A stretch of DNA of 64,000 nt. Origin: Leminorella grimontii ATCC 33999 = DSM 5078. GTDB lineage: Bacteria > Pseudomonadota > Gammaproteobacteria > Enterobacterales > Enterobacteriaceae. A program made the position numbers and the translations under genes. Numbering within the stretch: position 1 is the stretch's first letter; each line of letters begins with the position of its first letter. The stretch lies in contig NZ_AUUA01000002.1 in NCBI RefSeq assembly GCF_000439085.1, positions 248,001 through 312,000 on the forward strand, read 5' to 3'. Below, piece by piece: positions 1 through 64,000 of this stretch. The notes under the pieces were generated by a model that was not told the origin of the DNA, made no database searches, and saw only the letters and a program-made list of their open reading frames with translations.

Positions 1-429
1 GTGCTGGGCAACCTGCTCGGCGGCTGGCTGTCGGACAACGTCTTCGGCAAGAGAAGAAAGCCGCTGATGCTGGTTAGTGCCTTTTGCACCATCATCATGA
101 TGGGCTTTATGCTGGTCGCGCCGCACAACCAGCTGGCGCTGGGCGCGCTGCTGTTTTGCATCGGCTTTCTGCTGTCTTTGGGCTATTCGGCCTATTCGGT
201 CTACGCCATGGGGCGCGCGTCGAAGGAGTGCTACCCGGTCGCCTACGCCATCATCAACATGGGCGGCCAGATTGGCGCGGTCTGTATGCCGCTTATCGTC
301 GGCGTGCTGCTCGACAGCTACAGCTGGAACGCGGTGTTTATCGCACTGGCCATCGCCGCCGCCGTCTGCCTGACGGTGGTGCTCACCATCAGGGAGCCGC
401 TGCCGGCGGGCGCATCGATGCCGGAGTAG
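1..429 (+). CDS. MFS transporter, C-terminal part (cut by window start)
   Basis: The frame is open from the first base, so the gene begins upstream; the in-frame GTG at base 1 is not taken as a start. The visible 142 residues open with GGWLSD...GKRRK, the cytoplasmic loop motif of major facilitator superfamily proteins. This is probably the copy between helices 8 and 9, because about four hydrophobic helices follow and the protein ends in a short polar tail. This is an inner-membrane secondary transporter. Its substrate cannot be told from this fragment, but it stands next to the amino-sugar-acid catabolic island and could share its substrate (inference). A strong palindromic terminator follows 10 bases after the stop. 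Confidence 0.85.
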   Translation: MLGNLLGGWLSDNVFGKRRKPLMLVSAFCTIIMMGFMLVAPHNQLALGALLFCIGFLLSLGYSAYSVYAMGRASKECYPVAYAIINMGGQIGAVCMPLIVGVLLDSYSWNAVFIALAIAAAVCLTVVLTIREPLPAGASMPE

Positions 430-439
430 TTAGCAAGCA

Positions 440-473
440 AAACGGGAGCGCCTGACGTCAGGCGCTCCCGTTT
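440..473. terminator. bidirectional rho-independent terminator
   Basis: A perfect 34-base palindrome with GC-rich arms (GGGAGCGCCTGACG and its complement) is flanked by A and T runs on both sides. It can end the MFS transcript on the + strand and the GntR gene transcript arriving on the - strand. Confidence 0.85.
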
Positions 474-522
474 CTTCCATTCTTAAGATTACATTCAGCG
501 CAGTGCGCCGTCGGCTAAAATC

Positions 523-1227
523 TTACTTCTGATTCAAAATCACGTTAATCAGCAAATTCTCTCGCTCCCACTGCTCAAAGTGGGCCTTCATCGCTCGCTT
601 GGCAAGCTCCGGGTCCCGCTTGGCGATGGCGTCGACGATATCGCTATGGTTGCTGTTGATGCGGGTCTTGTCGTCGCTGACTTCGTGAATGATAGAGCGC
701 CGCTTGCGCAGAATGTCGCGCATAAACGAGGCGATGCTCTGGAAAAACAGCACGATAACCGGGTTGCGCGTCATGCCGGCAAGCTGAAGGTGGAAGCCGT
801 AGTCGGCCTCGATTTTTTCGTCAAAGCCGTTCGCCTCGGTCATCACGCTGCACAGGCGGGCGAGCTCCGACACCTCATCGTCGGTGGCGTTTTTAGCCGC
901 CTCCTCCACGATAATAATCTCGAACAGCTCTCGCGCTTTCTCAATGGTTTCCAGCGAGATATAGCCCAGCTGAATGGCGATTTCAAAATATACGTTGGCG
1001 AAAGAGAGGTTGGGAATTTTGATATAGGTGCCGCTGCCCTGATTGCGCTCAATAAAACCGAAAAACTCCAGCGCGGAGAGCGCGTTTCTTATCGTTGAGC
1101 GCTGCAGGTTCATCTTCTCGGCCAGCGTTCGTTCCGCCGGCAGTTTAAACACGCCCGACTTGTCCACGCTGGCGGTAGCCAGTATTTCTTTAATCAGCTT
1201 AACGCTGTCTTCCAGAGTATTTGACAT
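523..1227 (-). CDS. GntR/FadR-family (FCD) transcriptional regulator
   Basis: The 234-residue protein has an N-terminal winged-helix DNA-binding domain (about residues 15-70, containing LPAERTLAEKMNLQRST, then the wing ending GSGTYI) and an all-helical FCD ligand domain. This is the FadR subgroup of GntR regulators, which sense small organic acids. I chose the ATG at 1227 because the residues before it (frame open to 1302) do not resemble the family; no strong ribosome site supports any start. It lies just downstream of the D-amino-acid/hexosaminate operon on the same strand but behind a terminator, so it may have its own promoter. It is a candidate regulator of that operon; the IclR regulator on the other side is the competing candidate. 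Confidence 0.85.
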   Translation of the reverse strand: MSNTLEDSVKLIKEILATASVDKSGVFKLPAERTLAEKMNLQRSTIRNALSALEFFGFIERNQGSGTYIKIPNLSFANVYFEIAIQLGYISLETIEKARELFEIIIVEEAAKNATDDEVSELARLCSVMTEANGFDEKIEADYGFHLQLAGMTRNPVIVLFFQSIASFMRDILRKRRSIIHEVSDDKTRINSNHSDIVDAIAKRDPELAKRAMKAHFEQWERENLLINVILNQK

Positions 1228-1276
1228 AGTAAACAGGGATAAAGTGAATGCTGGCAGCGAGTATACCATCATCGGG

Positions 1277-1325
1277 AAAGAAAAATAAAAATGGCGCACC
1301 AACTGACCGTCAGCCGATGCGCCAT
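1277..1325 (-). terminator. rho-independent terminator of the catabolic operon
   Basis: On the - strand an 8-bp stem (ATGGCGCA/TGCGCCAT, bases 1318-1325 and 1291-1298) is followed by a U-rich run (bases 1277-1290). It lies between the end of the PLP-enzyme gene and the GntR gene. Confidence 0.7.
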
Positions 1326-1344
1326 GCCAAACCAGAATGCTGGG

Positions 1345-2598
1345 CTAGAACGCCGTTTCCATCTCCTCCAGCACGTTATAGCCCTCATCCACCAGATAAA
1401 TGGTTTTCCACTTATCGAAGGTAATACAGGGGTGAGAGGTACCGAACACCAGCAGATCGCCCACCTGAAGCGACAGCCCTTCACCGTAGCGCAGCATGGC
1501 GTGCTGGTCCATCAGGTTTTCGGTATGGGCGGAACTTGCCTTAAACGGCATTTTCTGTCCGTTGCGATAAAGCGCTATCGGCTGCGGCAGGCCGGTGTCA
1601 AAGGCCACGTCGCGCTTGCCGAAGCCGACAATCGCCAGCCCCGGTTCCGGTAGCGACTGAACGCAGGCGATAAGCTCCAATGCGGAAGCCAGATCGCCGC
1701 CCAAGTCGCATGAGAGCGGATCGCGCGCTCGCAGCGCTTCCTGCGCCTGCGCATACACGCCGCGATCGTGGGTGATATAGCAGCCGGGGCGGATCGCGTA
1801 GCGAAAGCCGGTCGGCAAGTCGGCCCGCTTCATCTGCTGACAAACCACGTCGTACCACACCGTACCTGCGCCGGTGAGCAGCGCTTCGTCAACGTCGGCG
1901 AACGCGCCGTCGGCGGCTAGCCGCTGCGTGACGGACAGCACTCGCTTAAGGAAAGCGTCGATAATTGCCAGATCGGCGCGTTCGTCATCGCTGTGGATAA
2001 CGCCCTCGTAAAACTCGATGCCGCACAGCGTCAGGCCGGGCAGTTGCCGAATCAGCGCTGCCAGCGCGTAGGCTTCCTCTTCGGTACGGCAGCCGCAGCG
2101 GCCGCCGGGAACGCCCAGCTCCAGCAGCACCCGCATTTTCTGCCCCTGAGAGGCGAAATAGTCTGACAGCTGACGAGCGTTGGCTTCGCTGTCTATGCAG
2201 CAGTAAATCGGCGTTGAGGAATGCTTCATCAGCTGAGAAACCAGCCTGATATTAGCCTTGCCCACCAGCTGGTTGGCCATAATGACGTTCGGCACGCCCG
2301 CCTCGATCGCCACCTTGGCCTGAAACGCCGTGCCGACGCCAATGCCCCAGGCTCCGGCCTCAACCTGACGGCGGAAGATGGCGGGAGTCATGGTCGTTTT
2401 GCCGTGGGGCGCGAGGGAAACGTCGCTGCTGGCCGCATAGCGCTGCATCCAGCGGATGTTGTTGTCCAGCGCTCTCGCCTTCACCACTACCGCCGGCAGG
2501 CAGACGTCCTCATCGATAACGCTTATCTTATCGGCCGTTGCCGGCAGCGCCGCCGCCTTGTGCTCCGCATTCACGGGCAGTTTATTGGCTGCTGTCAT
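1345..2598 (-). CDS. D-serine dehydratase-like / alanine-racemase-fold PLP amino acid deaminase
   Basis: The 417-residue protein belongs to the fold-type III PLP family that includes eukaryotic-type D-serine dehydratase and D-threonine aldolase. The motif PHGKTT (Lys about 67) is the expected PLP lysine, and HPC in the C-terminal domain (about residues 389-391) matches the metal-binding His/Cys of the family. Known members act on D-3-hydroxy amino acids. The start at 2598 has a good GGAG site. It is the last gene of the operon with a RidA protein (removes the imine product) and an N-acyl-D-amino-acid deacylase. I infer a beta-elimination of water and release of ammonia from a D-hydroxyamino acid, possibly D-glucosaminate or D-galactosaminate, giving a 2-keto-3-deoxy acid. 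The true substrate is not shown by sequence. Confidence 0.85.
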   Translation of the reverse strand: MTAANKLPVNAEHKAAALPATADKISVIDEDVCLPAVVVKARALDNNIRWMQRYAASSDVSLAPHGKTTMTPAIFRRQVEAGAWGIGVGTAFQAKVAIEAGVPNVIMANQLVGKANIRLVSQLMKHSSTPIYCCIDSEANARQLSDYFASQGQKMRVLLELGVPGGRCGCRTEEEAYALAALIRQLPGLTLCGIEFYEGVIHSDDERADLAIIDAFLKRVLSVTQRLAADGAFADVDEALLTGAGTVWYDVVCQQMKRADLPTGFRYAIRPGCYITHDRGVYAQAQEALRARDPLSCDLGGDLASALELIACVQSLPEPGLAIVGFGKRDVAFDTGLPQPIALYRNGQKMPFKASSAHTENLMDQHAMLRYGEGLSLQVGDLLVFGTSHPCITFDKWKTIYLVDEGYNVLEEMETAF

Positions 2599-2682
2599 TT
2601 TATTCTCCTCTCGTTCTACCCTAATGCGCGTGCACCGAGGGGGATAGCCCCTCGGCTTTAAAGCGAAATGCGTTTCGCCGAA

Positions 2683-4125
2683 TTACCGGGTATTCTCCCG
2701 CTCGTCGGTGATAAGCTTCAGCGCCTCTTCACGCGTCAGCTTATTCTTCGGCGTGGCCAGCGTAACGACCACCGCACAGATCAGGCTCACCAGCACCGAC
2801 GGCACGCACGGGTTGCCCCACCAGGCCAACCAGCTATCGTTCATTAACATGGCGACCGAAGCGCCCGCACCGCCCACCAGCGCAACCAGCGCCCCTTGCC
2901 AGTTAAAACGCAGCCAGAAACGCCCCAACATGGAACACACGAACAGGCCGGACATCAGCGTGGCGATCATTTTGGTGATGTAGCTGATGATGTCGTTGGA
3001 GGTTAGCGCGAAAACCGTCGCCAGACCAATGACAAACACCAGGAACCAGCGGGACAGCGAAATGGCTTTGCGCCCTTCCGGCATTCTCCCGGTCACCAGC
3101 GTATAGAGATCGCGCATGATGATAGACACGCTGGCGATAGCGTCAGAGCTGGCGGAAGACATCGTGGCGGAAAGCCCGGCAATCAGCACAACCAAACCAA
3201 GAATGCTCGGCAGAAAGCTGGTGGCAAACAAAAACGCATAGTTGCTGTTTTCCAGCGAAGGATTCATGGTAAAGGCCGCCATGCCGATAATGGCCGGTAA
3301 GATGGAAAAGAAGAGGTAGAGCACGCCGGTATAGACAAAGGAACGACGTACGGACGACACGTCTTTGCCGGAATAAATACGCTGACGATAGGACGGCGTT
3401 GCCAGCACGCCCACACAAATCACCATCGCCATCGAAAATGCCGGCAGTACGCCAAGCTTATCAACGGCAAACGGGCTCATTGCCGCCGGATCCACGGCCT
3501 GCTGGATAGCGTCCCAGCCGCCGACGTGATGTACCGCCAGCACGGCCATTAAGATAAAGCCAAAGAACAGAATTAGCGCCTGAATGGTATCCGTCCAGAC
3601 CACGGCAGAATAGCCGCCGATAATCACATACACCGCAAACGCAAAGGCGATAATCAGCTTGGCCCACGTCAGATCGAGGCCCGTAGCCCAGGCTAAATAC
3701 ATGCTGCCGCCAAGAATATGAGCGCCTAGCCAGCCTATAGAGGCCACGAAAATCAAAATACCGACGATATTTTTAATCAGATGACTGCCGCCGGTATAGT
3801 AGGAGAGCTCTTCGCTCATGGTCATAAAGCGCAGCTTGCGCACCGGGGTAAACCACCACGCAACCAGCAATATGCCAATTGCGCCGCCCGCGCCGTACAG
3901 TACGCCCGCCCAGCCGTTACTGTAACCGAGACCTACTGCCCCCATGCTTGACCCGGTTCCCACCATGGTCGCTACCGTCGACCCCAGCGTTAAAAACATC
4001 GGCAGTGAACGGCCGCCCAGTAAGAAGTCTTCGCCATCTTTCTGATGACGCGACACATACCAGCCAAGCCATATCATAGCGAGAACATAAATAATGAATC
4101 CGATAAGAAAAATATGACTGTTCAT
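2683..4125 (-). CDS. sodium:solute symporter (SSS family)
   Basis: About 480 residues form 12-13 transmembrane helices. The first helix (IFLIGFIIYVLAMIWLGWYVS) is followed by DFLLGGRSLP, the typical beginning of SSS transporters (PutP/PanF/SiaT relatives). These are inner-membrane sodium-driven importers of sugars, amino acids or organic acids. A GTG at 4128 is directly before the ATG at 4125; the ATG is preferred, with GGAA about 8 bases before it. It is gene five of the six-gene catabolic operon and is therefore the likely importer of the acylated substrate. Confidence 0.88.
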   Translation of the reverse strand: MNSHIFLIGFIIYVLAMIWLGWYVSRHQKDGEDFLLGGRSLPMFLTLGSTVATMVGTGSSMGAVGLGYSNGWAGVLYGAGGAIGILLVAWWFTPVRKLRFMTMSEELSYYTGGSHLIKNIVGILIFVASIGWLGAHILGGSMYLAWATGLDLTWAKLIIAFAFAVYVIIGGYSAVVWTDTIQALILFFGFILMAVLAVHHVGGWDAIQQAVDPAAMSPFAVDKLGVLPAFSMAMVICVGVLATPSYRQRIYSGKDVSSVRRSFVYTGVLYLFFSILPAIIGMAAFTMNPSLENSNYAFLFATSFLPSILGLVVLIAGLSATMSSASSDAIASVSIIMRDLYTLVTGRMPEGRKAISLSRWFLVFVIGLATVFALTSNDIISYITKMIATLMSGLFVCSMLGRFWLRFNWQGALVALVGGAGASVAMLMNDSWLAWWGNPCVPSVLVSLICAVVVTLATPKNKLTREEALKLITDERENTR

Positions 4126-4326
4126 CACGTATTTCCAGACAGTTATTAACGATCTCCGCCCTGGCTAATCGTTGTTGAGTTGATTGATTTGGCCTCTAAA
4201 AAAGCAAAGGAACCCGATGGCGCTCACAAACAGGAATGCCATAACCGTTTTTGCTTTAACGCTCAGCCCAATAGGTGCAACCGGCGTCAGCGAGGCCTCT
4301 GTCTCAGGAACAGAGGGAAGGGAACG

Positions 4327-4716
4327 TTACCTTCTATCCGCCCGATAGCAGGTCATATCCACTTCCACCATGCAGTCGACCACCAGATCCGCCACGCAGC
4401 AGACCCTGGCCGGCGGATGCTCGGCAAAGAAGCCCTTAAACACTTTATTGAACGACTGGAAGTAGCGGGCATCGCTTAAAAATACCTTCATATGAACGAT
4501 GTCCTCTTTGCCGAATCCCGCCTCGGTCATGATGTCCAGGCAGTTTTGGATCGCCTGAGTCGACTGAGCGATGATGCCGCCGTCGATGATTTCACCGTCG
4601 ACCATCGGCGTCTGCCCGGAAACGTACAGCCAGCCGCCGGCCTCAACCGCTTTAGCGAAAGGCAACGCCTGCCCGCCCGTGCCCTTGCCGCCCTCTACGC
4701 CGTATCTTTTAATCAT
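4327..4716 (-). CDS. RidA/YjgF/UK114-family enamine/imine deaminase
   Basis: The 129-residue protein has the complete small RidA fold. Known RidA proteins hydrolyse 2-enamine or 2-imine intermediates released by PLP dehydratases to the 2-keto acid and ammonia. The key arginine that binds the carboxylate is present in PPARVC (Arg about 104), and the later acidic residue in CMVEVDM is kept. A GGGGGA site precedes the start. The gene overlaps the end of the deacylase gene by 8 bases, which implies translational coupling. Its partner enzyme is probably the PLP deaminase in the same operon. Confidence 0.9.
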   Translation of the reverse strand: MIKRYGVEGGKGTGGQALPFAKAVEAGGWLYVSGQTPMVDGEIIDGGIIAQSTQAIQNCLDIMTEAGFGKEDIVHMKVFLSDARYFQSFNKVFKGFFAEHPPARVCCVADLVVDCMVEVDMTCYRADRR

Positions 4717-6172
4717 GTTGTCCCCCGTTTTTTACATTGTTATCTTTGGTTAAAAATCTGCCGGCGCGATGGCCCGTCATCTGCTTATCGCGATAGGTCA
4801 GGGTGCCGTTGACGAAGACATACTCGATGCCTTCGGCCTTTTGTTTTGGATTTTGGAAAGTGCCCGACTCGTTGACCCTGTCGGCATCGAAAATCACGAT
4901 GTCGGCGAAGTAGTTCTCTTTAATCAGCCCCCGCGCTTCAAGCGAGAAGCGTGCCGCCGACATGCCGGTCATCTTGTGCACCGCCGTGGACAGCGGGAAC
5001 AGCTTCTCATCGCGGCTGTAGTAGCCGAGCACGCGCGGGAAGGTGCCCCACAGTCTGGGATGCGGATTGGGGTCGCAGGGCAGGCCGTCGGAGCCAATCA
5101 TCGAGCTGGGATGCTTAAGCACGCGCCTGACGTCGTCTTCGTGCATCTGGAAGTAGATAGCGCCAGCGGGAAGGAGCTTCGCCGCTGCGGCGTGAACGTC
5201 GACGCCCCACGCCTGACCTATCTCCTGTAAGGTTTTGCCCGCCATCTCAGGGTGCGGCGTCGACCAGGTGATCAGGATGTCGTAGTCTTCGGTCACCTGG
5301 CTCAGGTCGAGGTTGGACGAACCGGCGCGGTACGGGTAGCAGTCGCAGTTGATGTCCTGCATCGCCTGATACTTCTCAATCAGCGCCAGCGTTTCCACCG
5401 TGCGGCCCCAGTTCTTGGCGCCCGCGCACTTGTGGTGGGAAATCTGCACCGGCACCTTGGCATGACGGCCAATAGAAAACGCTTCGTGCATGGCGTCGAT
5501 AATGCCGTCGTACTCGGTGCGCATATGGGTGGTGTAGAGACCGCCGGCGTCGGCCAGCAGTTCGGACAGCGCGCAAACCTCTTCGGTCGACGAGTTGATG
5601 GCGTTGCCATAGGACAGCCCGGTGCTCAATCCCAGCGCGCCCTGCTCCAACGCCAGCTTCAGCGTCTTGCGCATCTCGGCGATGTCTTTTTCTTTCGCCG
5701 GCTCAAGCAGCGTTTCTACGCAGTTGTTGCGAAGCGTGGTGTGGCCAATCAGCGTACCAACGTTCACCGACGGCGTAACCTGCGTAATTTTTTCCCGGTA
5801 GCTCGCCACGTCCGGATAATGAAACTCATCGAGCTCGCCCAGCAGGTTGATAGGGTCCGGCACCTCGTCTTTCATCACCGCGCAGGCCGCGCTGATGCCG
5901 CAGTTGCCGACGATAAGGCTGGTCACGCCTTGGGAGGTTTTCTCCACGTAGTCGGGGTGCTTAATCACGATCAGGTCGTCGTGGGTATGAACGTCGATAA
6001 AGCCGGGGGACAGCACCAGGCCGGTACAGTCGATAACCGTTTCAGCCGCATCGCCGATGGAAGGCGCGATGCGAACGATGCGATCTCCTTTGACCGCCAC
6101 GTCGGCAACGTATCCGGCGCCGCCGGAGCCGTCGATGACGGTCGCGTTTTTAAACAGGTAATCATGCTGCAT
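4709..6172 (-). CDS. N-acyl-D-amino-acid deacylase (D-aminoacylase), amidohydrolase superfamily
   Basis: The 487-residue metal-dependent amidohydrolase has the family landmarks of D-aminoacylase: DVHTHDD near residue 60 (first metal histidines), GNCG near residue 90 (the metal-bridging cysteine), TTHMRTE, ISHHK, and IGSDGLPCDPNPHPR with the catalytic aspartate. The known reaction is hydrolysis of N-acetyl-D-amino acids to the free D-amino acid and acetate. The start has an AGGA site. It is immediately followed by ridA. In this operon the acyl substrate could be an N-acetyl-D-hexosaminate rather than an ordinary D-amino acid (inference from dgoK/dgoA next door). Confidence 0.92.
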   Translation of the reverse strand: MQHDYLFKNATVIDGSGGAGYVADVAVKGDRIVRIAPSIGDAAETVIDCTGLVLSPGFIDVHTHDDLIVIKHPDYVEKTSQGVTSLIVGNCGISAACAVMKDEVPDPINLLGELDEFHYPDVASYREKITQVTPSVNVGTLIGHTTLRNNCVETLLEPAKEKDIAEMRKTLKLALEQGALGLSTGLSYGNAINSSTEEVCALSELLADAGGLYTTHMRTEYDGIIDAMHEAFSIGRHAKVPVQISHHKCAGAKNWGRTVETLALIEKYQAMQDINCDCYPYRAGSSNLDLSQVTEDYDILITWSTPHPEMAGKTLQEIGQAWGVDVHAAAAKLLPAGAIYFQMHEDDVRRVLKHPSSMIGSDGLPCDPNPHPRLWGTFPRVLGYYSRDEKLFPLSTAVHKMTGMSAARFSLEARGLIKENYFADIVIFDADRVNESGTFQNPKQKAEGIEYVFVNGTLTYRDKQMTGHRAGRFLTKDNNVKNGGQHD

Positions 6173-6209
6173 AACAATTCCTCATGAATACTTAAGCAAA
6201 ATGAACGTC

Positions 6210-6833
6210 TTAGCGCGTCGCCGTGGCCTGCCGATAGGCATCGATAAACGCCTTGGCCTGAAGCCGCGTTTTTTCAGGCCGTTGCCCGGCCTTATAGAGA
6301 TCTCCCCCCAGCCCGGCGCCGACGCAGCCGGCGTTCAAATAGTCCGACAGGCTGCCCGGCGTCACGCCGCCAACGGCAAAAACCTGAACCTGTTTGGGCA
6401 AGACGGACTTCAGCGCGCGAACGTAGTCCGGGCCGAAAACGCTGGACGGGAACAGCTTGATGCTCTTCGCGCCCGCTTCAATAGCGCTGAACGCCTCGGT
6501 CGCCGTCGCGCATCCGGGCAGCACCACCATACCGTAGTCAACCGCCCGGCGAATGACGTCCGGATTGGTGTTAGGGGTGACAATAAGCCGACAGCCCAGC
6601 TCCGACAGCCGGTCTACGCTGGCGACGTCAAGCACTGTGCCAGCCCCGATAAGCGCCCTGGAGCCGAAGCGTTCAACCGCCAGCCGGATGCTGGTTTCCC
6701 ACTCGGGGGAGTTCAGTGGGATCTCGATGGCGTCGAACCCTTCCTCGATAAGCAGAGAAACGTGCGCCTCCACTTCACTCGGCGTGATGCCTCTGAGAAT
6801 GGCGACCAGAGGCGTTTTCATCGTGTTATTCAT
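6210..6833 (-). CDS. dgoA: 2-dehydro-3-deoxy-6-phospho-galactonate/gluconate aldolase (DgoA type)
   Basis: The 207-residue class I aldolase of the KDPG/KDPGal family opens with LVAILRGITPSE and contains the Schiff-base lysine in SIKLFPS (Lys 126), GAGTVL and the VGGVTPG phosphate-binding loop. It cleaves 2-keto-3-deoxy-6-phosphogalactonate (or the gluconate epimer) to pyruvate and D-glyceraldehyde 3-phosphate in the cytoplasm. A GGAGA site precedes the ATG at 6833; Met5 is an alternative start. It follows dgoK by 18 bases. The usual galactonate partners, dgoD dehydratase and dgoT transporter, are absent; acyl-amino-acid enzymes take their place. Confidence 0.9.
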   Translation of the reverse strand: MNNTMKTPLVAILRGITPSEVEAHVSLLIEEGFDAIEIPLNSPEWETSIRLAVERFGSRALIGAGTVLDVASVDRLSELGCRLIVTPNTNPDVIRRAVDYGMVVLPGCATATEAFSAIEAGAKSIKLFPSSVFGPDYVRALKSVLPKQVQVFAVGGVTPGSLSDYLNAGCVGAGLGGDLYKAGQRPEKTRLQAKAFIDAYRQATATR

Positions 6834-6851
6834 ATCGTTGTCTCCAAAACG

Positions 6852-7877
6852 TTACGGCGCGGCACGAAGCGCGGCCACACCGTCCGCCCCGGCTATCGCT
6901 TTCATCACTTCAATCGCGCCCAGCCCCGACAGCGGGCGGCGGGCGTCTTCATCAACCAAAACGAGCTCGCCGCGAAAGAACGGATCGCGCTCAATCAGCC
7001 TGGCTAGCGCCTCTTTCATAATGGCCTTGCCGCTGACGACGACCGTCGTCGACGGCGTAAGGGCGAGCGCCCGGCTGTTCTTAATCGCCAGCAGGTCGGA
7101 ATAGAGCACCGCGCCCAACAGGAAGTTGGCCCGCTGGTTGACCGATGCCGAAGTAAAGAGATCGAGAATGCGGACGGAAAAGCAGCTGCGGGCGATGCCG
7201 ACGTCTCTACAGGCGTCCGCGCCCTTTAACAGGTACTCGTCGTCGATGTCGTCGGCAAACCGGTGTTCCAGAGAATTGGCCAAGATCGTCTGGTGGGTCA
7301 GCACGTCCAGCAGCTCACCGGCCACGGTGGTGGCGCAGCCCGCGATGCGCTGCTCCTCGTCAATGCGGATAAACTTGGAGTGGGAGCCGGGCAGCACCAG
7401 CAGCGCGGGGCCACGCACGCCGTGCGCAGCCAGCAGGCCGAAGGTTTCCACCTCTTCGCCGCGCATGACGTCCATGCCGTCGCAGTTGTCCAAACTGACG
7501 GCCTCAACGGCGTTTTTAACGCCGGGAATAAACCAGATGGGGCTGTCGCTGATTTCGGGAATAACGCGCGCCACTGCGCCTTGCGCCAGCGCGCCCAGCG
7601 AAACGGGCGCCGTCAGGTGTGGGATATGGCAAAGCCCGACGTCGGAGGTGATCATCCCCGATGCAACCATCGTGATTGACCGCTTGTCCTGTTCGTCAAC
7701 GGTGGCCAACGCGGCTTCCAGCGTCTTGCGGATCCCCTTGATCAACGCCTCCGGGCTGCCGGTTTTGGCCGTATCCCTGACGCCGACGGATTCACTGGCG
7801 GAGGCGATGACTTCGCCGTTTTTCCACACTTTGACTCTCGTATTAGTCGTACCGGAGTCAATGGTTACAATAAGCAT
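6852..7877 (-). CDS. dgoK: 2-dehydro-3-deoxygalactonokinase (DgoK type)
   Basis: The 341-residue sugar-acid kinase has the DgoK family start (LIVTIDSGTTNTRVKVW, phosphate-1 motif), the central LPGSHSK motif and a C-terminal ADP-binding glycine region. It phosphorylates 2-keto-3-deoxygalactonate at O6 with ATP. I chose the ATG at 7877 because GGGGA lies six bases before it and the family starts there, although the frame is open further upstream. It is the first gene of the operon and lies directly behind two operator-like repeats. Confidence 0.9.
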   Translation of the reverse strand: MLIVTIDSGTTNTRVKVWKNGEVIASASESVGVRDTAKTGSPEALIKGIRKTLEAALATVDEQDKRSITMVASGMITSDVGLCHIPHLTAPVSLGALAQGAVARVIPEISDSPIWFIPGVKNAVEAVSLDNCDGMDVMRGEEVETFGLLAAHGVRGPALLVLPGSHSKFIRIDEEQRIAGCATTVAGELLDVLTHQTILANSLEHRFADDIDDEYLLKGADACRDVGIARSCFSVRILDLFTSASVNQRANFLLGAVLYSDLLAIKNSRALALTPSTTVVVSGKAIMKEALARLIERDPFFRGELVLVDEDARRPLSGLGAIEVMKAIAGADGVAALRAAP

Positions 7878-7914
7878 GCTGTTTCCCCAGAGTAGAAACT
7901 CAGAACCCAATAAA

Positions 7915-7976
7915 ATGGAATACCATTCCGTTTTTGAAGATTAGATCTATTTTGATGGAATGTCGTTCCGTTTTTG
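7915..7976. promoter_or_regulatory. two tandem operator-like repeats upstream of dgoK
   Basis: Two 22-bp direct repeats lie at 7915-7936 and 7955-7976, exactly 40 bp start to start. Each contains an imperfect palindrome GGAATNNCNTTCC followed by GTTTTTG, and they differ at only three positions. Their place between dgoK and the divergent IclR gene suggests the binding sites of the IclR (or GntR) regulator. Forty base pairs is about four helical turns, so two dimers would sit on the same face. Confidence 0.6.
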
Positions 7977-8110
7977 GTAGAATCGTGAGACGCATCACAA
8001 CGCAGTCGCAACACGTTGAAGGCAGGTGGCGGAAAACGCTAAACAAGAAGGCCGTTTAGCGTCCGTCGCTATCGGTGATAGAATGCGCTTCAGGCTGGTA
8101 ACTACGCGTT

Positions 8111-8138
8111 TTGCCAGCGAAAAAATTGTAGGTACAAT
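8111..8138 (+). promoter_or_regulatory. putative sigma-70 promoter of the IclR gene
   Basis: TTGCCA (8111-8116), a 16-base spacer and TACAAT (8133-8138) lie about 30 bases before the start codon of the IclR-type gene. Confidence 0.45.
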
Positions 8139-8167
8139 GGGAACGTGTTTAATTCGGGGAAACGGCG

Positions 8168-8938
8168 ATGTCGAAAAACGAAAGTATGAATTCCTCTAAC
8201 ATCGACAAGGTGTTAACCATTCTTGAGGAAATCAGCAACCACTCTGACGGAGTCTCGCTGGCGGAGCTGGTCAAGCAGACGGACATCCCTAAAACCACCG
8301 CCTTTCGCATACTGGAAACGCTCAAGGAGCGGCAGTACGTCACGCTGGACGTCATCACCGAACGCTACATTCTGGATTTGAAAAGCCTTGAGCTGGGCAT
8401 GAAGGGATTGATGAACGTTAACCTGGTTGAGGTCGCCATTCCCTATCTGAAAAAGCTCTCCAGCAAAACGGCTGAAACCTGCTTTTTGGGCGTCTACAAC
8501 GCGGGCTTTGTCGTTTATCTCTATAAAAGCGAAGGGACGCTCTCCATTCAGACCAACGCCAAACTGGGCGCTCGCCTGCCCGCGTTCTGCACCGGCATCG
8601 GCAAGGCGCTGCTCGCCTTCCAGCCGCAGGAAGAGATCGATCGCGTGCTCAACGAGCCGCTAACCCGCTTTACCGAACGCACCATCGTCGACAGAGTGGC
8701 GCTGTACGAAACGCTGGCCGATATTCGCCTTAAGGGATACTCGCTGGACAACGAAGAGAACGAAGAGGGCCTGACCTGCGTCGCCCGGCCGGTGTTTAAC
8801 TATACCGGCAGCGTGGTCGGCGCCATCAGCGTCGCGGGGCCGACTCACCGCATGCTGCGCAAAATAGACGAGGTCAACGACGAGCTGGCGCAGGTCTGCA
8901 CGCTGATTTCTCGCCGCCTGGGGCATATTCCTGGCTAA
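8168..8938 (+). CDS. IclR-family transcriptional regulator
   Basis: The 256-residue protein has an N-terminal winged helix (about residues 10-70, with LAELVKQTDIPKTTAFRILETL) and the C-terminal GAF-like effector domain of IclR proteins, including the typical PAFCTGIGKALLA and GYSLDNEENEEGLTCVARPVF motifs. IclR relatives such as KdgR commonly control sugar-acid pathways. A GGGGA site supports the ATG at 8168. It is divergent from dgoK, with the twin repeats in between, so it is the best candidate regulator of the catabolic operon and possibly of itself (inference). Whether it represses or activates is not visible. Confidence 0.9.
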   Translation: MSKNESMNSSNIDKVLTILEEISNHSDGVSLAELVKQTDIPKTTAFRILETLKERQYVTLDVITERYILDLKSLELGMKGLMNVNLVEVAIPYLKKLSSKTAETCFLGVYNAGFVVYLYKSEGTLSIQTNAKLGARLPAFCTGIGKALLAFQPQEEIDRVLNEPLTRFTERTIVDRVALYETLADIRLKGYSLDNEENEEGLTCVARPVFNYTGSVVGAISVAGPTHRMLRKIDEVNDELAQVCTLISRRLGHIPG

Positions 8939-8946
8939 TTCATTTC

Positions 8947-8969
8947 GCCGACGACCCGATGTCGTCGGC
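8947..8969 (+). terminator. rho-independent terminator after the IclR gene
   Basis: A 9-bp perfect stem (GCCGACGAC/GTCGTCGGC) with a 5-base loop is followed by ACAATTTT. It also separates this unit from the end of the convergent lafU operon. Confidence 0.65.
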
Positions 8970-8980
8970 ACAATTTTGTA

Positions 8981-9964
8981 CTACTTAATGCTGTGTCCCC
9001 GCGTAGCGGTTTGCCTCTGCTGCTCTTCAACCTTTTCGGCCAGCGGCTGCACCACCTTTTTCCCCTGTTCGCCAAAGAACTGATACAGCGTATCGGAGGC
9101 GGACTTGGTCAACACCATGATCTCAATGCGGCGGTTCTCGGCGCCGCCGGGATCCTGGCTGTCCAGCAGCATGCGGTCCGCCATCGCGCTGACCTGCATG
9201 ACCTTGTCTTCCGGCATTCCCGCCTTCTCCAGCACGCGGCGGGCGGACAATGCCCTGTCCCCCGACAGGTTCCAGTTGTTGTAGGCATCCCGATTTTTAT
9301 AGCGCATCGAGTCGGTATGGCCGGTGATGATGATTTTGTTGTCCAATGAGTCCAGCACCGGCGCAAGCTCGGTCAGCAGCGAATCAAAAAACGGCATGAT
9401 CCTCGCGCTGCCCCGTTCAAACATATTGCTGTTTTTGTCGTCTTTAATAAGGATCCGCAGCCCCTGAGGCACAATTTCCATTTCCAGATTGGCCTCCATG
9501 TGGGCTCTCTGGGCAATCAGATTTATATCAGCCGCTAAATCACCCAGCTCGCGTTCCGAGACCTGCTGCGCGGTGACCGCATGGCCGCTGCCGGTTTGCC
9601 CGCTGCGGCTGTCGCCAACCTTCGCCGTCGCGCTTGAAGGACGCGCTCTGTTAGGCTTATTGGGCTTTTCAGGTTTTGTTGTCGAAGCGGCAACCGCCTT
9701 CACGTTCAGCTTGCTCAAGGGCACGATGCCGCCGCCGGCAAAAATAGACTGGGTGCGCATGGCGGCGACCACCTTTTCGCGCTCCTTTTGGCTCACGCTG
9801 TTGACTATCCACAGCGTCATAAACAGCGCCATCATCGCCAGCGTAAAGTCGGCAAAGGCCACCTTCCACGCGCCGCCGTGGTGCGCCGCATGTCCCTTTT
9901 TAATCTGACGACGAATAATCGTCGTGTGGCCCCCGCGATCGCGTTTGTTTGACGGCTTTTTCAT
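8981..9964 (-). CDS. lafU: lateral flagellar motor stator protein LafU (MotB-like)
   Basis: The 327-residue protein has one transmembrane helix (about residues 34-55) in the MotB consensus WKVAFADFTLAMMALFMTLW, with the proton-carrying aspartate at about 39, followed by an OmpA-like peptidoglycan-binding domain (about 170-300, with TGHTDSMRY and NWNLSGDRALSARRVL). It forms the inner-membrane stator with LafT and anchors it to the cell wall. The ATG is 2 bases after the lafT stop. It is the last gene of the lafB-lafU operon. The presence of the Asp points to a proton-driven motor. Confidence 0.93.
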   Translation of the reverse strand: MKKPSNKRDRGGHTTIIRRQIKKGHAAHHGGAWKVAFADFTLAMMALFMTLWIVNSVSQKEREKVVAAMRTQSIFAGGGIVPLSKLNVKAVAASTTKPEKPNKPNRARPSSATAKVGDSRSGQTGSGHAVTAQQVSERELGDLAADINLIAQRAHMEANLEMEIVPQGLRILIKDDKNSNMFERGSARIMPFFDSLLTELAPVLDSLDNKIIITGHTDSMRYKNRDAYNNWNLSGDRALSARRVLEKAGMPEDKVMQVSAMADRMLLDSQDPGGAENRRIEIMVLTKSASDTLYQFFGEQGKKVVQPLAEKVEEQQRQTATRGHSIK

Positions 9965-9966
9965 GC

Positions 9967-10830
9967 TTATTCTCGCTCTAACATTGCGTCAACCCAGGCA
10001 TCCAGATTGGCGAAAGTGGGCTTCGATGCAAGGTGCAGCAGCTTACGTCCGGCGTCTACGGCCAAAAGCGTCGGCTTGCCGCCCGCCTGCGCGACCAGCA
10101 CGGTACGCACGCACTCCAGCAGAGAGTGTTCGGCGCGCGCCTGCTGTTCCATCGCGTTGGCCAGCGGGTCCATCAGGCAGTAACAGATAAATACGCCGAG
10201 GAAGGTTCCGACCAGCGCCGAAGCCACTTTCAGGCCGATGACCGCAATGGAGCCGTCGATAGACTGCATGGTGATAATAATCCCGAGCACCGCCGCGCAA
10301 ATGCCGAAGCCCGGCATAGCTTCCGCCGTACGCTGGAAGGAGCGGGAAGGCGCCATCAGCTCTTCTTCCACCGTATCCAGCTCCTGATCGAGGATCCCTT
10401 CCAGCTCGTGGGCGTCGATTTTCCCCATCGCCATCAGGCGAAAGTTGTCGGCAATAAAGGTCACCAGGCGCTTTTGCTTAAGCACCAGCGGGTATTTTTG
10501 GAAAACGGTGCTCTCCTCCGGCTGCTCAATGTGCTGATCGAGCACCCGCAGGCCTTCGTTTTGCACCATCTCCAGCAGTTCATACAGGCACATAAGAAGC
10601 TGGCGTTGAAAGTCGGCGCCCATATTCTTTTTGCTGAGCACGCCCTTAATCTGGTGCGCAATCTCTTTTAATACGTGCAGCGGGTTACCGATAATCATGG
10701 CGCCAAACCCGGCGCCGAGAATGATCACGATTTCGGCCGGCTGCCATATGGCGATCATGTGCCCACCGGCGGCAAAATAGCCGCCAAACACGCAGCCAAG
10801 CACCACGACTAAGCCTAAAATCTTTTGCAT
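9967..10830 (-). CDS. lafT: lateral flagellar motor stator protein LafT (MotA-like)
   Basis: The 287-residue protein has four hydrophobic helices: two near the N terminus, two after residue 165. The conserved MotA proline segment AMPGFGICAAVLGIIITM is present, as are the charged residues of the cytoplasmic loop. With LafU it makes the ion channel that turns the lateral flagellum. It is 61 bases downstream of lafS and 2 bases upstream of lafU in one transcript. Confidence 0.93.
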   Translation of the reverse strand: MQKILGLVVVLGCVFGGYFAAGGHMIAIWQPAEIVIILGAGFGAMIIGNPLHVLKEIAHQIKGVLSKKNMGADFQRQLLMCLYELLEMVQNEGLRVLDQHIEQPEESTVFQKYPLVLKQKRLVTFIADNFRLMAMGKIDAHELEGILDQELDTVEEELMAPSRSFQRTAEAMPGFGICAAVLGIIITMQSIDGSIAVIGLKVASALVGTFLGVFICYCLMDPLANAMEQQARAEHSLLECVRTVLVAQAGGKPTLLAVDAGRKLLHLASKPTFANLDAWVDAMLERE

Positions 10831-10891
10831 AAAATCCTCTAATCATTCAACGGGAAAGGTTGATAGTTTGGTAAAAACAAGGGGGAAATCG

Positions 10892-11596
10892 CTAATCGAA
10901 AAACTCGCGAATCTTTTCCGAAATTTTCTTGTTCATTTGGCAAACGCGGGCTTCGGTAACGTCGAGCACCAGCGCGATTTCTTTTAAATTCATGTCCTGC
11001 TGGTAGTACATCATCAGCACCAGCCGCTCTTTTTCCGACAGCGTATCCAGCGCTTCTTTCAGCATCCGCTGAGTGATGAACTGATCGTCAAGCCGACGGC
11101 CCTCCAGCGACAGCGAGCCGCTGCCGCCTTCGCCGTCAAGAATTTCGTCAAGGCTTGCCAGAGAGGCGGCGCTTTCCAGCTGAAGATACTCCTGGTAGTC
11201 CTCTACGCTTACGCCCTGCGCTGCGATCTCTTCCCACTCTGGCTCTCTGCCCAACTGCTTACGCAGTTCGCGCAGCAGGTCGCTAAGCTGATGGCACTTT
11301 TGCCTTAGCTGGCGCGGGCGCCAGTCCAGGCTTCTAAGCTCGTCCAAAATCGCGCCGCGCACGCGCTGCGCGGCATAGCTGCCGAACGCTTCGTCTGGCG
11401 CGCCGTAGCGGCGGATTGCGTTCAGTAGCCCGATAAGGGCTATCTGTTCCATATCCTGACGGTCGATCACGCTGGAACACTGCGGCGCCAGCTGGCGTAC
11501 AATTTTCCGCACTAAAGGAAGGTATGCCTGTAAGTAACGGTTTTCTTCTTCCGGAGTTAAGACGGTTAACTCCTCAGAACAATAGGCTGCCTGCAT
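10892..11596 (-). CDS. lafS: lateral flagellar sigma-28 factor LafS (FliA-like)
   Basis: The 234-residue sigma-70-family protein has region 2 (VRKIVRQLAP... DMEQIALIGLLNAIRRYG), region 3 and the region 4 helix-turn-helix (LKEIALVLDVTEARVCQM). FliA-type sigma factors direct late flagellar promoters such as those of flagellin and cap genes. Its antagonist LfgM is encoded at 30413. It stands inside the late operon between lafF and lafT, as in the Flag-2 loci of other enterobacteria. Confidence 0.93.
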   Translation of the reverse strand: MQAAYCSEELTVLTPEEENRYLQAYLPLVRKIVRQLAPQCSSVIDRQDMEQIALIGLLNAIRRYGAPDEAFGSYAAQRVRGAILDELRSLDWRPRQLRQKCHQLSDLLRELRKQLGREPEWEEIAAQGVSVEDYQEYLQLESAASLASLDEILDGEGGSGSLSLEGRRLDDQFITQRMLKEALDTLSEKERLVLMMYYQQDMNLKEIALVLDVTEARVCQMNKKISEKIREFFD

Positions 11597-11624
11597 CCTC
11601 GTACCCTCTATTCGTTTAGCCGGC

Positions 11625-12098
11625 TTACTGAAAGACCACTTTTTTAACCAGCACGTCGGAGTAAGGCACCGTGATTTCTCTGGCCTTAAGCTCTTTGTCT
11701 AGCGCACTCATCAAGAGGGTTCGGATCTCGGAGATTTTCAGGCTGCGCACCTGCTCGTAGCTCATATCCATCAGCGTATTAACCACGATGCTCTGATAGA
11801 GCGGCTCGTCGGCCTTGATACGGTCGGCTCCCGGCTTGGCGTCGGTCACCATGACCAGCTCCAGCACGATGTAGCGATCGTCATTTGCGCTGTCTTGCAA
11901 AGTGATAATGGCTTCCGGCAGCGACACAAACATATTGGTGCGCTCTTCACCCTTAGACTTGGCTTTTTCCGGTTCGGCCTTAGCGCCGCTTACCGGCATT
12001 GATTTTTGCATATAGTGCATAACGCCAAACGCCGCACCGCCGCCGACAACGGCTGCCAGCAGAGCGCTGAACAGCCCGATCAATAAGATTTTCTTCAT
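11625..12098 (-). CDS. lafF: lateral flagellar basal body protein LafF (FliL-like)
   Basis: The 157-residue protein has one N-terminal membrane helix (about residues 5-28, alanine- and glycine-rich) and a periplasmic FliL domain with the family signature EAIITLQ...RYIVLELVMVT. FliL proteins surround the stator and support torque. It lies 8 bases after lafE and ends 28 bases before lafS. Confidence 0.88.
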   Translation of the reverse strand: MKKILLIGLFSALLAAVVGGGAAFGVMHYMQKSMPVSGAKAEPEKAKSKGEERTNMFVSLPEAIITLQDSANDDRYIVLELVMVTDAKPGADRIKADEPLYQSIVVNTLMDMSYEQVRSLKISEIRTLLMSALDKELKAREITVPYSDVLVKKVVFQ

Positions 12099-12106
12099 AG
12101 TTTTGA

Positions 12107-13309
12107 TTACACTTTTATCAGCACGGACTCATTCCGCGCGTTGTCCTTGTCATCCTGCGACAGCGTAGCGGCGGACAAAACGTCCTCCTCCTGGCGCTGT
12201 CGCTCCCCGCGTTCCTGCTGCTGACGCGACTGTCCGTCCGATGAAACCTGAACGTTGACCTGCACAAAATTCTGCTCCATCAGATGCTGACGCAGCCCTT
12301 CGCTAAACTGCTGCAGCGAGCGATAAACGTCGCCTTGGTTTGCATCGATGTGTACCGTCAAACGCCCCGCGTCAAACTGAATGGCGATCTCCAGTTTTCC
12401 CAACGACGGGGGATCGAGACGAATGGTTGATACCTGCTGCTGCTGGCTAATCTGAAACTGAATGCGGTCTTTCAGCAGCGACCCCAGCTTCTCCTCCCAA
12501 TCGTCGGACTGCCCTGCCGGCGCCGCGACGGCCTTTGTCTCTAGCGGCTGCGCGCGAACCTCTATTCGGTTTTGGCGAACGTCGGGCAGGGGCAGTTCAG
12601 GCCGCTCAGGCGACGAAGACTTTTCTTCCACCTTGGCGGCTACGACGCCGCGCCGCGCCGCCTTTGCGTCTTCCGCCCGAGCGGCGTCAATGCGAAGGTG
12701 AGCGCCGTCTTCAGACGGCGCAACGGCCTGAAGATTTTGTGCGGCGAACGTTGAAAGACGCGCCTGTTGCTCCGGCGTTGCGGGAGTCGGCGCGTTTTGC
12801 GCTTCCAGCGTGGCCATCAAGGCCTGAAGCTTCGGCGCGAGCGCCGTATCGCCGCCAGCCTGTGAGGAGTCATGCGAAGCATTCTTCGCCGCGTCCTGTA
12901 CGCCTAACGCTGCGTCACTCGGCGCCTGGGCCTGCGCTTGGGCACGTAGCTGTAGCGGCGATTGAGGCTGGGACGGAAGCTGTGATTGAACCTGAGAAAG
13001 CGCCTGCAGCAGGCGGTTCCCATCCGGCGTGGACGCATCGGACGTCGTCGGAATACGTTCCGGCTGAGCCAATAGCATCGCCATCAGCGCCTGAAGCTCG
13101 GCGCCCTGCGGCTCCTCCTGCGCTGAACGACGTTCGCGGTCGGCCTCTTTTGCGGCCCGCAGGCGCGACGCCGCTTCGGCAAGGGGCTGCGGCAGAGAAA
13201 ACTCGCGCTTCCCCTGTCCATCCTCGCCCAGCGCGTTGTCCAACGCCGCCAGGACGTCGCTGCCCTCGTTTGGCGTTAGTGGCGCTGTTGCCAGAGAAAC
13301 GTTTTTCAT
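12107..13309 (-). CDS. lafE: lateral flagellar hook-length control protein LafE (FliK-like)
   Basis: The 400-residue protein is low-complexity, Ala/Gln/Pro-rich over its first two thirds. The C-terminal FliK domain (about residues 290-370) contains the conserved core IRLDPPSLGKLEIAIQFDAGRLTVHID. FliK is secreted during hook assembly, measures hook length with the flexible N part and switches the export gate FlhB with the C domain. The start overlaps the lafD stop by 4 bases. Confidence 0.9.
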   Translation of the reverse strand: MKNVSLATAPLTPNEGSDVLAALDNALGEDGQGKREFSLPQPLAEAASRLRAAKEADRERRSAQEEPQGAELQALMAMLLAQPERIPTTSDASTPDGNRLLQALSQVQSQLPSQPQSPLQLRAQAQAQAPSDAALGVQDAAKNASHDSSQAGGDTALAPKLQALMATLEAQNAPTPATPEQQARLSTFAAQNLQAVAPSEDGAHLRIDAARAEDAKAARRGVVAAKVEEKSSSPERPELPLPDVRQNRIEVRAQPLETKAVAAPAGQSDDWEEKLGSLLKDRIQFQISQQQQVSTIRLDPPSLGKLEIAIQFDAGRLTVHIDANQGDVYRSLQQFSEGLRQHLMEQNFVQVNVQVSSDGQSRQQQERGERQRQEEDVLSAATLSQDDKDNARNESVLIKV

Positions 13310-13623
13310 GACTGCTCCGAAAATAGGTTAACCATCGAATAGGCCAGCATGCCTTCCTTACCGTTACGCAGCTTTTCCATTCTTTGCTGCAACACCTCTG
13401 CGCGCAGTCGCCGACGCTCGATGAGCCCCTGAAAGCCTTCACGCAGCCGGCTTTTTAGCTCAACCAGCTCCGCGTCGGGCGGAACCAGTTGAACGTATTG
13501 ATTGAACAGCGTCATGATGCGCTGATGCAGCGCGGGCAGACGTCGCCAGCGCTGTTTATCCAACGCTTCATTCATGGCGTCCAACAGGGTGTATATTTCG
13601 CGTCTAAGCGCTTCGCTATCCAT
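13306..13623 (-). CDS. lafD: lateral flagellar chaperone LafD (FliT-like)
   Basis: The 105-residue, highly charged, all-helical protein stands in the fliT position directly after the fliS-like gene. FliT proteins bind the filament cap protein before export. Sequence similarity to FliT is weak by eye, so the call rests mainly on size, helical content and conserved gene order. It ends in a 4-base overlap with lafE. Confidence 0.8.
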   Translation of the reverse strand: MDSEALRREIYTLLDAMNEALDKQRWRRLPALHQRIMTLFNQYVQLVPPDAELVELKSRLREGFQGLIERRRLRAEVLQQRMEKLRNGKEGMLAYSMVNLFSEQS

Positions 13624-13626
13624 TCT

Positions 13627-14028
13627 TTATCCCAGCCTTTTAGACAACCCTTCCCAGCCCTCACGCAGATTGCCAAGAATGGTGATGACCTCATCGATCT
13701 TATCAGCGGACATCTGGCCGCTGGCCTCGTAGAGCCGGTAAACGCAGTGGTCGTACAGCCGCGCCAGGTTCAACACCAGCTCTCCGCCGGTATCAAACTC
13801 CAGCGAGCTGGTTAACGCATTCAGAATATCGATACACTTGTTGATGCTCTGCGCCTTGCGATCGAAGCGTTTGTTTTCAATATGGCTCTTTGCCCGCTCC
13901 AGTTCGTCCATCAGTCCGGTATAAAGCACCAGCACCAGATCCAACGGTGACGCCGACGCGGTGCGTGACGTCAGGTCTATCTCTTTATATAGGTCATAGC
14001 CGTTTTGTGAACCGTACATAACTGTCAT
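13627..14028 (-). CDS. lafC: lateral flagellin export chaperone LafC (FliS-like)
   Basis: The 133-residue protein has FliS features: YKEIDLTSRTASASPLDLVLVLYTGLMDELERAKSHIE, a four-helix bundle, and an early region needed to hold the flagellin C terminus. It keeps LafA unfolded and delivers it to the export gate. It starts 21 bases after lafB. Confidence 0.92.
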   Translation of the reverse strand: MTVMYGSQNGYDLYKEIDLTSRTASASPLDLVLVLYTGLMDELERAKSHIENKRFDRKAQSINKCIDILNALTSSLEFDTGGELVLNLARLYDHCVYRLYEASGQMSADKIDEVITILGNLREGWEGLSKRLG

Positions 14029-14049
14029 CTCTCCTATGGCTCAGTACCT

Positions 14050-15357
14050 TTACGAAAAGGCCGCCATGCTCTCTTCCATACTGGTTATTTCGATCAGCGT
14101 CTGCGTATACTCATTCAGATAGCGGTCATAGGTCGTGTTATAGGTATTCGTCAGCTGATCGACCTGATCGTCAATTTTTTCCTGCTTATCAGAAAGGGTG
14201 CTTTGCCGCTGTGCGATGATGCCGTCGCTGCTGTCCAGATAGGTATCGAGCAGCGAGTCCATCTGAGCCACCATGCTGTCGTCACCGACGAAAATAGACG
14301 TCAGGCCCTCAGGGTTTTCTTTCATCGCCTCGCTAAACTGATCGGAATCAATCTCCAGATGGCCATCGCTGTCCAGCGCAATGCCGTAATCAAGAATGGA
14401 GACGTCGCCGTAGGTGGCGTGGGTAATGTCGTTGAGCCGGCGCTCCAAAGAGGAGAGCCCCGCATCACCGGCAAACACGCCGGCGTTACCGTTGCTGTCG
14501 TAGCCGGTCAAAGAATCCAGCGTATCCACCAGCGTGTTGTAGGCATCGACGAAGGTTTGCACCTTCTCTTGCGACGCGCTGGTGTCCTCTGCGACGGTGA
14601 AAGTCATCGGCGTGGTTGACGCTTCGGTGAACGTAATGGAAACGCCGGGGATCAGGTCGTCAAAGGTGTTGTCGCTGCTGGTGATGGGAATGCCGTCATC
14701 GGGGGAACTTCCCAGGTAGATCAGGGCGTCCTGTGCGGTAGACAGATCTTTAGGGGTATTGATTTGTTGGTAAAACTCAGAGGAGGTATCCACTCCGCTG
14801 ACGCTGACCGTGAATGCGTTTGCTTCTCCGGTCTCTTCGGACGTCAGCATCAGCGTGGTCGCCCCGCCGGTATTAACAATAGTCGCACTTACGCCCGGAT
14901 TGTCTTCACTGTGGTTAATCGCATCCGCCAGCTCGCTAACGGTGACAGTGCCGTCGCCGTCTTCATCGGACTGAGAAAGATCGATATCCATCTCGCTGTC
15001 GCCCATGGTGATAGTGAATGTACCGGAGGAAGGGATCGAACCGTCGCTGAATGAAAACGTGGTCTGCTGGGCGGTCGCCAGCGTGTCGACATAAAAGGTA
15101 TATTTCCCCGGCTGTGCCTGGGAGTTAGCGGAAATCGTCGCAGAGTCATCGGTAGACGTGGCGGAATACACTACCGGCCCCGCCGTATCGCTGTCTAACG
15201 CGTCAATGGCGCTTTGAAAGTCGTCCAGCGCGTCTTCCAACGTCGACAGCGCGCTGCTTTCAGTATCCAGATCGTTTTGCTGCTGCTGGAGCTGATTTGC
15301 ACGCGTAGCGACGCTTGCGTAGGCCAGCTCTTGAGCCACTGTTCTTGGGTTAATCAT
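14050..15357 (-). CDS. lafB: lateral flagellar filament cap protein LafB (FliD-like)
   Basis: The 435-residue protein begins with the FliD N domain (AYASVATRANQLQQQQNDLDTESSALSTLEDALDDF) and ends with the coiled-coil C domain (SDKQEKIDDQVDQLTNTYNTTYDRYLNEYTQTLIEI). It forms the filament cap under which LafA subunits fold. A GGAGAG site precedes the ATG. A sigma-54 promoter lies 42 bases upstream, so this is the first gene of the lafB-lafU operon. Confidence 0.93.
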   Translation of the reverse strand: MINPRTVAQELAYASVATRANQLQQQQNDLDTESSALSTLEDALDDFQSAIDALDSDTAGPVVYSATSTDDSATISANSQAQPGKYTFYVDTLATAQQTTFSFSDGSIPSSGTFTITMGDSEMDIDLSQSDEDGDGTVTVSELADAINHSEDNPGVSATIVNTGGATTLMLTSEETGEANAFTVSVSGVDTSSEFYQQINTPKDLSTAQDALIYLGSSPDDGIPITSSDNTFDDLIPGVSITFTEASTTPMTFTVAEDTSASQEKVQTFVDAYNTLVDTLDSLTGYDSNGNAGVFAGDAGLSSLERRLNDITHATYGDVSILDYGIALDSDGHLEIDSDQFSEAMKENPEGLTSIFVGDDSMVAQMDSLLDTYLDSSDGIIAQRQSTLSDKQEKIDDQVDQLTNTYNTTYDRYLNEYTQTLIEITSMEESMAAFS

Positions 15358-15398
15358 TGTCTACTCTCCGGGAAGTGACTTACTGCTTGCTCTCTTGT

Positions 15399-15416
15399 TA
15401 GCAACCTCCGTGCCAA
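15399..15416 (-). promoter_or_regulatory. sigma-54 (-24/-12) promoter of the lafB operon
   Basis: On the - strand the sequence reads TTGGCACGGAGGTTGCTA: the -24 element TGGCACG, a 4-base gap and the -12 element TTGC match the sigma-54 consensus exactly. LafK, encoded at 41172, is the expected activator. Confidence 0.8.
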
Positions 15417-15524
15417 AAATACGCGCTATATAAATCAATGGGCTACAGAAATGAGGAAGTCCATTTTCCGCCAAAGCGGAAAACGCGTTTCGGGAAAGGT
15501 CGCTGACGTGTACGAGCCAATGGG

Positions 15525-15557
15525 TATAAAAAGCAACACCGCCCACAGGCGGTGTTG
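15525..15557 (-). terminator. rho-independent terminator of lafA
   Basis: A 10-bp perfect stem CAACACCGCC/GGCGGTGTTG (bases 15548-15557 and 15534-15543) with a 4-base loop is followed on the - strand by CTTTTTAT. It separates the flagellin transcript from the lafB operon. Confidence 0.85.
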
Positions 15558-15598
15558 AACTCGTCGTCTTAAGTAGCCATACGGGCAACAATCGACAA

Positions 15599-16501
15599 TT
15601 ATTGCAGCAGGCTGGAGACCATGCTGGACATGCTGTTGGACTGTTTCAGCATGGTGATGCCGGTTTGCATCAGCACTTGTTGCTTGGTCATGTTAGACGC
15701 TTCCGTCGCGTAGTCGGTATCCATGATGTTACCGATAGCCACTTCAGTGTTGTCTTGCATGTTTTGCAGGTTAGCTGCAGTGTCGTTCAGACGGTTGATA
15801 GAAGCACCCAGAGTAGACTGGATCTTACCGATATCGCTCATCACGCCTTGGATTGCGCTGATGGTGTCAGTTGCAGAAGCAGACGTCATCAGTTCAGAAC
15901 CACCGGATACTGTGCCGCCGGCGCCGTCTGTACCGTAGTCAGAAGAGAACGCTGCGCTCAGTGAGCTCAGAGAAGTAGCCAGATCTTCGATTTGGCTAGA
16001 AATGTTAACCGTCATTTGGTCAGTTGATTCAGAACCGACCTGGAAGGTCACGCCGCTGGTGTTAGTGAACAGGCCGCTGGCAGACTTGTTGAACAGGTTA
16101 GTACCGCCGTAAGTGGTGTTTTGCAGCATGTCTGACATTTGCTGACCCAGTTCGTCGAACTCAGACTGCATCGCTGCACGGTCGTCATCGCTGTACGTTC
16201 CGTTCGCTGCTTGTGTAGACAGGTCTTTCATACGGCCCAGGATGTCGTTCATTTCGTCGAACATGCCGTCAGCAGTTTGCAGCATTGCAGTTGCGTCAGA
16301 GATGTTACGTTGAGCAACGGCCATACCGCTGGACTGTGCGGTCAGACGGTTAGCGATTTGTTTACCAGCGGCGTCATCAGCAGAAGAGTTGATGCGGTTA
16401 CCGGTAGCCAGGCGTTCCATAGAGGTAGCCAGTGAAGCGTTACTTTTGTTGATTGCGTTTACTGATGCCATTGATGCGGCGTTGGTGTTCATAGATAACA
16501 T
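15599..16501 (-). CDS. lafA: lateral flagellin LafA
   Basis: The 300-residue flagellin has typical D0/D1 ends: SMNTNAASMASVNAINKSN at the N terminus and MLKQSNSMSSMVSSLLQ at the C terminus. The central surface domain is short (about residues 160-225, Ser/Thr/Gly-rich), as in other lateral flagellins. It is exported and polymerises into the filament. AAGGAG precedes the ATG; codon use is strongly biased, as expected for a highly expressed gene. It has its own terminator. Glycosyltransferases in the same locus suggest that its Ser/Thr-rich centre may be modified (inference). Confidence 0.95.
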   Translation of the reverse strand: MLSMNTNAASMASVNAINKSNASLATSMERLATGNRINSSADDAAGKQIANRLTAQSSGMAVAQRNISDATAMLQTADGMFDEMNDILGRMKDLSTQAANGTYSDDDRAAMQSEFDELGQQMSDMLQNTTYGGTNLFNKSASGLFTNTSGVTFQVGSESTDQMTVNISSQIEDLATSLSSLSAAFSSDYGTDGAGGTVSGGSELMTSASATDTISAIQGVMSDIGKIQSTLGASINRLNDTAANLQNMQDNTEVAIGNIMDTDYATEASNMTKQQVLMQTGITMLKQSNSMSSMVSSLLQ

Positions 16502-17283
16502 GGTACTACTCCTTGGTTAGATAATCGTGCTCAATCACGTTACTCCAGTAAAGCGGCCCCTCCGGCGGGGAAATTAAGTCGGGTAGAAAAAATTTTTTAG
16601 ATTGGGATTAAAACAGGCCGCTGCGCGAGGGGATTTTGGTCCCTAAATTAAGGGGAAGGGGTTATAAAATAAGAAGATTGTTCGCATAAAAACAATTTTC
16701 GTTTTACCTGTCTTACATTGATGTTTATCTGATAACGAGGATATCGACGGGCCAGATGCGTTCCTGACAATTGATCTACCGCTTACCGTTTCGACGCAAT
16801 CTTGAATGGTCTGTATATAAATAAGGCAGGAAAAATAAAAGCCACGTACACTTACCTATGCTTTTATTTATTTTGAAAATCTCTTTCCTGTAGGCTAAAG
16901 CTAAAACATCGAACAACTATAAATTACATTCACTTACAGATAACGAGCCTCATTGCATTGTTTTATATATATTTTTTAACTACTATCTCCCGCACTATTT
17001 TTATCTGACATTGAATTAACCAGCGGATAGGCTAAGCTCAGTATGAACGCCCCCCTTTCAACAGAAAAATGACTAAAAATATAAAGATAATGTTAAAAAC
17101 GTTGCATGTAATTTAAAATTATCATTCACCCGTTATTAATAAAACAGATTGTTCAGGCCAACTGCTAGTGTGCCTGCGCCGCAAAATGAGACAAATGCGG
17201 GAGCCTATTCCCCATATGACGCCAGGAACTATTGTCGCCAGAGGCGTTGCAACTTTTAATCATGGTCCGATAAGCGTCACATA
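16502..17283. other. long AT-rich intergenic region between lafA and lafZ
   Basis: About 780 bases without a credible gene separate the divergent lafA and lafZ. It must hold both promoters and the lafA leader. I see AT-rich tracts, a hairpin of 9 bp (16833-16841 with 16861-16869) and a TCCGATAA box near 17266 without a matching -35 element. Its length and low GC fit a regulatory region. Confidence 0.5.
16574..16599 (-). promoter_or_regulatory. weak candidate flagellar (sigma-28) promoter of lafA
   Basis: On the - strand TAAA is followed after 13 bases by CCGACTTAA, about 75 bases before the lafA start. It resembles the sigma-28 pattern TAAA-N15-GCCGATAA, but the spacing is short and the match is partial. 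Confidence 0.3.
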
Positions 17284-18276
17284 ATGAGCATAAGCGTTAA
17301 TAATAGAAAACTGGAACCGTCCCTGAGCGCCCTCATCCATAGCCAGACTGGAGAAATTTGCCGTCTTGGAGAGTTCCATTACATATTGCTGGAAACTCTG
17401 ATCGCCAACGCGGATCGGGTGCTGTCGCGCAGCTTCCTGATTAATGAAGTGTGGAAAAACCGCGTCGTCGGCAATAACAGCCTTCCCACGGCCATTCACG
17501 CCCTGCGCCTGGCGTTAGGGGATGACGGCAAGCAGCAAGAGATCATAAAAACGGTGCCGAAAAAGGGCTATATCTTCAACAGCGACTGGGTCGTTGAACT
17601 GCCGGACGACCCCGTCGATGAACAAGAGGCGTCTACATTACCGGAACCCGCACCAGTGCCGGAAATAGAGCCAGAGCCGGAACTTAAACCGGTAGAGGAA
17701 GCTGACCAACAGGAAGAGGCCTCTCTTCCCCCACGGGAACAATTGACCGACGGCGCCAACCTTGCCGCAGTACCGGCCATAACCGATGCCGCGCCAGCCG
17801 CCTCGCCTCGCCGCTTTGCTTATGCCAAACCGTTCATGCTGCTGCTTGCGATACTGTGCATAGTTGCCGTGGGGGCTACGTTCTATATGAAAGGGGGAGA
17901 AGGACAGGCGTCTTCAGCAATAGAGAACGAGTCCCACATTATTCATGAGCCCTCTCCGGGAACGAGCAGCATTAGCGTTTATCACGTCTATCAGACAGAC
18001 GCCAACGAGACAAAAAGCACGACGCTGGCGGAGCACCTTCCCAATACGCTAAAGCAGATAGACGCAACGCTCAAACAAAAGAATGCAACGATGACGCTGT
18101 ACTACCATACAACGCTGCTGCGCCTTTCTTTTGACGCACTGCTCACCAACGGTTGCCAACACACTTACCAGCTCGCCATCAACGTCGACAACTGGCAGGA
18201 CAACAATGAACAGGTTGGCGAGTTACTCCATCAAGAAGTGGAAAGAACATTAAATGAAATGCCTGCATGTAAATAA
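17284..18276 (+). CDS. lafZ: LafZ-like transmembrane transcriptional regulator (ToxR/CadC type)
   Basis: The 330-residue protein has an N-terminal OmpR-type winged helix (about residues 20-102: REFHYILLETL-like core, VLSRSFLINEVW, LPTAIHALRLALGD, IIKTVPKKGYIF). A Pro/Glu-rich linker (110-180), one transmembrane helix (about 183-201) and a periplasmic domain of about 125 residues with two cysteines follow. This is the one-component ToxR/CadC architecture: it binds DNA from the membrane in response to an envelope signal. Position next to lafA matches lafZ of other Flag-2 loci. The next gene overlaps its end by 23 bases. No strong ribosome site is seen before the ATG. Confidence 0.85.
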   Translation: MSISVNNRKLEPSLSALIHSQTGEICRLGEFHYILLETLIANADRVLSRSFLINEVWKNRVVGNNSLPTAIHALRLALGDDGKQQEIIKTVPKKGYIFNSDWVVELPDDPVDEQEASTLPEPAPVPEIEPEPELKPVEEADQQEEASLPPREQLTDGANLAAVPAITDAAPAASPRRFAYAKPFMLLLAILCIVAVGATFYMKGGEGQASSAIENESHIIHEPSPGTSSISVYHVYQTDANETKSTTLAEHLPNTLKQIDATLKQKNATMTLYYHTTLLRLSFDALLTNGCQHTYQLAINVDNWQDNNEQVGELLHQEVERTLNEMPACK

Positions 18277-18727
18277 TACCGCACGGTTCATCCTGTTTGC
18301 GGCGTTGAGCCTGTCGCCGCTTTTTGGCTATGCCGCCATCGAGCGTACGCAGTTTATTCATTATGATATGACGACATCAGAAAGAAACGTCTACGACCTG
18401 ACGTTCATTCCCCAACCGCAGGAAACCGTCATCGTGGTTAACAGGCCCGACGACGCAACGCCGTTGCTCACCGCTGCAGTAACCCACTGCGTGGTAAAAA
18501 AATCGGATACGGTCGCCTTCGGTCTGGCAAAGTTCAACACTCAATCAAAAGGGGCGGACGCACGCCTGTCGCGCTTTATCAACTTCGTCAAAGAGCACAG
18601 CCTGCGCACCCACCTACAGCCGATTGATCAACAGCGGCAGCTGCTGTTGTTAAATGACGTCAACGGAATTATCACGCTGGATTATCCGCTTTCGGTGATG
18701 GGGGATAAGGAGTGCGCACCGGAATGA
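18254..18727 (+). CDS. secreted periplasmic protein coupled to LafZ
   Basis: The 157-residue protein starts with a signal peptide (ARFILFAALSLSPLFGYAA, cut after about residue 28), leaving a periplasmic domain of about 130 residues with two cysteines, one in the middle (THCVVKK) and one near the end (KECAPE). I recognise no family. The start lies inside lafZ (23-base overlap), which means co-translation. By analogy with ToxR-ToxS or other membrane regulators with a periplasmic partner, it may bind the LafZ periplasmic domain, which also has two cysteines (inference). A strong terminator follows 62 bases downstream. Confidence 0.75.
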   Translation: MKCLHVNNTARFILFAALSLSPLFGYAAIERTQFIHYDMTTSERNVYDLTFIPQPQETVIVVNRPDDATPLLTAAVTHCVVKKSDTVAFGLAKFNTQSKGADARLSRFINFVKEHSLRTHLQPIDQQRQLLLLNDVNGIITLDYPLSVMGDKECAPE

Positions 18728-18787
18728 GCCTTGGGTAGGGATGTGAGGAGTTGAGCAATGCGCGAGAGTGCTCGCGGAAGGCAGATC

Positions 18788-18890
18788 GCAGAAAATAAAA
18801 AAACCTACTGGTGAGGTAGGTTTTTTTATTTTCTACCCTCAGCCTACAGATGAGGAACTGAGCGGCATTGTGCGACATAAACGTCCCGAC
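18788..18890 (-). ncRNA. predicted OrzO-like antitoxin sRNA
   Basis: A near-consensus promoter on the - strand (TTGCAA, 17 bases, TATAAT) would start an RNA near base 18890, and the strong terminator at 18790-18834 would end it, giving about 100 nt. Its first 22 bases (complement of 18870-18891) can pair with bases 19040-19060 of the toxin mRNA leader with one bulge; the two base changes between the copies both become G-U pairs. Divergent gene order, pairing by the sRNA 5' end and the toxin downstream match the zor-orz type I system known from E. coli O157:H7. The ends are inferred, not measured. Confidence 0.65.
18790..18834. terminator. strong bidirectional terminator
   Basis: A perfect 19-bp stem (18790-18808 with 18816-18834) around a 7-base loop has A-rich and T-rich arms on both sides. 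It ends the lafZ transcript on the + strand and the predicted antisense RNA on the - strand. Confidence 0.9.
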
Positions 18891-18896
18891 AGCAGG

Positions 18897-18947
18897 ATTA
18901 TAGCCCTCACCATACCCCATTGCAAATAGCCAATCCCCCCCTACAAT
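18897..18947. promoter_or_regulatory. face-to-face toxin/antitoxin promoters sharing one -35 box
   Basis: The palindrome TTGCAA at 18920-18925 serves as -35 for both strands. On the - strand, 17 bases separate it from TATAAT (18897-18902); on the + strand, 16 bases separate it from TACAAT (18942-18947). The + start would lie near 18954, giving a toxin leader of about 180 nt. Confidence 0.6.
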
Positions 18948-19133
18948 ACTCGTTGTCGGGCTTGCCGAGCTTCAGACCAAACCGATTTCAAGCCCTGGTC
19001 GCCAAACGGGTGGTGCCGCTGGCGGTGCCCCGGTCTGGAGTGCGGCATAACGTTCCGACAAACGTATACTCCGTACTGACAGGCAGCGTAAGGGTAACGT
19101 ACGGGCGTTGCGCTCCTTTTAAAAGGAGAGCGG

Positions 19134-19223
19134 ATGGACACGCTGATGCATAAGCTGATTGTGCTCATCGCCGTACTGGAGCTTTTACTAGCTCTATTGC
19201 GGCTGATTGATCTGCTGAAATAG
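19134..19223 (+). CDS. ZorO-like type I toxin, 29-residue membrane peptide
   Basis: This short gene encodes MDTLMHKLIVLIAVLELLLA followed by LLRLIDLLK: 29 residues forming one hydrophobic helix with a basic end. It contains the ALLRL motif reported as essential for ZorO toxicity and is close in length and pattern to ZorO, with TisB and DinQ as more distant relatives. Such peptides insert into the inner membrane and depolarise it. AGGAG precedes the ATG by 6 bases, but it lies in a perfect 16-base palindrome (19113-19128) that can hide it. A leader of about 180 nt contains the antitoxin target (19040-19060). The locus interrupts the flagellar cluster between the lafZ module and lafW. Confidence 0.75.
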   Translation: MDTLMHKLIVLIAVLELLLALLRLIDLLK

Positions 19224-19244
19224 TTCTCAGATTGAAACGCACCT

Positions 19245-19268
19245 AAGAGGGAATGCCAGTTCCCTCTT
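19245..19268 (+). terminator. rho-independent terminator of the small toxin gene
   Basis: A 9-bp stem AAGAGGGAA/TTCCCTCTT with a 6-base loop is followed by TAATAA. It lies 21 bases after the toxin stop codon. Confidence 0.7.
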
Positions 19269-19335
19269 TAATAAAGGCGCGCCAGAGAAGATATGGCCTT
19301 CTCGATATTGAGGTAGGTAGGAAATCTTTAATAGC

Positions 19336-19373
19336 CCCTTCCCGCGCCGCTGCCTTTAGCGGCGCGGGAAGGG
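19336..19373 (-). terminator. GC-rich hairpin at the end of the lfgB-lafW operon
   Basis: A perfect 15-bp stem (19336-19350 with 19359-19373) with an 8-base loop lies 14 bases after the lafW stop. No clear U-run follows on the - strand, so it may act as a terminator of the weaker kind or protect the mRNA 3' end. Confidence 0.55.
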
Positions 19374-19387
19374 TTCGATAATACGAC

Positions 19388-20413
19388 TTACGACAACAAA
19401 CTCCGCACCGTCAGATGCGAAAGCCTCGCCTGACCGTTGACCGCCTGTTGCAGCACCTGATAGTTATGGCTCGCTTCGTCAAGCTGCCCCGCCAGCGCGG
19501 AAGAGGCGTCAATCGCGCTCTGCGTCTGGGGGAAGCGCGCCATGCCGTCGACCAGACGACGAGCCTTTTCCTGCTGCGTCGCCAACCCTAGGCGCTGTTC
19601 GCTAATCTGTTCAAGCGCGCTCTGAATGGCCTGATTGGCCGATGCGCCGCTCGTCGACATCGCCGTTTGCAGCGTTTCTGACAGCGCCGGTTCGGCCGCG
19701 GTCTCTATCATCGTGGGCTCGCCATCAAAGCGAACGCCTTCGCCCTTGACGCTAAACGATGCCTTGAGCTGCGGCCAGTCGGTCTCTGCGGTGGCAAAGG
19801 AGTCGCCGCTCAGCTTGCCTGAAACAGAGACTTTTTGCACCCCGACCCGCCGAAGCGCGTTGTTCACCACGGTTTGGTACTGGCGAGGCGCCATTTCGCC
19901 GTCAACGGATACCGCCGACAGGCGCGTTTTACCGCCGTCCTGCACGCTAAACAGCAGCGTCTCACGGGATTCCGGCTTTGAAAGCGCCTGAGCAAGCCGA
20001 GGCGCCTGAAAAACCACCTGCGCCTGCCCTTGCAGAACGGGCTTCAGCTGGCGGTCAACCGTACCGCCGCACAGCGTCGTCCGGTTCTGTAACAGCTTTT
20101 CGATCTCCTGCGCCGAATTCTTGGCAACGGAAATATCACCGCCTCGGCGCGCCGAATGACGATAGTCCACCAGCTTTTGTTCCAGCTGGCCTAAATAGCG
20201 GTCGGCCTGCTGAAGCGCCGTAAGCTGGTCGTTAAGCTGAACGCTGTAGCGCTGGGGGCGCGTAGAAATCAGCGGCGAAGCCGGATAGTCGGCGGTCGCT
20301 TGCTGCGCCTCGACGACGGCGGTTTTCTCTACGTTCGCCGTCTGCGACAGGACAGAAGACGGCGTAAGCGCGCCGGAGCCGGTAAGCGAGGATGAATTAA
20401 AACCTATCTGCAT
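19388..20413 (-). CDS. lafW: lateral flagellar hook-associated protein LafW
   Basis: The protein of about 341 residues lies directly after lfgL, the position of lafW in lateral flagellar loci. It is rich in Ala, Gln and Ser, with a helical N part (residues about 55-110, with a QLNDQLTALQQADRYLGQLEQKL coiled-coil-like stretch) and a helical C-terminal part (TQQEKARRLVDGMARF... LSHLTVRSLLS). It has no signal peptide, as expected for a substrate of the flagellar export gate. I prefer the ATG at 20413 to the TTG at 20428. Its exact role is not established; the name follows gene order. Confidence 0.7.
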   Translation of the reverse strand: MQIGFNSSSLTGSGALTPSSVLSQTANVEKTAVVEAQQATADYPASPLISTRPQRYSVQLNDQLTALQQADRYLGQLEQKLVDYRHSARRGGDISVAKNSAQEIEKLLQNRTTLCGGTVDRQLKPVLQGQAQVVFQAPRLAQALSKPESRETLLFSVQDGGKTRLSAVSVDGEMAPRQYQTVVNNALRRVGVQKVSVSGKLSGDSFATAETDWPQLKASFSVKGEGVRFDGEPTMIETAAEPALSETLQTAMSTSGASANQAIQSALEQISEQRLGLATQQEKARRLVDGMARFPQTQSAIDASSALAGQLDEASHNYQVLQQAVNGQARLSHLTVRSLLS

Positions 20414-20463
20414 GACAATTTCGCTCAAAGCGCCGGGCCGCGCTATAGCTCCCGGCGCGTGGG

Positions 20464-21393
20464 TTAAATAGCGTTAAACAGATTCAGTTCGCTCACCTTA
20501 GCGTACGTTTTCATCGTGGCTTCCATCGCCAACTGTAATCCAGTAAAAGTAATCGTGGCAGGACCGTAGTCCAGATCGCCCAGTTGCCCAATCAGCTCGT
20601 CATTAGCGGTTGATACGCCGGTCTGCGCGTCGCTGAGCATCGTCATGGTATTTTGCCTTTCACCCAGGCTCGCCATTGCCGAGTTCAGGGAGTCGGAAGC
20701 TTCGTCGACGCTATCAACGGCGCTTTGAATGTCCGCCTGCACCTGCGGGTCGGTAGGATCGACGCTCGGATCCTGAAGTTCAGTCGCCAGATCGTTAAGC
20801 GAATTAAGCACGTTCAGGCTGTCGCCGAACATCTCGCCGACCGACACGTTAGTGTCAATTTCCACGCCGTTGGAGACCGTCGCGGTACGGTGCTCGTCGT
20901 TGCCCTGATACACGTATTCATCCGGCTCGCCGTCGCCGTCCGTGTCCTGATACACAATGGGCGGCTGGTCGTTTACCGTACCGCCGAAAATGTAGTGGCC
21001 ATCTTCGTCCTGATAGTTCAGCGCCGCAACGATAGTCTGCGTCAGCGACTGTATCTCCTGCCCGTATCCGGAGAGGTCATCCGCCGTATTGGTGCCGTTC
21101 GCCGCCTGCAAGAGGTCGTCTCGAATGGCCAGCAGATCGTTGTTGACCCCGTCCATAATGGATTCCTGCTGGCTCATGCTGGAAGAGACGGTCTCAATAT
21201 TCGACTGATACTGCTCAATGGAGGACTGCTGGCGGTTAAGCTGGGTAATGCGCGTCGCCGCAATGGGGTCGTCCGAGGGCAAATTCACCCGCTTGCCGGT
21301 CGCCATTTGGGTAACGACCTGCTCCAACTGCGCAGAAAGCTTGTCAAAGCTGTTCGTCATTGACGTATAAGACTGCTGTGTACTGACTCTCAT
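20464..21393 (-). CDS. lfgL: lateral flagellar hook-filament junction protein LfgL (FlgL-like)
   Basis: The 309-residue FlgL homologue has the N-terminal consensus MRVSTQQSYTSM... QMATGKRVNLPSDDPIAATRI and a flagellin-like C-terminal helix (ATMKTYAKVSELNLFNAI). It forms the second junction layer between hook and filament. GGGAG precedes the ATG. It starts 20 bases after the lfgK stop. Confidence 0.93.
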   Translation of the reverse strand: MRVSTQQSYTSMTNSFDKLSAQLEQVVTQMATGKRVNLPSDDPIAATRITQLNRQQSSIEQYQSNIETVSSSMSQQESIMDGVNNDLLAIRDDLLQAANGTNTADDLSGYGQEIQSLTQTIVAALNYQDEDGHYIFGGTVNDQPPIVYQDTDGDGEPDEYVYQGNDEHRTATVSNGVEIDTNVSVGEMFGDSLNVLNSLNDLATELQDPSVDPTDPQVQADIQSAVDSVDEASDSLNSAMASLGERQNTMTMLSDAQTGVSTANDELIGQLGDLDYGPATITFTGLQLAMEATMKTYAKVSELNLFNAI

Positions 21394-21413
21394 CGTAATT
21401 TACTCCCGCTGGC

Positions 21414-22787
21414 TCAACACATTTCCAGGACCGAGTCGAAAATCTCGGCGCCGGTGGAAATCACTTTCAGGTTGGCTTGGTACACTTGGGTATAGGTAAT
21501 CAGGTTGACCGCTTCTTCGTCCATGTTGACGCCGCTGACGCTGCTACGCTGATTTTGCGCTTCGCTATATACCGTACTGGCGGACTGCGCTTCGGTCTGG
21601 TTCTGACGGCTGTAGATACCGATGTCGCTGATAATGCTGGTACAGGCGTTACCCACCGTCACGCTGCCCATGTTGGCGATGTCTAACGGCTCGGTTGAAA
21701 TATCAATCAGCGCCTGCAGGTTGTCGCCGTTACCGGATTCGTCCGGTGAAGAGGAGAACGCCAGCTCGTCGGGAGAAATGTCCGGGTTCACCAGCATCGG
21801 GCCGTCCGGGTCGGTAGGATCGTAGATAAACAGCGGCGCGCCCGGATTACCGTTAAGGTCATAGCCTTGGGCCAGCTGATCGTTTATCGCGTTGGTAAAC
21901 TGCTCGGCGATGCTGTTGACGGTGTCCGACAGCGGCGTCAGCACGTCGCTCTGATAGTCGAACAGCGCCCCCAGCGAACCGCCGGTGTCCATGGTCATGT
22001 TGTATTCCGTACCGGCAAAGGTCAGCGTCATGCTCTGCGAGCCGTCGTCGTTGCTTTTCAGAGCGATAGTCGAGCTGCTCTGGCCGCTGACCAGCGGCTG
22101 GCCGTTATTCAACGCGACGTTGTAGTTGCCGGCATCGTCGACGGTCACCTGTACGTCCATCATGCCGCTGAGCTCTTCGACCATCTCATCGCGCTGGTCG
22201 TACAGCGCTGAGGCATTGTCGCCGTTCGCTTCCGCTTCGGAAATTTCCTGATTGCAGGTAGCGATACCGGAAGTCAGGGTATTGATCTGAGAAATCGTTG
22301 CCTGTTCCTGACTTACCAGCTCGCTGCTCTGGGACTGAACGTAGTCGAGCGTGTTATCAACCCGCAGCGCCAGCGCGCTCGCTTCGCTGATAACCTGAGA
22401 GCGCAGCGCCGAGTCGTCCGGCGTTGTCGTGGCGGCGTTCAGCGCAGCGAAAAAGTTGTCAAAGCCGGTGCTCAGGCTGCTGTTGTCGTCGCTGAGCACA
22501 GTTTCAAGCTGGGTCAAATACTGCTGCTGGGTGCTGTAGTAGCCGTTATCGCTGGCGGAAGTCCATACCTGATTGACCAGATACTGGTTGGAAACGCGGC
22601 AGATACTGTCGACCTGAACGCCGTTGCCGGCGCTGTTGGGCACGCCGGAGCTGGCGCCGACGGCGCTGGTCATCACGACCTGACGCGTATAGCCTGGCGT
22701 CATCGCATTCGCGGTGTTTTCCGCCGTTACGTTAAGCTGGGCCTGCGCCGCGCTCGCGCCGCTGTAGCCAATATTAATCATGTCCAT
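21414..22787 (-). CDS. lfgK: lateral flagellar hook-filament junction protein LfgK (FlgK-like)
   Basis: The 457-residue FlgK homologue begins INIGYSGASAAQAQLNVTAENTANAMTPGYTRQ and ends with the conserved GVNMDEEAVNLITYTQVYQANLKVISTGAEIFDSVLEM. It forms the first junction layer on the hook. AAGGA precedes the ATG. It begins 89 bases after lfgJ, the largest gap within this operon, and a candidate sigma-28 promoter lies in that gap. Confidence 0.94.
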   Translation of the reverse strand: MDMINIGYSGASAAQAQLNVTAENTANAMTPGYTRQVVMTSAVGASSGVPNSAGNGVQVDSICRVSNQYLVNQVWTSASDNGYYSTQQQYLTQLETVLSDDNSSLSTGFDNFFAALNAATTTPDDSALRSQVISEASALALRVDNTLDYVQSQSSELVSQEQATISQINTLTSGIATCNQEISEAEANGDNASALYDQRDEMVEELSGMMDVQVTVDDAGNYNVALNNGQPLVSGQSSSTIALKSNDDGSQSMTLTFAGTEYNMTMDTGGSLGALFDYQSDVLTPLSDTVNSIAEQFTNAINDQLAQGYDLNGNPGAPLFIYDPTDPDGPMLVNPDISPDELAFSSSPDESGNGDNLQALIDISTEPLDIANMGSVTVGNACTSIISDIGIYSRQNQTEAQSASTVYSEAQNQRSSVSGVNMDEEAVNLITYTQVYQANLKVISTGAEIFDSVLEMC

Positions 22788-22842
22788 CGGTTTTTCCTTT
22801 CCGGGGTGCTCCCGGTAAAACGTCGTTCAGTATTTAGGGTAT

Positions 22843-22869
22843 AAAACGGCGCCTGGCTGAAAATTCTTA
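22843..22869 (-). promoter_or_regulatory. candidate sigma-28 promoter in front of lfgK
   Basis: On the - strand TAAG, exactly 15 bases, then GCCGTTTT resembles the flagellar sigma-28 pattern TAAA-N15-GCCGATAA. It would allow late expression of lfgK, lfgL and lafW by LafS. Confidence 0.45.
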
Positions 22870-22876
22870 AGCTGCG

Positions 22877-23194
22877 CTATTCGCCTTTCGTGACGGACGG
22901 CGACAGCTGCTTGACGATCGCCGCGGCGATGCCGATACCCTGGCTCTTAGCCAGCACGTTACACAGCGTGTCGTCATAAAAAGACTGCATCGTCTTTACG
23001 GAATCGCCGCCAAGCGGATCGTCTTTAGACTCGAACAGCTCGTTGGTCTTGCGCATCTCTTTAAGCATGCTGCGTAAAAAGATGGCCTCAAACTGCTGCG
23101 CCGCCTGCTTAAGGTCGTTAGCCTTTATTTTCGGCCCCATCAGCGGATCGGCGCCGTCCGAGCCGCCCGGCAGGGCCATATTGACTCTCTGCAT
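22877..23194 (-). CDS. lfgJ: lateral flagellar rod assembly protein LfgJ (FlgJ N-domain only)
   Basis: The 105-residue protein matches the N-terminal rod-chaperone domain of FlgJ (LKQAAQQFEAIFLRSMLKEMRKTNELFESKDDPLGG...). The C-terminal muramidase domain of enteric FlgJ is absent, so another enzyme must open the peptidoglycan for the rod. The ATG directly follows the lfgI stop codon (TAAATG), and lfgI encodes its GGAGG site. Confidence 0.92.
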   Translation of the reverse strand: MQRVNMALPGGSDGADPLMGPKIKANDLKQAAQQFEAIFLRSMLKEMRKTNELFESKDDPLGGDSVKTMQSFYDDTLCNVLAKSQGIGIAAAIVKQLSPSVTKGE

Positions 23195-24319
23195 TTAGAT
23201 AACCTCCAAGTCAGCATCCAGCGCGCCCGCTTCGTGCAGCGCCTGAAGAATCGACATGATGTCGTCAGGAGACGCGCCAAGGCCGTTAAGCACGCTGACC
23301 AGCGTTTTCAGGCTGCTGGATTCCGGCAGTGAAATTACCCGCGGGCGGGCGCTGTCGACGTTGATATCGCTTTGCGGCGTCGTCACCGTTCTGCCGCCGG
23401 CAAGCGCGTTGGGCTGGCTGACGTTGCGGCTTTCGGTAATGGAAACCGTCAGGTTGCCGTGCGATACCGCCGCGGCGTGCAGAACCACGCCGTCGCCCAT
23501 AACTACCGTACCGGTACGCGAGTTGAACACCACCCTGGCGCGAACCCGCTCGGCCTGAATCTGTACGTCGTCGAGCCGAGACATAAAGGCTACGCGCTCG
23601 CCCGGATCGGCGGGTGCGGTAACGGCAACGCTGGTAGAGCTTTTCGCCGTGGCGATCCCGCCGCCGAAGGCGCGATTGACGGCAATGGCAATGTTATTGG
23701 CGTCCTTAAAGCTAGGGCGTTTCAGGTTCAGCGTAATCACGCCGTTCATGTTGAAATCGCTGGGGATCTCACGCTCTACCGTCGCGCCGTTGGGGATAAG
23801 CCCCGCCGTCGGCGTATTGACGGTAACGCTGGAACCGTCGTGCCCGGCGGCGCTCACGCCCCCGACGACCACGCTCCCCTGCGCCAGCGCATACACTTCG
23901 CCATCGGCGCCGTGCAGTTGGGTCAGCAGCAGCGTACCGCCGCGCAGGCTTTTGGCGTCGCCAATAGATGAAACCGTCACGTCGATGGTTTGCCCCCGCG
24001 CGTACATAGGCGGAAGGTTCGCGCTCACCGCGACGGCGGCGACGTTTTTCACTTTAGGATCGATTTTGCTCGGCAGCTGCACGCCAAACTGGCGCAGCAT
24101 GTTGGTGATCGTCTGGTTGGTAAACTTCACCTGGTTTTTATCCCCGGTGCCGTTAAGGCCAACTACCAGGCTATAGCCCACCAGCTGGTTGTCGCGGATG
24201 CCCTGAACGTTGACCAGAGACTCCAGGCTCTGAGCCATCGCGACCTCCGGCTGAACCAGCGCAAGCGCGATAAAAAGCGCAGCCGTCAGGCCGTGGCGTA
24301 AACGCCCGTGAATGTGCAT
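23195..24319 (-). CDS. lfgI: lateral flagellar P-ring protein LfgI (FlgI-like)
   Basis: The 374-residue FlgI homologue has a Sec signal peptide ([19 protein letters not shown]) and the conserved mature start [30 protein letters not shown]. It assembles as the P-ring in the peptidoglycan layer around the rod. The full length is normal for the family, and the C terminus ([22 protein letters not shown]) is intact. Confidence 0.95.
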
Positions 24320-24332
24320 GTCGTTCTCCGGA

Positions 24333-24998
24333 TTAAATAGGGAACAGAGGATGGTTAAACAGGCGCGTCAGCCAGCCTGCGGAGTTCGCATCGCTTAGCG
24401 CCCCGCGTCCGGCATAGGAGATACGCGCATTGCCGATACGCTGAGACGATACGGTGTTGTCGTTTTGAACGTCGTCCGCGCGCACCAGGCCGCTCAGGCG
24501 AATGTATTCATCACCCTGATTGAGGGTCAGCCATTTTTCACCGCGAATTTCCATCATTCCGTTAGGCATCACCTGATGAACCGAAACGGTGATGGAGCCG
24601 CGCAGGCTGTTTTGCTGTTGCGAAGAGGCGCTGCCGTCGAAGTCGCGCGAGGCGTCGCCTTCCGCCTCCAGATTGCCTTTAACTTTGCCAAACACCGTCG
24701 GCGCACCGATGGACAGGCCGCTGCTCTTACCAAAGCCGGTCTTGGCCTGCTTGCTGGACTGGGTCGACTCTTCCAAAATTACGGTCAGGATGTCACCCAC
24801 GCGGTAGGCGCGCCGGTCGGCGGTTAGCGACCAGTTGTAGCCGGTTTCAAACAGCCCGCCCGCACGCCCTGCGGGCGTAGGTTCCGGCGCCATTTTAGGC
24901 GGAGCGAAGTCCTTGTCGTCTTTTTGCACCAACATCGCCGGTGATTCACAGCCCGACAGCAGGGGAATCAGAAGCGTTAACCAAAGATACTTTTTCAC
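24333..24998 (-). CDS. lfgH: lateral flagellar L-ring lipoprotein LfgH (FlgH-like)
   Basis: The 221-residue FlgH homologue is a lipoprotein with lipobox LLSGC (Cys 17). It has the conserved [21 protein letters not shown] and the C-terminal [30 protein letters not shown]. It forms the outer-membrane ring of the basal body with LfgI. It ends 13 bases before lfgI. Confidence 0.95.
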
Positions 24999-25057
24999 GA
25001 ACGTACCACTTGACTTGAGAGGGCGACGCCGTCGCCCGTTAAAACAGAGAAAACCGA

Positions 25058-25843
25058 TTACAGATTTTGGTTGACGTACTGCAGCATTTCGTCAGCCGCA
25101 GACACCATTTTGGCGTTCATCTCATAGGCACGCTGCACGGTGATCATCGCTACCATTTCGTTGACGATGTCCACGTTAGAGCCTTCCAGAGCGCCGCCCT
25201 TGAGCGTTCCAAGCCCGTCCTCGCCCGCCACGCCTTCAATCGGCTGGCCGCTGGCGGCGGTTTCCAGATACAGGTTGTCGCCTTCCGCCTGAAGCCCCGC
25301 CGGGTTGGTGAAGTTCACCAGCGTCAGCTGGCCGAGCTCGGTCGGATCGCTGTCGCCCGCCAGTACGGCAGTGACGGTGCCGTCTTCGCCAAAGGTGATG
25401 CTCGTCGCGCCCTGCGGAATATTGATTTCCGGCTGGATCGGCAGCCCCTGAGAGTTGGTCAGTACGCCGTCGGCGTTAACCTGCAGGTTGCCGTCGCGGG
25501 TGTAGGCGATATCGCCGTTGGCCTTCTGCACCTGTATAAACCCCTGCCCCATGATGGCAACGTTCATTGAGTTATCGGTGGTTTCGATATTGCCTTCGGT
25601 AAAAATCTTCTGGGTGCCGACGATGCGCACGCCGCTACCGTACTGGATGCCGCTCGGCAACACGTTGTTTTGATCCAACATGCCGCCCGGCGCTTCCTGA
25701 GTCTGATAGAACAGGTCCTGAAACATCGCGTTATCGCGCTTAAAGCCGTTGGTGTTAACGTTGGCAATGTTGTTGGCGATAGTGCTCATTTCAGCATCTT
25801 CGGCTGAAAGGCCGGTTTTGCTTATCCATAACGCTGAATTCAT
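25058..25843 (-). CDS. lfgG: lateral flagellar distal rod protein LfgG (FlgG-like)
   Basis: The 261-residue FlgG homologue opens ALWISKTGLSAEDAEMSTIANNIANVNTNGFKRD and closes EGSNVDIVNEMVAMITVQRAYEMNAKMVSAADEMLQYVNQNL, the shared N and C motifs of axial proteins. The family's normal length (about 260) is kept. It forms the distal rod. Gaps of 59 and 25 bases separate it from lfgH and lfgF. Confidence 0.95.
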   Translation of the reverse strand: MNSALWISKTGLSAEDAEMSTIANNIANVNTNGFKRDNAMFQDLFYQTQEAPGGMLDQNNVLPSGIQYGSGVRIVGTQKIFTEGNIETTDNSMNVAIMGQGFIQVQKANGDIAYTRDGNLQVNADGVLTNSQGLPIQPEINIPQGATSITFGEDGTVTAVLAGDSDPTELGQLTLVNFTNPAGLQAEGDNLYLETAASGQPIEGVAGEDGLGTLKGGALEGSNVDIVNEMVAMITVQRAYEMNAKMVSAADEMLQYVNQNL

Positions 25844-25868
25844 TGTTTATCTCCTACCGGACGTTCCA

Positions 25869-26606
25869 TCAGGAACCGCGCAGTAACCGGTTGCCTGCGT
25901 CGCTTAAGTCTTCAGCGGTCTTCATCATTTTGATCTGCGCTTCAAACTGGCGATTGAGTGAAATGGAGGCCGTCATTTCAGTGATGGCCGATACGTTGCT
26001 GCCTTCCAAATAACCGCCGCTGACTTTGATGTTCTCGTCGCGCTGGGCCGGGCGACCGTCGGCGGTCACCAGCATGCCCTGGGCGTTCTTAGTCAGGTTG
26101 TTGACCGGAATGTTGACAAGCTTTAGTCGGTCAACGTCCATCGTGGCGGTGACGTCGCCGTCGTCCGGCGTGACGGAAATCGTGCCGTCGCTGCCAAAGG
26201 AGGCAATCGCGTTCGGCGGCAGGATAATCGGGCCGTTGTCGCCAACCACCGGGTAACCGTTAACGGTCAGCATTCCCTGATCGTTTTGCTGAATGTTGCC
26301 GTTGCGGGTATACACCTCACGACCGCCTTCGCCCTGAACGGCGATATAGCCTTCTCCCTGAATGGCGACGTCCAGCGGACGCTCCGTACGTTCAGCGACG
26401 CCGGGGGCATCGTTAACGGCGCTTTTTTCTTCCTGCGACATAAAGCGCGTAGCAAAGCCGTTTCCGCGCACCTGATTGCTCTGCGAGAGCTCCAGATCGC
26501 GACGAAAGCCCGCGGTGTTCACGTTCGCCAGGTTATTGGCGCTGACCTGCTGTTCCATCAGCGCATGGCGGGCGCCGCTAAGCGCCGTAAAAATCAAACG
26601 ATCCAT
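25869..26606 (-). CDS. lfgF: lateral flagellar proximal rod protein LfgF (FlgF-like)
   Basis: The 245-residue FlgF homologue begins IFTALSGARHALMEQQVSANNLANVNTAGFRRDL and ends EGSNVSAITEMTASISLNRQFEAQIKMMKTAEDLSDAGNRLLRGS. It is the proximal rod subunit next to LfgG. It lies 13 bases after lfgE and 25 before lfgG. Confidence 0.95.
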   Translation of the reverse strand: MDRLIFTALSGARHALMEQQVSANNLANVNTAGFRRDLELSQSNQVRGNGFATRFMSQEEKSAVNDAPGVAERTERPLDVAIQGEGYIAVQGEGGREVYTRNGNIQQNDQGMLTVNGYPVVGDNGPIILPPNAIASFGSDGTISVTPDDGDVTATMDVDRLKLVNIPVNNLTKNAQGMLVTADGRPAQRDENIKVSGGYLEGSNVSAITEMTASISLNRQFEAQIKMMKTAEDLSDAGNRLLRGS

Positions 26607-26619
26607 TGGTCGCCGCCCC

Positions 26620-27819
26620 TTACATTGCCTGGAACAGCGCTTGGTCGAGTTCGGTACTGGCCGATATCACCTTGGTGTTAGCCTGATAGTTGCGCTGCGC
26701 CGTCATCAGCTCCACCAGCTCGCTGGTGATGTCGACGTTGGAGCTTTCCAACACGCCGGAAGAGAGCGAGCCTAATGAACCGGTTCCTGGCGCGCCAATA
26801 ATCGGCGTACCGGACTCTCCGGTTTCAACCCATGAGGTGCCGCTGACCGCTTCCAACCCGTCTTCATTCGGGAACGTCGCCAGCACGACCTGCCCTTGCA
26901 GCATGCGTTCGCCGTTGCTGTAGGTCGCATACACGTCGCCGTTGTCGTCGATCTGCACGCCGTTTTGCTGAGCGGAGGCATAGCCGTTGGCCGTGTTGGT
27001 GGCGACGGAAAATTCTGAGCCGTACTGGGTACAGCTGGAATAGTCGAGCGTCATGGTAATAGGCGCCGCGTCATCGCAAGGGAACGTCAGAGAAATCGGC
27101 CCGGTCGGCGAGGTCAGCTGTCCGGTGTTGGGATCGAACGTCAGGGTCGTGGTCGTGCCCGTCTGCTCCTGGCCGTCGAAGCTGTAGTGAACTTCCCAGG
27201 TATTGCTGTCGGTTTTGACAAAGTACTGGCTGACCGAGTGCTCATTGCCAAGCGAGTCGTATACCGACGTGGTGTAGGTAGAGGTATAAGAGCTTGCGTT
27301 TGTAGGGTCAAACGGCACGGCGGCAGTATCAATCGCATCAGAACTGGCGTCCAGGTTGGCGGAAAACGTCATGCTGTCGGTGGCTTCTGCGGGGATGTTG
27401 CCGGTTTTAATCTGAAGATCGGTAACCGTACCGGTTTGCAAGGTGCCGTCGGCGTTAGCCGGATAGCCCTGTAAGTAGTCGCCTGACGGATTGACGATAT
27501 AGCCGTTTTTATCCGTCGTAAACGAACCGGCACGGGTATAGCTGACGTTGCCCGCCGCGTCGCGCATGACAAAAAAGCCGTCGTCGTTGATAGCGAGATC
27601 CAGCGCGTTGCCGGTAGAAACCATTGAACCGCCGCGGGAGATGCTCTGCGCGGTGCCAGCCACGCTGACCCCCATCGCCTGCGAGCCCGCATACATGGAA
27701 GAAAACTGGGTCGTGGTCGACTTATACCCTACCGTTCCGGCGTTGGCGATATTGTTACTGATGCCGTCCAGCTGTTCGTTTACGGCGTTAAGGCCGGTTG
27801 CTGCTATTTCATAGCTCAT
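26620..27819 (-). CDS. lfgE: lateral flagellar hook protein LfgE (FlgE-like)
   Basis: The 399-residue hook protein begins YEIAATGLNAVNEQLDGISNNIANAGTVGYKSTTTQF and ends ESSNVDITSELVELMTAQRNYQANTKVISASTELDQALFQAM. The central region (about residues 130-310) is Thr/Ser/Asp-rich and carries the D1/D2 hook domains. It polymerises into the hook on LfgD scaffolding; LafE measures its length. Confidence 0.95.
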   Translation of the reverse strand: MSYEIAATGLNAVNEQLDGISNNIANAGTVGYKSTTTQFSSMYAGSQAMGVSVAGTAQSISRGGSMVSTGNALDLAINDDGFFVMRDAAGNVSYTRAGSFTTDKNGYIVNPSGDYLQGYPANADGTLQTGTVTDLQIKTGNIPAEATDSMTFSANLDASSDAIDTAAVPFDPTNASSYTSTYTTSVYDSLGNEHSVSQYFVKTDSNTWEVHYSFDGQEQTGTTTTLTFDPNTGQLTSPTGPISLTFPCDDAAPITMTLDYSSCTQYGSEFSVATNTANGYASAQQNGVQIDDNGDVYATYSNGERMLQGQVVLATFPNEDGLEAVSGTSWVETGESGTPIIGAPGTGSLGSLSSGVLESSNVDITSELVELMTAQRNYQANTKVISASTELDQALFQAM

Positions 27820-27858
27820 GGTTCACTAATCTCTTATTAAAAATAATCAAAAACGGTA

Positions 27859-28650
27859 TTAGGCCGTCGTATCCGTGGAATCATCGTCCGGTGTGCCGAA
27901 CTGACTAATCATGGTGAACGGCACTTCGCCTACGCCCGTGACGTTCAGTACCGGCGTGCCGCCGTCGAGCGGAATGCGAACGTCGGTCACCATGCCGGCT
28001 ACTTCTACCGGCACTTCCTCTTCGCCGGTGTTGGTCACGACGGAAACCTGATAGGAGCCCGGCGGGATGCCGTAGTCGGCAGGATCGATATCAAAGTCGA
28101 CCTGCCCCGGAGACTGTTCTCCCAAATCGACCGTGTAGTCGTCCCCGGCGTCGTCGGTAAAGTGCAGCGTTACGTTGGTACAGGCATCGGACAGAGTGAC
28201 TCGCCCGTGGATCGTCTGGTCGCTTACGTCAACCGACGTGGTCTGCACCATGATTTCATCGCCCACCATGTTGCCGAGCGCCATCACCTGCAGGTTGCTC
28301 ATCAGCACCGAGTTAGTGTTCATTTCAACCGACATCTCTTCCGCCATCGCCACCTGAGCCATAGAAGAAAGCTGATCGATATATTCCGTCGGGTCCGTTG
28401 GATCGGTCGGATCCTGATTTTGAATTTCTGCGACAAACAGCGTCAGAAAGGTATCCGCCATTGAAGCGCTGTCGTCGGTCGTCGTGGTCGTTGTCGCGCT
28501 CGATGAACTGCTGTTTGAGTTTGAAGAGGCGCTGTCGCTGGTTAAATTGCCGTTGGTCGACTCTGCGCCCAGCGTATTGCCGGCCACCGTCGACGCGCTG
28601 TCGGACTGCGTTTTTTCAGCCGATGCCGCTAATAAGGCTACGTTGCTCAT
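27859..28650 (-). CDS. lfgD: lateral flagellar hook cap/scaffold protein LfgD (FlgD-like)
   Basis: The 263-residue protein has a low-complexity Ser/Thr-rich first 65 residues, then the FlgD core MADTFLTLFVAEIQNQDPTDPTDPTEYIDQLSSMAQVAMAEEM, followed by a Tudor/FnIII-like C part. FlgD caps the growing hook and is later replaced. Its start overlaps the lfgC stop by 4 bases. The tandem DPT repeats in the core are unusual but in frame. Confidence 0.92.
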   Translation of the reverse strand: MSNVALLAASAEKTQSDSASTVAGNTLGAESTNGNLTSDSASSNSNSSSSSATTTTTTDDSASMADTFLTLFVAEIQNQDPTDPTDPTEYIDQLSSMAQVAMAEEMSVEMNTNSVLMSNLQVMALGNMVGDEIMVQTTSVDVSDQTIHGRVTLSDACTNVTLHFTDDAGDDYTVDLGEQSPGQVDFDIDPADYGIPPGSYQVSVVTNTGEEEVPVEVAGMVTDVRIPLDGGTPVLNVTGVGEVPFTMISQFGTPDDDSTDTTA

Positions 28651-29078
28651 GCTCCATCCCCCAGCTTCAGCAGGCTTTGTTGCATGCTTTTTACGTTGTT
28701 AAGCACGTCGACGTTGGTTTCGAAGTCCCTTGATGCGGACATCATGTCGGCCATTTGGTCGACAACGTTAACGTCGGGGTAATACACATAGCCGTCGCGG
28801 TCCGCCAGCGGATGGTGCGGCTCGAAGCGTTTCACCGATCCGCCGCTTTGCAGTACGTCCATTACGCGAACGCTGGCGCCATCGATGTCATGACGCCCCT
28901 GAGCGATAAGCCCGTTGTTATAGACGGCGGCGAACACCGGGCTGCGCGCCTTATAGACGTCCTTTGCGCTCGCCGCAGGGGACTCCGCGTTAGCCAGATT
29001 GCTCGCGATGGTATTAAGCCTGACGGTTTGCGCCGTCATCGCCGAGCCAGATATCTGATAAATGTCGTTAAAAGACAT
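28647..29078 (-). CDS. lfgC: lateral flagellar proximal rod protein LfgC (FlgC-like)
   Basis: The 143-residue FlgC homologue opens FNDIYQISGSAMTAQTVRLNTIASNLANAESPAASAKDVYKARSPVF and ends VNVVDQMADMMSASRDFETNVDVLNNVKSMQQSLLKLGDGA. It is a proximal rod subunit. It starts 3 bases after lfgB and overlaps lfgD by 4. Confidence 0.94.
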   Translation of the reverse strand: MSFNDIYQISGSAMTAQTVRLNTIASNLANAESPAASAKDVYKARSPVFAAVYNNGLIAQGRHDIDGASVRVMDVLQSGGSVKRFEPHHPLADRDGYVYYPDVNVVDQMADMMSASRDFETNVDVLNNVKSMQQSLLKLGDGA

Positions 29079-29081
29079 GAC

Positions 29082-29429
29082 TTATTTCCCTTCAATAGCG
29101 GACCGTAATCCGCTGATTTGCATATTTAAAAAGGTCAAACTGGTTTGATAATCCAAACTGTTTTGCGAGAATGCGGCCTGCTCGGTGTTAATCTCTACGG
29201 TATTGCCGTCTTCCGAGGCTTGCATCGGTACGCGATACTTCACCGTCGGGGTTGACATTTCTCCCGTTTGATTTAATCGTTGCATCTCGGCGGCAAAATC
29301 AATATCTTTAGCCTTGAAGTTTGGCGTATCGACGTTCGCCAAATTCGCGGTAAGCACCTCGGTCCTCTCAAGACGAAGCTTTACCGCCTGTGGGTGAACA
29401 CCCCACGCTTGTTGAAAACTCATTCCCAT
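29082..29429 (-). CDS. lfgB: lateral flagellar proximal rod protein LfgB (FlgB-like)
   Basis: The 115-residue FlgB homologue contains LRLERTEVLTANLANVDTPNFKAKDIDFAAEM, the standard FlgB N region, and a C-terminal axial helix. The frame is open far upstream (to 29717) but that part runs through the divergent lfgA gene; the ATG at 29429 with an AAGAGA site gives the family length. It is the first gene of the lfgB-lafW operon, 47 bases downstream of a sigma-54 promoter. Confidence 0.93.
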   Translation of the reverse strand: MGMSFQQAWGVHPQAVKLRLERTEVLTANLANVDTPNFKAKDIDFAAEMQRLNQTGEMSTPTVKYRVPMQASEDGNTVEINTEQAAFSQNSLDYQTSLTFLNMQISGLRSAIEGK

Positions 29430-29475
29430 AACGTTGACATCTCTTAGGCTAAACATGAACGCGCAGGTCGAGTAC

Positions 29476-29490
29476 GCAAATTGCGTGCCA
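29476..29490 (-). promoter_or_regulatory. sigma-54 (-24/-12) promoter of the lfgB operon
   Basis: On the - strand the sequence TGGCACGCAATTTGC has the -24 element TGGCACG, a 4-base gap and the -12 element TTGC, an exact sigma-54 match. It drives lfgB and its followers and should depend on LafK. Confidence 0.8.
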
Positions 29491-29520
29491 GTTTTTAACT
29501 GATTGACAGGTAACGTGTTT

Positions 29521-30309
29521 ATGAAAGTCGCCTTTCCCAAGAGGAAAAATCGTTTCCGCCTGACGGCGGAAAGCGCGCTGTTTACTGCCCTTTTCGGCAT
29601 GACGTTTTCCGCCCTTTGTGCACCCGCACTTCCGCAGGCTGCCGCGCAGAGCGCCCGGCAGCAGGTTAACGCCGCCGTAATCAAAAAGGCCGGGGACGAA
29701 ATCAACAGTCTGGCCAAGCAGAATCGCTGGCAGGACTACTACTACAAAATGAACGTTTTCATTCCGGCATCCGTTGCCAACGTGCCCTTTTGTAACGCAG
29801 CCCTTAAGGTCGATGCGCCGGCTCATGCGTCCGGTTCGCTTAACCGCCTCAACTATGACGTAAGCTGTGCCGATGGCGCAGGCTGGCATATCCGCGTCGA
29901 CGTAAAGCCCGACGTGTACGTGTCGGTCCTCATGCCGCGTGAAGAAATCACGCGCGGAACGGTGATAACGGAAGACGAGCTGGTATCTAAAAAGTACAAC
30001 CTCAGCCACCAGCACGGCGACCTCGTCGTCAACGACGACGAGGTGGTCGGCATGACCGCAGGGCGCACTCTGCTGCCGCTACGCCCTATCGCCAAAGGCG
30101 CGCTACAGTCGCCTATACTGGTTAAGAGGGACGATGAGGTGAGCCTTATTTCAAGCATCGACAACGTGACCGCCCAAACGGAGGGCATCGCGTTGAAAAA
30201 CGGACGCAAAGGCGACGTCATTAAAGTACGCAATGAAAGCAGCCAGAGAACGGTCAGCGCAGTCGTTACCGATAAGGGCGTCGTTAAGGCAGTAGCCGCG
30301 GGCTCCTGA
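29521..30309 (+). CDS. lfgA: lateral flagellar P-ring chaperone LfgA (FlgA-like)
   Basis: The 262-residue FlgA homologue has an N-terminal signal region (ESALFTALFGMTFSALCAPALPQAAA) and the SAF-type C-terminal domain (VLMPREEITRGTVITEDEL... GMTAGRTLLPLRPIAKGAL... GRKGDVIKVRNESSQR). It acts in the periplasm to help LfgI form the P-ring. The ATG at 29521 is preferred, but a GTG at 29515 is better spaced from AGG. It is divergent from lfgB and leads the lfgA-M-N group. Confidence 0.9.
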   Translation: MKVAFPKRKNRFRLTAESALFTALFGMTFSALCAPALPQAAAQSARQQVNAAVIKKAGDEINSLAKQNRWQDYYYKMNVFIPASVANVPFCNAALKVDAPAHASGSLNRLNYDVSCADGAGWHIRVDVKPDVYVSVLMPREEITRGTVITEDELVSKKYNLSHQHGDLVVNDDEVVGMTAGRTLLPLRPIAKGALQSPILVKRDDEVSLISSIDNVTAQTEGIALKNGRKGDVIKVRNESSQRTVSAVVTDKGVVKAVAAGS

Positions 30310-30412
30310 CCGGCGAACATGTTTGAAAAAAACATTTAAGTTTTGTAACTGCCGCGCCGCTTTAGTTGAGTACACTCATATATAAAGCGAAACAACAATG
30401 CGTGAGGTCCGT

Positions 30413-30703
30413 ATGAAAATTACGCCAATGCCAATTGCCAACCAGGCGGCTCGTCTACAGACGCAAAAAGACACAAAGGCCACGACCGCATCGGCACAAA
30501 CGCCCGTGCCCGCGACGCCCTCGGCTGACGACATCGTCCAGCTGGGCCTGCAGTCCGCTCAGGAAACCCTGAGCAGCGACGACAGCGATATCGACGCGGC
30601 AAAGGTGGATGCCATGCGTACCGCGCTTGCCAACGGCGAGCTGACGGTCGACAGCGACGATCTGGCCAAATCTATGCTCAACTTTTTTTCTCACAACGAG
30701 TAG
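30413..30703 (+). CDS. lfgM: lateral flagellar anti-sigma-28 factor LfgM (FlgM-like)
   Basis: The 96-residue protein has an unstructured polar N half and a FlgM C-terminal region (IDAAKVDAMRTALANGELTVDSDDLAKSMLNFF). FlgM binds and blocks sigma-28 until the hook is finished, then is exported. GAGG six bases before the ATG at 30413 favours this start over the one at 30398. Its target here should be LafS. Confidence 0.92.
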   Translation: MKITPMPIANQAARLQTQKDTKATTASAQTPVPATPSADDIVQLGLQSAQETLSSDDSDIDAAKVDAMRTALANGELTVDSDDLAKSMLNFFSHNE

Positions 30704-30709
30704 ACCAAC

Positions 30710-31138
30710 GTGAACGATAAGCTTCAATCGGTAAAAGCGCTGCTGCATGGCATCGTACTTGACGACGAACGTTATCTGACGCTGCGCCACCTGCTGGAAC
30801 GCCAGCGCCTGTGCATTATCAAGCGCGACTGCGACGAGCTGGCAAGCGTCAACGACCAAATCACCGACAGCTATGAACAGCTGAAAGAGGGTACGCGGCT
30901 GCGCCGTACGCTGCTTACGCAGCTTGGCGTAACGCTGGACAAGAACGGAATGGAACAGGTTTTCTCCTGGCTGCCCGCGGAACAAAAGCGCAGAGCGCAG
31001 GGCGCTTGGAAACAGCTGGAAAAACGCGTTTCCGGTTGCAAAGCGTGGAATGAAAAAAATGGCGAACTGCTAACCATGCAAAACGCCTTTGCGCAGTCTT
31101 TTTTAGGTACCGAACCGGACTTCCTCTACCACCCTTAG
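30710..31138 (+). CDS. lfgN: lateral flagellar chaperone LfgN (FlgN-like)
   Basis: The 142-residue, helical, charged protein has FlgN features (LLERQRLCIIKRDCDELASVNDQITDSYEQLKEGTRLRRTLLTQLGV) and normal family length. FlgN escorts the junction proteins FlgK and FlgL to export. It starts with GTG, 6 bases after lfgM. The frame stays open for 33 more codons beyond its TAG stop and looks codon-biased; see the findings. Confidence 0.85.
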   Translation: MNDKLQSVKALLHGIVLDDERYLTLRHLLERQRLCIIKRDCDELASVNDQITDSYEQLKEGTRLRRTLLTQLGVTLDKNGMEQVFSWLPAEQKRRAQGAWKQLEKRVSGCKAWNEKNGELLTMQNAFAQSFLGTEPDFLYHP

Positions 31139-31417
31139 AACGCTCGTACGAAAAACCAAGCGCCTCAATCGGCCGCGATGAACGTCCTGGCCGAGGGCGC
31201 GCTGCGCCTGCGCTTCCCCAAGCCTGAAAGCCGTTTGTAAGGAAGTTCCATTTCCCCTACTTCCCTCAAAATAAATAACCAATTGAATAATAAAAATAAA
31301 ATAATTGGCACATCAATTGCTAAGACCTTAGCACGCCCCTTACGGGCAACGTCTATCCCTATGCCCTGAACATGCGAGTTGTAAAACTGCGGGCATATAC
31401 AAAAAGAGCAAAACGCG
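31139..31417 (+). other. spacer after lfgN with an open in-frame tail and AT-rich promoter region
   Basis: Bases 31139-31240 continue the lfgN frame after its TAG stop to a TAA (33 codons, GC-rich, ending LRLRFPKPESRL). Bases 31241-31417 are AT-rich and without a gene; they may hold the promoter of the following accessory genes, but I found no convincing box. Confidence 0.4.
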
Positions 31418-32365
31418 ATGAGTCAGATTGAGTGCTACGAGCCAGAATTCGTTCGGCAATACCTTAACAATAATTCCCAGACCGCGAGCAAACCGCTGTC
31501 CCTGTGCTGGCAACACGAAGTCCGCCTGAGCCTGCCGTTAAACGACAGCGAGCGCTGCCGTGCGCTGCTTGCCTCAAGCAGCGCACTGGAACTAAACGTC
31601 TCCATGCGGGAAGCGTCGGCGGACTTCCCTGCCCTGCCCGACTGGGCTCAATCGCTCAACCAGGCCTCGCTCGACGCCGTGGGCCTCCCCGGCCTTACGC
31701 CGGAAGCGCGACTTTATGCCCTCGGCATTCTCCTTTCCTACGCCGCCAAGCTGGACAAAGAAGAGGTGACGACGCCGGAGGTCATTGCCACGCTGCCGAA
31801 AAAGCTTGAAGAGCTTGTGCGCGAAGGGGCGCTACAGTGCCAGTTTAACGAACTTCCCTCTATTCCGACGCTGCAGCGCCAGCTCACCGGCGCGTTGGGA
31901 ACATTCTCTTTTGACTGGAGCCTCCTGCCGGAAAGCCCGCGCAAGCAGGCCGTACAGCTACAAATCGGCCTGTTCCAAATGCAGGACGACAACGGCCTTT
32001 CACGCCTGCATCAGCAAATGATGGACGTCTGGCGGGAGCGCGGCGTTCCCCGGTTTGCCGACATGCCCTGGGTCTTTATCAACTACCTTTACTATCGCCT
32101 GTATCACGAGACGTTTCCCCATCACGATACGCAGCCAATGCCCGCACGCTACCTGACGTTAGTCAGCGACTACTTCCTGCTTCGCAGCCTGCTTTGCCTG
32201 TGGATGATGGACGGCGACGACTTGAGCGACGACGTTCTCGTCAGTCTGGTGGCGATGTTTGAAGCCTGGCGCTGCGGCCCGCTGGCCGACGAGGAAAAAG
32301 AGGCGCTTCTGGCGCCGCACAGGCAGGATGAAATCCTCAGCGCCATTTCCCTACTCACAAACTAA
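31418..32365 (+). CDS. unrecognised protein of the Flag-2 accessory slot
   Basis: The 315-residue protein has no signal peptide and no clear membrane helix, and is mostly helical in appearance, with two Trp/Tyr-rich stretches (FADMPWVFINYLYYRLYHETFPHHD and FLLRSLLCLWMMDGDDLSDDVLVSLVAMFEAWRCG). I recognise no family. It does not show the cysteine cluster of the flagellin lysine methylase FliB. It starts with a plain ATG and lies 17 bases before the large glycosyltransferase gene, on the same strand. A cytoplasmic partner of flagellin modification is possible (inference from position only). Confidence 0.75.
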   Translation: MSQIECYEPEFVRQYLNNNSQTASKPLSLCWQHEVRLSLPLNDSERCRALLASSSALELNVSMREASADFPALPDWAQSLNQASLDAVGLPGLTPEARLYALGILLSYAAKLDKEEVTTPEVIATLPKKLEELVREGALQCQFNELPSIPTLQRQLTGALGTFSFDWSLLPESPRKQAVQLQIGLFQMQDDNGLSRLHQQMMDVWRERGVPRFADMPWVFINYLYYRLYHETFPHHDTQPMPARYLTLVSDYFLLRSLLCLWMMDGDDLSDDVLVSLVAMFEAWRCGPLADEEKEALLAPHRQDEILSAISLLTN

Positions 32366-32382
32366 ACGCAAAGACTATTCGC

Positions 32383-34857
32383 ATGAAAGCCATATCCACA
32401 GAAAACCGTCGGTCGCTGCCGTTTGTCAGCGTCGTCACGCCGACGTTTAACCGTGCCGAATTTTTGCCCTACCTGCTGTATATGTACCGCTATCAGGACT
32501 ATCCGGCAGAATGTAGGGAGCTGGTTATTTTGGACGACTCGCCGAAAAGCCATCAGGACATTATTAATACCCTGACGCAAGGCCGCCCCGAAAGCTTCAA
32601 CATTCGCTATATTCACCACCCGGAGCGCCTGGCGCTCGGCAAAAAGCGCAACATGCTCAACGAGCTGGCGCAGGGGGAATATATCCTCTGTATGGATGAT
32701 GACGACTACTACCCGGCGGATAAAATCAGCTACACCATCGAGATGATGCAAAAGCACGGGGCAACTATCTCCGGTTCGGATCAGATCCCCATTTGGTATA
32801 GCCACATTAACCGCCTGTTCAAGACCCACAGCTTCGGCAACCAGCACATTCTGAACGGTACGTTCTGCTATCACCGCAACTACCTGAAAAAGCATCGCTA
32901 TGACGATGACTGCAACCTGGGCGAAGAGCTGGCGTTTACCAACGGATTTACCGTTTCGCCTCTGCAGCTACCGGGGGAGCGCACAATCATGTGCGTATCC
33001 CACAGCCACAATACCTTCGACAAAGACTTCGTGCTCGGCAACAGCGAATCGCTCGACGCGGCGCTTGACGACGTCATCAGCGACGCCATGCTCAAAAACT
33101 GGTACCAGAGCCTGCACAACGCCACCCACAGCCGCCCGATCGAGTGGGGATTTATCGATAAGGTGGTGGTCATCAACCTGGATCGTCGAACGGATCGCTG
33201 GCGGCAAATAAGCGAAGAGCTCGCACAGCTTCAAGCGCCGGCCGATAAAATCGTTCGCCTCAGCGCCTGCGAAGACGACGACGGCCACGCCGGTCGCCGA
33301 CGCTCGCATCTGAAAGCGCTGAAAATGGCGCAGCGGGAAGGCTGGAAAAACTATCTGCTGCTGGAAGACGACGCCGTACTGCTCAAGCAGGAAAAGTACG
33401 TCAACGCCCTGAACGGGCTTTCCAATTCGCTTTCCGCTCTGGGTTGGCAGGCCGTCATTCTGGGCGGACAAATAAACCGAGGCCGACCGCTCAACAGCCT
33501 GCCCGGAATAGTACACGCCGCCGACTGCCAGCGCGTTTGCGCCTATCTGGTCAACGCGCCCTACTATGCGACGCTCGCCCAGCAAATGACCCTTGACCCT
33601 TCGGCCACGCTTGAAGAACAGTGGCGGCCGCTGCTTGAACAAGGAAAATGGCTGGCGTGCAGCCCAAGCCTCAGCTATCAGCGGGCCGGCTACAGCGATA
33701 TTGAGAAAAAAGAGAGCGACAACGTTCGCTTCTACTTTAACCGAGTTAATAAAAACCACCGGACGGAGAAGCTACAGGCCAGCCAGCAGCCGATAGCCAA
33801 CCTGCTGGGTGAAAAGATCGGCTTTTATATTGGCAACCCTTTTCACTATCAGCTCTATCGCACCGTGTTGCCAGTGCTTCAGGCTGCGGGCTACGCTTGC
33901 GATCTGCTCCTTGACGACGCCCAGCCGCCGGAGCGCCTTGACGGCATTAAGCGACTGCTGGCATCGCTGGAAAACCGCGAACTGAGCGGCAGCCCGCTTA
34001 GCGAAGTCAAAAATCGCCGGCAGCGCTACGCCTGCCTGGTCAGCCCGTTCTACACGCCTAAAATAAAGGGGCTGGCGGAAGTCAACGTTCGAGCCATGCC
34101 GACGCAGACAAACGCGGTCTGGAACTTCGCCTGGTGGAACCTGTTCTATCAGCGCCAGCTCTGTTACAGCAGCTACGACAGGCGCGCGCTCTCCATTAAC
34201 GACAGCGCCGTCATCGTCGGCGATCCGCGCTTTGACGACTGGCATAACGATCGCGTCGACCTGAGCGCGCTGTCCTCCCTTCGCCTCGACGAACGCAAGC
34301 CGACCCTGCTCTACGCGCCGTCGCTGGATGCGCGAGCGTCGATGCTCCAATGGGCGGAGCAGCTGGAGCCGCTGAGCCAGGAGTTCAATCTGGTGACGCT
34401 CTTGCACAACGACGACGACCTGCGCGCCCGCTCTCCGCTGGCTTCGTTTAAACGCCTGTATAAACGCGCGGTTAACGACGACGCGCTGCTTCTGCCGCTG
34501 CTCAAAAAGGCCGACGTGGTGCTCTCCGACGACGACGCCCGCCTTTTCGATGCTCTCCACGCGGGTAAACGCGCCATAGTGCTGCAGGCGCAGGAGCAGT
34601 CGACCATTCAAACGGCCGACGACGCTTCGCGTGAACTGCGTGCCCACCTGCCCGCCGCCCGCGACGTTGCGGAACTGCGACAACGCCTTGCAGAATCAAG
34701 CGGCGCCGATATGGAAGATTTACGACGCAGGTACTGCGATGCCTATATGGATGGACGAGCAGGGGAACGCGCGGCGCAGGAGATTATTAGGGCGCTTGAG
34801 GAGAACAAGGAAGAGCACGTCCTGCTCGAGAGTATAAAAAGCAGGCTGTTTAACTAA
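32383..34857 (+). CDS. multidomain glycosyltransferase (GT2 + GT25 + GT-B-like) in the flagellar locus
   Basis: The 824-residue protein seems to fuse three enzymes. Residues 1-230 are a GT2 fold (PFVSVVTPTFNRAEFLPYLL, ILDDSP, and the DDDD metal motif at about 105-108). Residues about 255-455 are a GT25 domain like LOS galactosyltransferases (DKVVVINLDRRTDRW, YLLLEDDAVLL, GYSDIEKKE). Residues about 470-824 resemble a GT-B half related to CDP-glycerol glycerophosphotransferases (IGFYIGNPFHYQLYR at its start, DDARLFDALHAGKRAIVLQ near its end). No signal peptide or membrane helix is seen. Its place between lfgN and lfiJ suggests that it glycosylates lateral flagellin or another axial protein (inference). 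Confidence 0.8.
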   Translation: MKAISTENRRSLPFVSVVTPTFNRAEFLPYLLYMYRYQDYPAECRELVILDDSPKSHQDIINTLTQGRPESFNIRYIHHPERLALGKKRNMLNELAQGEYILCMDDDDYYPADKISYTIEMMQKHGATISGSDQIPIWYSHINRLFKTHSFGNQHILNGTFCYHRNYLKKHRYDDDCNLGEELAFTNGFTVSPLQLPGERTIMCVSHSHNTFDKDFVLGNSESLDAALDDVISDAMLKNWYQSLHNATHSRPIEWGFIDKVVVINLDRRTDRWRQISEELAQLQAPADKIVRLSACEDDDGHAGRRRSHLKALKMAQREGWKNYLLLEDDAVLLKQEKYVNALNGLSNSLSALGWQAVILGGQINRGRPLNSLPGIVHAADCQRVCAYLVNAPYYATLAQQMTLDPSATLEEQWRPLLEQGKWLACSPSLSYQRAGYSDIEKKESDNVRFYFNRVNKNHRTEKLQASQQPIANLLGEKIGFYIGNPFHYQLYRTVLPVLQAAGYACDLLLDDAQPPERLDGIKRLLASLENRELSGSPLSEVKNRRQRYACLVSPFYTPKIKGLAEVNVRAMPTQTNAVWNFAWWNLFYQRQLCYSSYDRRALSINDSAVIVGDPRFDDWHNDRVDLSALSSLRLDERKPTLLYAPSLDARASMLQWAEQLEPLSQEFNLVTLLHNDDDLRARSPLASFKRLYKRAVNDDALLLPLLKKADVVLSDDDARLFDALHAGKRAIVLQAQEQSTIQTADDASRELRAHLPAARDVAELRQRLAESSGADMEDLRRRYCDAYMDGRAGERAAQEIIRALEENKEEHVLLESIKSRLFN

Positions 34858-34870
34858 TCGGAACGGCCAA

Positions 34871-34906
34871 CCGCATCCCGAATTTACCGATAAATTCGGG
34901 ATGCGG
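34871..34906. terminator. hairpin between convergent glycosyltransferase genes
   Basis: A perfect 16-bp stem (34871-34886 with 34891-34906) with a 4-base loop stands between two converging genes. No U-run follows on either strand, so its terminator activity is uncertain, though the position is right. Confidence 0.6.
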
Positions 34907-34935
34907 CGTTAGAAAAACGATGACGAGCCGTCCGC

Positions 34936-35607
34936 TTATTCCTGCCCCACCACTTCCGACAGCGGCTTAAAAAACAGCTCGCGGTAGTCCACGACGCCCT
35001 TTTCAATATCACTGTAGTCTGCGGCCTGATAGGCGACGTTGGGGAAAAGCCCCAGCCAGCAGTCTTTCTCCATCAGGGACCACCAGTTTACGTCCAGCGC
35101 GTAGCGGCTCGGCAAGCCGCCGCGCTCAAGGTGATAAAGGCTTTGCAAATAGTTTTCCAACAGGATGGGATAGTAGTCACGCTGGACCAGGTAAGCGCAG
35201 GCGCACCATGCTTTATTGACGCGCACCAGATAGTTGACGTGCTTAAACGGGGTGACGCGATAGTGGTGTGCGGCCAGGAAGGCGACGGTCCACTTTACGT
35301 TTTTCAGCGTCTGAAACAGGCGATTGATGAGCACGCGAGCGCTCTCTTCATGGATAAACGTCACGTCGTCCTCAAGGATAAGGACGTTATTCCACTTTTC
35401 TTTCATCGCCATCAGCAGGACGGCAATGTGGGACTTAACGCAGCCGATATAGCCGGGAGATTCTTCAATCGCGTTAAAGCGCAGAACCTTCTCTTTGCTT
35501 ATACCCAGAGCCACCAGCTGCTTTTGCAGCTGTTCATTGCGATCGCGCCTTTTCGCCAGGTTGATATAGACCACTTTGTCGACAAACTGCCAATCAATCG
35601 AACTCAA
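34936..35607 (-). CDS. GT25-family glycosyltransferase coupled to lfiJ
   Basis: The 223-residue GT25 protein has DKVVYINLAKRRDRNEQLQKQL, CVKSHIAVLLMAMKEKWNNVLILEDDVTF and YSDIEKGV. The same three motifs occur in the middle domain of the large glycosyltransferase next door, so the two are related. I chose TTG at 35607, which overlaps the lfiJ stop (TTGA) and has GGGGG five bases before it; a GTG at 35637 would overlap lfiJ by more. It is the last gene of the lafK-lfiJ unit, so it is made together with the export ATPase and should serve flagellar protein modification (inference). Confidence 0.82.
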   Translation of the reverse strand: MSSIDWQFVDKVVYINLAKRRDRNEQLQKQLVALGISKEKVLRFNAIEESPGYIGCVKSHIAVLLMAMKEKWNNVLILEDDVTFIHEESARVLINRLFQTLKNVKWTVAFLAAHHYRVTPFKHVNYLVRVNKAWCACAYLVQRDYYPILLENYLQSLYHLERGGLPSRYALDVNWWSLMEKDCWLGLFPNVAYQAADYSDIEKGVVDYRELFFKPLSEVVGQE

Positions 35608-36047
35608 AACAGCCCCCGCATCCTCCGCTGCCAGCACTGGCCGGCAATTTCATCGATCGTCTTCTGCTGCTTGATGTCCGCGTCGTGGGCCAGCGCCTCT
35701 TGCCGTTCCTCAAGCGCAACGGCAATGCCCTTCTCCCTACAGGCGGCGTCAGTCAGGTCGCTTTGAATGCGCTCTTCTTTCACCTTAGCCAGCGCTTTCT
35801 CCTGCTTTTGCCATTCGATAACCCGCTGAAGGCTGCCCTTATAGCCGGACAGGTTTTTCAACGCCTCCGCATTAGACGAGCCGGCGCCGCCGACGTCGTT
35901 CTTTTGCAGCAAATAGCCCAACGCCTTGATGTTGTTATCGTAACGGATGCCAACCTGCTTCTGCTTGGCCAGCTCAACGGTCATTTCGGTAACCGCTTTA
36001 CCGCGCAGCCGCTTGAGGTGCATCAGCGTCATGACTGTCTGATTCAT
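35604..36047 (-). CDS. lfiJ: lateral flagellar export protein LfiJ (FliJ-like)
   Basis: The 147-residue protein is charged and predicted to be a long coiled coil (MTLMHLKRLRGKAVTEMTVELAKQKQVGIRYDNNIKALGY...), the usual FliJ form. FliJ sits in the centre of the FliI ring and carries escort chaperones. It overlaps lfiI by 4 bases (ATGA). Confidence 0.85.
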   Translation of the reverse strand: MNQTVMTLMHLKRLRGKAVTEMTVELAKQKQVGIRYDNNIKALGYLLQKNDVGGAGSSNAEALKNLSGYKGSLQRVIEWQKQEKALAKVKEERIQSDLTDAACREKGIAVALEERQEALAHDADIKQQKTIDEIAGQCWQRRMRGLF

Positions 36048-37384
36048 TGACTACTCTCCGCTTTACCGGACGGAAACAGCGTCGCCAGCCGCGTTTGCAC
36101 CTGCTCAAGCGGCGCGCTTTCTGCGACGTCCTGACGTAAAAAACGTTCAATTGACGGATAGACCTTCACCGCCCGATCGACGGACGGATCGGCTCCAGCC
36201 ACGTAGCCGCCGAGGGGAATAAGCGGCTTAATCTCCATATAGGAGGCATAGTTCTGCTTTAGCTGCCGCGCTGAACGCAGGTGCTCGGGGCTTGTGACCT
36301 GCGACATGCATCGGCTTATCGACTGAGCGATATCGATCGCCGGGTAGTGACCGGATTCCGCCAGCTTGCGGGTCAATACGATGTGACCATCCAGCACGGC
36401 GCGGGCGCAGTCGACGATCGGGTCCTGCTGGTCGTCGCCTTCGGCCAGTACGGTATAAATGGCCGTCATGGAACCTTGGCTTTCGCTGTTGCCGGCGCTT
36501 TCAACCAGTTTAGGAATAAGGCCGAAGACCGACGGGGGATAGCCTTTGGTGGCGGGCGGCTCCCCTAAAGAAAGGGCGATCTCCCGCTGCGCCATTGCGT
36601 AACGGGTCAAGGAGTCCACCAGCAGCAGCACGTCTTTATCGCTGTCGCGAAACCAGGCGGCAATCGCATGGCACAGCTCCGTCGCCTTCAGGCGCATCAG
36701 CGGCGATTCGTCGGCGGGCGCGGCGACCACGATAGACTTGGCCATCCCCTCTGCCCCCAGAGAATGGTCGATAAACTCTTTCACTTCACGGCCGCGTTCG
36801 CCGATAAGCCCGACCACCACGACCTGCGCGCGGGTGTGGCGCGTTATCATGCCCAGCAGCACGCTTTTACCCACGCCGCTGCCGGCCATCAGCCCCACGC
36901 GCTGCCCCTTGCCGATAGTCAGCAGGCCGTTGATGGCCCTGACGCCGACGTCGAGCGGCTCGTTAACGGAGCGACGGGTCAATGGATTCACCGAGGGTGC
37001 GATAGGGGACAGCACGCAGCTGCCCGTAAGCCGTCCCTTGCCGTCAATCGGTTCGCCGAGGCCGTTAACCACCCGGCCAAGCCAGCCTTCGCCTATGGTG
37101 ATGTCCTGCGCTTTATCTTCGGGGAACACCCGTGCGCCGGCCATCAGCCCCACCGGCTGCTTAAACGGCATCAGGTAGGTGATATCGCGGTTAAACCCTA
37201 CCGCCTGCGCTTCTATCATCGAGCGGTCGGCGCCCTCGACGCGACAAAGCTGCCCGGTGGCAAGCGGGCAGCCGACGCTTTCAAGCAGAATGCCGTTGAC
37301 TCTCACCAGCCTGCCGGCGACTCGCGCCAGCGGGATGGATTCAATCGACTTCAGCGCGCTGCCGAAAAGCGAGGCGTCACTCAT
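36044..37384 (-). CDS. lfiI: lateral flagellar export ATPase LfiI (FliI-like)
   Basis: The 446-residue ATPase of the F1-beta/FliI family has Walker A AGSGVGKS (about residue 165), the LLLVDSLTRYAMAQREIALSLGEPPATKGYPPSVF stretch and the LTRKLAESGHYPAIDIAQSISR motif. It hydrolyses ATP to feed substrates to the flagellar export gate. It overlaps lfiH by 8 bases. Confidence 0.96.
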   Translation of the reverse strand: MSDASLFGSALKSIESIPLARVAGRLVRVNGILLESVGCPLATGQLCRVEGADRSMIEAQAVGFNRDITYLMPFKQPVGLMAGARVFPEDKAQDITIGEGWLGRVVNGLGEPIDGKGRLTGSCVLSPIAPSVNPLTRRSVNEPLDVGVRAINGLLTIGKGQRVGLMAGSGVGKSVLLGMITRHTRAQVVVVGLIGERGREVKEFIDHSLGAEGMAKSIVVAAPADESPLMRLKATELCHAIAAWFRDSDKDVLLLVDSLTRYAMAQREIALSLGEPPATKGYPPSVFGLIPKLVESAGNSESQGSMTAIYTVLAEGDDQQDPIVDCARAVLDGHIVLTRKLAESGHYPAIDIAQSISRCMSQVTSPEHLRSARQLKQNYASYMEIKPLIPLGGYVAGADPSVDRAVKVYPSIERFLRQDVAESAPLEQVQTRLATLFPSGKAESSQ

Positions 37385-38081
37385 CGCCCGCCTCCGGCGT
37401 CAGGGTGTCCTTCAGCGCCGACATACATTGTTCAAGCCGCTGTTCGCAGCCGACGTCCAGCTCTGCGGTATCGGTCACGATGCGGCACTCCCCGGCGCCA
37501 AGGTCCGTGCTGGGGGTTAGCCCCCATTCGCTGACCTTGTCCGGCGCGACGTTCTGGATGCGCTCAAACTCTTCGCGGCTTAACAGCACCTGCAGCGAAG
37601 CGGGCGCCGACGGCAGGGCGCCGAGCGCCTCTTCCACCAGCGCCAGCAGCTGGGTAGGCTGAAGCGCGAGTTCGCAGCGGATCACCTGACGCGTAACCTT
37701 CTCTACCAGCGTCAGCAGCTCTTCGCGCTGCTTGCGCTCGATGTGCGCCAGATAGTCGTTCAGGCTCGAGACGGCGGCATCCAGCGGCTTGGCGGCGACG
37801 GTGAAGGCGTTAAGCCCTTCGCGCTGCCCGGCGAGGCTGCCCTCGGCGTAGCCTTCGCGCATGCCTTCGTCGTAGCCTTTTTGGCGGCCTTCGCTAAAGC
37901 CCTGCTCCTGGCCCTCTTGCATGCCTTGTTCAAAGCCTTTTTGCATCCCCTCCTGAAAGCCGTCCATCAGGCGGCGCTGAAAGTCTGCCGACGACAGGCC
38001 AGGCTCCAGCTCCACGTGCAGACGACTGCGAGGAGGAAAGCGGTGCAGGCGATAGCGCCCGCGCAGTGTTTCCAACGCCAT
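37377..38081 (-). CDS. lfiH: lateral flagellar export regulator LfiH (FliH-like)
   Basis: The 234-residue protein has the hallmark FliH glycine repeat region (about residues 35-80: GFQEGMQKGFEQGMQEGQEQGFSEG and on, GxxxG every four residues), followed by a coiled coil and a C domain that binds FliI. It keeps the ATPase in check and links it to the C-ring. Confidence 0.94.
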   Translation of the reverse strand: MALETLRGRYRLHRFPPRSRLHVELEPGLSSADFQRRLMDGFQEGMQKGFEQGMQEGQEQGFSEGRQKGYDEGMREGYAEGSLAGQREGLNAFTVAAKPLDAAVSSLNDYLAHIERKQREELLTLVEKVTRQVIRCELALQPTQLLALVEEALGALPSAPASLQVLLSREEFERIQNVAPDKVSEWGLTPSTDLGAGECRIVTDTAELDVGCEQRLEQCMSALKDTLTPEAGDE

Positions 38082-38087
38082 GGTTTA

Positions 38088-39101
38088 TTACTCCGCCGTT
38101 CTTTCGGTAAACAGCTGCAGCGAGATGTCGCCCGCCTCTTCCAGCTCGCGGGCGACCTGCATAATGTCGCGGCGAGCCTGTTCGATACGGCTGACCGGGA
38201 CCGGCCCAAGGCGAGAGGTAATGCCTTCCAACTGCTGGACCTGCCGTTTCGGCATGACGCCGAAAATCGCACGCCGCAGCGGCGCCTCGGTGCCTTTGAG
38301 CGCCACGGCCCATTCGTCCATCGGCACTTCTTCCAGCAGGCGACGGCGAACGTCTTCGGTCTGGCGCACCAGAATGAAGAAGTCGTACATTTCGTCCTGC
38401 AGCTGCTCGAGCACCTCTTCGTCCAGCTCGCGCAGATGTTCGAGGATCTGCTGCTGGTTGCCCTGAATGCGGTTGACGATGTCAGCCGCCTGTTTGATGC
38501 CCTTCACTTTGGAGCCGTGCTCCGCCAGCAGGGACAGGCCGCGATCGATTAAGCGATCCAGCTCGTCCACCACGTCGCGGTTGACGTCGCTCAGCTTGGC
38601 GACGCGATAGAGGATCTCGTTTTGAATCGGCTCGTTCATAAAAAACAGCACTTCGGCGGCGATTTCCGGCGTAAGGAAGGCCAGAAAAACCGCCTGAAGC
38701 TGCAGGTGCTCTTCAGAAATCAGCGCCGCCAGCTGGCGAGGCTCAATCCACTGCAGGCGCGCCATGCGGGTGCGAATTTCATCGCCGTAAATACCGTTAA
38801 TCACGCTGCTGGCGATTTCACCGCCCAGCGCCTTGTTCAAAATGCCCTGAAGCATTGAGCGGGACGCGCCGTTGATGCCGCTCTGCTCGCGGAACTCATC
38901 GAGAAAGTGGTTGATGACGCGCCTCGCCTGGCTGGTCTTCACGCCCGACAGCCGCGCCATGTGCTCGCTCAGGCGAACCACCTCTTCACGGCTTAGCTTT
39001 TGCATCACCGTCGCGGCAGCCTCTTCTCCGAGGCACAGCAGCAGAATCGCCGCCTGATCCAGATAGCTGGTGCCGCTCTTACTTGTTGTCAATTCGCTCA
39101 T
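38088..39101 (-). CDS. lfiG: lateral flagellar motor switch protein LfiG (FliG-like)
   Basis: The 337-residue FliG homologue has three armadillo-like domains: AAILLLCLGEEAAATVMQKLSREEV at the start, IEPRQLAALISEEHLQLQAVFLAFL in the middle, and the C domain with charged residues that meet the stator (LAEHGSKVKGIKQAADIVNRI). It couples LafT to rotor turning. It overlaps the lfiF end by 23 bases. Confidence 0.95.
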   Translation of the reverse strand: MSELTTSKSGTSYLDQAAILLLCLGEEAAATVMQKLSREEVVRLSEHMARLSGVKTSQARRVINHFLDEFREQSGINGASRSMLQGILNKALGGEIASSVINGIYGDEIRTRMARLQWIEPRQLAALISEEHLQLQAVFLAFLTPEIAAEVLFFMNEPIQNEILYRVAKLSDVNRDVVDELDRLIDRGLSLLAEHGSKVKGIKQAADIVNRIQGNQQQILEHLRELDEEVLEQLQDEMYDFFILVRQTEDVRRRLLEEVPMDEWAVALKGTEAPLRRAIFGVMPKRQVQQLEGITSRLGPVPVSRIEQARRDIMQVARELEEAGDISLQLFTERTAE

Positions 39102-40758
39102 TGCTGGTAATCCACTGTCTGATGACTTCGGCGACGCGATCGGTATCGTTTATCGCCAGCTTCTTCAAGAATTCCACCTTGGTCTCCAGGCCGGAGCTTT
39201 GCGGCGGCAGGCCGTCATCGCCGGAGAACGAAGGCAGATCGACGTTTTTGCGCTCATCTTCTCCGGAAGGATCGGCGTTACGTTCATCGCTCTCTTGCGG
39301 CAAGGCGGAGGCCGGTTCTTCGCTGAGGGGCGCTCGCTCTTTCGGCGCGGACAGCCGTTTAATCAACGGACGAATCACGACGAACAGCAGCACCAGCACC
39401 AGCAGGATCCCGCCGCCCAGCCGCGCCCAGGCCAGAATGCCCGCGTTCTGCCACCAGGGCTCTTTTTCCTCAACCGGCTGAGCGGCGGGCAGGAAGGAGA
39501 GCGTTGACAGAGAAAGCTTATCGCCGCGTTCGGCGTTAATGCCCGCCGCGCTGTTAAGCAGCGCCGTCACCTGCTCGCGCTGTTCCGGCGTCCAGCCTTT
39601 CACCGTTGGCGAATCCTGATTAAGCACGACCGCGACGTTCAGGCGCTTAATTTCAAAGCCCTGATGTTGGATGTGCTGTACCGTGCGGTCGTAGGCGTAG
39701 TCGCGCTGGCTTTCCGTATGTTGGGAAAGGGCCTGTGACGGCGCATTAGCGGCATCGCCGCCGTTTTGTCCGGCTGCCGGGGCGGCAGCGCCGGTTTCCG
39801 GCGGACGGTTGCTTAAGGAGCCGGGAATACCCATCGCCAGCTTGTCGGTATTATGCTCCTGAGAGCTTTTCTCATGGCTGACCTTCGGCGTATCGCCCAG
39901 GCGCTCCTGCGTTTCGTCTATTTGGCTGAGATCCAGCTGCGGCATGACGCTGACGCGGAAGTTGTTTTGGCCGACCAGCGAAACCAGTACGTTGGAGAGG
40001 CTGGCGCGCGTTTTGTCCTGAATGTCTTTCAGCAGGCGGTCTCTTTTACGCGTGGCGCCGGCGGACTGCGCCTCTTCGCTGACGCCGTCAGAAAGCAGAT
40101 TGCCCGCCTGATCCACCACGCTTACGCGCGAAGGCTTGAGGCCGGGAATGCTGCCCGACACCAGGTGGATGATGGCGTTGACGTTGTCGTCGGTCAGAGT
40201 GACGCCATAGCGCAGCCGCACCACGACGGAGGCGCTGTTCTCCGGCTGGTTGTTAATGACAAAGGAGCTTTCTTCATTCAGCGCCAGCTGAACGCGGGCG
40301 CTTTCCACCGCGTTGAGCGTCATGATGCTCTGCGCCAGCTCGCCTTCAAGGCTTCGCTTATAGCGCACGTTCTGAACGAACTGGCTGCTGCCAAGCACTT
40401 CGTCTTTATCCATCAGCTCGTAGCCGCTGGGCAAAATGGCCTGAACGCCCTTTGCCGCAAGCGTCATGCGCGTTTTCGACAGCGCGGCTCGCGGCACGAG
40501 AATTTGTCCGCTGTTGGGGTCAATGCGGTATTCAAGCTTTTCCCCGTCCAGTACGGTAACGATCTGGGAGGTCGGCAGGTTTTCCTGCGCGCCGTACAGC
40601 GCCGTATAGTCCCCTTCGCCGTTCCACAGCAGGGCGACGATCGCCGCCGTCGCTGCAAACGCCGCGAGGCCCAGCAGGCCCCACTTTATCAGGCCGTCGG
40701 CCTTCGGCAGTTTCCCCAGCAGAGGTCCCGCCAGGTCTTTCAATGAGGTGAGTTTCAT
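39079..40758 (-). CDS. lfiF: lateral flagellar MS-ring protein LfiF (FliF-like)
   Basis: The 559-residue protein has two membrane helices: LLGLAAFAATAAIVALLW near residue 30 and ILAWARLGGGILLVLVLLFVVI near 450. Between them are the ring-building motifs of the YscJ/FliF family (YRIDPNSGQILVPRAALSKTRMTLAAKG). The C tail (EFLKKLAINDTDRVAEVIRQWI) binds LfiG. It forms the MS-ring, the base on which the motor assembles. Confidence 0.95.
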   Translation of the reverse strand: MKLTSLKDLAGPLLGKLPKADGLIKWGLLGLAAFAATAAIVALLWNGEGDYTALYGAQENLPTSQIVTVLDGEKLEYRIDPNSGQILVPRAALSKTRMTLAAKGVQAILPSGYELMDKDEVLGSSQFVQNVRYKRSLEGELAQSIMTLNAVESARVQLALNEESSFVINNQPENSASVVVRLRYGVTLTDDNVNAIIHLVSGSIPGLKPSRVSVVDQAGNLLSDGVSEEAQSAGATRKRDRLLKDIQDKTRASLSNVLVSLVGQNNFRVSVMPQLDLSQIDETQERLGDTPKVSHEKSSQEHNTDKLAMGIPGSLSNRPPETGAAAPAAGQNGGDAANAPSQALSQHTESQRDYAYDRTVQHIQHQGFEIKRLNVAVVLNQDSPTVKGWTPEQREQVTALLNSAAGINAERGDKLSLSTLSFLPAAQPVEEKEPWWQNAGILAWARLGGGILLVLVLLFVVIRPLIKRLSAPKERAPLSEEPASALPQESDERNADPSGEDERKNVDLPSFSGDDGLPPQSSGLETKVEFLKKLAINDTDRVAEVIRQWITSNERIDNK

Positions 40759-40763
40759 AATGA

Positions 40764-41117
40764 TTACACAGACATGCTCATCAGATCGTTAAAACCGCTT
40801 GCGACTTTATTACGCACCTGCACCAGCGCGGAGAAGGTTAGCGATGCCTGTTGGCTGGCGATCATGGCGCCGGCCAGATCGTCGCTCTGTCCCATTTCAA
40901 CGGCGGTTTGGCTCTCCAACGCCGTCCGCTGCGCCTCGTCGACGCGCCCGAGGGCGGAATTCATCACTTGGCTGAACGAAACGTCACCGCTCGCTTTTGA
41001 GGCTAACGGCGTATCCAAAGGGGAAGCGGGGCTCACCGGCGATTCCGCCAGCGTTTTCATTCGACCCATTTCCTGCGTCAGCTGAGACTCAATGGCGCTG
41101 CCGGTCGTGATTATCAT
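40764..41117 (-). CDS. lfiE: lateral flagellar MS-ring/rod adapter LfiE (FliE-like)
   Basis: The 117-residue FliE homologue ends with the typical SFSALVQVRNKVASGFNDLMSMSV and has the FSQVMNSALGRVDEAQ segment. It joins the MS-ring to the rod. It lies 5 bases before lfiF and 54 after lafK. Confidence 0.92.
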   Translation of the reverse strand: MIITTGSAIESQLTQEMGRMKTLAESPVSPASPLDTPLASKASGDVSFSQVMNSALGRVDEAQRTALESQTAVEMGQSDDLAGAMIASQQASLTFSALVQVRNKVASGFNDLMSMSV

Positions 41118-41171
41118 GGTATTGATCCTGTTTGATTCAAAAGCGGAACGTGACGAAAAAGCAAATCAGGC

Positions 41172-42182
41172 TTAGGAAAACTGCACTTCAATGCCGTTTT
41201 TACGCATGGAGGCCAACCGATAGCGCAGCGCCCGCGGCGTAATGCCCAAGAGGTCGGCGATTTTTCCTCTATTGCCGTGGTATTTGCGCATGAGGTCTGC
41301 AATGTACTGGTACTGAGCAAAACGGCCGTGTTCCCCCAGGCTGTCGCTCTCCTGCGGCTGCGACTGCGGGCAAATAGCGATATGGGAAATGTTCTCTTTG
41401 TACGGCTGTTCTACATAAGAAGAGGAGGTTGATGCAGGCAGGCCCAGCGAATCCGGAACGATGACGCCGTCCCGGCTTAAAATCATGCCGCGCTGAATGG
41501 TGTTTTCCAACTGGCGAACGTTGCCCGGCCAGCCGTACTTCAAAAGCGCCGTTTTGGCTGATTCAGAGAGCGTAGCCTGACGGCCGAAGGCCGTGGCGTA
41601 TTTTTGTATAAACCGTTCGGCCAAAGGCAAAATGTCGCCGACCCTTTCGCGCAGCGGCGGAATAGAAATCGGCACAACGGAAAGGCGATAGTAAAGGTCT
41701 TCCCGAAAGCGCCCGGCGGCCACTTCGGCCTCCAGGTTTTTATTGGTGCAGGCAATAAGGCGGAAATTCAGGCGGATCGAACGATTGCTGCCAAGGCGCT
41801 CAACCTGATGCTCTTGCAGCACGCGCAAAATCTTCGCCTGCAGGGCCAGCGGCATATCGCCAATTTCATCAAGCAGCAGCGTGCCGCCGTTAGCCATCTC
41901 AAGCTTACCGGGGACCGCAGACACCGCGCCGGTAAACGCGCCTTTCTCATAGCCAAACAGCGTCGCTTCCAGCATGTTTTCCGGAATAGCGGCGCAGTTG
42001 ACGCCGATGTAAGGAGCATCCTGAGGTTCAGGAAACGCCAGAGAATGAATGAGCTTGGCGATGCACTCTTTACCCGTTCCCGTTTCGCCCTGAACTAATA
42101 CAGGTATATTAAAAGAAGCTACGCGTTTGGCCAGTGACAATACTTTGATGCTGGCGGACGCTTCGGCGATAAATCCCGACAT
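41172..42182 (-). CDS. lafK: sigma-54-dependent lateral flagellar activator LafK (no receiver domain)
   Basis: The 336-residue AAA+ enhancer-binding protein starts almost directly with the central domain: Walker A GETGTGKE (32-39), GAFTGA loop (81-86), which contacts sigma-54, Walker B TLLLDEIGD (101-109), and the arginine-finger region. A Fis-type HTH (NRGKIADLLGITPRALRYRL) ends the protein. AGGAT six bases before the ATG supports this start, so the N-terminal regulatory domain found in FlrC/NtrC-type proteins is truly absent. It should activate the sigma-54 promoters before lafB and lfgB. A 628-base AT-rich region separates it from divergent lfiM. Confidence 0.92.
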   Translation of the reverse strand: MSGFIAEASASIKVLSLAKRVASFNIPVLVQGETGTGKECIAKLIHSLAFPEPQDAPYIGVNCAAIPENMLEATLFGYEKGAFTGAVSAVPGKLEMANGGTLLLDEIGDMPLALQAKILRVLQEHQVERLGSNRSIRLNFRLIACTNKNLEAEVAAGRFREDLYYRLSVVPISIPPLRERVGDILPLAERFIQKYATAFGRQATLSESAKTALLKYGWPGNVRQLENTIQRGMILSRDGVIVPDSLGLPASTSSSYVEQPYKENISHIAICPQSQPQESDSLGEHGRFAQYQYIADLMRKYHGNRGKIADLLGITPRALRYRLASMRKNGIEVQFS

Positions 42183-42810
42183 CTTTAATCCTATTCAGTT
42201 GTTTGGTTAATAAGAAATACACGATAAAGTAAAACAGCCGCCATAAACTCACGCGGTCGCTCTTTCACTTATTTGCCACACAACGCATTCACACTCACGT
42301 TTGCTACAACGCTTAACTCAAAATTGAGATGAATAAGGACACATTCAAAATCAGATAAAAAAGAATGTATATGAGCATGAAGCAAAGGGCGTTATTCTTT
42401 TTCCGTTCATTTCTATAATGAAAGAAAACTCAGAACGAGCAGGATAGTACCATCGTAATCAAAAGAGTGTTGACATAAATGAATAATTAAAAAATTAATG
42501 AATAATATTCAATAAGATAGGCACAGAAAATCGTATCAGCGCCGGAAGGTGAGCTAATATCAAGAATATGAAAATTATTTATTTATAATATATTAAAGCC
42601 TTTTACCCATTGCCATAACAATAGACTTGCTGTTAAATACCGCCTTCGTTTCAGTCGAAGACTTTATCTGTAAACACGATTTCCTTCTCTCCACTATTAA
42701 TAGCTGCATTTAATGAGCAAAACTTAAATGCAAAAATAAATATTTTTTAGCGGTGAGTAAAAAGCACAATTAACCATACAACTTATGTCATTATTCAGAG
42801 AGTGAACGCC
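42183..42810. other. AT-rich regulatory region between lafK and lfiM
   Basis: About 630 AT-rich bases separate the two divergent early flagellar operons. I found no credible gene and no clear -24/-12 box. Runs of A and T suggest bent DNA. It must hold the master promoters of the cluster. Confidence 0.5.
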
Positions 42811-43665
42811 ATGCTGAAATACAGCCAAACCCCGGGCATATTTAAGCTCGAAGGAAACAGACTTGGCCGACCTTATCACCGTCTTCCAACCATGTTTATG
42901 AGTAAGTTTGACGTTATTGACTCCCGACTGAATAACTACTTTTTGAAAAAGCATCGCACCAGCATTACGTTAAAAAAGATCGACTGCGAAATGGATGTTA
43001 CCAACAAAACCGCCGAGTTGATGGCCTCGCAGGTCGGCCACTTGGCCTTTGACATCGACCGCCCTTTACTGCTGACGCTTTTGAGCAACTTCTACGGGCT
43101 AGAAGAGGCCAGAGACGACGCGTCGCCCGACCGCCCGACAAAAACCGAAATGCGGCTAAAAAGCCGCCTGGCGATGGACATCTGCAGCCTTATCTTTCAT
43201 AAGGATACGCTTGGCATACCGCTGTCTATCAAGATAGACACCAGTACGGTATGCACGCGCTGGGCCTATCAGATAGCCCTCAACCTGACTGACGATGAAA
43301 ACGGACGCTTTTACATTCTGTTGGATGACGCTCACACCGACCACATTCTCAACTTCCTGCGTAAAAAAGAGACGGCTCGTACGCCGGAAGACGCCCGGCA
43401 GCGCCTGGAAAACAGACGCGCGGCGGTTGACGCACTCGCCAATACGCTGCCGCTGACTCTTCGAGTAAACGTCGCCCAGTTCCCCCTAAGCGTAGCGGAT
43501 TTAGCGACGCTGAAAGCGGGCGACATTTTGCCCATCAGCCTGCCGGAGACATTTCCCGTCTGTATCGGGAAATCAGAAATATTTCACGCTCTGATCGTTG
43601 AAGATCGGGAAAAACTTTACCTGTCAGAAATTACGGAAACCACCACTGAGAAATCCTATGAGTAA
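42811..43665 (+). CDS. lfiM: lateral flagellar motor switch protein LfiM (FliM-like)
   Basis: The 284-residue protein is a divergent FliM homologue: a CheC-like middle domain and a C-terminal SpoA domain (LRVNVAQFPLSVADLATLKAGDILPISLPETFPVCIGKSEIF). The N-terminal CheY-binding peptide seen in enteric FliM is not evident, so the lateral motor may not reverse. I prefer the ATG at 42811 to the GTG at 42802. It overlaps lfiN by 8 bases and leads the lfiM-lfhA operon. Confidence 0.85.
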   Translation: MLKYSQTPGIFKLEGNRLGRPYHRLPTMFMSKFDVIDSRLNNYFLKKHRTSITLKKIDCEMDVTNKTAELMASQVGHLAFDIDRPLLLTLLSNFYGLEEARDDASPDRPTKTEMRLKSRLAMDICSLIFHKDTLGIPLSIKIDTSTVCTRWAYQIALNLTDDENGRFYILLDDAHTDHILNFLRKKETARTPEDARQRLENRRAAVDALANTLPLTLRVNVAQFPLSVADLATLKAGDILPISLPETFPVCIGKSEIFHALIVEDREKLYLSEITETTTEKSYE

Positions 43666-44029
43666 CCAAGAAGATTCACTTGAGCAAGGGTTGGAACTCA
43701 ACGTTGAGGACGCCGCCAGCGCATCCCCACGCCGCACGCCTTCGGCGTCGACGCCGGATGCAGTCAGGCTTACGGACTCTATGCCGCTTCTAAAGCGTAT
43801 CCCCGTCACGCTCACGCTGGAGGTCGCCTCGGTGGAGATCGTGCTGGCTGACCTGCTCAACGTCGACGACGATACGGTGATTGAGCTAGACAAGCTGGCC
43901 GGCGAACCGCTGGACATCAAGGTCAATAACATCCTGCTTGGAAAGGCGGAGGTGGTGGTCGTTAATGAAAAATACGGCCTGAGGGTACTGGAATTCAATA
44001 CGAACAGCATTGACGACTTGAACCCATGA
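43658..44029 (+). CDS. lfiN: lateral flagellar motor switch protein LfiN (FliN-like)
   Basis: The 123-residue protein has a polar N tail and a C-terminal SpoA domain (LLKRIPVTLTLEVASVEIVLADLLNVDDDTVIELDKLAGEPLDIKVNNILLGKAEVVVVNEKYGLRV) with the FliN consensus. It makes the lower part of the C-ring with LfiM. The ATG at 43658 gives the usual length. It overlaps lfiP by 4 bases. Confidence 0.93.
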   Translation: MSNQEDSLEQGLELNVEDAASASPRRTPSASTPDAVRLTDSMPLLKRIPVTLTLEVASVEIVLADLLNVDDDTVIELDKLAGEPLDIKVNNILLGKAEVVVVNEKYGLRVLEFNTNSIDDLNP

Positions 44030-44784
44030 AAAAATCGACCCTTATCGGTTCGGCAATAGGCCTCGTTCTGATGGTCGCGTCGCCGTTTGTCTTAGCCAAG
44101 GGCGGCGATATTTCACTTTTGAACGTCGCAACCCACGGCAACACGCAGGAATACAGCGTCAACATTCAGGTGCTCATCCTGATGACGCTGGTCGGCCTGC
44201 TGCCGACGATGGTGCTGATGATGACGAGCTTCACGCGCTTCATCATCGTTCTGTCGCTTTTGCGTCAGGCGCTCGGCCTACAGCAGACGCCGCCGAACCG
44301 AATATTGATAGGCATCGCGCTGTCGCTGACGATGCTGGTAATGCGCCCTATCTGGATAAACATCTACGACAACGCGGTCGTGCCGTTTGAAAACGACCAG
44401 ATAACCATGTCGCAGGCGCTCGACAAGGCCGCCTCGCCGCTCAAACGCTTTATGCTGGCGCAAACCAACAAGAAGGCGATGGCGCAGGTGATGACCATCG
44501 CCAACGCAAAAGGCGAAGCGGCGGATCAGGATCTTTCCATCGTCGTTCCGGCCTATGTGCTTAGCGAGCTGAAAACCGCCTTCCAGATAGGCTTTATGAT
44601 CTACATTCCGTTTCTGGTCATCGATCTGATTGTCTCCAGCGTCCTGATGGCGATGGGGATGATGATGCTGTCGCCGCTTATCGTCTCGCTGCCCTTCAAG
44701 CTGATGCTGTTCGTGCTGATTGACGGCTGGGGTTTGACCGTCGGCACGCTGACGGCCAGCATTCGCGGTCTGGGACTAGGGTAG
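44026..44784 (+). CDS. lfiP: lateral flagellar export gate protein LfiP (FliP-like)
   Basis: The 252-residue FliP homologue has a signal-like N terminus, then four membrane helices with the family motifs NIQVLILMTLVGLLPTMVLMMTSFTRFIIVLSLLRQALGLQQTPPN and VVPAYVLSELKTAFQIGFMIYIPFLVIDLIVSSVLMAMGM. It builds the core of the type III export gate. Confidence 0.96.
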   Translation: MKKSTLIGSAIGLVLMVASPFVLAKGGDISLLNVATHGNTQEYSVNIQVLILMTLVGLLPTMVLMMTSFTRFIIVLSLLRQALGLQQTPPNRILIGIALSLTMLVMRPIWINIYDNAVVPFENDQITMSQALDKAASPLKRFMLAQTNKKAMAQVMTIANAKGEAADQDLSIVVPAYVLSELKTAFQIGFMIYIPFLVIDLIVSSVLMAMGMMMLSPLIVSLPFKLMLFVLIDGWGLTVGTLTASIRGLGLG

Positions 44785-44792
44785 GAGCCGCT

Positions 44793-45065
44793 ATGTTAAC
44801 CATTGACGTCGCCGCCGACATCGTCGGCAGCGGTATTAAAATAGTGATTATTCTGGTTTCCGTTATGGTGGTGCCAAGCCTGCTGGTCGGGCTTTGCGTC
44901 AGCGTTTTTCAGGCAATCACGCAAATCAACGAGCAGACGCTCAGCTTCCTGCCTCGCCTTATCGTCACGCTGGTAGTACTGGCCGTATGCGGTAAGTGGA
45001 TGCTCATTCAGCTGCACGATCTCTGCATGCACCTGTTTACTCAAGCGGCAACGCTGGTGAATTGA
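44793..45065 (+). CDS. lfiQ: lateral flagellar export gate protein LfiQ (FliQ-like)
   Basis: The 90-residue protein has two membrane helices and the FliQ motif VVPSLLVGLCVSVFQAITQINEQTLSFLPRLIV. It surrounds the LfiP/LfiR core of the export gate. Eight bases separate it from lfiP and one from lfiR. Confidence 0.95.
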   Translation: MLTIDVAADIVGSGIKIVIILVSVMVVPSLLVGLCVSVFQAITQINEQTLSFLPRLIVTLVVLAVCGKWMLIQLHDLCMHLFTQAATLVN

Positions 45066-45066
45066 C

Positions 45067-45849
45067 ATGATCCAGACGGATATCACAACGCTCAGCAACC
45101 TGGTGCTGGGGCTTTGGTACCCCTTTGTGCGCATAATGACCTTTATTCGCTTTAGCCCGGTGCTGGACAACACGGCCCTGACTTCGCGCGTACGGGTTCT
45201 GCTGGCGCTGGCGCTGGCCGTCATCATTACGCCGCTGGTGCCGCACCCGGTTCCCACCGGGCTGCTCAGCCTGCACACGCTGGTGCTGACGGTAGAGCAA
45301 ATCCTTTGGGGCATGATGTTCGGCCTGATGTTTCAGTTTATCTTTCTTGCCTTGCAGCTGGCGGGGCAAATTCTTTCGTTCAACATGGGCATGAGCATGG
45401 CGGTGATGAACGATCCGTCCAGCGGAGCGTCCGTTACCGTGCTGTCCCAGTTTATTTATATCTACGCCGCGCTGCTGTTTTTCATTATGGACGGCCACCT
45501 GCTGCTGGTTAGCGTGCTGTACAAAAGCTTCACCTATTGGCCCATCGGCAACGCGTTGACGCCCCAGTCGCTTCGCAGCATCGCGCTGGCGATGACCTGG
45601 ACGTTCGGCGCGGCAACGCTTTTGGCCCTGCCCACCACCTTCGTGATGCTTATCGTTCAGGGCTGCTTTGGCCTGCTCAACCGCGTGTCGCCGGCGCTCA
45701 ACCTGTATTCGTTAGGCTTTCCCATCAACATGCTGTTCGGGCTGGTGTGCTTCGCCGCCCTGCTTTACTGCATGCCGGATCGCTATCTGCATCTGGTCAA
45801 CTTTGTCCTGCAACAGCTCGATGCGCTGAGGGTTCCCGCTCATGGCTGA
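45067..45849 (+). CDS. lfiR: lateral flagellar export gate protein LfiR (FliR-like)
   Basis: The 260-residue protein has about six membrane helices and FliR features (FIRFSPVLDNTALTSRVRVLLALALAVIITPLVPH; the NDPSSGASVTVLSQF segment; a basic periplasmic middle). It completes the LfiPQR export gate. It overlaps lfhB by 8 bases. Confidence 0.95.
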   Translation: MIQTDITTLSNLVLGLWYPFVRIMTFIRFSPVLDNTALTSRVRVLLALALAVIITPLVPHPVPTGLLSLHTLVLTVEQILWGMMFGLMFQFIFLALQLAGQILSFNMGMSMAVMNDPSSGASVTVLSQFIYIYAALLFFIMDGHLLLVSVLYKSFTYWPIGNALTPQSLRSIALAMTWTFGAATLLALPTTFVMLIVQGCFGLLNRVSPALNLYSLGFPINMLFGLVCFAALLYCMPDRYLHLVNFVLQQLDALRVPAHG

Positions 45850-46981
45850 TAACGGCAGCGAAGAAAAAAGCGAGAAACCCTCCGCCCAGAAGCTTCGCAA
45901 AGCGCGCGAAGAGGGGCAGGTCGCCCGCTCCAAAGACGTGAGCCTGGCCGCAGGGCTGTTCGCCGCGTATTTGGTGCTCAGCACCAGCTTCCCGTGGTAT
46001 TGCGACTTTATTCGCGAAGGGTTCATTACCGTACACCAGTTTGCGCAGCAGGTCGGCGACGACGCCATCATCGGCCAATTTTTACTGCATAACCTGCTCG
46101 TCTTAAGCAAGTTCATCCTGACGCTGCTGCCGATACCGCTGGCGGCGTCAGCGGCATCGCTGGTACCGGGCGGCTGGATCGTCGTACCGAAAAAAATTCT
46201 GCCTGACTTCGGCAAAATCAATCCGCTAAAAGGGTTTGGCAAACTGTTTTCCAAAGAGCATACGGTAGAAACCGGCAAGATGGCGCTCAAGGCGATTATC
46301 GTTTTGGTAATGCTGGGGCTGAGCCTGCGCAGCAACTTCCACAGCTTTCTTAATCTGCAAAACCACTTTTTCTATCAGGCCGTTACCACTGGCCTGTCGC
46401 TGTATGCCGGCATCATGCTCAACTTCATTATTCTCTTCGCCTTTTTCGCACTCTTGGACGCTCCGCTGGCGAAGTTCATGTTCACCCGCGGGCTGAAGAT
46501 GACCAAGCAGGAAGTGAAAGAAGAGTACAAAAACCAGGAAGGCAAGCCGGAAGTCAAAGCGAAAATCAGGCGGCTACAGCGACAAATGGCGATGGGGCAA
46601 ATTCGCAAAGTGGTGCCGAGCGCCGACGTGGTGATCGTCAACCCGACCCACTTCGCGGTCGCGCTGCGCTATGACCAATCGCGCGCCGCCGCGCCGTTCG
46701 TCGTCGCTAAAGGCACCGACGAGATTGCGCTGTTTATCCGTCAGGTGGCGAAAGAGAGCGGCATCGAAGTCGTCGAGTTTCCAAAGCTCGCGCGCGCCGT
46801 CTACTACACCACGCGGATTAACCAGCAGATCCCCTTCCAGCTTTACCGGGCCATCGCTCACGTGCTGACTTACACGCTGCAGCTGAAGAGCTGGCGCGCC
46901 GGCCAGCAGGATCGCCCGCACCTAAACCAACACATATCCATCCCTCAAGAGGCGTTGAAACAGGATACAGAAAATGATTAA
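45842..46981 (+). CDS. lfhB: lateral flagellar export switch protein LfhB (FlhB-like)
   Basis: The 379-residue FlhB homologue has the N start SEEKSEKPSAQKLRKAREEGQVARSKD, four membrane helices, and a cytoplasmic domain with the self-cleaving NPTH motif (VVIVNPTHFAVALRY). FlhB switches export from rod/hook to filament substrates on the signal of the hook-length protein LafE. It overlaps lfhA by 8 bases. Confidence 0.96.
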   Translation: MADNGSEEKSEKPSAQKLRKAREEGQVARSKDVSLAAGLFAAYLVLSTSFPWYCDFIREGFITVHQFAQQVGDDAIIGQFLLHNLLVLSKFILTLLPIPLAASAASLVPGGWIVVPKKILPDFGKINPLKGFGKLFSKEHTVETGKMALKAIIVLVMLGLSLRSNFHSFLNLQNHFFYQAVTTGLSLYAGIMLNFIILFAFFALLDAPLAKFMFTRGLKMTKQEVKEEYKNQEGKPEVKAKIRRLQRQMAMGQIRKVVPSADVVIVNPTHFAVALRYDQSRAAAPFVVAKGTDEIALFIRQVAKESGIEVVEFPKLARAVYYTTRINQQIPFQLYRAIAHVLTYTLQLKSWRAGQQDRPHLNQHISIPQEALKQDTEND

Positions 46982-49058
46982 ACGAGTGCTGACAGCCTTA
47001 CGGGGCGGACGCCTTGGCGTTCCTCTGGTACTGCTGTGTATTTTGGCGATGGTTATCCTACCGCTGCCGCCGATGCTGCTGGACATACTGTTCACCTTCA
47101 ACATCGTGCTGGCGGTGCTGGTGCTGCTGGTCAGCGTCTCCACCAAGCGGCCGCTGGATTTCAGCCTGTTCCCAACCGTACTGCTGATAACCACACTGAT
47201 GCGCCTGACGCTCAACGTGGCGTCGACCCGCGTGGTCCTGCTGTTCGGCCACGAGGGCGTAGGCGCAGCGGGTAAGGTGATTGAATCCTTCGGTCAGGTG
47301 GTGATCGGCGGCAACTTCGTGGTCGGCTTTGTGGTGTTCATCATCCTGATGATCATCAACTTTATCGTCGTCACCAAGGGCGCCGAGCGTATTTCCGAGG
47401 TTTCCGCGCGCTTTACTCTGGACGCCATGCCGGGCAAGCAGATGGCTATCGACGCCGACCTGAACGCCGGGCTTATCAACCAGGCGCAGGCGCAGGCCAG
47501 ACGTAAAGAAGTGGCGGGAGAAGCCGACTTCTACGGTGCGATGGACGGCGCCTCGAAGTTTGTGCGCGGCGACGCCATCGCCGGGATGATGATCCTCGCC
47601 ATCAACATGATTGGCGGTATCTGCATCGGCATCTTCAAACACAACCTCAGCGCCGAAGCGGCCTTCCAGCAGTACGTGCTGATGACCATCGGTGACGGTC
47701 TGGTAGCGCAAATTCCTTCGCTGCTGCTGTCTACCGCCGCCGCCGTTATCGTGACCCGCATCAGCGACAGCGGCGATATCGCGACCGACGTGCGTTCTCA
47801 GCTTCTGGCAACGCCGTCGATACTCTACACCGCCGCCGGCGTTATGTTCGTGCTGGCCATCGTGCCCGGCATGCCCCACCTGCCGTTCCTGGCCTTTACC
47901 GCCCTGCTGTGCTTTGTCGCATGGCGCCAGAGTAAGCGCCCTCAGGTAGCGGAGACGGATGAAAAAAGCCTGGCCGACCTGAGCAAGTCCATCACCGAGA
48001 CGGCGGAGCAGCAGGTCAGTTGGGAAACCATTCCGCTGATTGAGCCCATCAGCCTGAGCCTCGGCTACAAGCTGGTTTCTCTGGTGGATAAGACCAAGGG
48101 CAACCCGCTGACCCAGCGCATACGCGGCGTGCGGCAGGTGATATCCGACAACAACGGCGTTCTTCTGCCGGAAATTCGCATACGGGAAAACTTCCGCCTC
48201 AAGCCGACGCAGTACGCCATCTACATCAACGGCATTAACGCCGCCGAGGGGGAAGTCCCCGCCGACAGGCTGATGGCGCTGCCTTCCAGCGAAACCTACG
48301 GCGAAATCGACGGCGTTTTAGGCACCGATCCGGCCTACGGTATGCCGGTCACCTGGATACAGCCCACGCAGAAGGCCAAAGCGCTCAATCTCGGCTATCA
48401 GGTTATCGACACCGCCAGCGTTATCGCGACGCACGTTAACAAAACCGTGCGCAACTACATTCCCGAGCTCTTCAACTACGACGACATCACATATCTGCAC
48501 AACCGATTGGGCTCGATGGCGCCAAGGCTTGCCGAAGACCTCGGCGCGGCGCTGAACTATGGCCAGCTGCTAAAGGTGTATCGTCAGCTTCTCACCGAGG
48601 GCGTTTCGCTTAGGGATATCGTCACCGTCGCAACGGTGCTGGTCACCGCCAGCGTAAACACCAAGGACCCGATCCTCCTTACCTCGGACGTGCGCCTGGC
48701 GATGCGCCGAAGCATTACGCAGTCTCTGGCCCGCCACCGCGAGCTGTCGGTCTATACCTTAAACAACGAGCTGGAAAACCTGCTTTTAAGCGTCGTCAAT
48801 CAGGCCCAGCAGGGCGGCAAGACGTCGCTGGACAGCGTACCGGTCGATCCCAACATGCTCGGCCAGTTCCAGACCAACATGCCGCAGATACAAGAGCAGA
48901 TGAAGGCCGCCGGCAAAGAGCCGGTGCTGCTGGTCGCCCCGCTGCTGCGCCCGCTGCTGTCGCGCTACGCGCGGCTGTTTGCGCCGGGGTTGCAGGTGCT
49001 CTCCTATAACGAAGTGCCGGACGAGCTGGAGTTGAAGATATTGGGGTCGTTGACGTAG
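46974..49058 (+). CDS. lfhA: lateral flagellar export gate protein LfhA (FlhA-like)
   Basis: The 694-residue FlhA homologue has eight membrane helices in the first half, the FHIPEP region (KGAERISEVSARFTLDAMPGKQMAIDADLNAGLI) and a full cytoplasmic domain ending DELELKILGSLT. It forms the nonameric docking ring for substrates. In E. coli K-12 only remnants of this locus remain (fhiA and mbhA); here it is complete. It is the last gene of the operon, with a terminator 35 bases after the stop. Confidence 0.97.
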   Translation: MIKRVLTALRGGRLGVPLVLLCILAMVILPLPPMLLDILFTFNIVLAVLVLLVSVSTKRPLDFSLFPTVLLITTLMRLTLNVASTRVVLLFGHEGVGAAGKVIESFGQVVIGGNFVVGFVVFIILMIINFIVVTKGAERISEVSARFTLDAMPGKQMAIDADLNAGLINQAQAQARRKEVAGEADFYGAMDGASKFVRGDAIAGMMILAINMIGGICIGIFKHNLSAEAAFQQYVLMTIGDGLVAQIPSLLLSTAAAVIVTRISDSGDIATDVRSQLLATPSILYTAAGVMFVLAIVPGMPHLPFLAFTALLCFVAWRQSKRPQVAETDEKSLADLSKSITETAEQQVSWETIPLIEPISLSLGYKLVSLVDKTKGNPLTQRIRGVRQVISDNNGVLLPEIRIRENFRLKPTQYAIYINGINAAEGEVPADRLMALPSSETYGEIDGVLGTDPAYGMPVTWIQPTQKAKALNLGYQVIDTASVIATHVNKTVRNYIPELFNYDDITYLHNRLGSMAPRLAEDLGAALNYGQLLKVYRQLLTEGVSLRDIVTVATVLVTASVNTKDPILLTSDVRLAMRRSITQSLARHRELSVYTLNNELENLLLSVVNQAQQGGKTSLDSVPVDPNMLGQFQTNMPQIQEQMKAAGKEPVLLVAPLLRPLLSRYARLFAPGLQVLSYNEVPDELELKILGSLT

Positions 49059-49092
49059 GTTTTTTCTTTTTCGTTCATGTAGGCGTTAGTGG

Positions 49093-49134
49093 ATATTCCG
49101 ATTGGTCGCGATGGCTGGTCGGAATATTTTTTTG
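49093..49134 (+). terminator. rho-independent terminator of the lfiM-lfhA operon
   Basis: A 9-bp stem ATATTCCGA/TCGGAATAT (49093-49101 with 49119-49127) is followed by a run of T residues. It marks the end of the Flag-2 locus. Confidence 0.75.
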
Positions 49135-49277
49135 CGTTGGCGTTAGAAGAGCGGCGGGCTTGGCGCGACGTTTTAGAAATAGAGGCCGTTGGTTTAGAAT
49201 GGCGCGGTGCAAATAAGGGAGTATCAGGGTGTGGCGGTAGCGTGTCTATATTCAGCTCAGCAGGAATAATTTTTAGG

Positions 49278-49308
49278 TCTTTCTCGTATGAAATCTTTCT
49301 CGTATGAA
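49278..49308 (+). repeat. short tandem repeat before an orphan gene
   Basis: The 15-mer TCTTTCTCGTATGAA occurs twice with one base between. It lies 18 bases before the start of the next gene, where it could shift expression or mark a recombination scar. Confidence 0.8.
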
Positions 49309-49325
49309 CTATTGGAATCATCGTT

Positions 49326-49721
49326 ATGAAGAAAAAATTTTCTTTTGAGAATCTTCTGGTGAAAAAGAGGGATTTCAGCATCGAGGAGAAAGAAATTATC
49401 TTTTTCTCTATGCACAACATCGTGAGTAATTGTATTAACCCAACCTGGATTAATGCGTTATCTGACCTACATTCCCTCATGGCTGATAATGAGTATTATA
49501 TAGCGCTCAACGTTATCACGACAAAAGGGAAAAACCGGTTCTTCAGGGAGGCACTTGTTTCATGCTCAAAAGCTGATCTGTTAAATTTTTTAAGTGATGA
49601 AGTTGATGTAGTATCTGGATATTCAAGACCTTTTGTCATTTCACCTTTGTTTTCTACACAGCCAGAATATGTGATTTCCGTTACGGAAGAAGCGTGTGTT
49701 CATTTTTATAAAATAAATTAA
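49326..49721 (+). CDS. AT-rich hypothetical protein of the accessory island
   Basis: The 131-residue protein is unlike its GC-rich flagellar neighbours in base and codon use, which points to transfer. It has no signal peptide or membrane helix. I recognise no family. Its small size, acidic loops and AT-richness match many orphan immunity proteins in this type of island, but nothing in the sequence proves that. The ATG at 49326 has GGA nine bases before it. Confidence 0.6.
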   Translation: MKKKFSFENLLVKKRDFSIEEKEIIFFSMHNIVSNCINPTWINALSDLHSLMADNEYYIALNVITTKGKNRFFREALVSCSKADLLNFLSDEVDVVSGYSRPFVISPLFSTQPEYVISVTEEACVHFYKIN

Positions 49722-49809
49722 TAAGTTACATAGTAAATCTGGAAACTTTTTAGATATAACCAATCCCGCACCACCACCAGCAGCGCGGGAAGCCCCCTGA
49801 AAACCCTTC

Positions 49810-50022
49810 CTACCTACCGCAATACCTCGAAGGCCAAATCTCCTCCGGCGCAACCCCCAACGCCCCGGCAATCAGCCTTTCCCCCTTCGGCCAGCGGCGA
49901 GCCAGAGCGTTAGCCAATGTCGTGGACGCCAGCCCCGCGCTGCGGGAGACGGCGGCAAGCGACGTGCCGCGCTTTTTTAATGCGGCGATAACGTCAGCGG
50001 AATGCCAGTCCTGCGTCTTCAT
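49810..50022 (-). CDS. Ner/SfsB-like HTH DNA-binding protein
   Basis: The 70-residue protein matches the Ner family of phage Mu and its enterobacterial relative SfsB (Nlp): DWHSADVIAALKKRGTSLAAVSRSAGLASTTLANALARRWPKGERLIAGALGVAPEEIWPSRY. In Mu, Ner represses early transcription. Here it stands alone beside a broken gene, so it is likely a phage or cryptic-element remnant. It overlaps the upstream gene end by 4 bases. Confidence 0.85.
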   Translation of the reverse strand: MKTQDWHSADVIAALKKRGTSLAAVSRSAGLASTTLANALARRWPKGERLIAGALGVAPEEIWPSRYCGR

Positions 50023-50422
50023 AGCGCTCCTCCATTAACGGGAACGATCCCGTTGGCCGTATGCACCCAGCGCGGAGCTTTGAGTTCCGCCGCAAGGTAG
50101 CAAACCAGCCCAAACAGCAGGTCTGAGATAACTTGCTCCACGTCGTGCGGCAGCTCTCGGTTAGTCAGGATTTGCGCCAGCGCAAGGCTGTAGTTGCACA
50201 GCTGCCCCGTGTCAGGCTCAAAGCTCGGAGAAATGAGAGGATACGCGTCGGTAATAAACTGCGATTCCAGATGGGGCGGGATAGGGTCGTTCTGCGTATC
50301 CTGAAGCCACGTCAGGCAGGCGATGAGGCGCTCGCAAAACGAGGGCGCAGCACCGGAAAGTCGAATTCGGCCTGAGCCTCGGCGAACTGCTCGCAATAGT
50401 CGGCAAGAATGGTGAAATCCAT
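50019..50422 (-). pseudogene. frameshifted gene upstream of the Ner-like gene
   Basis: From the ATG at 50422 the frame reads MDFTILADYCEQFAEAQAEF and then runs into a stop after 36 codons. A second frame continues from about 50355 with GAAPSFCERLIACLTWLQDT and is open to 50019. One missing base near 50355 would join the two into a protein of about 134 residues. The product family is not recognised. It overlaps the Ner-like gene by 4 bases, so the two were probably an operon. A sequencing error would give the same picture. Confidence 0.5.
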
Positions 50423-50438
50423 AGTAGAACTTAGAGGA

Positions 50439-50654
50439 ATGGAAAGTAATGAGTTAAATTGGTTAGAAGTTGTAGCCATAAGACAGTCTCCAACGAGCGA
50501 TTAATAAAGAGACGCTTACACGCCCCATGTCGCCGACGTTTATCCAGGAGACCAATCCCGATGCCCGCTTTCGCGGGCATGATGCGACGATACTGCGGCC
50601 CGAGTTTTGCGGCAAGGAAAGGAATTTAATGTCTGGAGATGTCTCGCAAAATAT
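50439..50654. repeat. dispersed repeat of about 220 bp, copy 1
   Basis: This block matches 55051-55270 along its whole length with scattered changes and small indels. It contains a short frame (50439-50504, beginning MESNELNWLEVVAIR) and, further on, a small inverted repeat (GATGCCCGC...GCGGGCAT). Copy 1 ends exactly where the toxin-tail-like sequence begins. Confidence 0.8.
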
Positions 50655-50760
50655 AGATAATGCTAAGAATGGGATTTTTTTAAGAAAAGTAGATGATGAA
50701 ATAGATAATTCAAAAGTTAATTCTGTTTGGGCAATAACTCTCAATAAAGGTGGACGGTGA
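50629..50760 (+). pseudogene. orphan toxin C-terminal tail (polymorphic toxin remnant)
   Basis: Downstream of the repeat the frame reads NIDNAKNGIFLRKVDDE and ends WAITLNKGGR. The NAKNGIFL string resembles the motif found in nuclease tips (HNH/AHH type) of polymorphic toxins, but only about 36 residues remain and no catalytic core is seen. The stop overlaps the next ATG (TGATG), the usual link between a toxin and its immunity gene. It is most likely the residue of a displaced CdiA/Rhs-like toxin tip. Family assignment is tentative. Confidence 0.45.
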
Positions 50761-51284
50761 TGGATAAAATATACACGACAGAGCCAATAGAATTTGCATT
50801 TACGGAGAATTTCTTTGGCGGAATTCCAGGCAGTGTAGATAAACATTATGTCATAATTAATGATATTAATGAGGCATATAAATTCGCATTTGAGCAAAAT
50901 CTTCCCAGAGGATATAAAGTCTGGCAAGACATTATAGAGCAGATCCGTAGCTCATTGAGAAAAAATAATAAGTTTCAAGAAGCAGATGATTCCATCAATG
51001 CGTTGTTGGCTCAGCTACAATCGCAAAACGCTTCATCACTTATTGATTATAGAAAGAAAAAAGTGAAGAAAATAAATAGCAAATATGATGACTTTCTTTT
51101 TTCTGAGGCAAGAAATGATGCATATTTTGTTTTAAGTACCGTAGCGATAAATAGATATTTAGATAATTACATAACCGGGTCGTTACTTGAGAATGTGTTT
51201 AAGGCATATCAGCTTGGGGGATGGCCATGTGGCATCAAGGATGAAAGTATTGTGTTTTTTAATCCATCATCACTAATTATATAA
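50760..51284 (+). CDS. orphan immunity-like protein
   Basis: The 174-residue AT-rich gene starts with an ATG overlapping the stop of the toxin-tail remnant, with GGTGG just before. The protein is soluble, charged and has no signal peptide (EPIEFAFTENFFGGIPGSVDKHY at the N end, GGWPCGIKDESIVFFNPSS at the C end). I recognise no family with confidence. Gene coupling, size and low GC support an immunity protein for the lost toxin tip (inference). Confidence 0.6.
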   Translation: MDKIYTTEPIEFAFTENFFGGIPGSVDKHYVIINDINEAYKFAFEQNLPRGYKVWQDIIEQIRSSLRKNNKFQEADDSINALLAQLQSQNASSLIDYRKKKVKKINSKYDDFLFSEARNDAYFVLSTVAINRYLDNYITGSLLENVFKAYQLGGWPCGIKDESIVFFNPSSLII

Positions 51285-51304
51285 AATAGTTAACAAAAAA
51301 ATGT

Positions 51305-51463
51305 AAGTTGCGGTATCACGCACGCATCAACCGCCAATATTGAAATTTTACCCCTGCCAGTTAAACTATCTCAATATTCCTATTTTTTGAGATAGTTTGC
51401 CATGTCGATTAAACGGCCTCCCTCGCTCGGCCCATTAAACTATATCACCGGTGAGCAGCTGGC
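51305..51463 (+). repeat. duplicated segment: immunity-gene end, fic operator, fic 5' end (copy 1)
   Basis: This segment is similar to 52070-52229. It carries a sequence like the last codons of the downstream immunity-like gene (TTGCGGTATCAC), the palindromic operator and the first codons of fic. The repeat period is 765 bp. Confidence 0.7.
51363..51398. promoter_or_regulatory. palindromic operator, upstream copy
   Basis: A 12-bp inverted repeat AAACTATCTCAA / TTGAGATAGTTT separated by 12 bases lies just before the start of the truncated fic copy. It matches the operator before the intact fic gene in arms and spacing. Confidence 0.65.
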
Positions 51464-51512
51464 GGTGGTACTAAAAACTGGGGAGACTACAAAGTTTCTC
51501 GTAACACAATAG
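51402..51512 (+). pseudogene. truncated duplicate of the fic 5' end
   Basis: The first 21 codons (SIKRPPSLGPLNYITGEQLA) match the N terminus of the intact Fic protein at 52167 (AIKRPPALVPLSHITGEQLA). After that, the sequence departs and reaches a stop at 51512, giving only 36 residues. It has its own copy of the operator. Confidence 0.75.
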
Positions 51513-51608
51513 CGTATAGACAGATTTTGTGAATAGCGCTCTCTGGCTTAGAATAGCTTGTGGGTCAGATAAAGGAATGTCAGGGTGGGGCGGAAAAAAG
51601 GTTTTGTA

Positions 51609-52100
51609 ATGAGTGAAAAGATAAGAGTATTAACACCATGTGAGATTCCTGGCCTTGCAAATGAAGTTGATTTATTTTCTATTAATAAAGCATTAAATTC
51701 TTATGTAGAAACTATATTAGCATCTATTAATATTCGTGATTTAGGCGACTGGTCCATATTGATATCGGTAACTTCTCGTTCAACGAATGGCATCGGGGTT
51801 TATAAACGAATCAGACGCTATCCTTCAGATAAAGAATTTGAAATTTCCATATCTTTAACCATCCCTGATGACAAGCAGGCAGAGTATGGTTCCTCTAGAG
51901 TCAACGAGGGGTTTTATCTACCTTTAGATGACAAGAAGTTTTATATACTACCTCCTGATTTTGATGGCTATAACTGCCTGTGGGATTATATCTTTTGCAG
52001 TGCAAAGCATGCGATTGACTTGGCTTTTCAACATGGTTTCACCTGTAATGGGGAAAAAATAGAATTCAATTGCGGTATCACACATGTCAATCGACAATAA
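51609..52100 (+). CDS. immunity-like protein (resembles Imm9)
   Basis: The 163-residue AT-rich gene lies between the two copies of the fic operator segment. Residues near the end (FYLPLDDKKFYILPPDFDGYN, CSAKHAIDLAFQHGFTCNG) resemble the Imm9 family of polymorphic-toxin immunity proteins as I recall it; this is not verified. It is soluble with no signal peptide. I chose the ATG at 51609, with AAGG upstream, over the GTG at 51585. No toxin gene stands next to it, so it is an orphan. Confidence 0.55.
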   Translation: MSEKIRVLTPCEIPGLANEVDLFSINKALNSYVETILASINIRDLGDWSILISVTSRSTNGIGVYKRIRRYPSDKEFEISISLTIPDDKQAEYGSSRVNEGFYLPLDDKKFYILPPDFDGYNCLWDYIFCSAKHAIDLAFQHGFTCNGEKIEFNCGITHVNRQ

Positions 52101-52229
52101 CAGCGTTGTTATTCTCCCCCCATCGGCTAAACTATCTCAACATTCCTATTTTTTGAGATAGTTTAGATGGCGATTAAACGACCTCCCGCGCTCGTCCCAT
52201 TGAGCCATATCACCGGCGAACAGCTGGCG
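52070..52229 (+). repeat. duplicated segment: immunity-gene end, fic operator, fic 5' end (copy 2)
   Basis: This is the intact counterpart of 51305-51463. It covers the last codons of the Imm9-like gene, the operator and the first 21 codons of fic. Confidence 0.7.
52129..52164. promoter_or_regulatory. palindromic operator directly before fic
   Basis: A perfect 12-bp inverted repeat AAACTATCTCAA / TTGAGATAGTTT around a 12-base centre ends 2 bases before the fic ATG, where a ribosome site should be. Binding here, or the same hairpin in RNA, would block fic translation or transcription. The Fic protein ends in a winged helix, so it may bind here itself. Confidence 0.65.
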
Positions 52230-53462
52230 TCTTACGCCTCTTGGTCACGCGTTGTCGATGATAAAGGGCGCTATCTCCCATGGGACGAATTTCAGTTCCG
52301 CGTTAAGAAAGAGCAGGATCCGGTTCTTGTCTGGAGCTTCACCCGGCGCGCGCGTAGCGCCGCGATGCAGTTTCTCAACTATGCCAATGAGCAGGGTGAA
52401 CGCGCAGGGTTCAATAACACGCCGCTGATGTTGGAAGTGTGCGAGCGGGTGGATAAATACGCAACGGCTCAGGCCCTGCTTCAACAGCAGCAGCGGCTAC
52501 AGGACATTGGCGCAATGCTAAGCCAGCTGCGGCTCGATGAGGCCATCACTAGCGCCCAGCTGGAAGGGGCCAACACCACCACGCAGGTGGCGAAAAACAT
52601 GCTGGAAACGGGGCGCAAGCCGCGAACGGAGAGCGAACAGATGATCGCGGGCAACGCCCGGCTGATGGGCGAAATTTCCGCACGCCTTGATGAACAGCTC
52701 ACTCCCGCGCTTATTCGCCATTTTCATTCGGTCGGCATGACGGGCATTGACGACCGGAAGTACTCGCCGGGCTACTTTCGAACCACTGACGACGTGGTCA
52801 TCGCCGATTATGACGGCAACGTGGTTCATCAACCGCCAAAGGCCGAGCATATTGACGAACGGCTTGAGCAGGTATGCGCATGGGTAAATGCGGATGCGGA
52901 AACCTATGTTCATCCGCTGGTTCGCGCCTGTATCCTGCATTTCATGATTGCACACGAGCATCCTTTCCGGGATGGCAATGGGCGAACCGCGCGGGCCCTG
53001 TTTTACTGGTTTATGCTGAAATCAGGGTACGAGGCGTTTCGCTATATTTCTATCAGCAGTTTGCTTTACGCGGCGTCGACTAAATATGCCTATAGCTATC
53101 AGTACACTGAAACGGACGGCATGGATTTAACCTATTTTCTCGAATATCAGCTGGGCATCGTGAAGCGGGCGTTAGATAAATTCTATGGCCACATCGATAC
53201 CGTCATAAAGCGCCGCGCACGACTCGACAGAACGCTTTTTGACTCAGGGGCGTTACAACGCCTGACGCAGCGGCAGGTCACTTTGCTGAACATTATGCTG
53301 GCCGACGAAAGTCAGGGGATTACCGTAGCGCACATCGCCGAACGGTTAGGCGTGTCGGACAACACCGCGCGCAGCGATCTTAAAACGCTGGTCCGTGAAG
53401 GCTTTGCCGAAGCGCGTAAGGCCAATATGCAGCAGACGGTTTATTTTGCGGCGTTGACGTGA
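52167..53462 (+). CDS. Fic-family AMP-transferase with C-terminal winged helix
   Basis: The 431-residue protein carries the Fic active site HPFRDGNGRTAR (His 265 to Arg 276), which moves AMP from ATP to a protein hydroxyl. An inhibitory motif (S/T)xxxE(G/N) is present as SAQLEG (129-134), N-terminal to the Fic core, so this is a class II, self-inhibited enzyme. The last 60 residues form a winged helix (IAERLGVSDNTARSDLKTLVREGFAEA). The target is unknown. It has no ribosome site apart from the operator sequence before its ATG. GC content is higher than in the flanking immunity-like genes. Confidence 0.92.
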   Translation: MAIKRPPALVPLSHITGEQLASYASWSRVVDDKGRYLPWDEFQFRVKKEQDPVLVWSFTRRARSAAMQFLNYANEQGERAGFNNTPLMLEVCERVDKYATAQALLQQQQRLQDIGAMLSQLRLDEAITSAQLEGANTTTQVAKNMLETGRKPRTESEQMIAGNARLMGEISARLDEQLTPALIRHFHSVGMTGIDDRKYSPGYFRTTDDVVIADYDGNVVHQPPKAEHIDERLEQVCAWVNADAETYVHPLVRACILHFMIAHEHPFRDGNGRTARALFYWFMLKSGYEAFRYISISSLLYAASTKYAYSYQYTETDGMDLTYFLEYQLGIVKRALDKFYGHIDTVIKRRARLDRTLFDSGALQRLTQRQVTLLNIMLADESQGITVAHIAERLGVSDNTARSDLKTLVREGFAEARKANMQQTVYFAALT

Positions 53463-53615
53463 TGCGGCGTCGGCTCCATTGACGCGGGTATTGGCGTACC
53501 CGGCTCGGCCTCATCACGGGAATATCAGCGTCGGCGGGTATTACAAAAAGCGCCTGGATTTATAGGGTCGGATCCAGTTTAATAACACTCAGGATTATTC
53601 CTATAAGGTTTTGGT

Positions 53616-54092
53616 ATGAAATCAAATAAATTTGACGGTCTCCTAAAAGACATAAGCGATGCTTTTTATGATAAAAACTATAAATATATTCAGGAATCTT
53701 CATCAAAGGTATTTGGAACCCATGAAGAAGCTTTTTTACTTTCAGAATTAGCGGAAAACCTTCCTTATAGCATTTTTGAAGTTTTTTTATTGATTAATTT
53801 GGATTTTTTATTAGAAAAATCTCATGAAGAATTAAAAAGTATAATTACCACATCAAATAATAAAAATAAGAAACTAGCTCTATACCATATAATACAATTT
53901 TTAAAATCCCATAGTGATATAAAAAACGAACACCTTATAAGGCTGGGGATTAAATTAGATAACATAGGTTATACATTCAATGATAATGTTCCGTACAAAG
54001 GATTAGATAAAGTAAATCAGACATTGTATTTCACATATAATATACAGAAAGAAAAAATATCAAAATTCAAAAAACTCTTTTCATATTCTTAA
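53616..54092 (+). CDS. AT-rich hypothetical, immunity-like helical protein
   Basis: The 158-residue protein is very AT-rich in codon use, soluble and almost fully helical (THEEAFLLSELAENLPYSIFEVFLL..., LALYHIIQFLKSHSDIKNEHL). The pattern resembles HEAT-like immunity proteins of contact-dependent systems, but I cannot name a family. It is convergent with higA. The 150 bases before it hold no gene I can support. Confidence 0.5.
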   Translation: MKSNKFDGLLKDISDAFYDKNYKYIQESSSKVFGTHEEAFLLSELAENLPYSIFEVFLLINLDFLLEKSHEELKSIITTSNNKNKKLALYHIIQFLKSHSDIKNEHLIRLGIKLDNIGYTFNDNVPYKGLDKVNQTLYFTYNIQKEKISKFKKLFSYS

Positions 54093-54100
54093 TGGTTGCA

Positions 54101-54532
54101 TCAAGCTGCCCAGTAAATGTCTTCATCTGAAAGCTTAATGCCATCCTCAGCTTCAACGTGATTAACATCTTGAATCAGAATATCAGCCGGTATACCCAAC
54201 CCCTTATGCAGCCGCCTTATCATTGACAGACTGAGGCGACGCTTGTAATTAAGCACTTCCGAAACTTTGGATGCAGAACCCATGAACCGGGTCATGTCAG
54301 ATTGGGTTAAGCCCTGCTGCTCCATCCTAAATTTGATAGCCTCAATGGGGTCTGGCTTATCCATCGGGAACTTGGATTCTTCATAATGCCCAACAAGCAG
54401 GCTGAGTAGTTCGAACTCATCAAAATCATCGGTATCGGGCTGAAGATCGCTATTAGCAAGCTGCAATAAGCGATCCATTCCACGCTCATAGTCATCGTGG
54501 GTCTTGAAGATGCGCCAATTTTGCTGTGCCAT
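54101..54532 (-). CDS. higA: HigA-type antitoxin (XRE HTH)
   Basis: The 143-residue antitoxin has a C-terminal Xre-type HTH (QGLTQSDMTRFMGSASKVSEVLNYKRRLSLSMIRRLHKGLGIP), as HigA of the E. coli type. GGAGG ahead of the ATG at 54532 supports the start. That ATG overlaps the stop of higB (TAATG). It neutralises HigB and represses the pair's promoter. Confidence 0.88.
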   Translation of the reverse strand: MAQQNWRIFKTHDDYERGMDRLLQLANSDLQPDTDDFDEFELLSLLVGHYEESKFPMDKPDPIEAIKFRMEQQGLTQSDMTRFMGSASKVSEVLNYKRRLSLSMIRRLHKGLGIPADILIQDVNHVEAEDGIKLSDEDIYWAA

Positions 54533-54816
54533 TAGAGCCTCCACTTATCATACTCGGCGTGGGTGCCAATTTTTTCAATTACAACTACGCCTGCAATGTA
54601 GACAACCAGCACAACCAAGCGATAGTTGTTACCTTTTATATTAAAAATGACTTTGTTATTAGCAAGGAAGTCGGCGCTTGGGAACCTGTTCTTTATGTCT
54701 TGAGGTGTTTTCCAAGTCGCTCTGCAAACTTCATCATACCAAGCATCTAAGGCACTTCTAGCTCGATTATGCCGTTGGCTGAAATCATGAATCTTCCCTA
54801 ATCCTCTGACTCTCAT
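54532..54816 (-). CDS. higB: HigB-type mRNA interferase toxin
   Basis: The 94-residue RelE-fold toxin shares HigB features: PSADFLANNKVIFNIKGNNYRLVVLVVY and the THAEYDKW end. It cuts mRNA on the ribosome. It precedes its antitoxin, the reverse of most TA pairs but normal for HigBA. The frame and motifs are intact. Confidence 0.88.
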   Translation of the reverse strand: MRVRGLGKIHDFSQRHNRARSALDAWYDEVCRATWKTPQDIKNRFPSADFLANNKVIFNIKGNNYRLVVLVVYIAGVVVIEKIGTHAEYDKWRL

Positions 54817-54828
54817 TTTGACTGAAAA

Positions 54829-54843
54829 TTCCCTATTTGGGAA
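54829..54843. promoter_or_regulatory. HigBA operator palindrome
   Basis: TTCCCTATTTGGGAA is a perfect palindrome of TTCCC/GGGAA arms, 12 bases before the higB start. A half site (TTTTCCC) lies about 15 bases further upstream. It fits autoregulation by HigA. Confidence 0.6.
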
Positions 54844-54844
54844 G

Positions 54845-55445
54845 TATCTGTGATTTTCCCTAAAAGATAAAATGATAGCTTAACGAATACGGCGACCAGG
54901 CCGCCCCAAGGCCTATATTATGGCTACTCGCAGAGTATGAGTAAGGGCATGCCTCTGGCCTTTCTTAAATCTAAGGATTTAGTATCTCTTCCCAACGGCA
55001 GCGCGGTAAGCCTCCTGCGTCAGCCACTCGCCTTTCGACCAGCAAGAAAAATGAAAAGTAATGAGCTGGATTGGTTAGAACCTGTAGCCATAAGATAGTC
55101 TCCAACGAGCGATTAATAAAAAGACGCTCACTCGCCCCACGCCGCCGGCGGTTTATTATTCAGAAAACCAATCCCGATGCCTACTTGCGCGGGCACGATG
55201 CGACGATACTGCGGCTAACGATCCGCAACAAGAAAAGGAATTTAGAGTCTGGAGATGTCCCGCAAAATATCGGCTTTGCCCTGCCGTTTCACGCTATAGG
55301 CCAATTTAGTCCAAATCCCAATTAAGTTTCCCGCCCCCCGCGTCGCTTATATCAATCAGCGATGCCCACTCGGACGACGGGATCTCAACGCCTCTCGCCC
55401 GCACGAACAAAAACGACAGAAAAGCAACACAGGGAACAAGGCGAA
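54845..55445. other. intergenic stretch with repeat copy 2
   Basis: Apart from the 220-bp repeat at 55051-55270 I find no gene here. The segment before the repeat is mixed in composition; the part after it (55271-55445) leads to the tail-anchored protein gene. Confidence 0.6.
55051..55270. repeat. dispersed repeat of about 220 bp, copy 2
   Basis: This is the second copy of the block at 50439-50654. The short frame at its start has an in-frame TAG at codon 16 (MKSNELDWLEPVAIR, then stop), while copy 1 reads on for six more codons. The two copies bracket the immunity, fic and higBA genes. Confidence 0.8.
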
Positions 55446-56117
55446 ATGATTTCTCTCTCTGGCACAGGCCAAAACGATCAACCGACGCCGACGGGAAGGC
55501 TTTCAATGACGAACGGCGCCAGAAGCGCCCCTGTGCCGGAAACGGTGACCCCACAGGCCGATGCCGACGACGGCGTGCTGAACAAGGCCATTCTGCTGGC
55601 GGCCACGCAAATACTGTTAACCACCGGCTCCGGTTCATCAAAAGAGGAAGATGCAAGCGCCGCCCTGCTCTACAGCCGTACCATAGCGGCGGTGGAAAAA
55701 ATAAGCACCGAGCGCCGCCTTGCCGCACCGGTGGAGTTAAACAAGGTTGAGCTTCAAAAGCTCAGAATCAAGCTGATACGACAGCTGGGCTCTTCCGCCA
55801 GCGCCACGCTCCAACTGGCCAAAGAGGGCATTCAGACCGACGACGGGATTGAAGAAGTGAAGGTCAGGCCGTATGCGTCCCCGACGCTGGCCGAATTTGC
55901 CCAACGGCGAGACGTCGAGCGCTCTAGCGGTAAAATCATCGATGAACGCCGCGTCGAATCGACGACGGATAAGGCGGAGCACCGGCCGGAATACGTTCCC
56001 TTCCCGCCCTCACAGGCTCAGGATGAGAAAGGAAAAGCGGGATTTTTTAACGCATTTATCTTCACCGTTGCCGCGCTGATTACCGGCTTTTTACTGTATC
56101 TGACGCTGCTTTATTAA
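55446..56117 (+). CDS. tail-anchored protein of unknown function
   Basis: The 223-residue protein has a polar, probably disordered N part (SGTGQNDQPTPTGRLSMTNGARS), a helical middle (NKAILLAATQILLTTGSG..., VELQKLRIKLIRQLGSSASATLQL) and one C-terminal membrane helix (AFIFTVAALITGFLLYLTLLY) with no residues after it, a tail anchor. I recognise no family. I chose the ATG at 55446, with AAGG upstream, over earlier in-frame codons. It is a single gene at the edge between island and core. Confidence 0.65.
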   Translation: MISLSGTGQNDQPTPTGRLSMTNGARSAPVPETVTPQADADDGVLNKAILLAATQILLTTGSGSSKEEDASAALLYSRTIAAVEKISTERRLAAPVELNKVELQKLRIKLIRQLGSSASATLQLAKEGIQTDDGIEEVKVRPYASPTLAEFAQRRDVERSSGKIIDERRVESTTDKAEHRPEYVPFPPSQAQDEKGKAGFFNAFIFTVAALITGFLLYLTLLY

Positions 56118-56153
56118 GCGACGTTAGGCATATCTTACCGCCGTGAGCGCAGC

Positions 56154-56972
56154 CTAAAGCACCGTATCTTCAGACAGCACCCTGCGAGCGCCCAGATAGT
56201 GGTCTTGCCAGAAGTCGTTGCTAAAGTCGCTGATGCGAATGCGCTCTCCGGTGCGCGGCGCCTCGATAAAGCGACCGTTGCCCAGATAAACGCCCACGTG
56301 GTCGGCATGGTCCGTCGAATGGATATGGAAAAAGATTAAATCGCCGCGGCGAAGCGCCCCTTTGTTCACCGGTCGGGCTCGAGGATAGTGGTACATCTGG
56401 TCGGCGGTGCGCGGCAGCTTTGCCGCCAGCAGGCGGTTATAGGCGTAAAACACCAGGCCGCTGCAGTCAAAGCCCTCCTGCGGCGTCTCACCACCCCAAA
56501 CGTACGGCTTTCCTAGCTGATCTTCCAGCCGGGTGATGGCCTTATCCGTCACGTTCTGAACGTATTCGCTGTCTGCCGGCTCGTGGGATTCAGGCGCTCG
56601 ATAGGGCGTAAACCATTCGGGATGCTGTTCAACCAGCTTACGGTTCTGCGCCCTTACGACCGACTTGGTGGCAAACACCACGCCCTTCATCTTTTCCTTT
56701 TTCTGCTCCTGCAAGGTGTGATACTTCGCCAGCAGCATTTCCCGATTATGCATACGCTGCAGCGCGGCGTGGCTAAAAACCGGTTGGACGACGTGAGCAG
56801 GCGGCTTGTGCGGATGCATGTGGACGACCTTATGCGCTTTAGCCTTAACTTTCGCCGTCGACGTCGTCTGCTTGGCCGCTAGCGGGCAGGCAAGCGTCAG
56901 CGCAAACAAAAATACGCCAAGGCGCTTTGTTCGACCAAAGGGAAAATGTAAACGATAGCGTGTGTCTGTCAT
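56154..56972 (-). CDS. mepH: NlpC/P60 (C40) peptidoglycan endopeptidase, MepH-like
   Basis: The 272-residue protein has an N-terminal signal-like helix (LGVFLFALTLACPLAA), a Lys/His-rich linker and a C40 domain: GFDCSGL with the catalytic Cys (about 170), ADHVGVYLGNGRFIEAP with the catalytic His (about 225), ending DHYLGARRV. It cuts cross-links in peptidoglycan in the periplasm. The third catalytic position, His in the relative Spr, is Glu in FIEAP here; MepH has Gln there. A MepH assignment is the closest match I see; the symbol is provisional. Confidence 0.82.
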   Translation of the reverse strand: MTDTRYRLHFPFGRTKRLGVFLFALTLACPLAAKQTTSTAKVKAKAHKVVHMHPHKPPAHVVQPVFSHAALQRMHNREMLLAKYHTLQEQKKEKMKGVVFATKSVVRAQNRKLVEQHPEWFTPYRAPESHEPADSEYVQNVTDKAITRLEDQLGKPYVWGGETPQEGFDCSGLVFYAYNRLLAAKLPRTADQMYHYPRARPVNKGALRRGDLIFFHIHSTDHADHVGVYLGNGRFIEAPRTGERIRISDFSNDFWQDHYLGARRVLSEDTVL

Positions 56973-57230
56973 TGTTTAGGAGGTAATAACGATCGCGGAG
57001 ACCAAATAATTAACGGCCAACAACCTAACATGCGTGGGGGTTTGAAAGGGTTATTATGGAATTATTAAAATATTATTTATTATATATTAGTAGGTTATCA
57101 CTAATTCCAATAAGAATGTCGGGCGGTTTCCGCTCTAAATATCCCAAACAAAACCAAACTGCGTGGCCGCTATAGACATCCCCTCCGTTAAACGCCAAAG
57201 TGAAGATCCCCACCTCTACCGGAGAACGTC

Positions 57231-57851
57231 ATGCTCATTTACGCCTACCCCTTCAGCCGCTCTACCCGCGCCCTATGGACCGCCGAAGAGCTTGGGCTCA
57301 GCTATGAAACCCAGTTTATCGACGTCAAAAACAAAAGCCGCATCGCCCCCGGCCACGGCAGCCCGCATCCTTTAACCAAGGTACCGGCGCTGATTGACGA
57401 CGACGTTCGCCTGTTCGAATCCGTCGCCATTTGTAAATACCTGGCCGAAAACTACGGCGACGGTCGGCTTTATCCGGCAGAAAAAAGGAGACGGGCTGAG
57501 GTCGATATGTGGCTGTCCTACGCCGTGACTGATCTGGAGCAGCCGCTGTGGACCATGCTCAAGCACGGAATGCTGCTGCCCGAAGCGCAGCGCGTTCCCG
57601 CCATCGCGCCCGTCGCCCGGCGCGAATTTGAGCTTGCTTATCAAGCCTTGCCGAACACGCCGTCACCCACGGGTGAAAGTTTTACGCTCGCGGATATTTT
57701 TATTAGCCACGTGCTCTCTTGGGCAAAAGGCTTGGGCATTACGCTATCAGAACCGCATGAAGAATACGTCAGCCGCTGCCAGAACAGGCCCGCGTTTCTT
57801 AAGGCCCGCCAGCGAGAAGCCGAAGGGGTGGAGCAGCTAAAGCACCATTAG
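57231..57851 (+). CDS. glutathione S-transferase family protein
   Basis: The 206-residue protein has a thioredoxin-like N domain (LIYAYPFSRSTRALWTAEELGL, KVPALIDDDVRLFESVAICKYLAE, the cis-Pro and SxxI motifs of GSTs) and a helical C domain. It conjugates or reduces with glutathione in the cytoplasm; the substrate cannot be read. CCGGAG precedes the ATG. It stands alone, 130 bases before the M20 hydrolase gene. Confidence 0.88.
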   Translation: MLIYAYPFSRSTRALWTAEELGLSYETQFIDVKNKSRIAPGHGSPHPLTKVPALIDDDVRLFESVAICKYLAENYGDGRLYPAEKRRRAEVDMWLSYAVTDLEQPLWTMLKHGMLLPEAQRVPAIAPVARREFELAYQALPNTPSPTGESFTLADIFISHVLSWAKGLGITLSEPHEEYVSRCQNRPAFLKARQREAEGVEQLKHH

Positions 57852-57982
57852 TTTAGCGTCTAGAGTTTAACGTCTAGTTTCACTTTGGCTATTGCTCATT
57901 CATAACTTATGGGTTATTAAAATCATAACTTATATTATTTACGCTTCCCATCCGGTCTCGTACGAAAGAAGAGGAATTCTCC

Positions 57983-59254
57983 ATGACATCAATCACCCCA
58001 GACCAGCTCCGCGCCTGGCGCAGGCAAATCCACCGGTATCCTGAAATAGGCTGGACGGAGTTCGTCACCACCGCAACGATTATTCAAACCCTGCGCAGCA
58101 TGGGGCTTTCGGTCAAAACCGGCCCGCAGATCGTGCGTCGGGAAAGCATTCTCGGCCGCGACGAACAGTTGGTTGCGCGGGCGATTGACGCGGCCAAGGA
58201 ACAGGGCGTTTCTCAAGCACTGTTGGACGAAATGGACGGACTCACCGGCTGTATGGCCGAGCTGGATACCGGCGTTCCCGGCCCCACCTTCGGCTTTCGT
58301 TTCGACATCGACTGCGTCGCGGTACAGGAATCCAATGAGCAAGAACACCTCCCGGCCAAAGAAGGCTTCGCCTCCCGCTGCGACGGCCTGATGCACGCCT
58401 GCGGCCACGACGGGCACAGCGCCATCGGGCTCGGCGTCGCCGCCTGGCTGTGCAAAAACCGCGCCGGGCTTCGCGGCAGGTTCAAGCTGATTTTTCAGCC
58501 GGCGGAAGAGGGCGTCCGCGGCGCTCGCCCAATCAGCGACAGCGGCGTGCTGGACGACGTCGACTACCTGATGGGCATGCACCTGGGCTGTAATCTGAAA
58601 ATGGGGGAAGTGGCCCTCGACCCGAAGGACTTCCTCTGCACCACCAAGCTCGACGTCTACTTTGAGGGCAAGCCGGCTCACGCGGGCGCAGACCCGGAAA
58701 AAGGCCACAACGCGCTGACGGGCGCCTGCCTGGCCGCCGGGCAAATCATGGCGGCGCCCCGCCACAGCGGCGGCATGTCGCGCATCAACGTCGGCACGCT
58801 GCGGGCAGGAGAAGGCCGCAACGTTATCCCGGCGACGGCGAAAATGGAAATCGAAGTGCGCGGGCAAACGGCAGAAATCACCCAATATTTGGTCGACTAC
58901 GTCGAGCGCTGCGCGCTGGGTGCGGCCCAAATCCACCAGCTCACGACTAAAATAGAGAAAACCGGCGAAGCGCTGGATTTTACTAACGACCCAGAGATGG
59001 TCGACGTTATGCAGGGCGTCGTTGATGGCCTCCCCGCTCTGACCAACGTCAGTGCTTCAATGGGCGGCAGCGAAGACGTCTCGCTTATGGTAAGGCGCGT
59101 ACAGGAACACGGCGGCAAGGCGATTTTCTTTATCGTCGGCGCGTCTCAAACCGCCGGCCACCACCACGCCCGCTTTGACATCGACGAGGCGGCGCTAACG
59201 ACCGGGCTGACGCTGTTCACCGAAGGGATTCAGGCCATTCTGGAACGACCATAG
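57983..59254 (+). CDS. M20 metallohydrolase, AbgA-like (p-aminobenzoyl-glutamate hydrolase subunit A type)
   Basis: The 423-residue protein aligns by eye with E. coli AbgA: LRAWRRQIHRYPEIGWTEF, HACGHDGHSAIGLG (metal ligands), LIFQPAEEGVRGAR (metal and catalytic Glu), TTKLDVYFEGKPAHAG (dimerisation domain), QTAGHHHARFDIDE. The AbgA enzyme with AbgB splits p-aminobenzoyl-glutamate. No abgB or abgT is next to it, so the substrate here may differ. GAGGA precedes the ATG. It ends 5 bases from the convergent LysR gene. Confidence 0.88.
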   Translation: MTSITPDQLRAWRRQIHRYPEIGWTEFVTTATIIQTLRSMGLSVKTGPQIVRRESILGRDEQLVARAIDAAKEQGVSQALLDEMDGLTGCMAELDTGVPGPTFGFRFDIDCVAVQESNEQEHLPAKEGFASRCDGLMHACGHDGHSAIGLGVAAWLCKNRAGLRGRFKLIFQPAEEGVRGARPISDSGVLDDVDYLMGMHLGCNLKMGEVALDPKDFLCTTKLDVYFEGKPAHAGADPEKGHNALTGACLAAGQIMAAPRHSGGMSRINVGTLRAGEGRNVIPATAKMEIEVRGQTAEITQYLVDYVERCALGAAQIHQLTTKIEKTGEALDFTNDPEMVDVMQGVVDGLPALTNVSASMGGSEDVSLMVRRVQEHGGKAIFFIVGASQTAGHHHARFDIDEAALTTGLTLFTEGIQAILERP

Positions 59255-59259
59255 CCCTC

Positions 59260-60192
59260 TCAGAGCGGCGCGGAAAACGCGTCGCTTTCAGGCTGACGGG
59301 CGCGCAGAAAGTCGATGTAGCGCTGGGTGTCGCCGTCGGCCGCTTTTCGACTGAAGCAGACGATTTCGCTCTGGATTTCCGGTAAAAACGGCCGATAGCA
59401 AACGGTCGACGAATTCGGCAGCGGAAACGCGCTGACCAGGCTTAGCCCCAGCCCTGCCTCGACAAACGTCAGAGCGCTTTCCAGATCGGAGACCTCCGCA
59501 ACCCGACGCGGCTCGGCGCCCGATTTGGCCAGCGCCCGATCCAGCAGATCGCGGCCGATGTTGTTTTTGATGAGGGCGATAAAGGGAAGACCGTGAAGGT
59601 CGTCAGGAGTAATTTCAGGCGTCTCGCAAAGCGGGTGCCCGACGGGCAGCGCACAGACGATGCGGGTTTTGCGAACGGGCGTCTGGCTAAGGCTGTAGTT
59701 GTCGTTATAGGCCACAGCGTCGGCTATCGCGACGTCCGCCTGCCCCTGCGCCATCATCGCCGGGATCTGCTCGCTGCGCACGATCTCCAGATAGACGGTA
59801 ATCTCAGGATAAGCCTGCATAAACTCGGCAGTTATGCGGTTTACAAAGCCGTGGGCCAGCGTCGACGGCGCCAGAATGCGAAGCGGCGCCCGGCGCTGAC
59901 GCTGCTGAAACTGGGTCAGCCGGCTAAATGACTCGGCGATAATGCCTATTTCCTGATAAAGCGTTAGCGCGTCGGCGGTTGGGCTGAGGCGATTGCCCTC
60001 CCGCAGGAACAGTGGACGGCCGCAGCGGGTCTCTATCTGGTTGAGCGTGCGGCTCACCGCCGGTTGAGAAATCCCCAACCGCTCCGCCGCGCCGGTTACG
60101 CTGCCGGCGTCTATCACCGTTTGCACAATTTCCAGATCGCGCAGGGTCGCCCATCCGCCCGCCCAGGACGCCCGCTTTATCGTTGTCGTCAT
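59260..60192 (-). CDS. LysR-family transcriptional regulator
   Basis: The 310-residue protein has an N-terminal LysR HTH (LRDLEIVQTVIDAGSVTGAAERLGISQPAVSRTLNQIETRCGRPLFLREG) and a C-terminal periplasmic-binding-like sensor domain. I chose the ATG at 60192 because the HTH begins soon after; the frame is open to 60258. It is convergent with the AbgA-like gene, so it may or may not control it. Confidence 0.9.
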   Translation of the reverse strand: MTTTIKRASWAGGWATLRDLEIVQTVIDAGSVTGAAERLGISQPAVSRTLNQIETRCGRPLFLREGNRLSPTADALTLYQEIGIIAESFSRLTQFQQRQRRAPLRILAPSTLAHGFVNRITAEFMQAYPEITVYLEIVRSEQIPAMMAQGQADVAIADAVAYNDNYSLSQTPVRKTRIVCALPVGHPLCETPEITPDDLHGLPFIALIKNNIGRDLLDRALAKSGAEPRRVAEVSDLESALTFVEAGLGLSLVSAFPLPNSSTVCYRPFLPEIQSEIVCFSRKAADGDTQRYIDFLRARQPESDAFSAPL

Positions 60193-60366
60193 GACTGTTG
60201 CTCGTGAAAAAGTCGTGATGTGCAGTATACCCAGACGAGCCGCATTCTGTCCGTTCATCTTTAGTAAAAAGCGAGCCGTCCCGCAATGAAAGATTCCGGT
60301 TTAAGCGGCTATCAGAATGTCTTACCATAGTGGCTGTTTTTTTATTCTGCCGCCTACGGATGTGAC

Positions 60367-61461
60367 ATGCGCTATCTGACTCTCTTTCTGCCCCTATTCC
60401 TGTTGCTCACCGCCTGTAGCAGCAAGCCCGACCTCAGCGCCAAAAGCGAATTGGAGAGTTCCATGTCCGGCGGCTTTAAGCTGGACCCAGAGCACAGCGT
60501 TCATCCGTTGACGGGCGACTTTTCCGGCAATCCGAATGCGGAGCGCTTTATCGACAACATGGTAAATACCCACGGCTTCGACCGGCAGCAGCTTCACGAC
60601 GTTCTGGCCCAGACCAAGCGCTTGGACTACGTTTTAAACCTGATGGAGCAGCAGGCGCCGACGCCTAAAACCACGCCGCAAACGCCGAGCGTGCCGGTGC
60701 CTAACGGCGCCTGGATCCGCTATCGCAACAAGTTCATCACTACCGATAACGTGCAAAAAGGGGTGGAGTTCTGGAACCAGTACGAAGATGCGCTTAAGCG
60801 GGCAGAGAAAACGTACGGCGTGCCGCCGGAAATCATCGTCGGCATTATTGGCGTAGAAACCCGCTGGGGCCGAGTGATGGGAAAAACCCGCATTATCGAC
60901 GCGCTAGCGACGCTCTCCTTTGACTACCCGCGCCGGGCAGCCTACTTTACCAAAGAGCTGGAAATTTACCTGCTGATGGCACGCGCAGAAGGTAGGGATC
61001 CGCTGTCGCTACAGGGTTCCTATGCCGGCGCTATGGGCTACGGCCAGTTTATGCCGTCATCCTTTAAGGACTACGCCGTCGACTTCAACGGCGACGGGCA
61101 CGTCAACCTGTGGGATCCGGTTGACGCCATTGGCAGCGTCGCGAACTACTTTAAGGCCCACGGCTGGCAGCCGGGCGAAAAAGTGGCCATCGTCGCTCAG
61201 GGCGACGCCCCCATGCTGAAGCACGGCTTCAACACGCGCTACACCGCGACCGCTCTTGCCGCCGCCAAACTCAGGCCTACGGCTCCGTTGGGGAACTATA
61301 AGGAAACCAGCCTGCTTAGACTGGATATGGGAAAAAGCTTTCAGTACTGGTACGGATTGCCCAACTTCTACGCCATTACGCGCTACAACCACAGTACCCA
61401 CTATGCCATGGCCGTCTGGCAGCTCGGTCAGGAAGTCTCCGTCAGTCGCCGCATGAAGTAA
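60367..61461 (+). CDS. mltB: membrane-bound lytic murein transglycosylase B
   Basis: The 364-residue lipoprotein has lipobox LTAC (Cys 17) and the MltB catalytic domain with GVETRWGRVMG (catalytic Glu about 164), GYGQFMPSSFKDYAVDFNGDG and NFYAITRYNHSTHYAMAVWQLG. It cleaves the glycan strand to 1,6-anhydromuropeptides at the inner face of the outer membrane. The frame is intact. Confidence 0.95.
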   Translation: MRYLTLFLPLFLLLTACSSKPDLSAKSELESSMSGGFKLDPEHSVHPLTGDFSGNPNAERFIDNMVNTHGFDRQQLHDVLAQTKRLDYVLNLMEQQAPTPKTTPQTPSVPVPNGAWIRYRNKFITTDNVQKGVEFWNQYEDALKRAEKTYGVPPEIIVGIIGVETRWGRVMGKTRIIDALATLSFDYPRRAAYFTKELEIYLLMARAEGRDPLSLQGSYAGAMGYGQFMPSSFKDYAVDFNGDGHVNLWDPVDAIGSVANYFKAHGWQPGEKVAIVAQGDAPMLKHGFNTRYTATALAAAKLRPTAPLGNYKETSLLRLDMGKSFQYWYGLPNFYAITRYNHSTHYAMAVWQLGQEVSVSRRMK

Positions 61462-61476
61462 GCGCCGGCACGCGGC

Positions 61477-62571
61477 CTATCGGGAATCAATAGAGATGCG
61501 GTTTCGCCCGCTTCTCTTCGCCCGATACAGCTGGCTGTCGGCCGAGCGGTAGATATCTTCCGGCGTCATCATGTCTTTATCCGGCGTAATCACCGTTACG
61601 CCGATGCTTATTGTCAAAGAGATCCGAGCGCCGTCCGTCGAGGTGAATTCATGGCGTTGAACGCGTTTACACAGGCGACTGGCGCTGCTAAAGGCCTCGA
61701 TTCGCGTCAGGTTAGGCAACAGCAGCGCGAACTCCTCTCCGCCGATGCGCCCGACGATGTCGCCGCTTCTTACCGTGCCCTTCACCAGCTTGACGACGTC
61801 CACCAGCACCCGATCGCCGCTGTCATGCCCGTAGGTATCGTTGACGGACTTAAAGTAGTCGATATCGATAATCATCATGGCGAACGTCATTCGCTCAGCC
61901 GTCGCCTGCTGTTTTAATCCCTGCAGGTGGGCAAAAAAGGAACGTCGGTTAATGGCGGACGTTAAGCTGTCGCTATCGGCAATCACTTCCAGCTCCTGAA
62001 AGCTGCCGCCGCGAATGTACTCACCGATATATCCCCAAAACAGCGATAGCGCGATGGCTCCCAACAGGTTGAGCAACGCCACATAGCTCTGGTTGAACAT
62101 CGGCCAGCTGCCCAAATGGGTTAACATAATCGTCAGAATAACGAGAAAATAGCAGACGCTGTAGGCAGACCCCTGCTTTCCGCCCAAGAGAAGGAAGGCA
62201 AAGCCCGCCGGGATCACCAGATAGGCGCTGATTTGGTATTCCCCTTGAAGCGCCCAGAACACGATGATGACCAGCAGAGAGGTCAATATTACGGTAAACC
62301 ACACGCTCTGCTTTAAGCGCCCTCTCATCCACAGATCGACCAGAATAATAATGCTAAGAAAACCGCACACCGCATTACACAGCGCGGCAAGCCAGCTTTG
62401 AGCGCCAAACAGGTGAACCGGCACGAACGCAAAAGCGCCAATGGCGGTAAAGACCGTGGTATAGATGACGTGCTTCACCTTTCGCTCATCCTCGATGCGG
62501 TCTATCGACATCGAATGGGCGATAACGCGTTGAATCAACCTGTTATAGAGAAAGGAGATAAACTTTTTCAT
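61477..62571 (-). CDS. membrane-bound diguanylate cyclase (GGDEF)
   Basis: The 364-residue protein has six or so N-terminal membrane helices and a C-terminal GGDEF domain with active site GGEEF, preceded five residues earlier by RSGD, the inhibitory I-site. It makes cyclic-di-GMP from two GTP at the inner membrane; what the membrane part senses is unknown. I chose the ATG at 62571 (MKKFISFLYNR); no strong ribosome site was found. Cyclic-di-GMP commonly opposes flagellar motility, so a link with the Flag-2 locus is possible but only a guess. Confidence 0.9.
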   Translation of the reverse strand: MKKFISFLYNRLIQRVIAHSMSIDRIEDERKVKHVIYTTVFTAIGAFAFVPVHLFGAQSWLAALCNAVCGFLSIIILVDLWMRGRLKQSVWFTVILTSLLVIIVFWALQGEYQISAYLVIPAGFAFLLLGGKQGSAYSVCYFLVILTIMLTHLGSWPMFNQSYVALLNLLGAIALSLFWGYIGEYIRGGSFQELEVIADSDSLTSAINRRSFFAHLQGLKQQATAERMTFAMMIIDIDYFKSVNDTYGHDSGDRVLVDVVKLVKGTVRSGDIVGRIGGEEFALLLPNLTRIEAFSSASRLCKRVQRHEFTSTDGARISLTISIGVTVITPDKDMMTPEDIYRSADSQLYRAKRSGRNRISIDSR

Positions 62572-62957
62572 GAATAACGTTATCAATGAGTGAGTGAAAA
62601 TCGCCAAAACTGACGGCGAATAACCGCATCCTGCGCGCGATCCTCCCTCCCTGTAAGCCTCTTCGAATAACGATTGACGCAGTCAGAAGACACAGCCTAA
62701 TGATAATCTATAAATCAGCCATTCACTGGAAAAAGGCGAATTGAGGAAAATTGCAGCGACGTAAATAGGCGCTACAGAGCGATGAACGCGAGAATTAATA
62801 CGCTGGCGCTTTCCACAGGCTGCACACTTCTTTACAGTATCTCCATTTTTTCTCCACCTTTTTTTGTGAGGGACGGAGTAAAATGGCGGCAATATTGACA
62901 AATATGCTGACAAACAGTCTTCAATAAAAAGGCGTTACCTGATGAGAAGCAGTATCC
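62572..62957. other. intergenic region before acrD
   Basis: No gene is supported. It must hold the promoters of the divergent diguanylate cyclase and acrD genes. TTGACA occurs at 62895-62900, but the best -10 candidate (TTCAAT, 62920-62925) is 19 bases away, so the promoter is doubtful. Confidence 0.4.
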
Positions 62958-64000
62958 ATGGCTAACTTTTTTACCGACCGCCCCATCTTTGCCTGGGTTA
63001 TCGCTATTATTCTCAGCCTGTCCGGGCTGCTTGCCCTCAATTCACTGCCGGTAGAACAGTATCCAAATCTGGCGCCGCCGACGGTCAGAATTTCCGCCAG
63101 CTATCCGGGCGCATCGGCCCAAACGCTGGAAAACACGGTCACCCAAATTATTGAGCAGAGCATGACCGGGCTCGACAACCTGATGTACATGTCGTCCCAG
63201 AGCAGCAACACCGGCAGCGCATCCATCACGCTCACCTTTACCGCTGGTACTGACCCCAACGAAGCGATGCAGCAGGTGCAAAACAAGCTGCAAAGCGCCA
63301 CCCGAAAGCTGCCTCAGGACGTACAGCAGCAGGGCGTCACCGTGTCGAAATCCGGCGACAGCTCGCTGATGACCGTCGCCTTTGTGTCAACCGATCACAG
63401 CATGAACCGTCAGGATATTGCCGACTACGTCGCCAGTAATTTGCAGGACCCTATCAGCCGTATCAACGGCGTTGGCAGCGTGGACGCCTACGGTTCGCAA
63501 TACGCCATGCGGATTTGGCTCGATCCGAACAAGCTCAATAGCTATAGGCTGACGGCGCAAAACGTCGTCGACGCCATCTCTTCACAAAACAAGCAAATCG
63601 CCGTCGGTCAGGTTGGCGGTACGCCGTCGGTAGCCGGCCAGACGCTCAACGCCACCATGAACGCACAGGCCCAGCTGCAGACGGCGGAGCAGTTTCGCGC
63701 CATCACGCTGCGAGTAAATCAGGACGGCTCCTTCGTTACGCTGGGCGACGTCGCCACCGTTGAACTGGGCGCGGAAAAGTACGACTACCTGAGCCGCTAT
63801 AACGGCATGCCCGCCTCCGGCATGGGGATTAAGCTGGCGTCCGGCGCCAACGAGCTGGCGACCGACAAGCTGGTAAAAGACAAGATTGCCGAACTGTCGC
63901 ACTACTTCCCCCACGGGCTGAAGGCGGAATACGCTTATGAAACCACGCCGTTCGTTGAAGCCTCCATCAAAGACGTCGTAAAGACGCTGTTTGAGGCGGT
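62958..64000 (+). CDS. acrD: RND multidrug/aminoglycoside efflux pump AcrD, N-terminal part (cut by window end)
   Basis: The frame is open to the window end (347 codons of about 1040). The first helix and porter start ANFFTDRPIFAWVIAIILS, then LPVEQYPNLAPPTVRISASYPGASAQTLENTVTQ and GLDNLMYMSSQSS, follow AcrD more closely than AcrB (for example SLPVEQYP, ASAQTLENTV and AEKYDYLSRYNG). AcrD is an inner-membrane proton antiporter that works with AcrA and TolC and moves aminoglycosides and other amphiphiles. No periplasmic adapter gene stands upstream, as is usual for acrD. Confidence 0.9.
   Translation, partial: MANFFTDRPIFAWVIAIILSLSGLLALNSLPVEQYPNLAPPTVRISASYPGASAQTLENTVTQIIEQSMTGLDNLMYMSSQSSNTGSASITLTFTAGTDPNEAMQQVQNKLQSATRKLPQDVQQQGVTVSKSGDSSLMTVAFVSTDHSMNRQDIADYVASNLQDPISRINGVGSVDAYGSQYAMRIWLDPNKLNSYRLTAQNVVDAISSQNKQIAVGQVGGTPSVAGQTLNATMNAQAQLQTAEQFRAITLRVNQDGSFVTLGDVATVELGAEKYDYLSRYNGMPASGMGIKLASGANELATDKLVKDKIAELSHYFPHGLKAEYAYETTPFVEASIKDVVKTLFEA

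Follow-up and report, generated by a model that had tools for sequence, protein, structure and literature searches.

The Flag-2 variable region 1, defined as the interval between lfiJ and lfgN, has been reported to encode GT2, GT25, TagB and TagD proteins, and flagellin glycosylation was proposed as their role (De Maayer et al. 2020, PMC6993521). The 824-aa protein studied here, which is encoded in a window of 64,000 nucleotides of Leminorella grimontii DNA, shares both the locus and the slot with these glycosyltransferases. Judged from the counts, it is likely the GT2-1 of De Maayer et al. Section 9 of their paper treats GT2, GT25 and TagB as separate categories, and it mentions no fusion, no dependence between TagD and a third domain, and no loss of a cleft; LafV is taken as a methylase in the same source. 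For the first two domains, the best fold match was the human collagen galactosyltransferase COLGALT1 (GLT25D1; 9evj, 9evk), which is likewise a tandem of GT-A domains; GT25 is the second of the two and has EDD as its metal site (PMC13382579). The identity was about 20% over the aligned residues. COLGALT1 has no third domain, and its first domain has been called dormant (PMC13382579), whereas the 824-aa protein keeps the motifs in both domains.

The third domain has its fold in common with TagF, TagB and Cps7A (PF04464), from which it differs by being fused to GT-A domains and by residing in a flagellar locus. Its intact relatives carry a Tyr and a His-His pair as found in the single-domain Cps7A (PMC11666461); these are lost in the window. 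Cps3D (8qoy) and HS1.09 of C. jejuni are also chains in which a glycosyltransferase is fused to a TagF-like domain, but the partner there is a GT-B domain with TPR repeats, and the chains serve capsule synthesis (PMC11924219). Cps3D matched the third domain with Z 20.6. The product of the neighboring lafV gene matches the NF038110 profile of FliB, the flagellin lysine methylase, but without the CX4CX3CC cluster. Among the matches listed for the open-licence PMC literature, taken by title and opening abstract, none described the fusion, the link between lafV and the glycosyltransferase, or the co-loss reported below.

The 824-residue reading frame is uninterrupted, and its coordinates and length are exact (Table 1). 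The first-pass annotation had placed the gene in a Flag-2 accessory slot, and we confirmed this: the gene belongs to variable region 1, where it is flanked by lfgN/lafV and lfiJ. The related-locus search found Flag-2 genes beside the glycosyltransferase gene in 26/26 loci, with only the lfg side in reach for L006 and L009. L006 is a Chryseobacterium-labelled contig with a Citrobacter-like Flag-2 locus and is probably a mislabelled assembly. The stand-alone GT25 gene of the window, whose product shares 34% identity with the fused GT25 domain, occupies the position beside lfiJ where many relatives carry TagD. The only other GT25 gene seen on the lfiJ side was in L017/L081, at the same place and with 57% identity; L017/L081 are likewise without a TagF-type third domain. 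The minus-strand reading frame that we take to be lafA was named from its sequence character and from the locus.

Table 1. Features of the window discussed in the text (positions in the window; aa, residues of the 824-aa protein)
Feature	Position	Strand	Basis or remark
lafA, lateral flagellin, presumed target	15599..16501	-	open reading frame
lfgN	30710-31138		FlgN PF05130; flanks the 824-aa gene on the lafV side
lafV	31418..32365	+	FliB-derived, CX4CX3CC cluster of FliB absent; almost always accompanies the GT pair
GT2-GT25-(degenerate Glyphos_transf) fusion, 824 aa	32383..34857	+	relatives in 26 loci
GT2 domain, aa 12-245	32416..33117	+	PF00535, E 4.6e-21
GT2 metal motif DDDD, aa 105-108	32695..32706	+	invariant in alignment A3
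GT25 domain, aa 250-456	33130..33750	+	fold match to 8xkd and COLGALT1; sub-threshold PF01755
GT25 metal motif LEDD, aa 327-330	33361..33372	+	motif in protein sequence
Third domain, aa 474-811, TagF/TagB-type GT-B fold, degenerate	33802..34815	+	TagF, Z 22.7
AMPTQTN (intact relatives: AMYGLAK; Tyr lost)	34093..34113	+	corresponds to Cps7A Y94 / TagF H444
LLHN (intact relatives: KLHH)	34399..34410	+	corresponds to Cps7A H198/H199, TagF H584
SDDDARLFD (intact relatives: TD(N/S)SGFIFD)	34525..34551	+	motif comparison
Stand-alone GT25 gene	34936..35637	-	PF01755, E 3.2e-8, 34.1 bits (above cut-off)
lfiJ	35604-36047		FliJ PF02050; flanks the 824-aa gene on the stand-alone GT25 side

The GT2 domain is a member of PF00535, which it matched at residues 16-130 with 75.9 bits against a cut-off of 23.3. 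AlphaFold2 models were obtained for the full 824 residues (pLDDT 75.5, pTM 0.49) and for residues 1-470 (pLDDT 77.2, pTM 0.71). The predicted GT2 structure, in which residues from about 154 to 218 have low model confidence, has AvpGT (9jn3, Z 11.9) and TarS (5tzk, Z 11.8) as fold neighbors. Profile searches against PDB sequences (A1, A2) returned GT2 enzymes, together with a non-significant hit to TarL (E 0.15 and 0.53). The GT25 domain missed the PF01755 cut-off of 24 bits both in the whole protein (12.4 bits, E 0.14) and as a segment alone (16.6 bits, E 0.0073). Its residues 258-446 matched the beta-1,4-galactosyltransferase 8xkd with Z 15.5, and residues 5-443 aligned with both domains of COLGALT1 9evj (Z 20.5, 298 residues aligned, rmsd 5.7). 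The domain carries the RxSH and LEDD motifs. By its fold and its EDD residues, the GT25 part appears to work like a GT25 enzyme rather than being a formal member of the Pfam family. The EDD was kept in 29/29 distinct three-domain proteins and in L017, as compared to 0/13 of the two-domain relatives examined, among which L023 and L026 differ by a single substitution each. The GT2 and GT25 domains of the window thus still look active, as far as the retained metal motifs tell, and the family seems to inactivate one or other of its domains.

The third part matched TagF (3L7J/3L7L) with Z 22.7 and rmsd values of 4.3-5.1 over 332-341 residues, in rows spanning residues 447-811. UDP-GlcNAc 2-epimerases were close behind at Z 20-21 (up to 21.1), so the function cannot be read from the fold by itself. 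PF04464 matched neither the window segment nor anything in its genome (G000). Since Pfam gave nothing useful for the window copy, the domain was identified only through its relatives and its fold. Free-standing relatives from Rahnella and Erwinia loci (L021, L022 and L024) match PF04464 with E 1.3e-8, 1e-7 and 2.8e-5, and the two fused intact copies tested (G197 and G362) scored above its cut-off. We assign the third part to the glycerophosphotransferase domains of TagF/TagB type (PF04464). The first-pass annotation had read the chain as three fused glycosyltransferase parts, the last of them related to polymer-forming enzymes. Structure prediction found transferase folds in the middle and last parts, and the polymer-forming relation proved to be of the teichoic-acid type. 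Three transferase folds are indeed joined in one chain, the third being of glycerophosphotransferase type. By Pfam, the assignment held for GT2 and failed for the other two parts, GT25 being below its cut-off and the third part lacking a meaningful match.

All three parts were joined in 18/26 loci. L021, L022 and L024 encode the third domain separately, on the opposite strand. The locus DNA searched contained no third domain in L020, L023, L025 and L026; the genomes of L020 and L026 (G145 and G147) carry it elsewhere. In L017 (Phytobacter massiliensis, 7914-10565), its place is taken by a Capsule_synth domain (PF05159, E 1.1e-14). For the genome searches, the best 2 candidates per genome were considered for the GT pair and up to 5 for the third domain, LafV and FliG, and absence means not found at that candidate depth. 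The GT2-GT25 pair was present in 46/392 family genomes, as 22 three-domain, 1 Capsule_synth and 23 two-domain proteins. Stops were located inside the GT-pair match in G144, G147, G295 and G354.

Several loci held further genes of related type. In L075 (6206-7696) and L078 (9001-10491), a separate gene encodes an intact TagF-type domain joined to a short GT2-like piece, and it shares the locus with a two-domain GT2-GT25 gene. The Flag-2 locus of L077 holds a two-domain copy and, close to it (3832-6225), a second fusion of three parts with 32% identity. In the Pseudocitrobacter locus L010, variable region 1 includes a gene for a Fic protein adenylyltransferase (7252-8328; NF046030, with a score above the cut-off), and L011 and L012 share its ORF cluster.

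In Cps7A, Y94 and H198/H199 superimpose on TagF H444 and H584 (PMC11666461); we transferred this correspondence to the third domain by motif and order, not by residue-level superposition of the model. In L008-domain numbering, the window copy has the changes Y95P, H198N, T200D, S242D and G243A, and it retains H197, D247, P168 and R138. The PF04464 catalytic set (Tyr/His base, pyrophosphate-binding His, and Ser/Asp of SS..D) is therefore incomplete. Seven cleft residues (Tyr, His, His, Thr, Ser, Gly and Asp), picked after the motif table had been viewed, are intact in 40/43 distinct sequences, the remote L076 included. The three exceptions are the window, L015 (Citrobacter freundii M-21) and L036 (G077), the last with changes at Tyr and Ser only (2/9 cleft residues). 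An alignment of 15 intact relatives (A2) has 91 invariant columns, of which 28 were changed in the window, 33 in L015 and 7 in L036. Of the 25 remaining sequences that were not used to define these columns, 24 have changes at 0-14 of them and L076 at 46/91; L036 falls within this control range and is thus distinguished by the identity of its changed residues, not by their number.

The evolutionary rate pointed the same way. On a fixed tree of 29 proteins, the ratio of the terminal branch of the third domain to that of GT2+GT25 was 2.04 for the window, 1.34 for L015 and 1.24 for L036, the last hardly higher than the 1.23 of L003, which sits on a very short branch. Relative to L008, the window protein is 75% identical in GT2, 56% in GT25 and 50% in the third domain; the control L004 gave 77%, 58% and 72%, respectively. 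The one other genome in the genus of the window was without the GT gene. As the genus thus offers no close relative, dN/dS was calculated for the pair L036/L004, resulting in 0.191 for the third domain, 0.099 for GT2 and 0.084 for GT25; as pairs of intact proteins taken as controls go up to 0.178 in the third domain, these values alone prove nothing. The GC3 of the window third domain (0.735) equals that of its GT2 domain and fits a sequence that is still read as protein. The window and L015 are placed with weak tree support (39-50), and their sequences show a gap in the same position; they may share one loss, and the independent losses number two or three. We regard the third domain of the window as most likely a remnant that no longer has catalytic activity.

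A TagD-like gene would supply the donor for an intact third domain. An ORF of 130-163 aa belonging to one TagD-like family was present in 16/26 loci. The five proteins scanned had TIGR01518 as their best match (E 7e-34 to 1.8e-37), with 117-128 bits against an equivalog cut-off of 165, so CDP-glycerol is the best guess, not a certainty. The strong TagD tier (E below 1e-50) comprised 48 of the 392 genomes, and the third domain was found in 32. The TagD-like gene accompanied the intact cleft in 29/29 genomes and the degenerate cleft in 0/3 (Fisher P 2e-4). Among the 46 GT-pair genomes, it was found in 28/28 with an intact domain, 0/3 with a degenerate one and 1/15 with none (P 1e-11); both P values ignore shared ancestry. 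The distance from TagD to the domain was within 6 kb in 24/29 genomes, 11 kb in G087, 16 kb in G042 and G257, and 78 kb in G145, and in G361 the two lie on different contigs. TagD was also detected in 19/360 genomes without the third domain. In the window genome (G000), the TIGR01518 search gave only a 500-residue frame of HldE size and no TagD-like gene. G077 and G197 belong to one genus and have sister proteins (support 100), with TagD only in G197, so at least the loss in G077 was recent and separate. In 5,426 complete E. coli genomes, third-domain DNA was found in 1,265 (in 1,262 over at least 80%) and TagD in 1,262, the two genome lists being counted separately. Such a DNA match is not always an intact gene: the L084 copy is annotated as frameshifted, and the L085 copy has all motifs intact. 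The E. coli third-domain genes are annotated simply as 'glycosyltransferase' in the records listed.

The lafV product reached 48 bits against NF038110, below the cut-off of 85, and covered residues 120-359 of the 373-position profile. The CX4CX3CC motif forms the iron-sulfur cluster of FliB (PMC8598068). It was found in none of 45 distinct LafV sequences and is also missing from an E. coli LafV; 8/8 FliB-tier genes fetched have it, one of them elsewhere in the window genome. An N-terminus missed through a wrong start was considered for lafV and rejected, as in-frame stops lie upstream and the three upstream frames contain no cysteine cluster. With the LafV profile, 44 genomes formed a strong tier (E 6.8e-78 or lower) that was clearly set off from that of FliB, where E values were 1.7e-43 or higher. 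The GT pair was present in 44/44 LafV genomes, and LafV in 44/46 GT genomes. The exceptions, G077 and G197, have the GT pair without LafV, which is thus not strictly needed. The 62 genomes with flag-2 FliG (E 1e-90 or lower) comprised 43 with both genes, 2 with the GT only, none with LafV only and 17 with neither. The missing FliB cluster makes the printed role as a methylase (PMC6993521) doubtful. LafV is probably not a methylase by its sequence, and it may be a partner of the GT pair that presents the substrate.

With these results in hand, we consider the protein a Flag-2-specific glycosyltransferase that would carry out two sugar steps on LafA with the help of LafV, the third step having been lost in the window lineage (probability about 0.68). 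The GT2-GT25 tandem would put a short sugar unit on LafA, the target suggested by location, in the cytosol before export. LafV, derived from FliB and without the iron-sulfur site of the methylase, would help to present the substrate. In most three-domain relatives, we infer that the third domain next uses CDP-glycerol to add glycerol phosphate to the glycan as a cap or decoration, and the donor would be made by the TagD-like enzyme, usually encoded nearby. In the window lineage, TagD appears to be gone and the cleft residues decayed, while the fold and the reading frame stay. The product of the stand-alone GT25 gene next to lfiJ may attach a different sugar.

What the third domain still does in the window can be explained in other ways. 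A tentative proposal, which is compatible with the two-step reading, is a non-catalytic scaffold that binds LafV or flagellin or stabilizes the GT pair. A coding-type GC3 in a dead domain means that it may have kept or gained a role, and fold and frame were preserved as the cleft decayed; similarly, 13/13 two-domain relatives retain the GT25 domain despite the lost EDD. The N-domain of COLGALT1 was described as a dormant scaffold in a review (PMC13382579), but its DXD proved essential by mutagenesis (PMC3244457), which weakens the parallel. The third domain was also not found in 15/46 GT-pair genomes, so the pair can exist without it. It is unlikely that the domain was re-tuned to another donor and still acts on the glycan. 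The open frame over about 350 codons with its coding-type GC3, the retained P168, R138, H197 and D247, and an AF2 model that is still a GT-B fold with mostly good local confidence would agree with such neofunctionalization. Against it stand the highest third-domain branch ratio of the 29 proteins and the vanished PF04464 signal. Furthermore, L015 changed its Tyr, Thr and Ser to residues other than those of the window (Gly became Ala in both) and lost the opposite His, which looks like decay in both and not like a common new site.

The first-pass annotation had suggested three active steps in one protein. Stepwise synthesis of a trisaccharide-like glycan by three active glycosyltransferases could draw on the three transferase folds and on the retained DDDD of GT2 and EDD of GT25. 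This reading is highly improbable, however, as the glycerophosphotransferase-type third domain has lost the Tyr, Thr, Ser and Gly of its cleft and half of the HH pair, evolves on a fast branch, and has no TagD found in its genome. Enzymes of capsule or LPS synthesis include examples of GT2, GT25, TagF-like and Capsule_synth domains alike, but modification of a surface polysaccharide, with the Flag-2 position due to chance insertion, hardly agrees with Flag-2 genes beside the gene in every related locus and a flag-2 FliG in 45/46 GT genomes.

With the two-step reading, what was loosely a 'glycosyltransferase in a flagellar locus' becomes a specific pathway that can be tested, with two sugar steps and an optional glycerol-phosphate step. 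The latter can be read from the genome, as TagD and the cleft are either intact together or both lost. LafV, printed as a methylase, is suggested to be a partner of the glycosyltransferase. With third-domain DNA in so many complete E. coli genomes, laboratory tests are within reach. In a broader and more speculative form, to which we give somewhat less than an even chance, LafV as a methylase-derived escort, the COLGALT1-like tandem and the fused, TagD-fed TagF-type domain of enterobacterial Flag-2 loci, which about one in four complete E. coli genomes would have, would be a self-contained unit that places a glycerol-phosphate glycan on lateral flagellin, and in the window the teichoic-acid-type step would have died with the domain kept as a scaffold.
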